DNA of 48,223 nt from Rhodospirillaceae bacterium (GTDB taxonomy: Bacteria > Pseudomonadota > Alphaproteobacteria > Thalassobaculales > Thalassobaculaceae): assembly GCA_002722775.1 (NCBI GenBank), contig PBMU01000004.1, positions 1-48,223 of the forward strand. The letters run 5' to 3'. Positions 1-48,223 of this stretch are shown one piece after another. Below the pieces are notes generated by a model. That model had not been told where the DNA came from. It saw nothing but the letters and a program-made list of their open reading frames with translations, and did no database searches. Both the position numbers and the translations under genes were made by a program. Positions within the stretch are counted from its first letter, which is position 1, and the number at the start of each line of letters is the position of its first letter.

Positions 1-877
1 TACCGATGCTACTACCATTACTGTTGTGCGTGGTTTCCAAGGTACTACTGCGGCAGCTATTCCGGATACTACCAAGCTTGCTGTTATCGGTAATGCGTAC
101 GAAGAAGGTTCAGCGAAGCCACCTGCAAAATCCATCCTGCCAGTGAACCATGTGAACTATACTCACATCTTCCGTAATGGCTGGGCACAGTCCAAAACAC
201 TAGCAGCTGTTCAGCAAATTGTTGGTGATGGTACTGTTGCAGAAAACAAACGTGATGCCAGTAACTTCCATGCTCGTGACATTGAGCTTGCTACGTTCTT
301 CTCACGTCGTGGCCAGTCTATCCGTAACGGTCAACCGTTACATACTATGGCAGGTCTGGAGCAACTGGTAGAAGAAAACTCGCCTACTAACATTAAGGAA
401 GCTGGCGCTACTACCACGTTCAAGCAATTGCGTGACATGATTGACCCACTGTTCGACACCCGTATGGACGGCTCTAGCGATAATAGTCGAGTAGCCTACT
501 GCGGTAAAACTGCACTGAATGTTGTTAATGACATCGGTCGTCTATCAGGCGAGTACCAGATTGTTGATGGTCAGACTAACTTCGGATTGAAGTTTAAGAC
601 TCTGGTACTACCACGCGGTACTATCCGCCTGATTGAACACCCAATCTTTAACACATTCCCAGACTGGCAGAAGCTGATGGTAGTAGGGGAGCTATCCAGC
701 TTTGACTTCGCTTATCTGGAAGGTCGTGATACTGAAGTAACCTATATCAACGAAGATAAGAAGGCTACTGACGGTACTGACGCCACTGGCGGTGTTCTTA
801 CTACTGAGCTCACTATTCAGTTGAAGAACCCTCATGCCTGGGGCTTCATTCACAACCTGCGGGATGCAGCAGCGTAA
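1..877 (+). CDS. Major capsid protein, SU10-like/DUF5309-type (3' part; full copy at 45314-46522)
   Basis: ORF 26..877 is identical to the C-terminal 283 aa of the 402-aa ORF 45314..46522; the window begins inside the gene. Confidence 0.8.
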   Translation, partial: TDATTITVVRGFQGTTAAAIPDTTKLAVIGNAYEEGSAKPPAKSILPVNHVNYTHIFRNGWAQSKTLAAVQQIVGDGTVAENKRDASNFHARDIELATFFSRRGQSIRNGQPLHTMAGLEQLVEENSPTNIKEAGATTTFKQLRDMIDPLFDTRMDGSSDNSRVAYCGKTALNVVNDIGRLSGEYQIVDGQTNFGLKFKTLVLPRGTIRLIEHPIFNTFPDWQKLMVVGELSSFDFAYLEGRDTEVTYINEDKKATDGTDATGGVLTTELTIQLKNPHAWGFIHNLRDAAA

Positions 878-934
878 TTAGCTGTAGCAGTAGCATGTAA
901 TCCTAACACCGTGTGAGCGACAGGTGGGACCATT

Positions 935-968
935 GGCTTACTAGGTTTTCGCTTAGTAAGCCTTTTTT
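935..968 (+). terminator. Rho-independent terminator downstream of the capsid gene
   Basis: GGCTTACTA-ggttttcgct-TAGTAAGCC followed by TTTTTT (9-bp perfect stem). Confidence 0.9.
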
Positions 969-992
969 ATATCTATTACATCGAGGCGTTTT

Positions 993-1598
993 ATGACTCT
1001 TCAAGAAATGTTGGACGCACTAGTAGTGGAAACGCGCATGGAAGTTTACCGCGCACAACTACTACGTCGCTTACAGGAAGCTATCAGAGGATTGCATAGC
1101 GCTGCACTATTTTCTCGGGATAAACGAAGTGCTATTACTGATACATCCGGATTAACTAGTCAGAAGTTTTCTCTACCGTTTCCAGAGAACTGCACTAAGC
1201 TAGCAGTAATACGTCCAGTAGCAAGTGAAGGAGGGCCACTAACTCTGACCACTCACAATGATTGCTATACACCAATAGAGGACGAATCATTGCTGAATGG
1301 CATAGACGGTAGTCCACTGATTGATTACTACCATGCCAAGGATACAGCAGTATATATCTACAGCAGTATTATACCCCCGAAGATTTTTATGAGCTGGTAC
1401 CAGCTTCCTGACACTACCGATATGTCACTACAGACATGGCTAATGGAGCGTCACCCACAGGCAATCATGGACTGGGCCTTAGCGCGCTTCTGGCGTGTTA
1501 ATGGTAAAGAGAATATTGCCAGTCAGATAGAGCGCACACTGTACTCTGTCGATATACCGAATATTATTAATACGTATGCTACAGAAGAAGAACTGTAG
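993..1598 (+). CDS. Putative head-tail adaptor/connector protein (201 aa)
   Basis: Intact ORF directly after the MCP; function inferred from position only. Second copy at 46638-47243. Confidence 0.5.
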   Translation: MTLQEMLDALVVETRMEVYRAQLLRRLQEAIRGLHSAALFSRDKRSAITDTSGLTSQKFSLPFPENCTKLAVIRPVASEGGPLTLTTHNDCYTPIEDESLLNGIDGSPLIDYYHAKDTAVYIYSSIIPPKIFMSWYQLPDTTDMSLQTWLMERHPQAIMDWALARFWRVNGKENIASQIERTLYSVDIPNIINTYATEEEL

Positions 1599-1623
1599 GG
1601 TACATTACTAGGAGAACACTATC

Positions 1624-3126
1624 ATGGCCTTTGTAGTGACTGCGACATCAGAAGGTACTGTTAAGTCAGGAACGTACCATAGTATGCGAGTAGATGTTAT
1701 TGACTTTGACGCTCCTATTGCTAGTGTGGCATGGGTACAGACTAGTGGTATAGCCACTAAGATTGGAGAGCCTACGAAATCAGTAACACGTCAACGTACT
1801 CCACGCGTAGGTGAAGATTCAGTAGTGGGCTATCAGGTTACTGTTACTGATGCTCAGGGCGCCACCGCCACAGCCACTACATCTATCACTATCGAAGGTG
1901 AAGCATTCGACTCAGACAAACTGAACTTAATCAGTAAGGATTTGAATGGCGGAGTATCACTGTGGTCGTACACCTGTATCAATACTCTGGCACAGCTTAC
2001 TGCTGCAGGCTTCTGGGACTCAGCCATAGGATTGGAACCGTTTGATATTATTAAGGTGCATTGCGCTGATGGTCCTCATGAGCTACAACTGGTTGGAGGA
2101 GCAGCTCAACACATCAATAGTATACAGAATAAAGTAGCAGTAGCTACCCAAGGGCAAGGAAGAAACAGAGAATATCCCACATTACGTAAATTGGATACAA
2201 ACCCCCTACTACTCCCTGCGGACCAGAGCGCAAGCTCACTAATGTGGCCCTATCTTGTAGATTTATCTGTTAGTGGCGAGGAAGGTTATGCGCTATTCTG
2301 GGCTACGGACCACTCCAACCATGTAGGCTCGGGAACATGGATGGCTACTGCTCCTACACCCTTAGGGCCATGGAAGCATCATGGTATGGTCTTTCGAGAT
2401 GATGTTACTGGAGGAGAGCAGCATGAGACTCCCAGCGTGGTATGGGATGAAGTTAACTCACGCTGGCTGCAGTACTATCAACTTAAATTTGTTCCCGGAT
2501 ATATCAACCAGCTTACACTAGTAGCTACTGCTGACCGCGTTACAAATGCCGATGGCACTCCCACTACATGGACAGTTATCGGAGTAGCTATTCCAGAGTA
2601 TTATACCAATAATGCAGGTGACGGGCATACGGGCTACTTCAAACCTTTCCGCTATGACGGTGGCTGGTATGGATTCGGGCTATACGGTGGAACTGATAAT
2701 AGTAGAAAGGCTTTTTATACTTCTTATAATAATGGCCTGACTTACCAGCCACATCCGCAAGTATTACAAAACGGGCAACACCTACTAGCACATCTAGAAG
2801 GCTTTGACCCAGAGAACTGGATGATTAAGCATAACTCAGGCGCCACTGTTGTCTATAATAACCAGCTATGGTTGATTGCACCAGCAGGGGCTGGAGCGTC
2901 CGGTGGTGCAGAAATTCCTATGGGTAAAATATGTGCCTTCCGTGTTGGTAGCGATGGAGTAACACTAGGCAAGGCTGTGGATATAACCCCGCCACTACAG
3001 GCATGGGAAGACCAGACACTTGGAGTAGACCAATTGGGCAGTGCTGTTATGTGGCAAGGCAGAATGTATGTAGTGTATCGTCAAGGCGGTGGTGACGGTG
3101 GGTTTGGACTGATGGAGGTTTTATAA
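1624..3126 (+). CDS. Tailspike/receptor-binding protein: N-terminal Ig/PKD-like anchor plus GH43/GH32-like beta-propeller
   Basis: 500 aa; N-terminal ~140 aa resembles ORF 3876-5732; propeller-like text 'MWPYLVDLSVSGEEGYALFWATDHS...GTWMATAPTPLGPWKHHGMVF...ETPSVVWDEVNSRWLQYYQ'. RBS aggag. Confidence 0.65.
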   Translation: MAFVVTATSEGTVKSGTYHSMRVDVIDFDAPIASVAWVQTSGIATKIGEPTKSVTRQRTPRVGEDSVVGYQVTVTDAQGATATATTSITIEGEAFDSDKLNLISKDLNGGVSLWSYTCINTLAQLTAAGFWDSAIGLEPFDIIKVHCADGPHELQLVGGAAQHINSIQNKVAVATQGQGRNREYPTLRKLDTNPLLLPADQSASSLMWPYLVDLSVSGEEGYALFWATDHSNHVGSGTWMATAPTPLGPWKHHGMVFRDDVTGGEQHETPSVVWDEVNSRWLQYYQLKFVPGYINQLTLVATADRVTNADGTPTTWTVIGVAIPEYYTNNAGDGHTGYFKPFRYDGGWYGFGLYGGTDNSRKAFYTSYNNGLTYQPHPQVLQNGQHLLAHLEGFDPENWMIKHNSGATVVYNNQLWLIAPAGAGASGGAEIPMGKICAFRVGSDGVTLGKAVDITPPLQAWEDQTLGVDQLGSAVMWQGRMYVVYRQGGGDGGFGLMEVL

Positions 3127-3827
3127 TGTTACGTTTTGATATGTCTGGGAAATTAATTGAACCCAGCAGACTGAAAAAGACTATTGGTGGTAATATTGAC
3201 CGTGATGGACTTCCTGCAAAAATTGACATACCTACTACTGATGACTGGACAGGTGTTACCATTGCAGATAATGTCGACGGAGCATTAGGAAAAGTTCTAT
3301 CGCGCACTACATTAGGTAAGATTGCTGTACGTAATTCTCAAGCAAATTTAATTACTAGTAATGTGGAAGCGCTACATCTAAAGGCACGAGTAATAGGTGG
3401 AGGCTCTAATGCTACATCTGGACAAACAACCAGAAGGTTTCGTTTTGGCTTTATTCATCCTACTGTTGGCAATGAAGGCGCATATGTAGAATACCTTCCG
3501 CCAGCCTATGGGGAACTGGAAGGGTCTTCTATGGTAGGAATAGCTGGGAATGTAAAAACAAGAAAACCGATTAATTACACTGTTAATAACCCTGGTGAGC
3601 ACTACGCTTTGGATTTATGGGTTAGTTACAATCGTGCTGATAGTAGATGGTATATAACACTAATGGAAGGCGAGCAAGTTCGCACTCAGTACCCATTCTC
3701 ATCTACAGAGCTGTCATTGTACAACAGGTACTTAATTCCATTTATAGAATGGGAGTGGGAAGATGCCAGTGGAGCAATAGATGTTACGGTGTGCCAGTTT
3801 GAGCATACAGTATATTGGCGGTTTTAA
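3126..3827 (+). CDS. Putative jelly-roll/lectin-like tailspike subunit (233 aa), translationally coupled to the preceding ORF
   Basis: ATG overlaps the previous stop (TAATG at 3124-3128); beta-rich sequence 'YALDLWVSYNRADSRWYITLMEG'. Confidence 0.55.
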   Translation: MLRFDMSGKLIEPSRLKKTIGGNIDRDGLPAKIDIPTTDDWTGVTIADNVDGALGKVLSRTTLGKIAVRNSQANLITSNVEALHLKARVIGGGSNATSGQTTRRFRFGFIHPTVGNEGAYVEYLPPAYGELEGSSMVGIAGNVKTRKPINYTVNNPGEHYALDLWVSYNRADSRWYITLMEGEQVRTQYPFSSTELSLYNRYLIPFIEWEWEDASGAIDVTVCQFEHTVYWRF

Positions 3828-3875
3828 GTGTACTACTTATAGTGCATCATTATTAATATCTAGGAGATTACTATT

Positions 3876-5732
3876 ATGGCTTTCGTAGTCACTGCAAAAT
3901 CACAAACGTCTGTTGCTTCTGGGGAATATCACACACTGGAAATGGCAGTAATCGAACATGACTATCCACTAGCTTCCGTGCTATGGGAGCATGTCAGGGG
4001 GCCTCGTGCTAACATTGGCAATGCTACAAACTACAGCAGTAAGCAGCGTGCTCCACGGGTAGGCTCGGACTCAGTAGTGCAATTCCGTGTGACAGTAACA
4101 GATTCACAAGGCAATGAAGCTACTGCTACTACCAGCATCTCAGTACTAGCAGAAGGATTTAATCCTAAGCGCCTGGAGCTGATTGGCAAGGATGTTAATG
4201 GTGGTGTGTCCATTTGGTCTTATACTACTGTTAACTCCTTTGCCCAAATTACTGAAGCTTCGTACTGGAAAGACGCCGTAGGACTGGAAGATAACGATAT
4301 CATTCGAGTAGTATGTGCAGACGGGACAAGAGAGCTGACAGTGTCAGGTAATGCTGTTAGTGCTGTTCCTTTGCAGAAGTACGCTGGTAATGACCTTAAC
4401 CTTAACATTGCAAAATTGCTAGCAACAGACCTGCAACCAATATGGGACAGGTCGCAGTTTGACACTGCTATTGCGTCAGGTAGCTGCACTGTTACTTTTG
4501 TCGGGACCTCTATAGCTGTAGGTACAGCAGAGAACGAAAATAGTAATACATGGGTAAACAGATTCAAGCAGTACATGGAATACAAATACCCTGCGGTAGA
4601 TTTTACGTGGCATAACTTAGGACTAGGTGGTCGTAATCTTGTTAATTACAACAATGCATCCTTCTTAGGCATGGCTAGTGAGCCTTCTGACACTGCAAGT
4701 GGTTACTATGTCGCTGCTAATCCTGATACATGGCCTAGTGGCTCAACCGTAGGTCAGTCGTGGAAGGATGCAGCAGAAGCTACTGCTCCTGATTTGTTCG
4801 TACTAGCGCATGGCATGAATGACCGTGACCATCCGTATATCTACCAGAACTATCTAAACAATGCCATTAATGATGCGCTGGGATGGGCTACTACACCAAG
4901 CATTTTATTGGTTACTGAAATGTTACCAAAATCCGACTTTGATGGATTCTCTCAAATTAGCCGACTCAGTGACTATATACGATGGTATGCGATGTATAAT
5001 GGCTACGGCCTACTAGATGTAGGAAGAGCGTGGAGAGCAGTACGGTACAATGTAGACCCAATTAAAACTGTTGCGCAGCGTCAGGCATCTATAGCACTGT
5101 GGACACAGTCAGGAGACCCAAGTGTACTGACAGACGATTCTATGACTGTAGCTACAGGCACTAATGGTGTAATTACTAAAGAAGGAGCTTATGCCGGAGC
5201 TAGATTCGCATTTACATTCACACCAATCACAAATCAGGCAGACTGGCTAATACAAACGGCGGTGTATACAGGCGACCCAGACAATGGCTGCATACATATA
5301 GAGCGCATTGGAAGCACCATAAGCATCAAAAAGCGGCCTATAGCTGCTGCTGAAATAACGTTTGCAACGACAGCGCCCGTAGCATCTACCCCGGAGGTGT
5401 GGGATGTTCGTATTAACAGAGTATGGATTGCAATCTATCGTGACGGTGCGCTAGTGGGTAAATTTGTACACAAGCAAACTGACACGGTTGGTAATGTATC
5501 CTTTGGTCTTAATACTGCGGCTGCTACTAACATTGTCTGCGACTTGGAAGAGCAAGCAACTCCATTTGCAGCGCAATTAGCAGATGATAGCTTCTTGCTG
5601 GGAGGGCCAGAGCAGGGCGACTGGCAGAAGGGAAACCACTCAGTCGGGGGCAATTCACTGAACCATCCGTCAAGATTGGCAGTAGCAAACGTGTTTGACC
5701 CAGTAATACGTGATTGGGTTGCTAAACTCTGA
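3876..5732 (+). CDS. Tail fibre/tailspike with SGNH/GDSL hydrolase domain
   Basis: 618 aa; shared N-terminal anchor; SGNH blocks 'TFVGTSIAVG', 'NLGLGGRNLVNYN', 'VLAHGMNDRDH'. Confidence 0.75.
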   Translation: MAFVVTAKSQTSVASGEYHTLEMAVIEHDYPLASVLWEHVRGPRANIGNATNYSSKQRAPRVGSDSVVQFRVTVTDSQGNEATATTSISVLAEGFNPKRLELIGKDVNGGVSIWSYTTVNSFAQITEASYWKDAVGLEDNDIIRVVCADGTRELTVSGNAVSAVPLQKYAGNDLNLNIAKLLATDLQPIWDRSQFDTAIASGSCTVTFVGTSIAVGTAENENSNTWVNRFKQYMEYKYPAVDFTWHNLGLGGRNLVNYNNASFLGMASEPSDTASGYYVAANPDTWPSGSTVGQSWKDAAEATAPDLFVLAHGMNDRDHPYIYQNYLNNAINDALGWATTPSILLVTEMLPKSDFDGFSQISRLSDYIRWYAMYNGYGLLDVGRAWRAVRYNVDPIKTVAQRQASIALWTQSGDPSVLTDDSMTVATGTNGVITKEGAYAGARFAFTFTPITNQADWLIQTAVYTGDPDNGCIHIERIGSTISIKKRPIAAAEITFATTAPVASTPEVWDVRINRVWIAIYRDGALVGKFVHKQTDTVGNVSFGLNTAAATNIVCDLEEQATPFAAQLADDSFLLGGPEQGDWQKGNHSVGGNSLNHPSRLAVANVFDPVIRDWVAKL

Positions 5733-5807
5733 TAACACCGAAGCCCTCTACTATGGGGGCTACGCTCAACCCATTGCATACCACTACCAATAAGAATAGG
5801 AGATACC

Positions 5808-6272
5808 ATGTCTAACGCACAAGAACACACGCCACATAGCCAGTCAGGCGACCGGACTACTAGCATTGTTATTAAGGAGGGAATAATGCAGGTGTTTGTG
5901 ATAGCAGTAGGGGCTATCATAGCTACGGGCATTAGTACTGTCTGGGCTACTAAGTTAGCAGACTATAAGATTGAAGAGTTGCGGTCAGATTTTGAAGCAA
6001 GATTCAAAGCACAACTACACTTCAACACTGAGACTACTGCAGCGGTACATGTACTACAACTTCAGGGAGCGCGCCAAGATTTACTGAATGAGACTGAGGC
6101 AAGACTACTGGAACGGATTCGTTCTCAGACTGACGACCGTTATACTGCGGGACAGGCAGACAAAGACCTCAAAGCTGTCGGTGACCGTATAGCAACACTG
6201 GAAGCTAGTGTTCAAGCTATGCGGGAATACATAGTAGCAGCAAGGAGAAAAGAAAGTGCTAAAGACAATTAA
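5808..6272 (+). CDS. Single-TM plus coiled-coil protein; holin- or spanin-like candidate with two possible starts (5808, 5886)
   Basis: TM segment 'MQVFVIAVGAIIATGISTVWA' followed by a charged helical region; SDs upstream of both in-frame ATGs. Confidence 0.6.
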   Translation: MSNAQEHTPHSQSGDRTTSIVIKEGIMQVFVIAVGAIIATGISTVWATKLADYKIEELRSDFEARFKAQLHFNTETTAAVHVLQLQGARQDLLNETEARLLERIRSQTDDRYTAGQADKDLKAVGDRIATLEASVQAMREYIVAARRKESAKDN

Positions 6273-7992
6273 ACTTGGCGTAAAGCCTACTACTGTACTG
6301 GAGCGTACGCAGGTTGATGATGGTGACATCCAATCTGTGTACAACCAGTTGCAGGATACTGATATGCCCCGAGTACTGTATCACCAGAATACACTCAGTA
6401 CTTTTCGGGGTATTCGCAGTTCTAGTATCTTTGATTCTGAAGTGCAAGTGCCTATCCTGGATGATAATGACCTTACAGTACTACTGGAATTCGGTCCTAG
6501 TACAGAGCTGACTAGTGTCATAGATGTGCAGGGTAACGTGTGGTATATGCTGTTGGATAAGAAGGATGACCTTGGTAGTACAGATGTCTATCTGCGTAAT
6601 ACTGCCTCTGGTAATCAGTTCAAACTGGCATTCACAATATACACACCTAACCTCTACGAGTTCAGTTTTGCCACAGTATTCCAGAACCGTACGATGTTTG
6701 TAGCACTACCTGGAGCTGTATTCTATGGAACTACTAGTAGAGTGCAACATCCTAATGCTGGCTCAGGGGATGTGCCACCGGGACAATTCTTCGATTACGA
6801 TATGGTAACAGGTGAGATTACTCGCTACGACCTCTACGGAATCGGTACCAGTGTACTGGCTGCTACTCAGGTTGTATCCAGCTACCAGAACTACATGTTA
6901 CTCTTTACCCGCAATCGACTTTATTGGAGTAGTCCGATTGACCCGTATGATTTTACGCCTGCTGATAATGCTGGTGGGTCCACTGCTATTGCTGAATTGC
7001 GTGGTGATATCCTTGCGGTACTTCCTAGTGCCAGTGGTTTCCTGATATACTGTCGGGATAACATTGTCTTAGGTCGGTACACTGGAAGCACTGCGTCGCC
7101 GTTTACATTCACCGAAGTTAAGAATAGTACTGGACTGGTAATGCAAGGTAACGAGCCTCTGATTGTGCGCTCGGAGACTAGTGCAGTTCACTATGCCGTG
7201 TTAGTAGGCGGACTATCCGCTGTGACAGAGTCCGAAGTAACACCACTGCCTTCCAATATTAGTACATTCATAGAGAATAACTATGAAGAGTGGCGAGTGG
7301 AGGATACGTGCCGTATTATGCAGATTAATACTAATGCCAATCCGGAGACTAATAGACTCAAGATTCGCAGACTGTATGCGTATGGTACTAAACTATTCAT
7401 CCTCACTAATCCTAGTGATGGACGTGACGGTAGGCTGTATATCTACGACTTCGCGGATAATGGTATTGGACTGGTGGTTGGGGACATTATTGGCCTGACA
7501 CCTCGTATTACTGATAAGAATGCTACTGCAGACCTATTCCTACAGACTAAGGCTAGTGCAGTACCTGCATCCTTCCTAATACTGCGTCAGATTGTCAATG
7601 ATGCTAGCTTCGATGTATTGAGTTTTGCTACTAAAGCGGATACAGAAATACTGACAGGTACTCGTGAGTATGATATGTCAGAGTTTGTAGTAGGAGATAT
7701 ATCCTTGCATGCTGGTAGAGCTACCATACTGGATAGCATCAAGCTGATTGGTAAGACCGACCGGTATGATAAAGATGATGCCAATTATGACGCAAACTCT
7801 ACCACCAGAGCACGTGTCTTTGGCTACTGCGCTAACTACAGTGAAGATGCACTACTGGAATTCCTGTATAATCCATTAGATGACCGCTACTATGGACGCC
7901 TGGAAGGTGATGATATTCGCATTCTGGTACAGGGTAATTACTTTGATATCACTGCTATCGAAGCTCGTGTTGATAGTGGTATTCTCGTTTAG
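6256..7992 (+). CDS. Putative tail tubular/stabilisation protein (578 aa)
   Basis: GTG start with upstream aaggag; beta-rich sequence and position before the fibre genes, similar to T7 gp12-type tail tube proteins. Confidence 0.5.
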   Translation: MLKTIKLGVKPTTVLERTQVDDGDIQSVYNQLQDTDMPRVLYHQNTLSTFRGIRSSSIFDSEVQVPILDDNDLTVLLEFGPSTELTSVIDVQGNVWYMLLDKKDDLGSTDVYLRNTASGNQFKLAFTIYTPNLYEFSFATVFQNRTMFVALPGAVFYGTTSRVQHPNAGSGDVPPGQFFDYDMVTGEITRYDLYGIGTSVLAATQVVSSYQNYMLLFTRNRLYWSSPIDPYDFTPADNAGGSTAIAELRGDILAVLPSASGFLIYCRDNIVLGRYTGSTASPFTFTEVKNSTGLVMQGNEPLIVRSETSAVHYAVLVGGLSAVTESEVTPLPSNISTFIENNYEEWRVEDTCRIMQINTNANPETNRLKIRRLYAYGTKLFILTNPSDGRDGRLYIYDFADNGIGLVVGDIIGLTPRITDKNATADLFLQTKASAVPASFLILRQIVNDASFDVLSFATKADTEILTGTREYDMSEFVVGDISLHAGRATILDSIKLIGKTDRYDKDDANYDANSTTRARVFGYCANYSEDALLEFLYNPLDDRYYGRLEGDDIRILVQGNYFDITAIEARVDSGILV

Positions 7993-8000
7993 GAACTATT

Positions 8001-11000
8001 ATGGCTTATGACCTGACATTGATTCCTCTTAATGCTGCGTTGCCGTTTGATTATAATAATGCACGGCCTCAGCTACAAGAGTTATGGACTAAGACTGCTC
8101 TGCTGAGGGAGACTACTGCCAAGGCATTGGAGGAACTGGATGCGCAGATTCAGCAAGATATTGGTACTGCCATTGCAGGTCTGCGGCAGGACCTAGACAC
8201 ACTAGAGGGAGAGTATGATGCTTATGTTATTGCGAATGACCAAGCACTAGCAGCCCTTTCTACGAGTGTAGATTCACGATTCCAGACTAGCAATGGACGC
8301 CTTGATGCCGCCGAGACTAGATTGGATAGTGCAGAAGGACGTCTAGATGTTGTGGAGCCACTGCTTGGTACTGTGAACACACGCAGTAATACCAATCTGC
8401 AGAGCATCAATACCATCAATCAGACACTGACAACTCACACAGGTCTACTGTCTGGGCTTCGCAGTGATGTGGATACTAATACTGGTGATATCAGTACGCT
8501 GAATGGTCAGGTAGCCAACATAATCAATACCAGTATCCCAGGCATCAATGGTCAGCTCGCAGGACTGCGTACTGATACGGATGCTAATACCAGTGACCTA
8601 GGCAACCTCAACACCGTAGTACTACCAGGCCTACAGCAGGACTTAGTAGATTTGAATAACGACCTAATAGTCTTGGATGGTGACCTTGATACGCTCAACA
8701 CTGTCACGTTGCCCGGACTTCAGCAGGATTTGCAGACTCTTGATACTACTTTGCAGGGAGTAGATGATGATTTAGACGCTGCAGAGCTTATACTGGCAGG
8801 GTTGAATGATGACCTTACTAACCTGAACACTGTAATATTACCACAAGTCCAACAAGACTTACAGGACGCTGAGGATGATATAGCATACCTCAACGGTACT
8901 ACATTGCCACAGGTGCAGCAAGACTTGTCAGATGCACAGGCAGATATTAGTACTCTTAATACTGTCACACTGCCACAAGTACAGCAGGACCTGCAAGACG
9001 CAGAAGATGACATAGCGACCCTTAATAATACTACATTACCTGCTGTCAATAGTAGACTTGATACTGTTGAATCGGACCTGAATACATTAAATACTGTCAC
9101 ATTGCCTGACCTAGCAGATGACTTGCAACTTGTAGATGATGCAGTAGTAGATATCAATACCAACACTATTCCAGCAGTACAGTTGGCTGTTGATACTGTG
9201 GAGCAGGAGCTGGATGCAGTACAAGGTTTGTTCCCTGTAGAGGCTGTTAATATTGCCCCTAAAGCGATTACTACTGCTAAAATTGCTGATGGAGCAGTTA
9301 ATGCGCTACAGGTGGCCACAGGTGCAATAGAGGCCAACGGTCTAGCAGAAGGCGCAGTAACATCGGTTAAGATAGCCCTAAACGCGGTTACTAATGATGC
9401 TATTGCAGACGGAGCAGTGGGTACAGGGCAACTGGCATCCGGAGCAGTAACAGCAGGACAGTTGGCTTCTAGTGCAGTGACTGCTGCCAAGCTTGCGACT
9501 AATTCTGTAATTACCAGTAAGATTGCAGAGAATGCTATCACTAGCGCACTTATTGCTACTAATGCTGTGACTAATGATGCTATTGCAGACGGTGCAGTAG
9601 GAGCTTCACAGATAATAGCAAATGCTGTAGGAACAGCGGCTCTGGCCAATGGAGCTGTGAATGCTTCAATATTAGCCAATGATGCCGTAACTGCTGCTAA
9701 AATTGCAGACGCTGCTATAGAGGCAGACAAGATAGCGTTAGGCGCAGTCACGGAAACTAAGATTTCTAACGGTGCTATTACTACTCCTAAGATTGTAGCA
9801 GGTGCTATCACAACAGGTCTTATTTCTGCAGGTGCAGTTACCACTAGTCTTATCGCATCAGAAGCTATTACGTCAGGACTAATCGCCAGTAATGCTGTGA
9901 TATCAGACCATATTCTGTCAGGAGCAATAACTGCTGGTAAAATTGGAGCAGACGCCGTAACAGCAGTAAACATTGCTGCAAATGCAGTAGAGGCGGGTGC
10001 TATTAAAGCTGGTGCGGTCACAGCGAATGCTATAGCTACCAATGCAGTAACATCGAATAAGATAACTGCCAACGCAGTGACTTCTGCGAAGATTATAGCT
10101 AATGCTATTACTGCTGGCAAGATTGCTACTAACGCAGTAACTGCAGGTAAGATTGATGCGGGTGCTGTAAGTACTGCCAATCTTCAAGCCTTGGCTATTA
10201 CGTCGGAAAAAATAGCGGCAGGTGCTGTGAGCGCTGGTAAAATTGCTGCACGTTCTATTGCTGCGGACCGTATAGCCACGAACGCCCTGACTGCCAACGA
10301 GATTGCGTCTAATGCTATTACTGCTAATGAACTGGCTGCTAATTCTGTCAGCGCAGATAAGATTACCTCCAATGCTATTACAAGTGCCAAGATAGCGGCA
10401 GAGGCAATAACTGCGGGTAAGATAGCAGCGAATGCAGTAGGTGCCAATGAGATAGCAGCGAATACCATATCAGCAGGTCATATAACAAGTGACGCTGTTA
10501 CTGCAGATAAGCTTGCTGCCAACTCTGTAAGTGCAGACAACATAGTAGCTAACTCTATCACAGGGTCTAAGCTAGTAGCGGAGACTATTACTGGAGCTCA
10601 TATCGCAGCTAATGCTGTTAGCACTGGACATTTAACAGCTAATTCTGTAGGAGCCGACCAGCTTGCGGCCAACTCTATAACGGCAGGGAAGATAGTAGCA
10701 GGGACAATTACTGGTAATGAATTAGCGTTCCGTTCCATCGGAGCAGATAGAATAGTAGCCAACTCTATCGGAGCTGATGAAATTGCAGCTAATTCTATTG
10801 GGGCAGGCCAAATAGTGGCGAACTCTATAGGGGCAGGACAGATTGCAGCTAATAGTATTGGTGCGGGACAGATAGTAGCAAACTCCATTGGCACAGGCCA
10901 GCTAGCAGCTAATAGTGTAGGAACTGACCAACTAGTGGCTAACTCTATCACTGCAGGTTTCTTGGCTATCAGAGACTTTGAGAACTTTGCCGCTGGCAGT

Positions 11001-12167
11001 GACTTTGCAGACCCTAATGACCAACCATGGACAGGACTATCAGCAGCTAATGCATCTATTGGATATGATGCTAATGTAGCCCAGAATGTACTGATTTGTT
11101 ATCCTGTAAGTCCTTATAATAAGCGCCGTATATATCTCAACAATGATATGGCAGTGCAGACAGGAGATAAAATACGTATCGAGTTCGATTACTGGGCCTC
11201 TAGTGACTACAATGGTACTGCTGGTAGCGGTAAATTCAGAATAGGGGACGCCTTAGATAATGAGGCCTTTGTAACTGCCTTTGCCTTTACTGCTGGCGGA
11301 GGCTGGAAGAATGAGAGTCATATCATCACAGCAGCACTCACTACTAGATTCGTATTTCAACTATGGGTAGACCACTCTGTAGGAACACTGGTAATTACTA
11401 ATATCCGTATCCGTAAGATGAAGGATGCTAATCTGATTGTAGATGGGGCTATTAGTGCTAGCAAACTTACTGCTGATGCTGTGGATGGTAAGCTAATACA
11501 GGGTGCTACACTACGCGGTGGTAAGGTAGAGATAATAGGAAGTATTATGATTGTGCAGAATAGTACTCCTTTTGGGCCTGACTCACTAATAGAGTGGAAA
11601 GGTCCTGCTATTCTTACTGGAGGGGCCCCCAACTATGGCGCTCTTACTAAGGCTAATGCTACTATATCATGGTTGGACAACGCGGGAAATTCTTACTTCG
11701 GAGGGAATCTCTCGGCAGGAATCTTACGAAATGCGGCACGCTCTACTAGCAAAGCTCTTAACGTATCTGTGGAGGCTGGCCCTTTCTCTACCAATGGTGG
11801 CAGTAAAACTGTTGTATGGGGATGTGTATGGGCAGGCTACTACAGTGATTCCACGTCAGGGTCAGATAGTACAAGTACAGTAGCTGGAGGTACAGTAACC
11901 TTGTATCGCAGACTGAATGGTGGTTCTAGAGTTCAGCTAGATACAAAGAATATTAATACTACTCTAACTACTACAGTAATCCAAGACCCTGAAGTAGGAA
12001 CTACAAAGACTTTGTATGAGGATGGAGGTGCTACATTTACATTCACAGATACTAATACTAGTACGCAGGACTTCACGTACGAAGTAGAAGTTACTAACCA
12101 GTTTAGACATCTAGCATTACAGTTTATTACTGGTCAAACTACCACAGTTATATCAACCGAGGAATAA
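8001..12167 (+). CDS. Long tail fibre with coiled-coil and 57 decapeptide repeats (1388 aa)
   Basis: Coiled-coil N-terminus, ~22-aa repeats, then (A/S)(V/I)TAGKIAAN-type decapeptides, then a beta-rich C-terminus. Confidence 0.8.
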   Translation: MAYDLTLIPLNAALPFDYNNARPQLQELWTKTALLRETTAKALEELDAQIQQDIGTAIAGLRQDLDTLEGEYDAYVIANDQALAALSTSVDSRFQTSNGRLDAAETRLDSAEGRLDVVEPLLGTVNTRSNTNLQSINTINQTLTTHTGLLSGLRSDVDTNTGDISTLNGQVANIINTSIPGINGQLAGLRTDTDANTSDLGNLNTVVLPGLQQDLVDLNNDLIVLDGDLDTLNTVTLPGLQQDLQTLDTTLQGVDDDLDAAELILAGLNDDLTNLNTVILPQVQQDLQDAEDDIAYLNGTTLPQVQQDLSDAQADISTLNTVTLPQVQQDLQDAEDDIATLNNTTLPAVNSRLDTVESDLNTLNTVTLPDLADDLQLVDDAVVDINTNTIPAVQLAVDTVEQELDAVQGLFPVEAVNIAPKAITTAKIADGAVNALQVATGAIEANGLAEGAVTSVKIALNAVTNDAIADGAVGTGQLASGAVTAGQLASSAVTAAKLATNSVITSKIAENAITSALIATNAVTNDAIADGAVGASQIIANAVGTAALANGAVNASILANDAVTAAKIADAAIEADKIALGAVTETKISNGAITTPKIVAGAITTGLISAGAVTTSLIASEAITSGLIASNAVISDHILSGAITAGKIGADAVTAVNIAANAVEAGAIKAGAVTANAIATNAVTSNKITANAVTSAKIIANAITAGKIATNAVTAGKIDAGAVSTANLQALAITSEKIAAGAVSAGKIAARSIAADRIATNALTANEIASNAITANELAANSVSADKITSNAITSAKIAAEAITAGKIAANAVGANEIAANTISAGHITSDAVTADKLAANSVSADNIVANSITGSKLVAETITGAHIAANAVSTGHLTANSVGADQLAANSITAGKIVAGTITGNELAFRSIGADRIVANSIGADEIAANSIGAGQIVANSIGAGQIAANSIGAGQIVANSIGTGQLAANSVGTDQLVANSITAGFLAIRDFENFAAGSDFADPNDQPWTGLSAANASIGYDANVAQNVLICYPVSPYNKRRIYLNNDMAVQTGDKIRIEFDYWASSDYNGTAGSGKFRIGDALDNEAFVTAFAFTAGGGWKNESHIITAALTTRFVFQLWVDHSVGTLVITNIRIRKMKDANLIVDGAISASKLTADAVDGKLIQGATLRGGKVEIIGSIMIVQNSTPFGPDSLIEWKGPAILTGGAPNYGALTKANATISWLDNAGNSYFGGNLSAGILRNAARSTSKALNVSVEAGPFSTNGGSKTVVWGCVWAGYYSDSTSGSDSTSTVAGGTVTLYRRLNGGSRVQLDTKNINTTLTTTVIQDPEVGTTKTLYEDGGATFTFTDTNTSTQDFTYEVEVTNQFRHLALQFITGQTTTVISTEE
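8607..9153 (+). repeat. ~22-aa coiled-coil repeats in the fibre (LNTVTLPQVQQDLQDAEDDIAT)
   Basis: Consecutive LN(T/G/N)(V/T)(T/I)LP... units spaced 22 aa over the last five copies; earlier units longer. Confidence 0.8.
9264..10973 (+). repeat. 57 tandem 10-aa (30-bp) degenerate repeats in the fibre
   Basis: From AITTAKIADG to SITAGFLAIR, counted by hand as 57 units with no indels (570 aa = 1710 bp). Confidence 0.9.
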
Positions 12168-12171
12168 TATT

Positions 12172-12582
12172 ATGCCAAATATTGAACCTGCTCCAGAAAC
12201 AGCAATTGCTACTAAGATACAGGCTACGGAAAATGCCTCTGTCAAAGCACTGCAAGCGCTAGTCTCAGCTTTACCACAATCAGAATTACCGGTGGACCAT
12301 TTCTTCAGTGATGGTCTTTACCTTCGCAAACTAACACTTCCGCCCAAGGCATTGGCAGTGGGACGGGAGCACAAACACAATCACCTTGCAATAGTACTGA
12401 AGGGCCAAGTCGCCGTACACAGTAAGCAAGGAACTGCATACTACTCAGCCCCCTACATACTCAATGTAATGGCTGGTGATAAGCGTGCAGTGTTTACTGT
12501 CACAGAGGTAGAATGGGTTACTATCCATGCTACTGACCTGACTGACCCTGATGAAATTGTACGTACTCTAGCAGGAGAATAA
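12172..12582 (+). CDS. Cupin-fold protein (136 aa)
   Basis: 'REHKHNHLAIVLKGQVAVHS...APYILNVMAGDKRAVFTV' fits a cupin beta-barrel with an HxHxH segment. Confidence 0.6.
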   Translation: MPNIEPAPETAIATKIQATENASVKALQALVSALPQSELPVDHFFSDGLYLRKLTLPPKALAVGREHKHNHLAIVLKGQVAVHSKQGTAYYSAPYILNVMAGDKRAVFTVTEVEWVTIHATDLTDPDEIVRTLAGE

Positions 12583-12584
12583 TC

Positions 12585-13970
12585 ATGGCTTTTTATGCGA
12601 CAGCAGCAGTAGGTGGAGCATTAGTAAATGGCGTATTTAGTAATGCAGCCAACAAGCGTACCAATGCAGCCAACAAAGATATAGCAGAGACTCCAACTCG
12701 TATCACTGGTATTGATGAATTACTCAGTGAGTTGGAGCGTTCTGCTGAACAGACTCAGTCTGCATCACTAAGTGAGTTTGTAAATCAGCAACAGAATGCT
12801 AGCAGCATTGGCTCAAGTACTACACAGAATGATAGTGCTACTCAGAGTCAGGAACAGTCTCAGGTATCCTCACAGCAGGACCAGCAACAGACTACGGCCA
12901 CCAGTGAGACAGGTACTACTGATTCCAGCACCACAGGCTCACAGGCCACGGACCAGCAAACTAGCACTACAGGTACTACAACTGGTACTGTGCAGGGTAA
13001 TGTGCAGCGTGGCTCTGACGTGGCTAATGCGTCACTGGATGGTATTATTACTGAGCTTACACAGTCTAATCCCAATGTGCAGGCAGCAGTACAGAGCCTT
13101 ATGCAGAGAGTACTGCGGGAAGGCCAAGGTGTTATCAATGATAATCAGGCCAATACTGGTACCTTTGATAATACCACGTCAGTGCTTCTCCAGAACGACC
13201 TGAATACGAAGGCCGCCGAAGCTGGAGCATCACTACAATTGCAGGAAGAGGCAGCGCAGCAGGAACGGTTACTGGCAGCGATTGGTGCTAGTCAGCAAGG
13301 TACAGAGACTACTACGCAATCTTCGCAAGAGGAGCAGGCGATTCAGGAAGCTCTGGCAGCGCTCACTACGCAGCAGCAACAGACGCAGCAACAGACTGCC
13401 AATCAGGCGACTGAGACAGGTAATACTAGCACCACTGGTTCTCAAACTGAGCAGGTGGCAAGTCAGTCTAATACTCAGGAGCAGACTAACCAGTCTACCA
13501 GTACCACTGACCAAGTGTCTACGGCTACCAACACGGAGTCTACTGAGGATACAACTGCTTCTAGCTCAGAAAAGTCCAGCCAGTCTGAGACATCACTGAG
13601 TGACCAGTACCAGAATCCTAATGATTCTACACGTCCTGTGAGAGGTAGTGCATTGGGCGACTTAGTTAATACTGGACAGGTTACCATTGATAGTCTACTG
13701 GCAGCACAACCCAGCGCCGCAGGGACTACTCCAGTAGTAGGTACAGGTCCTAGTATTGGCGTCCCAGCTGGGGGAGGTATTGCAGGCATACTAGCGCAAA
13801 TGGCACAGGGTACTCCGGGTGTTGCTATCGGCGGAGGCGCTGGTGGCGGCGTATCTGGAGGTGGTGGTTCTGCAGACTTTAGCGCATTGGCAACTGCACT
13901 GGCACAGAGTACTACCCCTAACAATCCAGCATTGGATATGCCACTGGACCCTACTAAGTCACCAATCTAA
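12585..13970 (+). CDS. Q/S/T-rich low-complexity virion protein candidate (461 aa)
   Basis: Intact ORF with RBS; strong Q/T/S bias and Gly-rich C-terminus; lies before the internal virion proteins. Confidence 0.6.
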   Translation: MAFYATAAVGGALVNGVFSNAANKRTNAANKDIAETPTRITGIDELLSELERSAEQTQSASLSEFVNQQQNASSIGSSTTQNDSATQSQEQSQVSSQQDQQQTTATSETGTTDSSTTGSQATDQQTSTTGTTTGTVQGNVQRGSDVANASLDGIITELTQSNPNVQAAVQSLMQRVLREGQGVINDNQANTGTFDNTTSVLLQNDLNTKAAEAGASLQLQEEAAQQERLLAAIGASQQGTETTTQSSQEEQAIQEALAALTTQQQQTQQQTANQATETGNTSTTGSQTEQVASQSNTQEQTNQSTSTTDQVSTATNTESTEDTTASSSEKSSQSETSLSDQYQNPNDSTRPVRGSALGDLVNTGQVTIDSLLAAQPSAAGTTPVVGTGPSIGVPAGGGIAGILAQMAQGTPGVAIGGGAGGGVSGGGGSADFSALATALAQSTTPNNPALDMPLDPTKSPI

Positions 13971-13980
13971 GGAGTAATGT

Positions 13981-15873
13981 ATGATAACTTTAGACCAACA
14001 ACGCGCATTACTGGAAGAAGAGTTACTGGCTAATATCGCCAATCCGGTGACTCCTGTTACTAAGCCTGCAGACTTGAATACTGTTATTGAGCAGACACAG
14101 ACTGTAGTGACTAGTGCGCAGGCTAAAAATGCGGAAGTGACTTCTAGCGTAGAGACTACTCTGGACCAGCGGGAGCAGCTACTGGAAGAGTTAGCAGCAT
14201 CACAAGCGGAAGTAACGCAGGCTAATATTGAGCAAGCAAACGTCGATGCTGGTATCCAGACTCGTGCCGCCGCTAGAAATCCCGGCGCTATCCAACAGTA
14301 TCAGGATAAGGTTAGTGGCACTCGTGCTACTGAGCAGCGTAATAAGATACATGAGGCCTATATTGAGGCTGAGAATGCATATCTAGCAGAAGTGGAAAAG
14401 GCTAAGAACAGTAACTTCTTTATGCGCGCAGTGCGGGAGGAGCTGTTTGTTAAGCCTGCGTTTCAAGAAATGCAAAGAGCAGACGCACTACGCCAGAACC
14501 GCCAGCAGCTTACAGCAGCAGCAACACAACAACTCTTCGCTAGTATCACAGCTAATACTAAGATTGAAGAGTCACTATCCGCAGAACAGAAAGCGGAAGT
14601 GGACCGTAAGGTGGCTGTTGCTACTGATATGTATAATGATGTAGCAGGGAAGATTAAGATTACTGATGCTAAGCTGGAAGGATACAGAAAACAGCTTGGT
14701 CTTAGTGATGACCAGGTTAAGCTTGCCATTAATAATATGGAGTTGGAGCTTAAGAAGGGAGCACTGACACAGCAGGATACTCAGCGTATTTTAGGTCAGA
14801 TTTATGCTGTTAATGAAGTTGATAAGATGCGTAAGGCTCGCGAGGATTATGCCAGTGAGACAGAATACCTTGCAGTACAGGAAGATAAGTTCGCTGACTA
14901 CTTGCGTATGGCCGGTCGTGAAGAGGAGATAGGTAAGACTACCTTTAAGGCTGCTATCTACAAGCAAGGCTTCAATCTCAAGAATGCTGAGGTTGCGTCC
15001 TATATGGCATGGTCAGCAGCCACTATCAATACTAAGGACAAGCTAATCACTGCTATGGCCAAGCGCAATAGTCCAAGCAATATGCCTACTAATACGCAGG
15101 ATGATTCAGTATTGGCAGGCGCTCAGAAAGCTGTGGCTACCTACAATGGTAGTATTGATGAAGAGATTGCTAAACTAACACAACGTAAGTTTGATAATCC
15201 TAAGGATAAGGATGTTATTGATGAGGAGATTAAGCAACGGCAGGCCGCGAAGCTATCACTAGATGATATGAATGATGCTCCGCGTATTGCACGCTTAATG
15301 ACAGAGATTAATCGTACTGCGAAGCAGGATGCTACTACTGCTATCTCTGCTGGTGTACTGGAAATGTCTGACCTTAAGGAATACATCAAGCAGAATCCAG
15401 ACCATGACCTAGTACAGCTTATTCCCTCCGACGTGATGGAGCGTATTACTGATGGTACCTATGCTGATATAGACCTGACCATTAAGCCTAATGATGCAGC
15501 AGGCTCAGTAGATGCTACTATGGACTCTGCAGTATCCTCTATTATCAAGCGGGCAAGTGAACAAGGTGACGGTACTATGGCGTCTCAATTGGCACTGGCT
15601 AAGCAGACTGCTGCTGACATGGCTATCTACTACAAGACACGTGCTGGTATTGCTACGCGCCAGAATGGTATGACGTCACTGGACAACATTATCATTCGTG
15701 ATGTGGATAGTATGGATAGTAGTACATGGTTCAGTGGTACTAAGACTGGCCGCAAGCTGGATATTACTAATCAAGGTGATATACTGGAACTGCTGACTAA
15801 TGGTTTGCGTCGCCGTGAAGCAAGACAGCGTAACCCAATCTCAGCTTCTGGTGCGCAATGGAGGAGCTTCTAA
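13981..15873 (+). CDS. Putative internal virion protein, helical (630 aa)
   Basis: Long helical, charged ORF, TAATG-coupled to the next gene; position like T7-type internal proteins. Confidence 0.5.
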   Translation: MITLDQQRALLEEELLANIANPVTPVTKPADLNTVIEQTQTVVTSAQAKNAEVTSSVETTLDQREQLLEELAASQAEVTQANIEQANVDAGIQTRAAARNPGAIQQYQDKVSGTRATEQRNKIHEAYIEAENAYLAEVEKAKNSNFFMRAVREELFVKPAFQEMQRADALRQNRQQLTAAATQQLFASITANTKIEESLSAEQKAEVDRKVAVATDMYNDVAGKIKITDAKLEGYRKQLGLSDDQVKLAINNMELELKKGALTQQDTQRILGQIYAVNEVDKMRKAREDYASETEYLAVQEDKFADYLRMAGREEEIGKTTFKAAIYKQGFNLKNAEVASYMAWSAATINTKDKLITAMAKRNSPSNMPTNTQDDSVLAGAQKAVATYNGSIDEEIAKLTQRKFDNPKDKDVIDEEIKQRQAAKLSLDDMNDAPRIARLMTEINRTAKQDATTAISAGVLEMSDLKEYIKQNPDHDLVQLIPSDVMERITDGTYADIDLTIKPNDAAGSVDATMDSAVSSIIKRASEQGDGTMASQLALAKQTAADMAIYYKTRAGIATRQNGMTSLDNIIIRDVDSMDSSTWFSGTKTGRKLDITNQGDILELLTNGLRRREARQRNPISASGAQWRSF

Positions 15874-18800
15874 TGAGCTTACGTTATGAAAGTAATAGCT
15901 CGTACGTACGGGCACTGGAACACGATGATGACCCTAGCTTTGGTGAAGAGATAGTAGACTTTGCCAAGTACGGTATTGGCTCCTCATTGCTGAGTGGTGG
16001 TATTGGACTTATCAATACTGCTACTTCTCTTATCAATGTGTTTGGTGCTGATATCGACCAGCTTGATACTGGTGAGCAGTTGGAGTCGTGGGGATTCAAT
16101 AATGCACATGCATACTACGAGGAGAATCAGACACTGGTAGACGGTGTAGGCTTCGTAGTATCCTCACTCATACCTGCTACTCTAGGGCTGAAAGGAGCGC
16201 GTGCAGCCCAGCAAGCATTACGTGCATCTGAGAGTACTGCACCGTTGATGATAGGACTGCGTCAGGCACTGGTACCTGCTAGTCAGGCAAACAAACTGCG
16301 TAAGGCTATTCAGGCGGATGCATTGGATATTCGTAGTCGTGGCCAGCAAATACTAGCAGCATCCAAGGAAGGCTTCCACCAGGCCGCTGTAGAAGGCGTC
16401 TTTATGGAGACTGCTATCCTTGCTACTAATGTGCAGAACCCATCACTAACGAAGGATGACCTAACCTACTTCGAAGCTATTGGCGAGAACCTTGGTACTT
16501 ATGGTGCAGGTCTAATATTCGGTACTGGTATTGGTGGTGTTATCAACACTGCTATCAAGTTCCAGACACTCAAGACTATCATGAAGGACAGTGATGAACA
16601 GGTAGCAGAACTGTTTAAGTTTGGTGCTATTGATAGTGAGCGTAATCCGCTAGGCATCTTGGCAGGTGACCGGATAGCAGAGCAGCTACGTATCTATGAT
16701 GCTAATCTCAAATCGCTAGGGGAAGTTAATACTGGCGTCTATGGTCCTAATGCACAAGGTCTGTCTGTGCAAGGGGAAAGGATTAATGCTACTGTTAAGG
16801 ATGAATTGTATAAGACTGTTGCAGAACTGACAGGAGAGCGTAGTGCACGCAATGGGAACATTGATAACAACCTGACCAATGAAGTGTTGGATATACTACT
16901 GGACCCTAACAAGCTTACTCCAGAAGGTCGGCATAACTTACTATCAGGACTGGAACGCATTACCCATCCAGAAGAGATTGATACTCTGTTTGACCCCGCT
17001 GCAATACCAACATCATTCCTCAAAGAGGATGGATGGATTGATAGTGTTGGTAAGCGTACCTATGGCAAGGAATGGACTGGTAGTGCAGAGCAGAAAGCAT
17101 ACCTGCGTGATAATGTGATGGACTACAACAGTGCTATGGTGCATACGGAGAAGGATGGTACTAAGGTTACTGGTATCGAACTGCGTGACCGTGTGTTCCA
17201 GAATGGTACTCCTGAGGAAGTAACAGAATTGCTGCGTCACGAACTGGCCTATGCTCCTGCTGCTGCGCTCAAGGATGTATTCAGTAATGCAGCCAATGCC
17301 AATCTGGTAGAGGAGCTGGTATCTCTGTCTAAGCTGGTTAATAAGGGTGCGTGGAATCTGGTAGCACGGTCTGAGACAGTACGCAAAGCTAACGCCGCTG
17401 CGGCTGGTCGTAGTAGACAGGCGATAGAAGAAGTTGCAGAAATGGATGCGTACCTTGAAGCAGTAGAGAAAGGACTACGTGACCCAGAGCAGTTGATTGC
17501 AGATGCTTATAATGCTCTTACTAATCCTCGTACTGCTAAGGAAGCTGCAGAAGTTGGTAAGACTGCGTATCAGATATTCGCGGGTAACAGTGCACTCAAG
17601 ACTCGTCTGGGCTACAGTGAAGCACTGCTGGATACCAAGACTGGTAACATGTTCAACCTCAGTGACCGTACTCCTACGATACGGGATACTGGTAAAGTCT
17701 CAATGGGAAGAGGAGGTGTACATCACTCACAAGGTATTACTAAGATTAACGATGCGTTCAATGTATTGGAGGTTGACCCTACTACTGCATCGGCGCATTA
17801 CTATGCAGCATCCCAACAGAAGCTGAGACCAACGGAAAAGTTAGTAGTCGATTGGACGAACTTCTATGCTATTAACAAGGTAATTAAGGCAGCACAAGAT
17901 GGTAAATTTAAAGGCGCTATTACAATCAAAAGCCCTAAGGGGATTTCTAATACAATTACTTTCGGTGGTACTGGAGATAGCATCGACCGCCTTAAAGGCA
18001 TCTACCAGCAGTACAAAAAGAAAGCTATTGCTGATATTAGTAATAATCCTGACAGCAAGTATAGCGTATCTGACATTGCCCGTATAGTGGATGTCAGTGA
18101 AGACTATGCTACGTTTCAAGGCCGTGGTACTGGGACTGCATTTTGGTCTCAGAACTACGACCCTGCTCGTCCTACTGTTATGAAGATGCATTACAAGAAT
18201 CGCACCGAAGTAACAGACCCAGATAAAGTACGTGGATTACTGGATAGTCGTGCCGCTATTGCTCAAGCCCAAAGCCATGCAGTGGCTAATACTAATGACT
18301 TCCTGTTCTCCTTGGACCCTAAACTAATTGGGCTAATGCCGGAGTCACAAATTGAAAGTGGTATTAACTACGCTTCTACTATTGGGGCTAGCACTGATGC
18401 TGCCGGACTGTTACGGTCTGCCAATAGTGACTATGGAAGCGGCGCGTCGTGGGCGCAACTAGTAGGGGAAGCCCATAACAAACTACGCGCAGCTGGTAAT
18501 AATGCCATTGCACTAACCATGGAACCAGTAGAGTTAGCACTCAAAGCCAAGCCACAAGCATTAGCAGAAGCAGCAGTACTGGACCCTAAACTGAGACAGA
18601 AATTCTACACATTCACTCCTGACTTCCAGCCAGACTCTGTAATAGCAGACCTTATGGCACGTCGTGCAGGAGTAGCTGAGGAGGTAGCACAACGTAATAT
18701 CAATGCACTGATGCAAATGCCTGCTATGAATATAGTAATGAATGCAGCATCAAAGAACAATACTATCTGGTCTGTAGAGATAATGGATGCAATTGATACC

Positions 18801-21332
18801 ATTGTTAATGCAGGTCGTATATCCAAGCCTATGCGTGACCGACTGGATGCGCTAGTGAGTGAGGATATTATTACTATTCAGAATAAGGAAGTCGTCGATT
18901 ACTGGCGTGCATCCGTGAAAGTGAATAGTGATATCAATGCTAAAGGTAAGCAGATGATTGCTGGGCTCAAAGGATTGGATAGTAATATTAACCCTGACGT
19001 ACTATATCCTGGTGCTCTGGACCCTATCCGCTATCGTCACGCTGCCTTTGTTATTCCCACTAAAGGTGGGCAACTAGACGGGTTCAAACGTGGTATTGTG
19101 GGTGGTCCAGACGATGCTACTCTGTCCCGTCGGATTAATAGTCTGAGAGATAAATATGGGAACGATATCACAATTGTACGTACTAATGAGGCAGAGAACT
19201 TCTTTAAGCAACAGGGGCTGTTTGATAGTGACTTTGCTCTTAATGAGTGGCGCGCTAATAGTGATTTACGTCGCGCTGGCCTTCTTGCTGACTTTATGCC
19301 TGAACCTACCCCTCAGCTGGTGGACAGCTATCGTAGAGACATGCAGCGTCAGTGGGGTGGAGTAGCTGATAATATTATGGAGATGCGTTACGCTGAGGAA
19401 GTAGCCACACTGGAGCAGGCTAGTAAGACTATCCAGATGAATAATAGTGCGCTAGGGCCACAACGTAATAAGAAGCTACCAGACAATTTCCGTGCTCAGC
19501 TAGCAGTGATGTTTAATAAGGAAGATACTACTCGGTTCGGTGCATGGAGAGATGTGCAGGAGAATCTGGATAAGGGTATTACCACGATAGTGAATACTAT
19601 CCGTAGTATGTTCAAGTCTAATCGCAGTGGTGTAGACTATGATACTATGAATAAGTACATGGACCACTACAATGTACCACGTGTGTATGACGACCGGATT
19701 GGTGAATTACTGGTGGAGACGGAAGGTCTACCGGAGCAGGTAGTCAATGCTATTATACCGGAACTTAATGGTGCTGCTGCTACCCTCATGCTGCGACTGG
19801 ATTATATACAGCCATTCGTGAATGCTATCAGTACACCTATCACTGCATTCCCAGAGATTAAACATCTACTGGATTCCATACCACAGTTGCAGCAACAACA
19901 GATTAATAAGACGTTGTCTGCTCGTGTACCTGCATCGGTAATGGAACAGACTGCAGAAGGTGTACCCCAGTACTCAATGTTCAGTAATATGAAGCTGGCA
20001 CAACAGGCGATTAAGGACTTCTTCCAGAACCCTGACCTAGTGGAGGATTACTACAAGCGTGGGTACTCTTCCAGCATCGTGAAGGAAATGCGTGATGTTA
20101 CTGATGCCATTGCTTTGGACCCACGGGTACTGAAGGAGAAAGGTATTGCGAAGTACCAAGGCATTGGGCATAAGATAGTGGATACACTAGCCACGCCAGC
20201 AGACTTCTCTGAGGAATTTGTGAAGTTCACTGCTGCACGTATGGCAGATATACTACTAACTAGCGCCGGCATTACGAATGGTACTACTAAGCACATGGCT
20301 ATCAATACCTTTGTGAAGCGGGTGCATGGTAACTATAACTATGCGCAGCGTCCAGCACTATTCAAGGGTATCACTGGTCAGGCTATTGGATTATTCCAGA
20401 CCTATCAGTTCAACTTGTTCCAGCAGTTGCTACGCCATATCGGAGACAAGCAGGCTGCAGCTACTAGTGCTATGATGGGGTTACAGGCTGGTATCTTCGG
20501 AGCACAATCAGTACCAGGATTCCGTGCTATGAATGAGTTCATTGCTGAGAAGTCTCAGTATCAGGACGACTTCTATACACTGAGTCAGGACGCTGTTGGT
20601 AACGAGGCTAGTGAATGGATACTGTATGGACTAGCGTCTAACTTCACTAAGCCAGTAATAGGGCATGGACTGGAGTTATACACTCGTGGTGACTTGAATC
20701 CTCGCACACCGTTCATCATACCTACCAGCATCGAAGAGGTACCGGTATACAGTATGGCTACCAAGTTCGCAGGTAGTATCATGCAGCTAGCGGATAGTGT
20801 TGCTAATGGTGCTCCAATGGGACAGGCTATGGCAGAAGCTATGGCTACCAACGGGGTGAACAGACCATTGGCAGGCTTAGGGCAGATGATGTCTGGAGCA
20901 AGGATTACTACCAAGGGCAGTGCATTGGCAGTGTTGCAGGATATGGATTGGACTCAGCGAGTAGTACGTGCATTGGGTACTAAGACACTGGATGAGTCTA
21001 TAGCGGTGCAGACATACTACCGTACTCAGGCATACCAGACTAATATGCAGGAACGTACTAATCAGTTAGGACGGAACATGCGTACTATTATGCGTGCTGG
21101 TAGTTACGATGGTAATGTGGCAGAGAAATTCCTACGGGACTACACTGCTAACGGTGGGACTATTGATGGGTATGACCAGTGGTTACATCGTCAGGCTATC
21201 AGTGCTACACAGTCTCAGATATATGACTTGTATAATACTAATGATAGTGTTGGAGGGCAGTATATGCAGGCAGTATTAGGAGGGAATGTTCCGCAGTCTA
21301 TCAGTACTGCTTATACGAATTCACCACAGTAG
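15873..21332 (+). CDS. Large internal virion/DNA-ejection protein candidate (1819 aa)
   Basis: Start MSLRYESNSS at 15873 after ggagg, overlapping the previous stop (TAATG). The ORF track start at 15858 is 5 codons earlier. Confidence 0.6.
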   Translation: MSLRYESNSSYVRALEHDDDPSFGEEIVDFAKYGIGSSLLSGGIGLINTATSLINVFGADIDQLDTGEQLESWGFNNAHAYYEENQTLVDGVGFVVSSLIPATLGLKGARAAQQALRASESTAPLMIGLRQALVPASQANKLRKAIQADALDIRSRGQQILAASKEGFHQAAVEGVFMETAILATNVQNPSLTKDDLTYFEAIGENLGTYGAGLIFGTGIGGVINTAIKFQTLKTIMKDSDEQVAELFKFGAIDSERNPLGILAGDRIAEQLRIYDANLKSLGEVNTGVYGPNAQGLSVQGERINATVKDELYKTVAELTGERSARNGNIDNNLTNEVLDILLDPNKLTPEGRHNLLSGLERITHPEEIDTLFDPAAIPTSFLKEDGWIDSVGKRTYGKEWTGSAEQKAYLRDNVMDYNSAMVHTEKDGTKVTGIELRDRVFQNGTPEEVTELLRHELAYAPAAALKDVFSNAANANLVEELVSLSKLVNKGAWNLVARSETVRKANAAAAGRSRQAIEEVAEMDAYLEAVEKGLRDPEQLIADAYNALTNPRTAKEAAEVGKTAYQIFAGNSALKTRLGYSEALLDTKTGNMFNLSDRTPTIRDTGKVSMGRGGVHHSQGITKINDAFNVLEVDPTTASAHYYAASQQKLRPTEKLVVDWTNFYAINKVIKAAQDGKFKGAITIKSPKGISNTITFGGTGDSIDRLKGIYQQYKKKAIADISNNPDSKYSVSDIARIVDVSEDYATFQGRGTGTAFWSQNYDPARPTVMKMHYKNRTEVTDPDKVRGLLDSRAAIAQAQSHAVANTNDFLFSLDPKLIGLMPESQIESGINYASTIGASTDAAGLLRSANSDYGSGASWAQLVGEAHNKLRAAGNNAIALTMEPVELALKAKPQALAEAAVLDPKLRQKFYTFTPDFQPDSVIADLMARRAGVAEEVAQRNINALMQMPAMNIVMNAASKNNTIWSVEIMDAIDTIVNAGRISKPMRDRLDALVSEDIITIQNKEVVDYWRASVKVNSDINAKGKQMIAGLKGLDSNINPDVLYPGALDPIRYRHAAFVIPTKGGQLDGFKRGIVGGPDDATLSRRINSLRDKYGNDITIVRTNEAENFFKQQGLFDSDFALNEWRANSDLRRAGLLADFMPEPTPQLVDSYRRDMQRQWGGVADNIMEMRYAEEVATLEQASKTIQMNNSALGPQRNKKLPDNFRAQLAVMFNKEDTTRFGAWRDVQENLDKGITTIVNTIRSMFKSNRSGVDYDTMNKYMDHYNVPRVYDDRIGELLVETEGLPEQVVNAIIPELNGAAATLMLRLDYIQPFVNAISTPITAFPEIKHLLDSIPQLQQQQINKTLSARVPASVMEQTAEGVPQYSMFSNMKLAQQAIKDFFQNPDLVEDYYKRGYSSSIVKEMRDVTDAIALDPRVLKEKGIAKYQGIGHKIVDTLATPADFSEEFVKFTAARMADILLTSAGITNGTTKHMAINTFVKRVHGNYNYAQRPALFKGITGQAIGLFQTYQFNLFQQLLRHIGDKQAAATSAMMGLQAGIFGAQSVPGFRAMNEFIAEKSQYQDDFYTLSQDAVGNEASEWILYGLASNFTKPVIGHGLELYTRGDLNPRTPFIIPTSIEEVPVYSMATKFAGSIMQLADSVANGAPMGQAMAEAMATNGVNRPLAGLGQMMSGARITTKGSALAVLQDMDWTQRVVRALGTKTLDESIAVQTYYRTQAYQTNMQERTNQLGRNMRTIMRAGSYDGNVAEKFLRDYTANGGTIDGYDQWLHRQAISATQSQIYDLYNTNDSVGGQYMQAVLGGNVPQSISTAYTNSPQ

Positions 21333-21390
21333 GTGGATATTTGGCATAGGGGGCACAAGGAAGTGCGAACCCCTACACCAAGGAATGGTA

Positions 21391-21573
21391 CTACTTCTTA
21401 ATCAGAGGAGCCTTAGTAGGAGCCTCGTCCTGCCCTACAAGCTCAATAGCTCTATCCGCTGCCTTAACAATTTGGTCACCACTAAGGCGATTGTAACGAG
21501 CGCGAATATTAATACCATTCTGTTTGATGATATCAAGTTGTTGTAGTAGGTCATTCTTCTGTTCAAGCTTCAT
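21391..21573 (-). CDS. Hypothetical small protein (60 aa)
   Basis: Strong SD (ggaaaggagaagtaATG). Confidence 0.6.
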   Translation of the reverse strand: MKLEQKNDLLQQLDIIKQNGINIRARYNRLSGDQIVKAADRAIELVGQDEAPTKAPLIKK

Positions 21574-21574
21574 A

Positions 21575-21847
21575 TTACTTCTCCTTTCCAGTGTTAGGTT
21601 TGGCCGCCGTCTGGTACCCAGTCCATACTACTCCAGTAAAGTCCTGAGTATACTCCAGTATCACAGACTCACCAGTATCCATATTCTTAGCAAGTACTGG
21701 TATCTTGCCCGTATCCTTATTACCGTCTGCATCTACTGCATCTTCTGGCGGCTTGCCTAGCTCATAGCCTACAGCATGATGCAGAGTCTGCGCACGCAGT
21801 AATAGGCGATTGAGTACGCCCTTGTTAGTGATAGTGTAATTGCGCAT
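21575..21847 (-). CDS. Hypothetical protein (90 aa)
   Basis: ORF with SD (aaggagaaatagtaATG), co-directional. Confidence 0.6.
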   Translation of the reverse strand: MRNYTITNKGVLNRLLLRAQTLHHAVGYELGKPPEDAVDADGNKDTGKIPVLAKNMDTGESVILEYTQDFTGVVWTGYQTAAKPNTGKEK

Positions 21848-21849
21848 TA

Positions 21850-23154
21850 CTATTTCTCCTTGGTGTCTTGGTATTCAAGTAGTGATTCTACATATACATG
21901 TGGTAGTTTCACATGACTAGTAGCTTGTATCGGTATCCACTTACCACTGATACACTTCATCTTTCCACTACGTGATAGCTTCTGCAAGCATTCCGTAAAG
22001 TCCTTAGAGAAAGAAACAAAGTGATTAGAAGTAGCTTCAAATATTTCCTTTGCTGTTACTCCAGTGTTGCTCTTATAGTACGCCTCGGTAATGAATTGGG
22101 ATACTATGTTCACTGCATCACTGTTCTTTGCCATACCGAATTCACCAAGTGCTCGCGGCATTAGTGACTCAGCGTGGAATAATATACTATTAGCTTTAAT
22201 TAAATGGGCTGAGGTAATAGTAGTACTTAGGTCCATTGCCGCTATAATCATACACAGTTTCAATAGATGTATGTGGCGTCTGTTTATATAGTTGTCGAAT
22301 CGTGCGTCTGCTATTGTATACGAAGTTTGATATATGTCGTCTAGTAGTTTCATTGCTGCAGGCTCTAGTGTCATAGCACCAGAGATAGTATCACGAATAC
22401 CTGCAAGTATTTCTATTATATCGGAAAGTTTCTCCTTGTCTAGTGGGGGTGGGAACGTAATCTTAGTGCGATTACCACCGCCGAATATTAGTAGCATACG
22501 AGACAGCATACCCTGGCCTATTACTTCCGGAGGGAATACACTGTTGAATGTAGTAGGAGTACAGCCACCCATAAGATTGATAGTAGGCTCATTGATATAA
22601 ATGTCCTGACTAGTCATCTTACCATGACTGTAGCGGTCTAGGTTATCCCATAGGTTAGTTAGTAGTGATATGAAAGTAACATCACCCTGTCCCATGAAAT
22701 CCTCTAGCTCCCCTGCATTAATGTAAACCTCTGACGGGCCAGCAGTAGTCTCTATGAAGTCGCCGCCTTGGAGTAGGATAGTATCAGCATCAATACCTTC
22801 GTGAGGTATACCACCATTGATAGTATCGAACCCTGCTCCCAAGTCTTTGAGGAACTTCTCTTTCGATGTACGTTCTCTAGCGAAGTAGTTGTAATCAACT
22901 GCCTCTAGTAACTTACGGGCTGCTTTGATAGCACTGGACTTACGGCTACCAGCAGTACCCAGTATGCAAGTATACATGTTAGGGTATATCTTATCGAAGC
23001 CGAAGTCTAACCAGCACTTACGTCCTAGCAATGCCCCTACTGCTGATATAAGACACCAACGGTGGTATATCAAAGGACATTCGCTGCTAGGAATCATAAG
23101 CTCAAAGTAGGCATCCATTAAGTCTGTGTCAGTATTCACTGGACTTACTCCCAC
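21850..23154 (-). CDS. DUF3987-like P-loop helicase/primase-type protein (~434 aa)
   Basis: 'CILGTAGSRKSSAIKAARKLL' Walker A; 'GGCTPTTFNSVFPPEVIGQGMLSRMLLIFGG' typical of the family. GTG start; may begin at 23139. Confidence 0.65.
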   Translation of the reverse strand: MGVSPVNTDTDLMDAYFELMIPSSECPLIYHRWCLISAVGALLGRKCWLDFGFDKIYPNMYTCILGTAGSRKSSAIKAARKLLEAVDYNYFARERTSKEKFLKDLGAGFDTINGGIPHEGIDADTILLQGGDFIETTAGPSEVYINAGELEDFMGQGDVTFISLLTNLWDNLDRYSHGKMTSQDIYINEPTINLMGGCTPTTFNSVFPPEVIGQGMLSRMLLIFGGGNRTKITFPPPLDKEKLSDIIEILAGIRDTISGAMTLEPAAMKLLDDIYQTSYTIADARFDNYINRRHIHLLKLCMIIAAMDLSTTITSAHLIKANSILFHAESLMPRALGEFGMAKNSDAVNIVSQFITEAYYKSNTGVTAKEIFEATSNHFVSFSKDFTECLQKLSRSGKMKCISGKWIPIQATSHVKLPHVYVESLLEYQDTKEK

Positions 23155-23160
23155 TGGTGC

Positions 23161-23436
23161 TTACTTCTTCATCTTAGCAGTGTGCTTACTGCAAAACTCA
23201 TTAACATCTTCCAGCTTGTTAATAGCACTCTGTATCAGACGCTCTGCTTTGGCTAAGTCTTCCATAGCACTAGCATTCATACCCAATGCAGCACGCTGAT
23301 ATTGAGCTGCATCACCCTGTAACAGTTTGCCGTACTCGACTCGTGAAACTGCAGCAGCATTGACAGCTGACCCTAGACGGAACAGCATCCAATTGATTCG
23401 CTTACTAGCACGACTTGCTACACTCATTCTACTCAT
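23161..23436 (-). CDS. Hypothetical protein (91 aa)
   Basis: ORF with upstream SD (agaggaatgtgct). Confidence 0.5.
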   Translation of the reverse strand: MSRMSVASRASKRINWMLFRLGSAVNAAAVSRVEYGKLLQGDAAQYQRAALGMNASAMEDLAKAERLIQSAINKLEDVNEFCSKHTAKMKK

Positions 23437-23452
23437 AGCACATTCCTCTTTT

Positions 23453-23481
23453 ATTATGTTATCCCTTATGAAAACAGTCTA
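23453..23481 (-). promoter_or_regulatory. Possible weak sigma70 promoter (TAGACT-N17-CATAAT)
   Basis: Minus-strand hexamers spaced 17 bp upstream of the 23436 gene; -35 matches 4/6. Confidence 0.3.
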
Positions 23482-23501
23482 CGTCCCTGTAGTCCTGTAC
23501 C

Positions 23502-23612
23502 TCAGCAACCTTTACGACGCATTACGCCAATAGCATTTCTAGCTTTACGTTGGGCACGGATAATACCAATGCCAATTATTACTACTGCAATTATGTGAAA
23601 TGTTAACATCAT
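23502..23612 (-). CDS. Small single-TM basic protein (36 aa), absent from the ORF track
   Basis: MMLTFHIIAVVIIGIGIIRAQRKARNAIGVMRRKGC*, preceded by gtGAGGAGacaATG. Confidence 0.6.
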   Translation of the reverse strand: MMLTFHIIAVVIIGIGIIRAQRKARNAIGVMRRKGC

Positions 23613-23656
23613 TGTCTCCTCACGTTATTGATTGCGTAGTACTACTCTGCTCTACA

Positions 23657-24328
23657 TTACTTCTCGTACTTCTCCATACGCTCAAGCTCTTGCTCTGCAT
23701 ATGCAATAATCTTACGCAGGTCACGTGCCTTACTACTATGACCAGCAGTGCCAAGACGGTAGCACGCACGGAATATCTCACCAATCTGAGCGTTCATGTT
23801 CTTGTGCCAGATAAGATGCTTCAACTCAGTAGCACCTGCGGGGAGGTCGTAGTGGCTAGTACCAGCATTACTACCATCATTAACCTCGCCGACACTTTCA
23901 TTCAGATTCTGGGGAAGCTGCGCAACTTCATCCAGATTGATACGACGCTCCATGTCATACTTAGGGAATGTAACCTTACCTTCTGGTGTAATGGTACCTC
24001 CTGATAGTACAGCTGCGTGGAGTCTGGAAGCGCATACTGGGGGAGGATTATACAAGGCTAGTACTCCGGGAGCTAGGTAAGGACTTACATCTGACAGTAC
24101 TAGTTCAGTGTCTGCTAGCATTTCCGTCACATGAGTCTTGGTTTCAATCTCCCTCACATGACTATCATCTAGTAGTTCCTGTGATAGAGGGAAGGTACGT
24201 CTATTCTCTATATCTTCCATAGTAGCATGACCGTCTTTGTAGCCTGTTGCTATTGCGTACACTACTTCATCTGTATCTTTATGACTAAAGCGATAGATAC
24301 GATTAACCAGTAAGTCTGTTACTTTCAT
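23657..24328 (-). CDS. DUF3310-like protein (223 aa)
   Basis: C-terminal 'HYDLPAGATELKHLIWHKNMNAQIGEIFRACYRLGTAGHSSKARDLRKIIAYAEQEL' resembles DUF3310. Confidence 0.6.
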   Translation of the reverse strand: MKVTDLLVNRIYRFSHKDTDEVVYAIATGYKDGHATMEDIENRRTFPLSQELLDDSHVREIETKTHVTEMLADTELVLSDVSPYLAPGVLALYNPPPVCASRLHAAVLSGGTITPEGKVTFPKYDMERRINLDEVAQLPQNLNESVGEVNDGSNAGTSHYDLPAGATELKHLIWHKNMNAQIGEIFRACYRLGTAGHSSKARDLRKIIAYAEQELERMEKYEK

Positions 24329-24756
24329 GATTCTTTTCCTTCTCGCATTTGGTTAGGGGTAAGAGGGCCAGTAGCGCTAGTGATATGCAGCAGTGCTTTA
24401 CCGCCGGAATCTTCTAGTGCTGTCTTTAATGTCCAACATGCCAGCTCTGATTGCTTAGTGTGACCACCAGCAGTGAGGCCATAACACAATGCTATGCATC
24501 CATCACTTTCCGCTGCCGTAGTCATAGGATGAATCTCAATACCAGTACGGTCATGTACATGCTCCAGCTTAACAAACTGCCAACGTCCATGGTCATCACT
24601 AGCAATAGTATACCATCCTTCTGGTACGCAGGATTCGTTGACTAGATTATCTAGCCATGGCGGTTCTAATGCAGCCAGCTCTTCCACTGAATCCCAGATG
24701 AATCGACTGGTAGTTCTATCTTCATGGTATGTACGTACCATAGTGTAAATCTTCAT
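24325..24756 (-). CDS. DUF5675-like protein (143 aa)
   Basis: 'VPEGWYTIAS...GIEIHPMTTAAESDGCIALCYG' resembles the IPAGxY...IHxGN...DTxGCI pattern. Confidence 0.5.
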   Translation of the reverse strand: MKIYTMVRTYHEDRTTSRFIWDSVEELAALEPPWLDNLVNESCVPEGWYTIASDDHGRWQFVKLEHVHDRTGIEIHPMTTAAESDGCIALCYGLTAGGHTKQSELACWTLKTALEDSGGKALLHITSATGPLTPNQMREGKES

Positions 24757-24776
24757 AGTGTTATCCTTATGGTGGG

Positions 24777-25112
24777 TTAGAATCGGAAGTTAAAATTGAT
24801 ACCAGCAGCAGCGAAGTCTGGCTTGGCAAGGTCCTTCTGCTTTTGCAATATATCATACTGACGGTGGCTAACGAATACTACTTTATCCTGTGTGGAGAAT
24901 AGTACTTCATCATTAGGCACACTCTCAGTAGTAATGGTAATCTTGGTACGCTTCCATGGAGTGAAGGATAGTAAGCGCTCCAGTTTAGTACGTTGTACTT
25001 CTTCCCTCTTCAGTACTGTCTTGAAGTCCGGTATGGATTTGGTAGGAATGATACGAGTACCAGCTACTAGCATAGTACCATCAACAGGATGTCTGGTGTT
25101 CTTAGGTTCCAT
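24777..25112 (-). CDS. Hypothetical protein (111 aa, start MEPKNTRHPV)
   Basis: SD gaggacagagct before ATG at 25112; the ORF track extends further upstream. Confidence 0.5.
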   Translation of the reverse strand: MEPKNTRHPVDGTMLVAGTRIIPTKSIPDFKTVLKREEVQRTKLERLLSFTPWKRTKITITTESVPNDEVLFSTQDKVVFVSHRQYDILQKQKDLAKPDFAAAGINFNFRF

Positions 25113-25123
25113 AGCTCTGTCCT

Positions 25124-25444
25124 CTAGTGTATGATTATGCCTTCTGGTAATTTCCAATCCTTTCGGGCATCTATTACTTGCCAGTATTTCAGAGTACTAT
25201 ACATCGGAGTACCATACTTGTTATACTTAAGCTGTCTAACTACTATAACATCAGGCAGTCCCAAGATAAAACCTTTCCGATATATAGTAATCTTCTGCTT
25301 TCTCTGATTTTTATCCAGCCCACTTACACTAATATATACAATACGATTATAGCCTTTCCTCACTATCCATTCTCTTCTAACTGACAGTAAGGCCAGTGGA
25401 TTAATAATACGCCTCTTAATAAGTTTAACATTCACATTAATCAT
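25124..25444 (-). CDS. Hypothetical basic protein (106 aa)
   Basis: Intact co-directional ORF. Confidence 0.5.
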   Translation of the reverse strand: MINVNVKLIKRRIINPLALLSVRREWIVRKGYNRIVYISVSGLDKNQRKQKITIYRKGFILGLPDVIVVRQLKYNKYGTPMYSTLKYWQVIDARKDWKLPEGIIIH

Positions 25445-25448
25445 AGTG

Positions 25449-27812
25449 TTAGTCCTTCAAGTTGCCCCAGCATTCATCACACGCACCTCCGTCATTGGGT
25501 ATTACCAGTTCTCTGCCATTGACAGTGATAGGTCTACTCATTAGTGTGCTTAGTGCTGGCTTGGTTTCAGGGTAGTGCTCAGGCTTAACCATGTATACTA
25601 CTTCATCATGTACCTGCGCCTTTAGTCTTACGATGTTGCGAATAATCTGATACTCTAGCCAGAAGTCAAACATGGCTTCGTCTACTAGCATAACACTTAG
25701 TGATTGAGGCATGTGAGCTACATACTTATTCAGTGCTAGTTTGTTTGCTGGAAGTCGTGAAGGCTTACCAAAGCAATAGCGTGTCCATCCGATAGCAGTA
25801 GTCAGCATCTTCGTAGTACGAATCTTCTCTATTACTTCATCATAGTACCGACCTTTGAGGTCTGGATAGGTTAGTACAAATCGTTCCAGCAGATACTCAC
25901 ATACCTTCTTCAATCCCATACCTAGTGGTAGATTCAGTAGACGCTTGGCCTCTATCACATTCTTAACACCCATAGTCTCCAGTAGTTTAGCTGCTGCCAT
26001 GTTGTAGTTACTGCCATGGTTGATACGCTTACTAAGAGTACGTAAGGATTTATCCTTTAGGATATTACCATTAGCATCCCGCTTAGGCTGTTGTACTTCG
26101 ACACCATCTACTATTACAGTCTCATAGATAACCTTGATAATTTCATCTTCTGGTATACCGAAGAATAGTGAGGCATTACGTGTATGGAAATCCTTAGCGT
26201 TCTCAACACTGTCAATGAGGGTAGCATCCTGACTGATATATGCAGTAGTACGAGACTCAGCCTGACTACCATCACAGTTAGCAATGACATAACCTTCGTC
26301 AGCAATGTACATACTACGAAGTTCATTATCCTGATTCTGTATCTGCGTACCTACCCACAAGTTACTAGCTTTACTACTAGCTCTGCCAGTATCTGTACCA
26401 CCAGCATTAATCTCATAGAGTAATCTACCATCCATCAGAGTGGTATCAATGTAGGTACTCAACTTCTTACGTGCTGCTCGTACCTGACGGATTAAGTCTA
26501 CTATTACTAGTTCCAACTCGCCACGGTCAGCAAACTTAGTCAGTGCCTTATCATCAGTAGACTTGAATTTGACAGTGGATAGTGCATTGATTACTGCCTT
26601 AACCTGAGGAGCACTATTAGGATTAAAGCCTGGATATATGATAGTGCCTAGTCGTGCCAGTGCATTATCATACTGCTTAGTATAAAGCTCACGCAGACGC
26701 TGCTGCTCCACTTCATCTACCTTGAATCCTTCTAGTCCACAAGTAACATTAGGGAATACTTTACGGAACTCAATACGGTAGTTCTTCTTAACCCAATCTG
26801 GTGCTAGCTTCACCATTACTACCCAAGCCCATAGGGTATAGTAGGTATCCTTAGCATTGTACAAGTCCATGTTAACACCAGCTTCTTCCTTCCAGTACTG
26901 GTAATCTTTCACAAACATACTAGCAATGAAGTTCAGTGTACGTGGTAGTTCTGCATACCAGCTGTGCATCATGTGGAATGTGTCACCGAGCCAGTTATGT
27001 AGTGGTGCGTTGTAGCGGATAAGATGTGTAGCTTCATAGCCCCCATTCTGTGTAATCTTCATAGGCTCTAGTGCATTGAAGCGACGCATTAGTTCTATAT
27101 CTGCCATGCAGTCAATGCGTAGTACTATGGAGTATGACTCCCAGCTACCATCATCCTTAAGCCACAGACCACAGTAACCAATCATAGTAATCTTAGGAAT
27201 ACACCAACCCATCTTAGTGCTGTTCTTACCACTAGCAGTTTGCAGTTTCATCATAGCTGCCAATCCTGCTACAGGCTGTCCATCATCCAATGCTTTCTGG
27301 TACTTATGGAAGTCAATAGGTTCACGGTAGGTCTCAATATCCACTGCTATTGCTTCTGCTTCTGCAAAGCGGGATAGCCATGCCTCAGCCTTAGCAGTGT
27401 CAGTGCTGGATACATTATCCCATAGTAATTCTGGAATGGGTGGGAAGTCTCTGGAGAATTGCTTACGTACCCACCACCGCAGTAGATGTTCCGCAGTGTC
27501 AGTAGATACTAGTTGTTGGAAAGGACGTACTACTATTATCTTAATACCCTCTTCATGGAATACAGCACCAGCCCAATCCATCAAACTGTCAGACTCTTTG
27601 TCCGCTCCGTGATGCTTGCGGATTAACTTGGCTAGTATTTTAGGGTGGCTTAAGATAATAGCATCAGCCTTGTGCTTCTTAGCTGCGCGTAAGTGAGGAG
27701 ATAGTAAATCGTAGATAGCCTTCGGTGCTAGTACACTGTGCCCACGTAGTGCCATCTTAGCGAAGGAGTAGTAGGAAGAGTTATATCTATCAGCGATTAG
27801 GTAGAAGTTCAT
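25449..27812 (-). CDS. DNA polymerase, family A, with 3'-5' exonuclease domain
   Basis: Exo motif 'AIAVDIETYREP'; Pol motif A 'VIANCDGSQAESRTTAYIS'; motif B 'RTLSKRINHGSNYNMAA'; motif C 'AQVHDEVV'. Start MNFYLIADRYN at 27812. Confidence 0.92.
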   Translation of the reverse strand: MNFYLIADRYNSSYYSFAKMALRGHSVLAPKAIYDLLSPHLRAAKKHKADAIILSHPKILAKLIRKHHGADKESDSLMDWAGAVFHEEGIKIIVVRPFQQLVSTDTAEHLLRWWVRKQFSRDFPPIPELLWDNVSSTDTAKAEAWLSRFAEAEAIAVDIETYREPIDFHKYQKALDDGQPVAGLAAMMKLQTASGKNSTKMGWCIPKITMIGYCGLWLKDDGSWESYSIVLRIDCMADIELMRRFNALEPMKITQNGGYEATHLIRYNAPLHNWLGDTFHMMHSWYAELPRTLNFIASMFVKDYQYWKEEAGVNMDLYNAKDTYYTLWAWVVMVKLAPDWVKKNYRIEFRKVFPNVTCGLEGFKVDEVEQQRLRELYTKQYDNALARLGTIIYPGFNPNSAPQVKAVINALSTVKFKSTDDKALTKFADRGELELVIVDLIRQVRAARKKLSTYIDTTLMDGRLLYEINAGGTDTGRASSKASNLWVGTQIQNQDNELRSMYIADEGYVIANCDGSQAESRTTAYISQDATLIDSVENAKDFHTRNASLFFGIPEDEIIKVIYETVIVDGVEVQQPKRDANGNILKDKSLRTLSKRINHGSNYNMAAAKLLETMGVKNVIEAKRLLNLPLGMGLKKVCEYLLERFVLTYPDLKGRYYDEVIEKIRTTKMLTTAIGWTRYCFGKPSRLPANKLALNKYVAHMPQSLSVMLVDEAMFDFWLEYQIIRNIVRLKAQVHDEVVYMVKPEHYPETKPALSTLMSRPITVNGRELVIPNDGGACDECWGNLKD

Positions 27813-27845
27813 TATACATCCGTAGTAATAGTGAATTAGTAGAAG

Positions 27846-27874
27846 GAATAAAGGCACCAATGAAGGTGCCCTTA
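27846..27874 (-). terminator. Intrinsic terminator between the 27916 gene and the polymerase gene
   Basis: Minus strand GGCACC-ttcatt-GGTGCC followed by TTTATTCC. Confidence 0.7.
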
Positions 27875-27915
27875 GTATTACTAGTAGCTAGGCTACATCA
27901 ACACAGGCTATGAGA

Positions 27916-28413
27916 TTAATCCCACAGTACCGATTTAGCATCAATGCGGTTGCCTTCACGAATTTCACCAGTGTCTTTGTTCTTCCACTTAGTGTGTTTG
28001 ATAATACCAGTCCCGGTAAAGCCAACAATGTTTTCCATTGCTTCTGCTAGTGTGGTCCAGCCCTGTGCTGCTGCTAACTCACGCGTCATAGTAGCGAATG
28101 CTTTCAGACCCATTTTCTTTTCACCCACAATCATGGATTCTTTGTAGTCTTTCGGCATGTCACCAACAGCTTTACGGTTTTCTTCCGTATCAGTGTCCAG
28201 TTCTACCAGCTCAGTCAGAGTCAGTTCCATTACTACCGCATCAATATCTTCGGAACCAACAGTTTCCAGACCGCATGACTTAACAGCAAAGGTAAACATA
28301 GCAGTTGGTAGTGGCGCAAAGGACGCGAGGTCATCGACTTCATCGTACCCTAGTGATAGTGCTTCGTCAGTAGTTAACAGTTCGAGTTCTTCTTGAGTTT
28401 TAAATTCGCTCAT
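27916..28413 (-). CDS. Hypothetical replication-block protein (165 aa)
   Basis: Intact ORF between the Sak4-like and polymerase genes. Confidence 0.55.
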   Translation of the reverse strand: MSEFKTQEELELLTTDEALSLGYDEVDDLASFAPLPTAMFTFAVKSCGLETVGSEDIDAVVMELTLTELVELDTDTEENRKAVGDMPKDYKESMIVGEKKMGLKAFATMTRELAAAQGWTTLAEAMENIVGFTGTGIIKHTKWKNKDTGEIREGNRIDAKSVLWD

Positions 28414-28501
28414 TAGTAAATTCCTTACATGAGATTGATATTACAATTGATTAATGGTGTAGTACATCTTTATTCTAGTAGTACCATCTAGGACTAGCAG
28501 T

Positions 28502-29368
28502 CTATTTCCCGTACAGTTTACACATATCACGGGCCATAGTATCCAGAGTAGTAACGTCGATGGTGTGGTTGCCTCTAGTACCTGCTAGTACTTTGGCGTC
28601 ACCGGTGGTCGTCGATACTACCATGTGTTTCTTATTACGGATATGGGAGTAGAGCGCGTTGTTAAAGTAGCGGGGTATCTTTCTACTAAAGTCATACGTA
28701 CCGCCACTAGGAACAATCTTACTAGAAGCATCTTCCATTTTACCCATTTGCTCGTGGGAGATAACTACAGTATTATATTGTGCGCCCTGCATATAGTCAA
28801 GAAACTTCTCAAGGTATCGCCCCTGACTACGCCAGTGTTTGAACTCTTCGAATTCATCCTTACCCATATCCAGTTTACGAGTAGCAAGAGCATTAGCACT
28901 ACTAGCAAGCTGAGTAAAGCTATCCCATACTACTACCCATTCATTAGGGTCCAGACTATTCAGTGTCCACTCGTTGATAATACCATTAGTGAACTCACCA
29001 GCTTTGATAGCAGGCACTTCCTTATTCAATTCTCTGCACTCTGCGCACGCAGGAGTAATAGCAGGCTTATTCATAAGGATACCATGCGCGTCACACATCT
29101 GAGCTTTAGTACCATTGGCAAGGAACATAGCACTATTAACAAAGTTATAGTTGTCCTTATTATCATACACCGGCTGCACATAGATATTGCGTAACCATGC
29201 TGGTGGTAGGTTGGCTAATAGTGACCGGCCATTCTCACCGTCGATGTACAGTACCTTGAACTTAGATGCCAGTGACAGTGCTAGTGTTGTCTTACCTGTC
29301 AGTGAGGCACCATATATAATGGTAGACTGCGCACTAGATTGCTTTGCTACGACTGTGGCCTGTGGCAT
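28502..29368 (-). CDS. RecA-like/AAA ATPase, Sak4-like (288 aa)
   Basis: Walker A 'IIYGASLTGKTTLALSLAS', 'VLYIDGENG', 'WVVVWDSFTQLA', 'VISHEQMGK'. Confidence 0.75.
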   Translation of the reverse strand: MPQATVVAKQSSAQSTIIYGASLTGKTTLALSLASKFKVLYIDGENGRSLLANLPPAWLRNIYVQPVYDNKDNYNFVNSAMFLANGTKAQMCDAHGILMNKPAITPACAECRELNKEVPAIKAGEFTNGIINEWTLNSLDPNEWVVVWDSFTQLASSANALATRKLDMGKDEFEEFKHWRSQGRYLEKFLDYMQGAQYNTVVISHEQMGKMEDASSKIVPSGGTYDFSRKIPRYFNNALYSHIRNKKHMVVSTTTGDAKVLAGTRGNHTIDVTTLDTMARDMCKLYGK

Positions 29369-29616
29369 TATTCAGACTCCTCTTCGTTACTACCAGTGGG
29401 CTCTGCCACGTAGCCTAACTCTGTTAGTACTGCTGCGCACAACAGGATAGCTTTGGCATTTGCTACTATCCATTGAGGCTTCACATTCCAGCCAGTCTGA
29501 CGCAACTCACTACTGACGGATAAGTCCAGTAATGCTTGGTAGTCTTCCGCCTCTACAAGAGTAGGGAATTCTTTGCCGTCACTGGCAGTGTAGTTTATTT
29601 TAATCTCAGTAGTCAC
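29368..29616 (-). CDS. Hypothetical protein (82 aa)
   Basis: Overlapping start/stop with neighbours. Confidence 0.55.
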   Translation of the reverse strand: MTTEIKINYTASDGKEFPTLVEAEDYQALLDLSVSSELRQTGWNVKPQWIVANAKAILLCAAVLTELGYVAEPTGSNEEESE

Positions 29617-30665
29617 TATTCGTCTCCTAACATTGTTGTCATAAATAAATCAGCATCACCTACTTCTGACTCTTCACCAGATTCTATCTGTTCTATCAGT
29701 TCATCCTGACGGTCCAGTAGTTGGTCCAGTGTAAAGTGGAAGTCAGGGTTAGTGAGCTTAGTGTAACTCTCTTCGTCAGTAGTACCATCCACCGGCTTAA
29801 AGATACGGGACAGTGCTGCATCGGAATACTGGCAAGCACTATCAATGTACTCACACGGACGGAAGTAAGAGTAGCAGTGCTGCCCTTGCCGTGGATAACC
29901 ATAGTGCTCATACAACTTGGCCTTCTCTACCTCTACTACTAAGTCCCGTAACCAGTCAGCACGATGCTTGGTAGTTTTAACAAATGGCATCGGTACTATG
30001 TTCATACTACGGGACTGGAATACCAGATAGAGTACATCGAAACTAGCAGCCTGTCCTTTATTAGCAGCCATCAAGTCAATGACAGCGCCGTATCCTAGAG
30101 CCTGACTACTATTCTTATAGGTGGCTTCATGGACAGACGACATACCAGTAGTCTTGAGTTCTATTACCATGTAACGTTGCTTCTCAGGATGGTACAGTAC
30201 TAGGTCGATGTGACCTTCGAATGTATACCCATCTATCAAATCTATTACAAAGGTAAGCTCGATTGCTGGTACTTCTTTACCATCTTGCATTACTCGTGCT
30301 ACTTCCCATCCATCTAGGTAGCTGTACACGCCAGCTTGGTAGCGCTTGATGAATAAGTCTGTTGCTACTAGCGCAGTCCAGATAGATTTCTTACTGGCTT
30401 GTTCCCCGTCAGTACCAATGTCTTCGATGTCGTGGGTATAAGCCAGCATACACTGTACCATGCACTGCTCGTAAGAGTAGCCAGCAATAGCAGACTGAAT
30501 ACCCATTGCTACTGCGTGTCCATAGCTGAATGTTACTGACTCACGATTAGCCTTAATAGCGAACTTAGAATCCAGCTCGAATTTACGAGGGCAATTCTGT
30601 AGTGTTAGCTGGCGACTGTAAGACAGACCAGTATGAGTGATGTTGTAGTAGTCGAGTTTAGCCAT
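29616..30665 (-). CDS. PD-(D/E)XK nuclease, Cas4/RecB-like
   Basis: 'TLQNCPRKFELD', 'FEGHIDLVLYHPEKQRYMVIELKTTG', 'SQALGYGAVIDL'. Confidence 0.8.
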   Translation of the reverse strand: MAKLDYYNITHTGLSYSRQLTLQNCPRKFELDSKFAIKANRESVTFSYGHAVAMGIQSAIAGYSYEQCMVQCMLAYTHDIEDIGTDGEQASKKSIWTALVATDLFIKRYQAGVYSYLDGWEVARVMQDGKEVPAIELTFVIDLIDGYTFEGHIDLVLYHPEKQRYMVIELKTTGMSSVHEATYKNSSQALGYGAVIDLMAANKGQAASFDVLYLVFQSRSMNIVPMPFVKTTKHRADWLRDLVVEVEKAKLYEHYGYPRQGQHCYSYFRPCEYIDSACQYSDAALSRIFKPVDGTTDEESYTKLTNPDFHFTLDQLLDRQDELIEQIESGEESEVGDADLFMTTMLGDE

Positions 30666-30667
30666 TA

Positions 30668-30940
30668 CTAGCCCCTTGCTCGTTTTAGTAAGCGGAGTGG
30701 TACTACTTCTTCTCGCGTGTGGTAGAAGTTAGCAGGCTTACCATCAAATTCAGTACCGTGTAATTCAGAACTCTTAGGATAGTGCACATGGAATCCTGAA
30801 GGAGTAGTAGTAGTAGTAACAGTAGCCTTGTGACACTGGCCACGTTTGAAGATGTCAGATACCACAGGGTCAGGCACTACTATACGTACCAGTACTACAT
30901 CACCTTCTCGCAACATGTAAGCATCGTTAGGTAAATTCAT
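30668..30940 (-). CDS. Hypothetical protein (90 aa, start MNLPNDAYML)
   Basis: Overlaps the upstream stop codon; ORF track start is 10 codons earlier. Confidence 0.5.
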   Translation of the reverse strand: MNLPNDAYMLREGDVVLVRIVVPDPVVSDIFKRGQCHKATVTTTTTPSGFHVHYPKSSELHGTEFDGKPANFYHTREEVVPLRLLKRARG

Positions 30941-31188
30941 TAGTATTCTCCAATGGATTGAATGTGACAATGAGGAGTAGCGCCAAGACTAGCAGTGCAT
31001 ACCTCTTCGTAACGTTCAGCGTGGAAAGTAGTATTATCTTCCACTAAGTCTGGCGCTTCCTTATCTAACTGCTCCAGTAGTAACTGGTGTGCTATCTCTT
31101 TACTGCGTGCTACTGCTACTGCATAGGCACCAATTGGATAGCACCCAGTAAAGCAGATTGCATATACCTTGGGATTAATCATTGGCAT
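30940..31188 (-). CDS. Hypothetical protein (82 aa)
   Basis: Co-directional ORF. Confidence 0.5.
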   Translation of the reverse strand: MPMINPKVYAICFTGCYPIGAYAVAVARSKEIAHQLLLEQLDKEAPDLVEDNTTFHAERYEEVCTASLGATPHCHIQSIGEY

Positions 31189-31214
31189 TACTCATTCTCC
31201 TCTCATTAGTAGTC

Positions 31215-31712
31215 TTATCCGAAATCACTCAAGTCCATACTAGCATCAAGAGCCTTACTAGTTGTAGCCTTGGACTTAGTCTTGGGAGCAGTCTCAACAT
31301 TAGCAAGCTTGAGCATACCACTCACCAGTATATTGAGCTGGGCATCTGTTAGTATATGCGTCAGCTCAGGGAACTGTTGAAGATTGCGACGGATAGCAGT
31401 ACTAAGGCTACGAATCTGTGGAGTATCTTCCACTAGTGCTGCGTCCAACTCCTTCATACTAGCAATGAATGACTCTGCGTCCAAACCAGTAACATCATGC
31501 AATTCGTCAGCGAACTTGTAAGTACCACGCTCCTCTTGCTGCTCTTGGTGTAGCTCCAGCTTGGACTTCTGCTCTGCAATACGCAGTGTCATATTATCCA
31601 ACTGTTTCGGTTTACCAGTGGTATCTACACCATCTTCTTTATCAGTCTTGATATTAGTAGCAGCCTTTGATTTAGCTGCTCGTAACTTAGCTTGCAGGTC
31701 GGCTAGTGCCAT
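31215..31712 (-). CDS. Hypothetical protein (165 aa), C-terminus MDLSDFG
   Basis: Co-directional ORF with overlapping junction. Confidence 0.55.
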   Translation of the reverse strand: MALADLQAKLRAAKSKAATNIKTDKEDGVDTTGKPKQLDNMTLRIAEQKSKLELHQEQQEERGTYKFADELHDVTGLDAESFIASMKELDAALVEDTPQIRSLSTAIRRNLQQFPELTHILTDAQLNILVSGMLKLANVETAPKTKSKATTSKALDASMDLSDFG

Positions 31713-31990
31713 TAGAAGTCCTCCGCATTAATATCTGAAGAGCCTAAGTCTAGTACGAATGTTAGCTTGTTGCCTTCAATAGTACTGGTAAGTTTAGCAA
31801 AAGGGTAGCGCACCTTGAATGCATCATCCTCATACTTCTCCTTCTGAACACCCTTTCTAGCAGTACGCATGAAGCGTCTTACTACTTCTGGGTTCTCACT
31901 GTTGGATGGTATGAGACTAGCACGTTTTAATTCCTTTAGTGTCTGCCATACTTCTGCCCATCTACGTCTCTTCTTTAGAGTTGTTGTCAT
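31712..31990 (-). CDS. Hypothetical protein (92 aa), C-terminus SSDINAEDF
   Basis: Co-directional ORF, overlapping neighbours. Confidence 0.55.
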   Translation of the reverse strand: MTTTLKKRRRWAEVWQTLKELKRASLIPSNSENPEVVRRFMRTARKGVQKEKYEDDAFKVRYPFAKLTSTIEGNKLTFVLDLGSSDINAEDF

Positions 31991-32270
31991 GGATTGTTTC
32001 CTCTAGTAGTGTAAAATCGCCTAATGGTTCACGGGGTTTGCTGAGGCTTACACTGAAAGTACTAGTATCCTCGTCATACTTAATTGATAGTACAGTTCTC
32101 TCTAACTCTATCCCGAGTACAGATAGCTCTGCCTTCAAATTGTTCAACGCGCGTCGTAGTCCTACTCGCACATTGTTATACGCGGTACTAGTTTTAAACT
32201 TAATCGTTATATCACTCTCTTCGGTAGTGGTCTTATCCACTAGTAACTGAATTATCTGTGCATATTGCAT
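31962..32270 (-). CDS. Hypothetical protein (102 aa)
   Basis: Overlapping ORF in a compact operon. Confidence 0.5.
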   Translation of the reverse strand: MQYAQIIQLLVDKTTTEESDITIKFKTSTAYNNVRVGLRRALNNLKAELSVLGIELERTVLSIKYDEDTSTFSVSLSKPREPLGDFTLLEETIHDNNSKEET

Positions 32271-32734
32271 AACGACTCCTTACCTTCTCTATTATCTAAG
32301 ATACCGTCCCTATAGTCAAGTAAACGTTGAAATATCTTTCGTTGTACTGTGCAAGGTAGCACTCCGAATACTATAGTCATGGGGTTCCAGTACTCTCTCA
32401 TATCAGTAATAGTAGCTGTCACTACCGGACTCAAAGAACCACAACAGCTGGCACAAGTACTTCCATAGGGCATTATACTGGCACAACAGTGATGTACATC
32501 ATGGCACCGTAGACACTGCTGTTGGTAGAATGTGACATACTGGTGGTCACGATGCACACTAGGGGCATAATCGAGTAGTAGCTTGGCCAATTCATGCTGG
32601 CTTCTGTAGTCATGGTCCTTACTACTGACTGGATTACGCTCGAAGTAATAGAGCCACCCTACGAACAGGGCAGCAATATTATCTTCCTTCTCAGCACTAA
32701 GCTCGTTGGAGTACATGGCTGTTATACCAGTCAC
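32252..32734 (-). CDS. Cysteine-rich, zinc-ribbon-like protein (160 aa)
   Basis: 'QQCLRCHDVHHCCASIMPYGSTCASCCGSL' CxxC pairs. Confidence 0.5.
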   Translation of the reverse strand: MTGITAMYSNELSAEKEDNIAALFVGWLYYFERNPVSSKDHDYRSQHELAKLLLDYAPSVHRDHQYVTFYQQQCLRCHDVHHCCASIMPYGSTCASCCGSLSPVVTATITDMREYWNPMTIVFGVLPCTVQRKIFQRLLDYRDGILDNREGKESLCNMHR

Positions 32735-33356
32735 TGTGGTGTGCTATTAGTTTCTGCATTAGTAAGCAGTCATAGGTAGCGGAATGTGCCAGTCCATCCT
32801 CTACTACTATTCCTACATTACGACAGGCTTCTATCAGCTTGATACGAGGCTTATCCTTTTCCCATAGTGCTGCGAATAGTGGCATGATGTCGAGCCAGTA
32901 ATCACCAATGGGTTGTGATGGTACTTGTATACCAGTCTGCTCTACTGTCTGGTGCCACATCTTTTTGTCGAAGGTACTCCATTGTACCAGTATGCGGCCT
33001 TTGCATAGTAGAGATACTGCCTGCACGTCGTCGGCACTCATGGCCTTGGCTCCATGCATACGTAGTGCTGTACGGTCCAATCCATGTACTGCTAATGCGT
33101 GCGGATTAATTTGTACTGTTGGTAGGAAGTACTGCTGGGTTACAGTAACACCGTCAGCCAGTCGTAGTATTGCCAGCTCAATGATTTGGTCAGACTTGCC
33201 CACACCAGTAGTCTCAGTATCCACCAGTAATACATTCAGTACTTGCTCCAGTATATAGCAGACTGCGCCTACCTTTGCCAGTCGTGTCTCAATATCAGTA
33301 CCTTTCATCTGCTTAATATTGTAGTCCAACCCATCTTGGGTAATATCAGTAATCAT
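32697..33356 (-). CDS. DnaQ-like DEDDh 3'-5' exonuclease
   Basis: 'VLLVDTETTGVGKSDQIIELAIL', 'HALAVHGLDR', 'WSTFDKKMW', 'AHSATYDCLLMQKLI'. Confidence 0.85.
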   Translation of the reverse strand: MITDITQDGLDYNIKQMKGTDIETRLAKVGAVCYILEQVLNVLLVDTETTGVGKSDQIIELAILRLADGVTVTQQYFLPTVQINPHALAVHGLDRTALRMHGAKAMSADDVQAVSLLCKGRILVQWSTFDKKMWHQTVEQTGIQVPSQPIGDYWLDIMPLFAALWEKDKPRIKLIEACRNVGIVVEDGLAHSATYDCLLMQKLIAHHSDWYNSHVLQRA

Positions 33357-33808
33357 TACTTGTTTCCTTTTTTGTTGGTTGTTACCTTAGCGCTACCTGC
33401 TACCTTAGCGGTTTTGCTTGCGTCGTACTGTGCTAGTGTTACCTGTACTATCCCATGCACAGTCTTAATGGTAATAAGCTGGCTCAAGTGCAAGCCATAG
33501 TTAGCACCATTCTGCACTGGAAGTCGTCGCTCTGCTGATAGGTGGGAACAGAACTTATCCAAGTTTAGGGGTGTTACTGCTAGTGGCTCCTTCTGCTGGC
33601 CAATGGCCTGTTCCATCTTAGGGATAGCAAACAAGTACCGCAGTACTAGCTCTTCCAGTTGTGCCTTAGTGAGCTTGCCTGCCTGTACTAATCCGGATAG
33701 TACTTCCAAGTCACCAAATAGTACTTCTCGTTGTTCTTCCAGTGTCAGGTCTGTTAGTACTTCTGCAGGGTCCTTGCGTTGTACTTCATTGTCATTACTA
33801 GTAGTCAT
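33356..33808 (-). CDS. Hypothetical protein (150 aa, start MTTSND)
   Basis: Co-directional ORF overlapping the helicase 3' end. Confidence 0.5.
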   Translation of the reverse strand: MTTSNDNEVQRKDPAEVLTDLTLEEQREVLFGDLEVLSGLVQAGKLTKAQLEELVLRYLFAIPKMEQAIGQQKEPLAVTPLNLDKFCSHLSAERRLPVQNGANYGLHLSQLITIKTVHGIVQVTLAQYDASKTAKVAGSAKVTTNKKGNK

Positions 33809-36068
33809 TATAGCCTCCAAGTTCTTTCTGTAGTTTCTTTGCGTCTAAGTAGCCGCTGTCTCGTAGTGATACAAAGCGGCGATGAATATTACTATCGGGG
33901 TCTTTCGCAGCCTTAATATAGGCTAGTGCTTTCTTGCGGAAGTGATTAAGTTTCTCTGCTAGTGTGTCTCCTTTTATCTTCTGATTAACAAGGCATTTGT
34001 GTAGCATACTATACTTGTTATCAATGTATTTACCAGTATAGTTACCACTGTACATAACCTCTAAGTGGTGACGCGCACGAGTAACACCAGTATAGAATGT
34101 CTCTCGTTGTGCTGCCACGCTGTGACTATGATGCAGGATTAGTAGTACACTAGGGAATTCAGAACCCTGTGACTTGTGTACTGTTAGTGCATACATAGGT
34201 AGTAGTGTTCCGATAGCATTGGTGGATAACTTCACTTCCATTCCATCACCAACGGGAGTTAGTACTACAGTATGACTAGCTTGGTTACTAGTCTCTTCAT
34301 CTTCCGTCGCCGCATACTCCTGTGCCATTAGTTCTTCCAGCTCCATATCATCTACTTCTGCTTCATGCTGTTCATCACTAATACCAAACACCTCTTCACG
34401 ATGGCCCTTCTTAGCTTGGCCCCATCTAGTAAGATACGGGGATGCTTCTAGTGGCTTAGGTCCACGGTACTTATCATTCTTGTAGATGTCAGTAATATGG
34501 TATGGTAGTTTGTTATGTAGTACTCTATCGCCTATAGACCAGTATGTCTTACCAAAGCGGGTTATTACTTCGAATACTGGTAGGTTATCCCTGTCACTAA
34601 TACCCTGCATAATGTACTTATTCAGTTCGATGGTGCCAAAGGCTTTATTGAATGGTATTAGTACCTGTGTTTCCTCTGGGTCAAATCGGTAATCCATTAT
34701 ACGCTTCTGGAGCAGTAGGCCAGTATTCTTAAGTGCTACTTCTGGCGTCCAGTTCTTAACATAGCGTGTGAACTTGATACTATCCTCGCCCTCAGTTCTA
34801 CTGAGTTTCTGTGCTTCATCATCCTTAATGGGCTTGCCTGTTAGTATCCGATGAGCCAATTGAGTAATGATACCAACGTTACGATATACTTCTGTTAGTT
34901 CTATTACTGGTAACTCTAGCTGTTTGAATCCTAGTATACCATCATTGAATGGTGGCGGTAACTGGTTCAAGTCGCCGAGGAATATCCACTGTGTATTACT
35001 ATCCATTGGTAGTGCAGATTCTAGACACTCATACAAGTCCAGTAGTACACTACCCGCTTCCTCTACCACTATCAGGTCGAATGCAGGTAGTATCTGTCCA
35101 CCAGCTTCTCGCCATGCAGTACCATAAGTAGGCGCGAATATCTGACTAGTCCGCACACCAGTAACCTGAGTATCATCTTCTATCTCTGCTTCTACTGGCA
35201 CGAATTCTAGTAGATTATGTAGAGTAGTAGCATTACATTTCAGCTCTTCCTGTAGTGCCTCAGTAATGTTACGAATAGCTTGATTGGTGAATGATACTAT
35301 TGCTACTCGTAGTTTACCTTCCTTCACAAACTTCTTGGTATATTCACCACTCTCGAACTTACCTAGTCTACCACTATCGAGGAGTGCTTTTAGTATGCAC
35401 TTCACAGTAGTAGTCTTACCAGAACCTGCAGCACCTATTAGTACGAATGACTCACCTGCTACTGCTAGTTGTACTGCTGCTTTCTGCTCAGTATTCAAGT
35501 GTTCGAATGTTACTTGGTCTTTATTGAGCTGTGGTGCTACCTTAGCGGTTGTGTCTACTGGTGCTGGTGGCGGCGCTGGTGCTACCTTAGCGGTAGTAGT
35601 TGTGCTAGGTCCAGACTTATCACTGCCATTACGAGTAGGACTAGTAAACACTGGGCGACGAACACTAGTACTCGGCCTATCTTGCGTAGTCTGCGTTTGC
35701 GCTGGTACTGTTTTCGCTGGCGTAGTGCTGCCAATCTTAGAGAAGCGTGCTCTGAGACGTTGTGCCGCGTCACTAGCAGTAGACTTATTAAGCTTAGTAG
35801 CAGTCTCATTGGTAGACTCCTTTGTTATGCCATTATTAAGCAGGTTAGTAGAAACGCTAGTGTTGCTGCTAGGCTTATTGTCACTATCAGCAGTGTTGGT
35901 GATAGCTTCCACATCTCTGCTATTGTTAGCCATAGGTTGTGCATTAGTAGTCTCCTTAGACTCAGTTGCTGGTGGTGTTGGTGCCAGTAGTGATGCACCA
36001 GCTTTAGCCTCTTGTAGTGCTAGTGCTTTCTTTCTCTTTAGTTCTGCTATACGTTTCGCAAGACTCAT
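33798..36068 (-). CDS. SF1 (RecD/Dda-like) helicase with low-complexity N-terminus
   Basis: Walker A 'VLIGAAGSGKTTTVK'; 'DLIVVEEAGSV'; 'IFLGDLNQLPP'; 'YALTVHKSQGSEFPSVLLIL'; 'YTGVTRARHHL'. Confidence 0.9.
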   Translation of the reverse strand: MSLAKRIAELKRKKALALQEAKAGASLLAPTPPATESKETTNAQPMANNSRDVEAITNTADSDNKPSSNTSVSTNLLNNGITKESTNETATKLNKSTASDAAQRLRARFSKIGSTTPAKTVPAQTQTTQDRPSTSVRRPVFTSPTRNGSDKSGPSTTTTAKVAPAPPPAPVDTTAKVAPQLNKDQVTFEHLNTEQKAAVQLAVAGESFVLIGAAGSGKTTTVKCILKALLDSGRLGKFESGEYTKKFVKEGKLRVAIVSFTNQAIRNITEALQEELKCNATTLHNLLEFVPVEAEIEDDTQVTGVRTSQIFAPTYGTAWREAGGQILPAFDLIVVEEAGSVLLDLYECLESALPMDSNTQWIFLGDLNQLPPPFNDGILGFKQLELPVIELTEVYRNVGIITQLAHRILTGKPIKDDEAQKLSRTEGEDSIKFTRYVKNWTPEVALKNTGLLLQKRIMDYRFDPEETQVLIPFNKAFGTIELNKYIMQGISDRDNLPVFEVITRFGKTYWSIGDRVLHNKLPYHITDIYKNDKYRGPKPLEASPYLTRWGQAKKGHREEVFGISDEQHEAEVDDMELEELMAQEYAATEDEETSNQASHTVVLTPVGDGMEVKLSTNAIGTLLPMYALTVHKSQGSEFPSVLLILHHSHSVAAQRETFYTGVTRARHHLEVMYSGNYTGKYIDNKYSMLHKCLVNQKIKGDTLAEKLNHFRKKALAYIKAAKDPDSNIHRRFVSLRDSGYLDAKKLQKELGGYNDY

Positions 36069-36079
36069 AACAGTACCCC

Positions 36080-37204
36080 TTATAGTTCGAATTTATATTT
36101 ACGCATATAAAGCCTAGTCATACTAGAATCAGGATGCGCTTTACAGAATGCTAGTGCTTTAGCTTTAGCCTCTTCCTGCTGCTCAGGTGTCTTGGCTTGT
36201 AGAGTAGTAGTGACTTTGGTTTTAGTCTCATACTCGAATACAGCAGCCTTATTAGCACTAATTTCATCATCTAGGTCTATGAATCCAAAGTCTGCTTCAT
36301 AATCCAGTAGTCGTTCTAGTTTAGATTCTAGACTACGCACCACTACTAGACTATTCTCACGCTCATAATCTTCATAAGTCAGTCCATCTTTTACTAGTGC
36401 TATTACTTCCCGCAAGTCCTTCTCGCGTAAGTCAGTGGCAGCAGTATCCATGCAATGACGTATCTTTGCTAGTTGTCTGCTAGAGTAGCCTGAGCGAGCT
36501 GTTAGTACTTTCATAGCCCATCCATTCAGTAGCTTCTTATTAGCCATATCTCTAGTAGTACGCAGACGGTACTCTTTGAAGCGTGCTACTAGTGAGCGCT
36601 CGTCGTCGGCCTTGTCGTATGTTGCATCAATATCCGCATCATCAAAGGCATCTAGCAGTTTGCTGGTAATAGTAGAGTACCGGCCTGACTCTAGCATCTT
36701 GATGTAGCCGTGTAGAGTATCCTTTAATCTTTTATCTGTTAATGGATTCTCTGCGTTATTAACAATAGTAGGTAGGTTAATGCGCTCTAACTGGTCTGCG
36801 CCAGTACTAATGATTAGTCCAATGAATTCACGTATAGCATCCTTAACGTCAGTAATACCACGGTCAGTAATGTCAGTAATAGGACAGTGGCACTCCAGCA
36901 AGTCGTAGTCATTCAGTATGGCCAGTAGTACAAGATACAATTCATTATTGAATTTTACGTCATAGTAGATGTCTAGTATTTGACGTCGTGGCATAGAGAA
37001 TATGGGATGGATGTCTGGTACTAGTACATGCCCTTTCTCAGTTCGAAGGAACATGCTAGATATTGCCAGCTTGACGCCACTAACACGACAATACGTCACT
37101 ACTGCCGTTGTTTGATGCAAGTTAGCATCGCGTGTTATGTTGGCTCCTATGACTGGCTGGTATTTTGTGCTAGTGGTGCGAGCATTGCGAGACTTGGTAT
37201 TCAT
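36080..37204 (-). CDS. Hypothetical protein (374 aa)
   Basis: Long intact ORF. Confidence 0.55.
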   Translation of the reverse strand: MNTKSRNARTTSTKYQPVIGANITRDANLHQTTAVVTYCRVSGVKLAISSMFLRTEKGHVLVPDIHPIFSMPRRQILDIYYDVKFNNELYLVLLAILNDYDLLECHCPITDITDRGITDVKDAIREFIGLIISTGADQLERINLPTIVNNAENPLTDKRLKDTLHGYIKMLESGRYSTITSKLLDAFDDADIDATYDKADDERSLVARFKEYRLRTTRDMANKKLLNGWAMKVLTARSGYSSRQLAKIRHCMDTAATDLREKDLREVIALVKDGLTYEDYERENSLVVVRSLESKLERLLDYEADFGFIDLDDEISANKAAVFEYETKTKVTTTLQAKTPEQQEEAKAKALAFCKAHPDSSMTRLYMRKYKFEL

Positions 37205-37217
37205 TGGTTATATATCC

Positions 37218-37424
37218 TTATTCACAATCTTGGTTATTGGTAGAGTTATTGGTAGAGTTAATGGCAGTATTGCTAGTAATAGTGGAGCCAGTATAGATAG
37301 TGTTAGAGCTGGTGGCGATAGAGGCGATAGAGGCCCGACGACGCCTACGGCAGTTATCAAAATACTGCTGCCTTCTGCGCTGGTTACTATTACTCATACG
37401 CTTTGGTCTATTGGAAGTATTCAT
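37218..37424 (-). CDS. Small Arg-rich then S/T/N-rich protein (68 aa)
   Basis: 'RRRQQYFDNCRRRRRASIASIATSSNTIY...'; upstream ggag somewhat distant. Confidence 0.4.
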   Translation of the reverse strand: MNTSNRPKRMSNSNQRRRQQYFDNCRRRRRASIASIATSSNTIYTGSTITSNTAINSTNNSTNNQDCE

Positions 37425-37438
37425 GTTTGTCGTGGCTC

Positions 37439-37762
37439 CTATAGTGACTCTATCATTTTATTAGTATGATTACGTATTACTTCTGTTAGTGCTTCATTAA
37501 GTCCGATTACTATTCTCTTATCAGTAACAGTATTTACTAGATGAAACCTACGAGTACCATTATTAAAGCGCGGTACTATATCTACTAGTTGCCATTCAGT
37601 GTCAGCAGTGAACATGCATAGTGTTCCGTCATGTGGAATACCTTGCATAGATGTTAGTTCTAGTGTGCCTTTAATGTCATAGTGAGCATAGTACTTATTA
37701 ATATAAGTAGTAACAGATTCAAAGTGTAGTGGAAATGTAACCTTAGAAGTAGCAGTATTCAT
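37439..37762 (-). CDS. Hypothetical protein (107 aa, start MNTATSKVTF)
   Basis: In-frame ATG at 37762; the ORF track version runs into the promoter/repeat region. Confidence 0.5.
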   Translation of the reverse strand: MNTATSKVTFPLHFESVTTYINKYYAHYDIKGTLELTSMQGIPHDGTLCMFTADTEWQLVDIVPRFNNGTRRFHLVNTVTDKRIVIGLNEALTEVIRNHTNKMIESL

Positions 37763-37873
37763 AGCAGTAATAATCCTAGTAGTAATAGTCGTAATAGTGA
37801 CAATAGTAGCTGGTAGCCAGTAAGCAAGAATCATGCCAACATGCGTAATCCTTTGGACTTCCGACCAACTAGC

Positions 37874-37902
37874 ATTATCCCATATATAGCTAGACAGGTC
37901 AA
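37874..37902 (-). promoter_or_regulatory. Sigma70-like promoter for the leftward replication operon
   Basis: Minus strand TTGACC-N17-GATAAT, ~105 nt upstream of ATG 37762. Confidence 0.7.
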
Positions 37903-37919
37903 TATAATAATATAAGCGT

Positions 37920-37947
37920 AGGGATGCTACCTGAGGCACACTAGCAA
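37920..37947. repeat. Left arm of a perfect 28-bp inverted repeat
   Basis: AGGGATGCTACCTGAGGCACACTAGCAA; reverse complement at 38451-38478. Confidence 0.95.
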
Positions 37948-38013
37948 TACCAGTCATGCGAGGATACGCAAGGTACTATGAGGCACTAGAGGAATCGGGG
38001 TACTCCCATACCA

Positions 38014-38041
38014 TACATCATAGCACCCTACATCATAGCAC
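38014..38041. repeat. 13-bp direct repeat x2 (tacatcatagcac)
   Basis: Copies at 38014-38026 and 38029-38041. Confidence 0.85.
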
Positions 38042-38168
38042 TGGCTAGTACCATACTACCACCAGCTAGTACTATCGGAATGCATACCTACCACCAGCAA
38101 ACCCTAGCAGTAGCACAAGATAGCGCAATAGCAGTAAAACTATGTATCTTCTATGTTGTATATTATAG

Positions 38169-38214
38169 ACCCCCCTATTCAAATTTTATTTCTTTTTTCC
38201 TATACCCCCCTATT
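38169..38214. repeat. 11-bp direct repeat x2 (acccccctatt) flanking an AT-rich tract
   Basis: Copies at 38169-38179 and 38204-38214. Confidence 0.85.
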
Positions 38215-38243
38215 ACTATACCAGTACGGTACTATACCAGTAC
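38214..38243. repeat. 14-bp direct repeat x2 (tactataccagtac), 16-bp period
   Basis: Copies at 38214-38227 and 38230-38243. Confidence 0.85.
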
Positions 38244-38450
38244 ACAGTAGGTAGCTAGTGACTACCGGAATGCATGGCTATTGGATGAATGGGCGAGTAG
38301 TAGGCATAGTGGCATAGTGGCATGATGTGGTAATAGTGGGCATAGGTAGTAGCATAGTAGTAGTATATGGATATATGTGGGATGGTATGTAGGTAGGCAG
38401 GGGGGTGCCCAATTTCCTTGCGTGCATCGCGTGATTGACGTTACTTCTAG

Positions 38451-38478
38451 TTGCTAGTGTGCCTCAGGTAGCATCCCT
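38451..38478. repeat. Right arm of the 28-bp inverted repeat
   Basis: TTGCTAGTGTGCCTCAGGTAGCATCCCT, exact reverse complement of 37920-37947. Confidence 0.95.
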
Positions 38479-38662
38479 GCCAGCATACCAGTACACACCA
38501 CCAGCATCTCACCAGCAAGCACGCCACCAGCACGCCACCAGCACTCCCTGTAGAACGTCTGAGCATCATTATGACTATAGATAGTGGTAGTATGGTATAG
38601 GGTAGTAGTAGATAGAGCCACCAGCACCCGCATAGAGCGTCCTAGTAGCATCATTGGCAGTA

Positions 38663-38718
38663 GCCACCAGCATATAGCATAGTGGTAGTAGCCACCAGCA
38701 TATAGCATAGTGGTAGTA
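38663..38718. repeat. Perfect 28-bp tandem duplication (gccaccagcatatagcatagtggtagta x2)
   Basis: 38663-38690 and 38691-38718 identical. Confidence 0.9.
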
Positions 38719-38727
38719 GGTCAGGAC

Positions 38728-38786
38728 TAGTGGTAGTGGTAGTGGTAGTGGTAGTGGTAGTGGTAGTGGTAGTGGTAGTGGTAGTG
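38728..38786. repeat. Hexanucleotide array (TAGTGG), about 9.8 copies
   Basis: Uninterrupted tagtgg units over 59 bp. Confidence 0.95.
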
Positions 38787-38829
38787 TGAGGTAGTGGTAG
38801 TGGCAGAGTAGCCACCAGCAGGCAGGCAC

Positions 38830-38857
38830 AAAAAAGCCCCACACTAGGCAGGGCTTG
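38830..38857 (-). terminator. Intrinsic terminator after the 38877-39563 gene
   Basis: Minus strand AAGCCC-tgcctagtgtg-GGGCTTTTTTG. Confidence 0.85.
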
Positions 38858-38876
38858 TAGTAGGACTGGCGACCTG

Positions 38877-39563
38877 TTACATGAAGTCCGACTCATCCAG
38901 TTCATCAGCGCTGGCTTCTGGATTCAGTGTTTTCTGGATGTTGTCTGCCCATAGCTCTAGCACTGGCAAGTGCTGCTCAATCGCTGCATCGTCTAGAGTA
39001 GTGGCGAACTCATTCAAGATGTCGCCCATACGCTCAACAACTTGAGTTTTAACAGTAGCCAGTGACGCGACAGTGAACTTAGCAGTAGCCTTAGCAATGG
39101 TAAAGGCTTTGGCTTTCTCTGCCATGCTAGTGCTAGCAAGGTAGCTTTCCAGAACTGCGATAGTAGCAGCCAACATCTCTTTGGTGACTTTGATAGAGCC
39201 GCCGCGCTTGGCCAGACCTGCTTCCAGTACTGCCAGACCATCAGTGTAGTCAGTGATACCTACTGCGACATTTTCTTTGTTTGCTGCTTCGATGTGAGCA
39301 TTAACCAAATCCTGTACAGTAGCGACTTGTTTTTCTGACAATCCAGAGTCAGCCAGCAGTGCCACCATATCAACTGTAATCAGTGTGGCATTGAACGGCT
39401 TGCGCTTGCTGCCCTTCTCTGCATCCACTTCTACGTCATTGGTAGTAATGGTGCCAGACGCTAGTGCCTTCTGTAGTTTCTCGAAAGCATCGCTGCCTGC
39501 TTTGGCAAAGTTAAAGTTATAGACAGTGGTGAAAGGTTTTGTTGCAACAGTTTGATTAGACAT
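38877..39563 (-). CDS. Early/highly expressed protein of unknown function (228 aa) with acidic C-terminal tail
   Basis: Start MSNQTVATK at 39563 with AAGG 8 nt upstream; own promoter and terminator; ends DELDESDFM. Confidence 0.65.
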   Translation of the reverse strand: MSNQTVATKPFTTVYNFNFAKAGSDAFEKLQKALASGTITTNDVEVDAEKGSKRKPFNATLITVDMVALLADSGLSEKQVATVQDLVNAHIEAANKENVAVGITDYTDGLAVLEAGLAKRGGSIKVTKEMLAATIAVLESYLASTSMAEKAKAFTIAKATAKFTVASLATVKTQVVERMGDILNEFATTLDDAAIEQHLPVLELWADNIQKTLNPEASADELDESDFM

Positions 39564-39652
39564 AGTAGTCATCCTTATAAGTAAATTGTACCTAGCATTA
39601 TTGCTAGTGCCTTGAGCGGCAGGTGTGGCGCTGTGTTGTGCCACTGGTAAAC

Positions 39653-39681
39653 ATTCTAGTCGAACCCCACACATAGTGCAA
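39653..39681 (-). promoter_or_regulatory. Sigma70-like promoter for the 39563 gene
   Basis: Minus strand TTGCAC-N17-TAGAAT. Confidence 0.6.
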
Positions 39682-39692
39682 GTACTTTGCAC
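39676..39692. promoter_or_regulatory. Operator-like inverted repeat overlapping the -35
   Basis: GTGCAA-gtact-TTGCAC, perfect 6-bp arms. Confidence 0.45.
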
Positions 39693-39937
39693 AAAAATAA
39701 TTACTACTAATAGCAGTCTGACACACTGGTAGTGCCACTCCCTCATTACTGTTAGCAGTCACTTACATTCCAGGCCAGTATGGGTAGGGGTGTGGGAATT
39801 TTTTATGCTAGTCCGGCGAATGTCCTAAATAGGGGTTTCTAAAATTCCGCCAAAATTTTGAGCTAACATATACATACTACCACTAGCCTCCACACCGTCC
39901 CCGCCACTTCCCTAGTACTGCTAATTACTAATATGCC

Positions 39938-39966
39938 TTGACCCGCCACCGCCGCCGCCCTATAAT
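39938..39966 (+). promoter_or_regulatory. Strong sigma70-like promoter for the rightward block
   Basis: TTGACC-N17-TATAAT upstream of the GTG start at 40016 (SD gaggag 40005-40010). Confidence 0.75.
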
Positions 39967-40015
39967 AATGCATATACATGAGTTATTCCTGACCCCCTAG
40001 CCCTGAGGAGCCGCC

Positions 40016-40555
40016 GTGGACCGTAATACTAAGATAGTAGTAGAGCTGCTTTCCAAGTCCAGCCTGCGCCCAGTAGATATAGCAGATATGTTTGATGTTA
40101 GTGAGTCTGCCATTGCTAATATTGCATCACAGTACTCTACTGAGATTGCTAATGCTAAGGCTACTAAATCTGTCACTGATATGGCTATGGATGCACGACT
40201 GGAGAATCTGGAAGCTACACTACTGAATCAGATTGAGGCCAAGGCACCCTTTGAGACGGATTTGCGAGTACTAGCAGGACTGTACAAAGTAATCAATGGT
40301 GCTACTCGTCGTGTAGAGAAACAACAAGGACCTGCTACTGCTACTGCCAGCATAGTACTGAATCAACGCTTTGTGCAGAATAATATTACATTCTCCAAAG
40401 ATAGTGCTGGCAGGGTAGTGCAGGTCGCCGATAATAAGCTACAGACTGCTAGTGCTGACCATGTACGTGAAATGGCATCACAGCTATTACTGGAAGCGGA
40501 TACAACAACTACTGTTACCCCTGATGAGGAGATTGACGAAAGTGATTTCAACTAA
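40016..40555 (+). CDS. Terminase small subunit candidate (179 aa)
   Basis: HTH-like N-terminus 'SLRPVDIADMFDVSESAIANIASQY'; close upstream of the large terminase; ends DEEIDESDFN. Confidence 0.65.
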   Translation: MDRNTKIVVELLSKSSLRPVDIADMFDVSESAIANIASQYSTEIANAKATKSVTDMAMDARLENLEATLLNQIEAKAPFETDLRVLAGLYKVINGATRRVEKQQGPATATASIVLNQRFVQNNITFSKDSAGRVVQVADNKLQTASADHVREMASQLLLEADTTTTVTPDEEIDESDFN

Positions 40556-40592
40556 TACCATTAACCAACCCAACCAACTAAGGAGCATTCCA

Positions 40593-40736
40593 ATGAACGC
40601 TACTGTAAAGATTGACCGTAAAGTATTGCATACTGAGGGCCGTGTCCGTGACGCACGTCGTGGCATCTCACTGCTGCGTAATGCATTAACCTCTACTCGT
40701 AAAGCTGCACAGCCAGTAGTACGGAGTGTCGCATAA
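40593..40736 (+). CDS. Small basic protein (47 aa)
   Basis: SD aaggag; MNATVKIDRKVLHTEGRVRDARRGISLL...; ORF track frame is longer and starts upstream. Confidence 0.5.
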   Translation: MNATVKIDRKVLHTEGRVRDARRGISLLRNALTSTRKAAQPVVRSVA

Positions 40737-42302
40737 ATGCAAAACCTAGTAGAACAGTATTCTAATGCTGAAAGAGTGGTAACAGTACATTCTCAAGAGA
40801 TAATCGAGCAGATGAAAATCGACTTGAATACTTTTGCTAATGTACTGTTGCCCGAAGAATTTACTGCTGACTTCTCAAATGAACACGTACTAATGTGGAC
40901 ATTAATGATAGAGTCAGTAGAGAAGGATTACATAGATGAATCTATCTTTGATAAGTTTGCACTAGGCTTACCACGGGGCCATGCTAAGACTACACTACTC
41001 AAACTACTAGTAGTATACATCATACTATTCACCAAACGCCGATTCGTCCTAGTAATGTGCAGCACTGCTCGCAAGGCGCAGGCATTTGTAGAAGACGTTA
41101 TACTGCTACTGGATAGTCCCAACGTAATAGCACTATTTGGACAGTGGGATGCAGACGCCCTTAAGAGTAATGCTGAGATTCGCAAGTTCCAGTTCTGTGG
41201 CCGCCGCATCATACTCAAGCCTAGTGGTACTGGCGGTTCTGTTCGTGGTATCAGTGAGGACTTCCAGCGCCCAGACGTCATGATACTAGATGACATACAG
41301 GAGAAGGAAGACGCCGAATCTGAAGAACTAGCAGAGAAGTTACTAGACTGGTTCCTGTCTACACTACTGAAGGCCCGTAATCTGCGGCGCTGCTCAGTGA
41401 TATATCTAGGTAATATGTATCGTGACTTAGAGATTGGACGTACTGGTAGTGGTATCTATGCCTGTATACTGCGTAACTTGGAGAAGAATCCAGAATGGAC
41501 TAGTATGATAGTAGGTGCCATACTAGCCAATGGTAAGGCACTGTGGGAAGCAGTAGTTAGTAAGAAGTCACTACTATCAGACTTGAATCAGGATACTAAG
41601 CTAGGCAAAGAGGACATATTCTTCGCAGAGTCTATGAATGACCCTAGTGTTAAGACTAGTATGTACTGGAATCCTAGTAAGATACCAGATGTAGCCTATA
41701 CTCCCTATGATATAGTAATAGGTAAGTATCTAGTAATAGACCCGTCACTAGGTAAGAAGAAGAGTGATGACCAGACAGTGTGTGAGTACCACGTCTATGA
41801 CGAGACTGGTCCAGTAATGGTAGAGGCCCGAGTAATACAGAAGTCTGCTCCTCAACTAGTAAAGGAAGTACTACTATGGGCCATGACTAAGCGTATACCA
41901 GTAATAGCAGTAGAGTCTGTGGCATACCAAGGGACACTAGTACAATGGATAGAGCACTTCACCTATGAGCTTGGTATTAAAGGTGTGGATGTAATACCAG
42001 TAACTCCCAAGGGATTTAGTAAGACATCACGGATACTAGCCTACATGAAGTCACTAATGACAGGATTCAGTAAGGCATTACCAGCACCATTAGCATTAGT
42101 ATCCCATCAGGCCTCCTTCTACAAGCCTACTAGAACTGACAATGTGGACGATTTACTAGATAATGGTGCGTACGGAGAGCAAGTATTCCTAGATCACGCC
42201 AATGAGTATCTACTACCATTAGAGTCAGACTTTGAAGAAGTGGAAGACCCTAATAGGCCTAAGCATCCAGCAATACTACCAGACGTTCGCGTTCCAGATT
42301 AG
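40737..42302 (+). CDS. Terminase large subunit (521 aa)
   Basis: Walker A 'GLPRGHAKTTLLK', Walker B 'VMILDDIQEKED', nuclease-like 'YLVIDPSLGKKKSDD'. Confidence 0.85.
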   Translation: MQNLVEQYSNAERVVTVHSQEIIEQMKIDLNTFANVLLPEEFTADFSNEHVLMWTLMIESVEKDYIDESIFDKFALGLPRGHAKTTLLKLLVVYIILFTKRRFVLVMCSTARKAQAFVEDVILLLDSPNVIALFGQWDADALKSNAEIRKFQFCGRRIILKPSGTGGSVRGISEDFQRPDVMILDDIQEKEDAESEELAEKLLDWFLSTLLKARNLRRCSVIYLGNMYRDLEIGRTGSGIYACILRNLEKNPEWTSMIVGAILANGKALWEAVVSKKSLLSDLNQDTKLGKEDIFFAESMNDPSVKTSMYWNPSKIPDVAYTPYDIVIGKYLVIDPSLGKKKSDDQTVCEYHVYDETGPVMVEARVIQKSAPQLVKEVLLWAMTKRIPVIAVESVAYQGTLVQWIEHFTYELGIKGVDVIPVTPKGFSKTSRILAYMKSLMTGFSKALPAPLALVSHQASFYKPTRTDNVDDLLDNGAYGEQVFLDHANEYLLPLESDFEEVEDPNRPKHPAILPDVRVPD

Positions 42303-42322
42303 CACTAACAAGAGAGAAGACA

Positions 42323-44188
42323 ATGGCTACTACAGCTGCTACCAAATTATCCAAGGTTTCCCAGAGACTACTAGTGTCCTATATCAATAACCGCTTCCTA
42401 GAGTTCCCAATGGAGAATACTAGAACGCGGCTTGAAGCTATTGATAAGGCTATTCAGCTAGAGTCTGACAAGCGTAAGAAGGTCCGTAAGGAAATGAAGA
42501 AGGACTTCTACCAGGACACAGAGATTGCTACTGTTCGTTCGCCTGTTAGTAAGCTGGCTAACTTCCTTATTGATATGTTCGCTGGTCCTAAGATGTTCGA
42601 GAGTGTTAGTAATACTCGTGGCAATGAAGAACAGGTGAAGCAGCAGAACGCTGTTATTGATGAGAATAGTGCTGCCTCTAACTGGACACGGGAAATGATA
42701 CTGTACTTCCGTGATATTGCTAAGTACCCATATGCTGCTATTAGCTGTAACTGGGAACGTGAAGCCACTATGTCAGTACTGTCTGATAATACAGACCCTG
42801 ATGCTACTGCTGCTGGTGCCGCCGTTAAGACAGTAGAGCGTGAAGGTAATGTGCTACGACGGAAGGACCCATACAATTCTTTCTACGATACGTCAGTACC
42901 ACTAAACGAAGTTCACTCTAAGGGTGAATTCAGTGGTGAGATTATGCGTATGTCACAAGTAGCACTATACAAGCTAATACAGAACTTGCAGCTTGGTGAT
43001 GATACTGTGATGAACGAAGAGCATGTATGGGGCAAAGCCAGTACTAGTGGTAAGCACTATCGCCGGCCGGATGTACTACCAGAACATGATAAGGAAGAGC
43101 AGAATCTTGGCTGGGGTAATGGATTTTTCCGCGAACTGGGCATTAATGATAGTATGCAAATGAAGAAGCTAGAAAAGCTGAATCAAGGAGCACGCTATGA
43201 AGTAGTACGCTTCAATGCACGTATCATACCATCAATGTTCAACATGAAAGTACCAGCAGAGAACGATGTTCAAATCTGGCAGATATACATGGTGAACTGG
43301 GATACTATCATCTATGCCAAGCGACTAGCGAATGCTCACTCCTATCTACCAGACATCTACACTCAAGTACTGGAAGATGGTCTTGGCGAGCAGACTAAGT
43401 CCTATGCAGAACTAGTGATACCAATGCAGAATGTTAGTACTGCTATCATGGACTGTCACTTAGCCTCTATGAAGCGCTCACTGGATGACAGGGCACTATT
43501 CGACTCTGCTCGTATTAAGCGTACGGACATTGATGGTACTAATCCATCTGCTAAAATAGCAGTACGCACCAACATGGCAAAGCCCGGTCTTAGCGATGCC
43601 TATCTACCAATACCATTCCGTGACGACAACGGCGCTACCAGGCTCAACACAATGGCAGTACTGGCAAACTTAGCCAACGAAGCAGTAGGATTCAATCGTC
43701 CTCAGCAGGGCCAGTTCCAGAAGGGTAATAAGACTCTGGGCGAGTTCAATGAAGTAATGAATAATGCTGACGACGACCTGCGTACTATCGCTAAGCTAGT
43801 GCACGGTGTGGCAATGGTACCACTGAAGCATATGATTAAGACTAATATCATTCAGTACCAGCCAGTAACCACTGTCGTCGACCGTAACGGTGAGCGTATT
43901 GATGTTAACCCTGCTACTATCCGTAGAGCTGCAATGCAATTCAAACTAGCAGACGGCCTCACTGATAAGGACCAGATTCTGGACCTGCCTACTGCTAATA
44001 CTATGCTGAACCTAGTAATGCAGATTCCAGCGCTACAGCAGCGGTATGACGTAGTAGGACTAATCAACTACATATTCAGTAGTGTTGGTTTCGATACCTC
44101 ACAATTTGATAATGGCGGCCAAGGTGGTAATACTCCGGGAGCTGCTGGACAACCACCAACTGGAGGCGCAAATGCACCACAACAGTAA
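42323..44188 (+). CDS. Portal protein (621 aa)
   Basis: Size and position between TerL and scaffold/MCP; G/Q-rich C-terminus. Confidence 0.7.
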   Translation: MATTAATKLSKVSQRLLVSYINNRFLEFPMENTRTRLEAIDKAIQLESDKRKKVRKEMKKDFYQDTEIATVRSPVSKLANFLIDMFAGPKMFESVSNTRGNEEQVKQQNAVIDENSAASNWTREMILYFRDIAKYPYAAISCNWEREATMSVLSDNTDPDATAAGAAVKTVEREGNVLRRKDPYNSFYDTSVPLNEVHSKGEFSGEIMRMSQVALYKLIQNLQLGDDTVMNEEHVWGKASTSGKHYRRPDVLPEHDKEEQNLGWGNGFFRELGINDSMQMKKLEKLNQGARYEVVRFNARIIPSMFNMKVPAENDVQIWQIYMVNWDTIIYAKRLANAHSYLPDIYTQVLEDGLGEQTKSYAELVIPMQNVSTAIMDCHLASMKRSLDDRALFDSARIKRTDIDGTNPSAKIAVRTNMAKPGLSDAYLPIPFRDDNGATRLNTMAVLANLANEAVGFNRPQQGQFQKGNKTLGEFNEVMNNADDDLRTIAKLVHGVAMVPLKHMIKTNIIQYQPVTTVVDRNGERIDVNPATIRRAAMQFKLADGLTDKDQILDLPTANTMLNLVMQIPALQQRYDVVGLINYIFSSVGFDTSQFDNGGQGGNTPGAAGQPPTGGANAPQQ

Positions 44189-44462
44189 GCTCACACAACA
44201 ATTAGTAGAAGCCTTTGAAGGTAATATTGACGAGTCTGCATTCGTCATTACCGACGAAGCTGCGGCCTTCCTAGGAGCACTAGTAGCAACTAAGCGCGGA
44301 GAACAGATATCACTACTCCGTAATTATGCTACTACCGAAGGTAAGGAAATAGCAATCACAGAGATTCGCCGGATAGAGGCAGTAATAGATACCTTGGAGT
44401 ATCTAGTAGACCTATCCAGCATTAATGTTAGTAACCACAACCCCAATGCCAATCAGGAGTAA
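44172..44462 (+). CDS. Hypothetical protein (96 aa) overlapping the portal 3' end
   Basis: ATG at 44172 (MHHNSKLTQQLVEAFEG); ORF track start is within the portal gene. Confidence 0.5.
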   Translation: MHHNSKLTQQLVEAFEGNIDESAFVITDEAAAFLGALVATKRGEQISLLRNYATTEGKEIAITEIRRIEAVIDTLEYLVDLSSINVSNHNPNANQE

Positions 44463-44467
44463 TACCC

Positions 44468-45292
44468 ATGAGTCAATTTAGTTCACAAGGCCAGCAAGGT
44501 GGCCACCCAACAGCAGTACCTTCAAGCAATGCATCATTCAGTGCTGGTGCAGACCCGTTCAGCGGTGGTAATGAAGGTAACATCTTTGACCAAGCGGCAA
44601 TGCGTCAACAGCAGCAAGCAAACCAGCCTACTGGTGGTAACCCTAGTGGCCTGCCGAATAATCCTACGCCGCCGCAGACAACTAATGGTATGGAGACTGG
44701 CCCCTTCTCTATAGGGCCTCAGGCAGGACCGTCCTCACTTGATAAATATATGAAGAAACCTGATAATAGCGGTAAAGGTGAACAGCAACAACCAACGCCA
44801 CTAGACCCGTTCTCCTTCACTAACGCTGAGTACTCTAAGCTACTGCAACAGCAGAACTTTGTACCAGAAATTAGTCAGGATACACTAGCAGCGTTTGCAC
44901 AGGGTGACTTCTCTGGACTAACAGATATTATTAATCAGGCAGTACAAGCAGGCGCATCAATGTCAGCGCACTTCGCTACTCAGATTAGTAATAAAGGTGT
45001 ACAACATCATCTTAACCAGTTCCGTGATACTACTCTGCCGGGCATCTTCGATGAGCACTCATTGAATAATGAGTTCAATAACATCGAGTCAGATGTACTG
45101 AAACACCCAACGTTCCAGCCATTAGTGAAGTCTAAGATGCAGGAATTTAAGGCCCAGTATCCAGACGCTACTAATGCGCAAATTGTTGATGCTACTCGTC
45201 GCTTCTTTGAAGATGCAATGGGACAATTCAACACTCCGTCGCCAGAACAGCGACCAGCTAAAAGCTCTATTGGAGAGTTCTTTAAATCGTAA
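44468..45292 (+). CDS. Scaffolding protein candidate (274 aa)
   Basis: Q/G-rich N-terminus, helical C-terminus, immediately upstream of MCP. Confidence 0.6.
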   Translation: MSQFSSQGQQGGHPTAVPSSNASFSAGADPFSGGNEGNIFDQAAMRQQQQANQPTGGNPSGLPNNPTPPQTTNGMETGPFSIGPQAGPSSLDKYMKKPDNSGKGEQQQPTPLDPFSFTNAEYSKLLQQQNFVPEISQDTLAAFAQGDFSGLTDIINQAVQAGASMSAHFATQISNKGVQHHLNQFRDTTLPGIFDEHSLNNEFNNIESDVLKHPTFQPLVKSKMQEFKAQYPDATNAQIVDATRRFFEDAMGQFNTPSPEQRPAKSSIGEFFKS

Positions 45293-45313
45293 TAACAGAG
45301 AGAGGATAATAGA

Positions 45314-46522
45314 ATGCAATTCTATAATACCAATGACTTACCAAATGACTTAGCGGAGCTCTCCTATGCTGCTAACATTGCGCGCCTTTTCCCTAATGGT
45401 GAGGCGCCTCTGTTTGCTATGAGTGGCTTAGCGCGTAAAGTCAAAGCACTGCAAACACTTCACAGCTACTGGTCTAAGACCATGCAGTTCGGTGCTATCA
45501 CTATGGGTGCCGCCGCTACTGTTGGAGCTACTACGCTGACAGTGCAGGACAGTTCTACTGTAACAGTGAATGATATCCTGCGTCACTCGAAAGCGTTTGT
45601 AGGTGGAGTGTTCACACCGCCTGAACTGTTGCTGGTAACCGGCATTACCGATGCTACTACCATTACTGTTGTGCGTGGTTTCCAAGGTACTACTGCGGCA
45701 GCTATTCCGGATACTACCAAGCTTGCTGTTATCGGTAATGCGTACGAAGAAGGTTCAGCGAAGCCACCTGCAAAATCCATCCTGCCAGTGAACCATGTGA
45801 ACTATACTCACATCTTCCGTAATGGCTGGGCACAGTCCAAAACACTAGCAGCTGTTCAGCAAATTGTTGGTGATGGTACTGTTGCAGAAAACAAACGTGA
45901 TGCCAGTAACTTCCATGCTCGTGACATTGAGCTTGCTACGTTCTTCTCACGTCGTGGCCAGTCTATCCGTAACGGTCAACCGTTACATACTATGGCAGGT
46001 CTGGAGCAACTGGTAGAAGAAAACTCGCCTACTAACATTAAGGAAGCTGGCGCTACTACCACGTTCAAGCAATTGCGTGACATGATTGACCCACTGTTCG
46101 ACACCCGTATGGACGGCTCTAGCGATAATAGTCGAGTAGCCTACTGCGGTAAAACTGCACTGAATGTTGTTAATGACATCGGTCGTCTATCAGGCGAGTA
46201 CCAGATTGTTGATGGTCAGACTAACTTCGGATTGAAGTTTAAGACTCTGGTACTACCACGCGGTACTATCCGCCTGATTGAACACCCAATCTTTAACACA
46301 TTCCCAGACTGGCAGAAGCTGATGGTAGTAGGGGAGCTATCCAGCTTTGACTTCGCTTATCTGGAAGGTCGTGATACTGAAGTAACCTATATCAACGAAG
46401 ATAAGAAGGCTACTGACGGTACTGACGCCACTGGCGGTGTTCTTACTACTGAGCTCACTATTCAGTTGAAGAACCCTCATGCCTGGGGCTTCATTCACAA
46501 CCTGCGGGATGCAGCAGCGTAA
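45314..46522 (+). CDS. Major capsid protein, SU10-like/DUF5309-type (402 aa)
   Basis: 'VNHVNYTHIFRNGWAQSKTLAAVQQIVGDGTVAENKRDASNFHARDIELATFFSRRG' and position after scaffold. Confidence 0.8.
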   Translation: MQFYNTNDLPNDLAELSYAANIARLFPNGEAPLFAMSGLARKVKALQTLHSYWSKTMQFGAITMGAAATVGATTLTVQDSSTVTVNDILRHSKAFVGGVFTPPELLLVTGITDATTITVVRGFQGTTAAAIPDTTKLAVIGNAYEEGSAKPPAKSILPVNHVNYTHIFRNGWAQSKTLAAVQQIVGDGTVAENKRDASNFHARDIELATFFSRRGQSIRNGQPLHTMAGLEQLVEENSPTNIKEAGATTTFKQLRDMIDPLFDTRMDGSSDNSRVAYCGKTALNVVNDIGRLSGEYQIVDGQTNFGLKFKTLVLPRGTIRLIEHPIFNTFPDWQKLMVVGELSSFDFAYLEGRDTEVTYINEDKKATDGTDATGGVLTTELTIQLKNPHAWGFIHNLRDAAA

Positions 46523-46579
46523 TTAGCTGTAGCAGTAGCATGTAATCCTAACACCGTGTGAGCGACAGGTGGGACCATT

Positions 46580-46613
46580 GGCTTACTAGGTTTTCGCTTA
46601 GTAAGCCTTTTTT
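46580..46613 (+). terminator. Second copy of the MCP terminator
   Basis: Same sequence as 935-968. Confidence 0.9.
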
Positions 46614-46637
46614 ATATCTATTACATCGAGGCGTTTT

Positions 46638-47243
46638 ATGACTCTTCAAGAAATGTTGGACGCACTAGTAGTGGAAACGCGCATGGAAGTTTACCGCGCA
46701 CAACTACTACGTCGCTTACAGGAAGCTATCAGAGGATTGCATAGCGCTGCACTATTTTCTCGGGATAAACGAAGTGCTATTACTGATACATCCGGATTAA
46801 CTAGTCAGAAGTTTTCTCTACCGTTTCCAGAGAACTGCACTAAGCTAGCAGTAATACGTCCAGTAGCAAGTGAAGGAGGGCCACTAACTCTGACCACTCA
46901 CAATGATTGCTATACACCAATAGAGGACGAATCATTGCTGAATGGCATAGACGGTAGTCCACTGATTGATTACTACCATGCCAAGGATACAGCAGTATAT
47001 ATCTACAGCAGTATTATACCCCCGAAGATTTTTATGAGCTGGTACCAGCTTCCTGACACTACCGATATGTCACTACAGACATGGCTAATGGAGCGTCACC
47101 CACAGGCAATCATGGACTGGGCCTTAGCGCGCTTCTGGCGTGTTAATGGTAAAGAGAATATTGCCAGTCAGATAGAGCGCACACTGTACTCTGTCGATAT
47201 ACCGAATATTATTAATACGTATGCTACAGAAGAAGAACTGTAG
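46638..47243 (+). CDS. Second copy of the putative adaptor protein
   Basis: Identical translation to 993-1598. Confidence 0.5.
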   Translation: MTLQEMLDALVVETRMEVYRAQLLRRLQEAIRGLHSAALFSRDKRSAITDTSGLTSQKFSLPFPENCTKLAVIRPVASEGGPLTLTTHNDCYTPIEDESLLNGIDGSPLIDYYHAKDTAVYIYSSIIPPKIFMSWYQLPDTTDMSLQTWLMERHPQAIMDWALARFWRVNGKENIASQIERTLYSVDIPNIINTYATEEEL

Positions 47244-47268
47244 GGTACATTACTAGGAGAACACTATC

Positions 47269-48223
47269 ATGGCCTTTGTAGTGACTGCGACATCAGAAGG
47301 TACTGTTAAGTCAGGAACGTACCATAGTATGCGAGTAGATGTTATTGACTTTGACGCTCCTATTGCTAGTGTGGCATGGGTACAGACTAGTGGTATAGCC
47401 ACTAAGATTGGAGAGCCTACGAAATCAGTAACACGTCAACGTACTCCACGCGTAGGTGAAGATTCAGTAGTGGGCTATCAGGTTACTGTTACTGATGCTC
47501 AGGGCGCCACCGCCACAGCCACTACATCTATCACTATCGAAGGTGAAGCATTCGACTCAGACAAACTGAACTTAATCAGTAAGGATTTGAATGGCGGAGT
47601 ATCACTGTGGTCGTACACCTGTATCAATACTCTGGCACAGCTTACTGCTGCAGGCTTCTGGGACTCAGCCATAGGATTGGAACCGTTTGATATTATTAAG
47701 GTGCATTGCGCTGATGGTCCTCATGAGCTACAACTGGTTGGAGGAGCAGCTCAACACATCAATAGTATACAGAATAAAGTAGCAGTAGCTACCCAAGGGC
47801 AAGGAAGAAACAGAGAATATCCCACATTACGTAAATTGGATACAAACCCCCTACTACTCCCTGCGGACCAGAGCGCAAGCTCACTAATGTGGCCCTATCT
47901 TGTAGATTTATCTGTTAGTGGCGAGGAAGGTTATGCGCTATTCTGGGCTACGGACCACTCCAACCATGTAGGCTCGGGAACATGGATGGCTACTGCTCCT
48001 ACACCCTTAGGGCCATGGAAGCATCATGGTATGGTCTTTCGAGATGATGTTACTGGAGGAGAGCAGCATGAGACTCCCAGCGTGGTATGGGATGAAGTTA
48101 ACTCACGCTGGCTGCAGTACTATCAACTTAAATTTGTTCCCGGATATATCAACCAGCTTACACTAGTAGCTACTGCTGACCGCGTTACAAATGCCGATGG
48201 CACTCCCACTACATGGACAGTTA
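47269..48223 (+). CDS. Second, truncated copy of the propeller tailspike
   Basis: Same sequence as 1624-2578; cut by window end. Confidence 0.75.
   Translation, partial: MAFVVTATSEGTVKSGTYHSMRVDVIDFDAPIASVAWVQTSGIATKIGEPTKSVTRQRTPRVGEDSVVGYQVTVTDAQGATATATTSITIEGEAFDSDKLNLISKDLNGGVSLWSYTCINTLAQLTAAGFWDSAIGLEPFDIIKVHCADGPHELQLVGGAAQHINSIQNKVAVATQGQGRNREYPTLRKLDTNPLLLPADQSASSLMWPYLVDLSVSGEEGYALFWATDHSNHVGSGTWMATAPTPLGPWKHHGMVFRDDVTGGEQHETPSVVWDEVNSRWLQYYQLKFVPGYINQLTLVATADRVTNADGTPTTWTV

Follow-up and report, generated by a model that had tools for sequence, protein, structure and literature searches.

In many replication origins several bound sites surround a core that opens easily, with a promoter nearby (PMC5043065). 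In the iteron-type theta origins of phage lambda and of the plasmids P1, RK2 and R6K, repeated initiator sites lie beside an easily melted A+T-rich region (PMC5043065), typically on one side of it. The origin of the Vibrio phage satellite PLE, associated with RepA_N, contains direct repeats with internal inverted sub-repeats as iterons, and its initiator is known (PMC7145576). Short repeat arrays also occur near a podovirus genome end, at the concatemer junction of T7, where they flank the terminal repeat. The podovirus family Fredfastierviridae is now reported to include an episomal pseudolysogen, and the Jamesmcgillvirus Shea was reported to persist as an unintegrated episome (PMC13348215). 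In the open-access papers searched, we found neither a published account of where Fredfastierviridae-type podoviruses start replication nor a mention of the family-wide architecture described below.

The locus studied here lies in a window of 48,223 bases, the whole stretch of DNA that was analysed. It resembles the lambda and plasmid origins in having repeats next to an easily melted A/T-rich stretch near a promoter. It differs from them in that matching inverted arrays lie on both sides of a central A/T core, and in that the sequence of the repeat unit varies from phage to phage. With PLE it has in common non-coding repeats as candidate origin iterons of a phage-related replicon; it differs from PLE in its pair of inverted arrays and in that neither a family nor a fold of an initiator was found among the neighbour proteins of 374 and 231 amino acids. 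At the T7 junction the inverted-repeat score was 23, equal to background, and the direct-repeat score 46, whereas the window scored 56 for inverted and 34 for direct repeats. Caulobacter phage Kuura (OQ067476), the only relative for which both measured ends and a complete record exist, has inverted GGGCAGTT/AACTGCCC arrays around the weakest duplex of its genome, likewise between the early operon and TerS, and its virion ends map to this structure (PMC9959647). Kuura differs in its distant TerL and in a 606-bp direct terminal repeat that starts within the structure. In Jamesmcgillvirus (PaMx41, PaP2, 119X), the non-coding region at the same place contains an 11-bp inverted pair GCCGAGGTAGG/CCTACCTCGGC and short repeats resembling GGTCAAGGTA besides a core-like GGGGGTTAAAAAATTCTTTATTATTAGGGGG, but it has no long perfect arms and its inverted-repeat score of 23 equals background.

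The inverted repeat and its genomic setting

The window comprises the first bases of the 119,476-base contig PBMU01000004.1, in which a 45,645-base unit is present 2.6 times, and represents 1.06 copies of a 45,645-bp podovirus genome, its final 2,578 bases (45646-48223) repeating the first ones (1-2578). This 2.6-fold phage concatemer was binned with a bacterial genome. Between the copies of the unit, 5 of 54,355 compared positions differed, and four of these differences fall in the initial 130 bases of the contig. The structural genes are read rightward from TerS (40016) and TerL (40737), the replication genes leftward, including helicase, PD-(D/E)XK exonuclease, Sak4-like protein, polymerase and primase (Table 1). 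Gene layout and TerL match those of the Pseudomonas phages PaMx41, PaP2 and 119X (Fredfastierviridae), with which the genome is syntenic, and those of Aeromonas phage P5 and Polaromonas phage Tiera, at 31-38% identity.

Table 1. Features in and around the inverted repeat (window coordinates)
Feature	Position	Strand	Remarks
Dda/RecD2-like helicase	33798..36068	-	
374-aa protein	36080..37204	-	between helicase gene and non-coding region; conserved in relatives
First gene of leftward operon	37439..37762	-	107 aa from ATG at 37762; mechanical ORF extends to 37957
Sigma-70-like early promoter, leftward	37874..37902	-	TTGACC-17-GATAAT with TG; just outside left arm
Wider imperfect inverted repeat	37884..38509		encloses both 28-mers; halves 37884-38165 and 38230-38509
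Left arm of perfect 28-bp inverted repeat	37920..37947	+	AGGGATGCTACCTGAGGCACACTAGCAA
Weakest 30-bp duplex	38137..38166		near centre; only 0.03% of genome weaker
Central core	38169..38214	+	ACCCCCCTATT, then CAAATTTTATTTCTTTTTTCCT, then ACCCCCCTATT; repeat centre 38199 inside
Right arm	38451..38478	-	exact reverse complement of AGGGATGCTACCTGAGGCACACTAGCAA
Terminator-like hairpin	38834..38856	-	of the right-hand leftward gene
Protein of about 231 aa	38877..39572	-	right flank of region in almost every relative with data; mechanical ORF extends to 39746
Small-terminase promoter	39938-39966	+	TTGACC-17-TATAAT
Small terminase (putative)	40016..40555	+	from position, helix-turn-helix resemblance and synteny
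Large terminase	40737..42302	+	comparison anchor

An initial annotation of the window had reported a perfect 28-bp inverted repeat around a non-coding segment. The exact reverse complement was reproduced, the arms being separated by 503 bp. This pair is the sole exact inverted repeat of at least 16 bp in the 45,645-bp unit, and about 1e-8 exact 28-bp pairs are expected by chance anywhere in the unit (n^2/2 x 4^-28). The abrupt end of identity on both sides, also claimed, held for exact identity, but weaker inverted similarity continues in both directions and forms the wider repeat of Table 1. Its gapped score of 174.5, the 28-mers included, was not reached by any of 200 mononucleotide shuffles (maximum 118). 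The wider repeat is rich in C in its left half and in G in its right half. The window contains this one 28-bp pair together with degenerate repeats, not clear arrays. Both complete copies of the region in the contig are 100% identical and in the same orientation, which makes a local assembly error unlikely.

The left arm overlaps the mechanical ORF 37439-37957. Because the early promoter (37902-37874) sits inside this ORF and the ATG at 37762 is the likelier start of the first leftward gene, the whole stretch 37763-38876 is probably non-coding, in agreement with the earlier view that the arms enclose no convincing gene. The terminator-like hairpin at 38834..38856 would seal the region from read-through. 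To the right of the right arm are CACCAGCA-type repeats and a 16-copy TAGTGG array (38490-38545, 38708-38803), not mirrored on the left.

Recurrence of the architecture in related phages

A comparison with related phages had been recommended in the initial annotation. A TerL alignment was used to fetch 80 viral contigs, and each usable locus was scanned for the centre that best matched 350 nt on the left with the reverse complement of 350 nt on the right. The TerL protein of the window alone gave no match in viral contigs, nor did the alignment in genome contigs. A position 1.8-4.0 kb upstream of TerL held the strongest inverted repeat of the locus in 30 of 40 cases, with 4.9 expected (P about 1e-20 if the loci are taken as independent, which related phages are not). 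Among the loci scoring at least 40, the centre fell into this interval in 19 of 21, the exceptions being L085 (4.7 kb) and phage P5 (elsewhere). Two further scans revealed many more contigs with the same feature at the same place; dozens of relatives carry the same layout with differing arm sequences. Long arms were weak or missing in about a quarter of the loci and in the PaMx41 group. At the level of DNA sequence, then, it is established that the repeat exists and is centred on the core, that a promoter-like site is present and that the architecture recurs across the family at one genomic place, with arms that change but stay inverted in each phage.

Across the related phages the arms bracket 200-600 bp. 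Within a phage they matched each other with a median of 48.5, between phages with a mean of 21; the centres had been chosen to maximise the match within a phage, and the next best score elsewhere in the locus was mostly 25-35. In many relatives the arms are arrays of short units, mostly near 8 bp, among them CCAAA, TATCCCG, AATCAT, AGACTGT, TATCCTAA, GACTAATT and ATGCCAGA. The closest relatives, L021/L112, L023 and L022, all possess the structure, with inverted 8-base units ATACCTAG in L021/L112 and GGAACGG/CCGTTCC in L023. Between L064 and L077/L096, which are close by TerL, promoter and core were kept and both arms had changed together.

The element is recognisable by its symmetry, not by its sequence, for which reason ordinary similarity searches miss it. 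An exact search for the 28-mer in IMG/VR gave no match. The DNA of the region matched phage records only over short stretches of 3-5%, in unrelated Staphylococcus phages; these matches were judged to be chance, caused by TAG-type repeats, and were rejected as homology.

Near the repeat centre the family shares an A/T element of roughly CTTTAAAATTTTA behind a C- or G-tract. The core proper of the window, TATTCAAATTTTATTT, resembles this form and also the core TATTGAAATTTTTAAT of L021/L112, the closest relative. Core match and tract side were counted separately, since the spacing between tract and core varies. The core match exceeded that of random places (mean 10.0 versus 8.5 of 13, standard deviation of the control means 0.14), and by automatic count the tract lay on one constant side of the core in 19 loci versus 2. 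The two exceptions, L064 and L083, have by eye a better core, also with the C-tract on the usual side. A seeded motif search was moderately above its controls (total 440 versus 335-401), the gain being moderate because of the variable tract-core spacing; an unseeded search settled on C/G-rich tracts, not on the core. The region was within the weakest 1.5% of the duplexes of the locus in 29 of 29 loci, and about half of these had their weakest 30-bp duplex inside it. Taken alone, low duplex stability is weak evidence for an origin, because non-coding DNA is often A/T-rich. A leftward sigma-70-like promoter matching at least 10 of 12 positions was present in the left half of the region in 17 of 29 loci, compared with 7% in controls, and a rightward one in 2 of 29. 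In some phages, e.g. at locus L067, the leftward promoter overlaps the left array.

Several relatives had peculiarities. Locus L127 shows a variant of the architecture: in place of two separate arms it has, about 1.6 kb from the homologue of the 374-aa protein, a long palindromic TTGTACAA-type array with an inverted-repeat score of 78. In phage Tiera (L016) a tandem duplication of roughly 94 bp occurs in the corresponding non-coding region (43908-44070). The record of EBPR podovirus 3 (L014) contains a pair of almost identical palindromes (9395-9446 and 29047-29103) with NotI sites, GATGCGGCCGC..., which are probably residual linkers or artefacts of assembly.

A proposed replication origin and competing interpretations

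The initial annotation had offered four functions: a replication origin, an invertible control segment, a MITE-like insertion and a partition or packaging site. The origin is the best supported of these because of the conserved position, the central stability minimum, the oriented A/T core and the adjacent early promoter. From these features of the DNA, we give about even credence to the view that the region 37.88-38.51 kb is the replication origin of the podovirus, with inverted initiator-binding arrays around an unwinding core. The arms as initiator sites, the opening of the core and the start of replication at this place are what we infer. The inverted arms (the 28-bp pair in the window, the short-unit arrays in many relatives) would be bound by an initiator that the phage encodes, probably in its leftward early operon. 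With both flanks occupied, the DNA in between would be bent or strained, and the A/T core adjoining the C/G-tract would open and take up helicase and primase. Opening could be aided by the early leftward promoter of the left half, which the same initiator could repress. Persistence of Shea is in line with an origin, because an unintegrated episome needs one. AlphaFold models of the two conserved neighbours were of low confidence (pLDDT 69 and 65), and Foldseek with these models yielded no match. The two neighbours did not diverge in step with the arms (partial correlation, P 0.15 and 0.08). GC skew, which the initial annotation had proposed for mapping replication, follows gene orientation and cannot locate an origin here; it was dropped as evidence.

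A site of genome ends or of packaging is the strongest of the competing readings, though a somewhat unlikely one. The arms would be recognised by the terminase and the DNA cut near the core, giving rise to direct terminal repeats; in phage SPP1, two pac subsites flank the cut. Such a role is suggested by Kuura, which has the same gene layout and in which the 606-bp terminal repeat determined by PhageTerm begins between core and right array, and by the terminally redundant ends that PhageTerm gives for Shea (PMC13348215). The records of PaP2, 119X and PaMx41 begin about 25 bp from the core, but these starts may have been copied from one another. Contigs L025 and L051 begin at the core; overall, 2 of 119 metagenome contig ends had a core match of at least 11 of 13, with 0.3 expected, too few to decide. 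Many near-complete IMG/VR contigs, however, pass through the core uninterrupted, as do both copies in the 2.6-unit contig of the window. The helix-turn-helix segment of TerS is nearly constant across phages with unrelated arms, and TerS and arms showed no clear co-variation (partial correlation 0.12, P 0.056; N-terminus, P 0.24). For Tiera, PhageTerm was run but ends were not reported, and the T7 junction is built of direct, not inverted, repeats. Origin and terminus roles could coexist at one site.

An explanation by early gene control alone is improbable. The arms would then be operators for a looping phage regulator that switches the leftward early promoter, with no role in replication. The enrichment of leftward promoters in the left half and their overlap with the left array in some phages fit this explanation, as does the pseudolysogeny reported for Shea (PMC13348215), since pseudolysogeny needs repression. 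The right array, however, is without a matching promoter (2 of 29 loci), the promoter of the window lies outside the arms, and an operator pair does not need a conserved, oriented A/T core of minimal duplex stability. No repressor-like gene was found among the proteins scanned.

We attach very little probability to a site-specific invertible segment with recombining arms. Perfect 28-bp arms around 503 bp suit such a segment, and recombination between the arms would explain their likeness within a genome. Against it, the core points the same way in the relatives (19 to 2), both assembled copies of the region have the same orientation and the enclosed segment has no convincing gene. No invertase or integrase was detected among a subset of about 30 proteins scanned with PHROGs, and the arms of most relatives consist of short-unit arrays, not of single recombination sites. 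A switch that inverts freely is unlikely. A MITE-like insertion or mobile-element leftover, to which inverted ends around a short non-coding stretch might point, was rejected with near certainty, as the element occurs once per phage genome in the 2.57-Mb assembly, again displayed no target-site duplication and is found at the corresponding site of dozens of relatives whose arms are unrelated.

Returning to the replication origin, these phages might represent a distinct origin class, in which two inverted arrays surround a fixed core and are rewritten in concert while core and promoter are kept, and which in Kuura-like relatives is also the genome end; we put this forward tentatively, as possible rather than probable. 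If it is true, the origin address would be replicon-specific and fast-diverging and would separate co-infecting relatives; the arms would stay identical through recombination between them or through an initiator that co-evolves, and Kuura-like relatives would couple replication start and packaging at one site. From the comparison, a precisely located site of about 0.6 kb can be put to the test in laboratory phage isolates.

Flanking genes and minor observations

The 107-aa product of the first leftward gene had no match in Pfam, the 374-aa protein none in Pfam, PHROG or PDB, and no convincing match was found for the 231-aa protein. Rfam and tRNA scans of the window were without matches. An open frame of 486 amino acids (8720-10180, minus strand) runs antisense within a gene of 1,388 amino acids (8001-12167) and is probably an effect of base composition. 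The 231-aa neighbour and the small terminase have almost identical acidic ends, ELDESDFM and EIDESDFN, which may be a common partner-binding tail.
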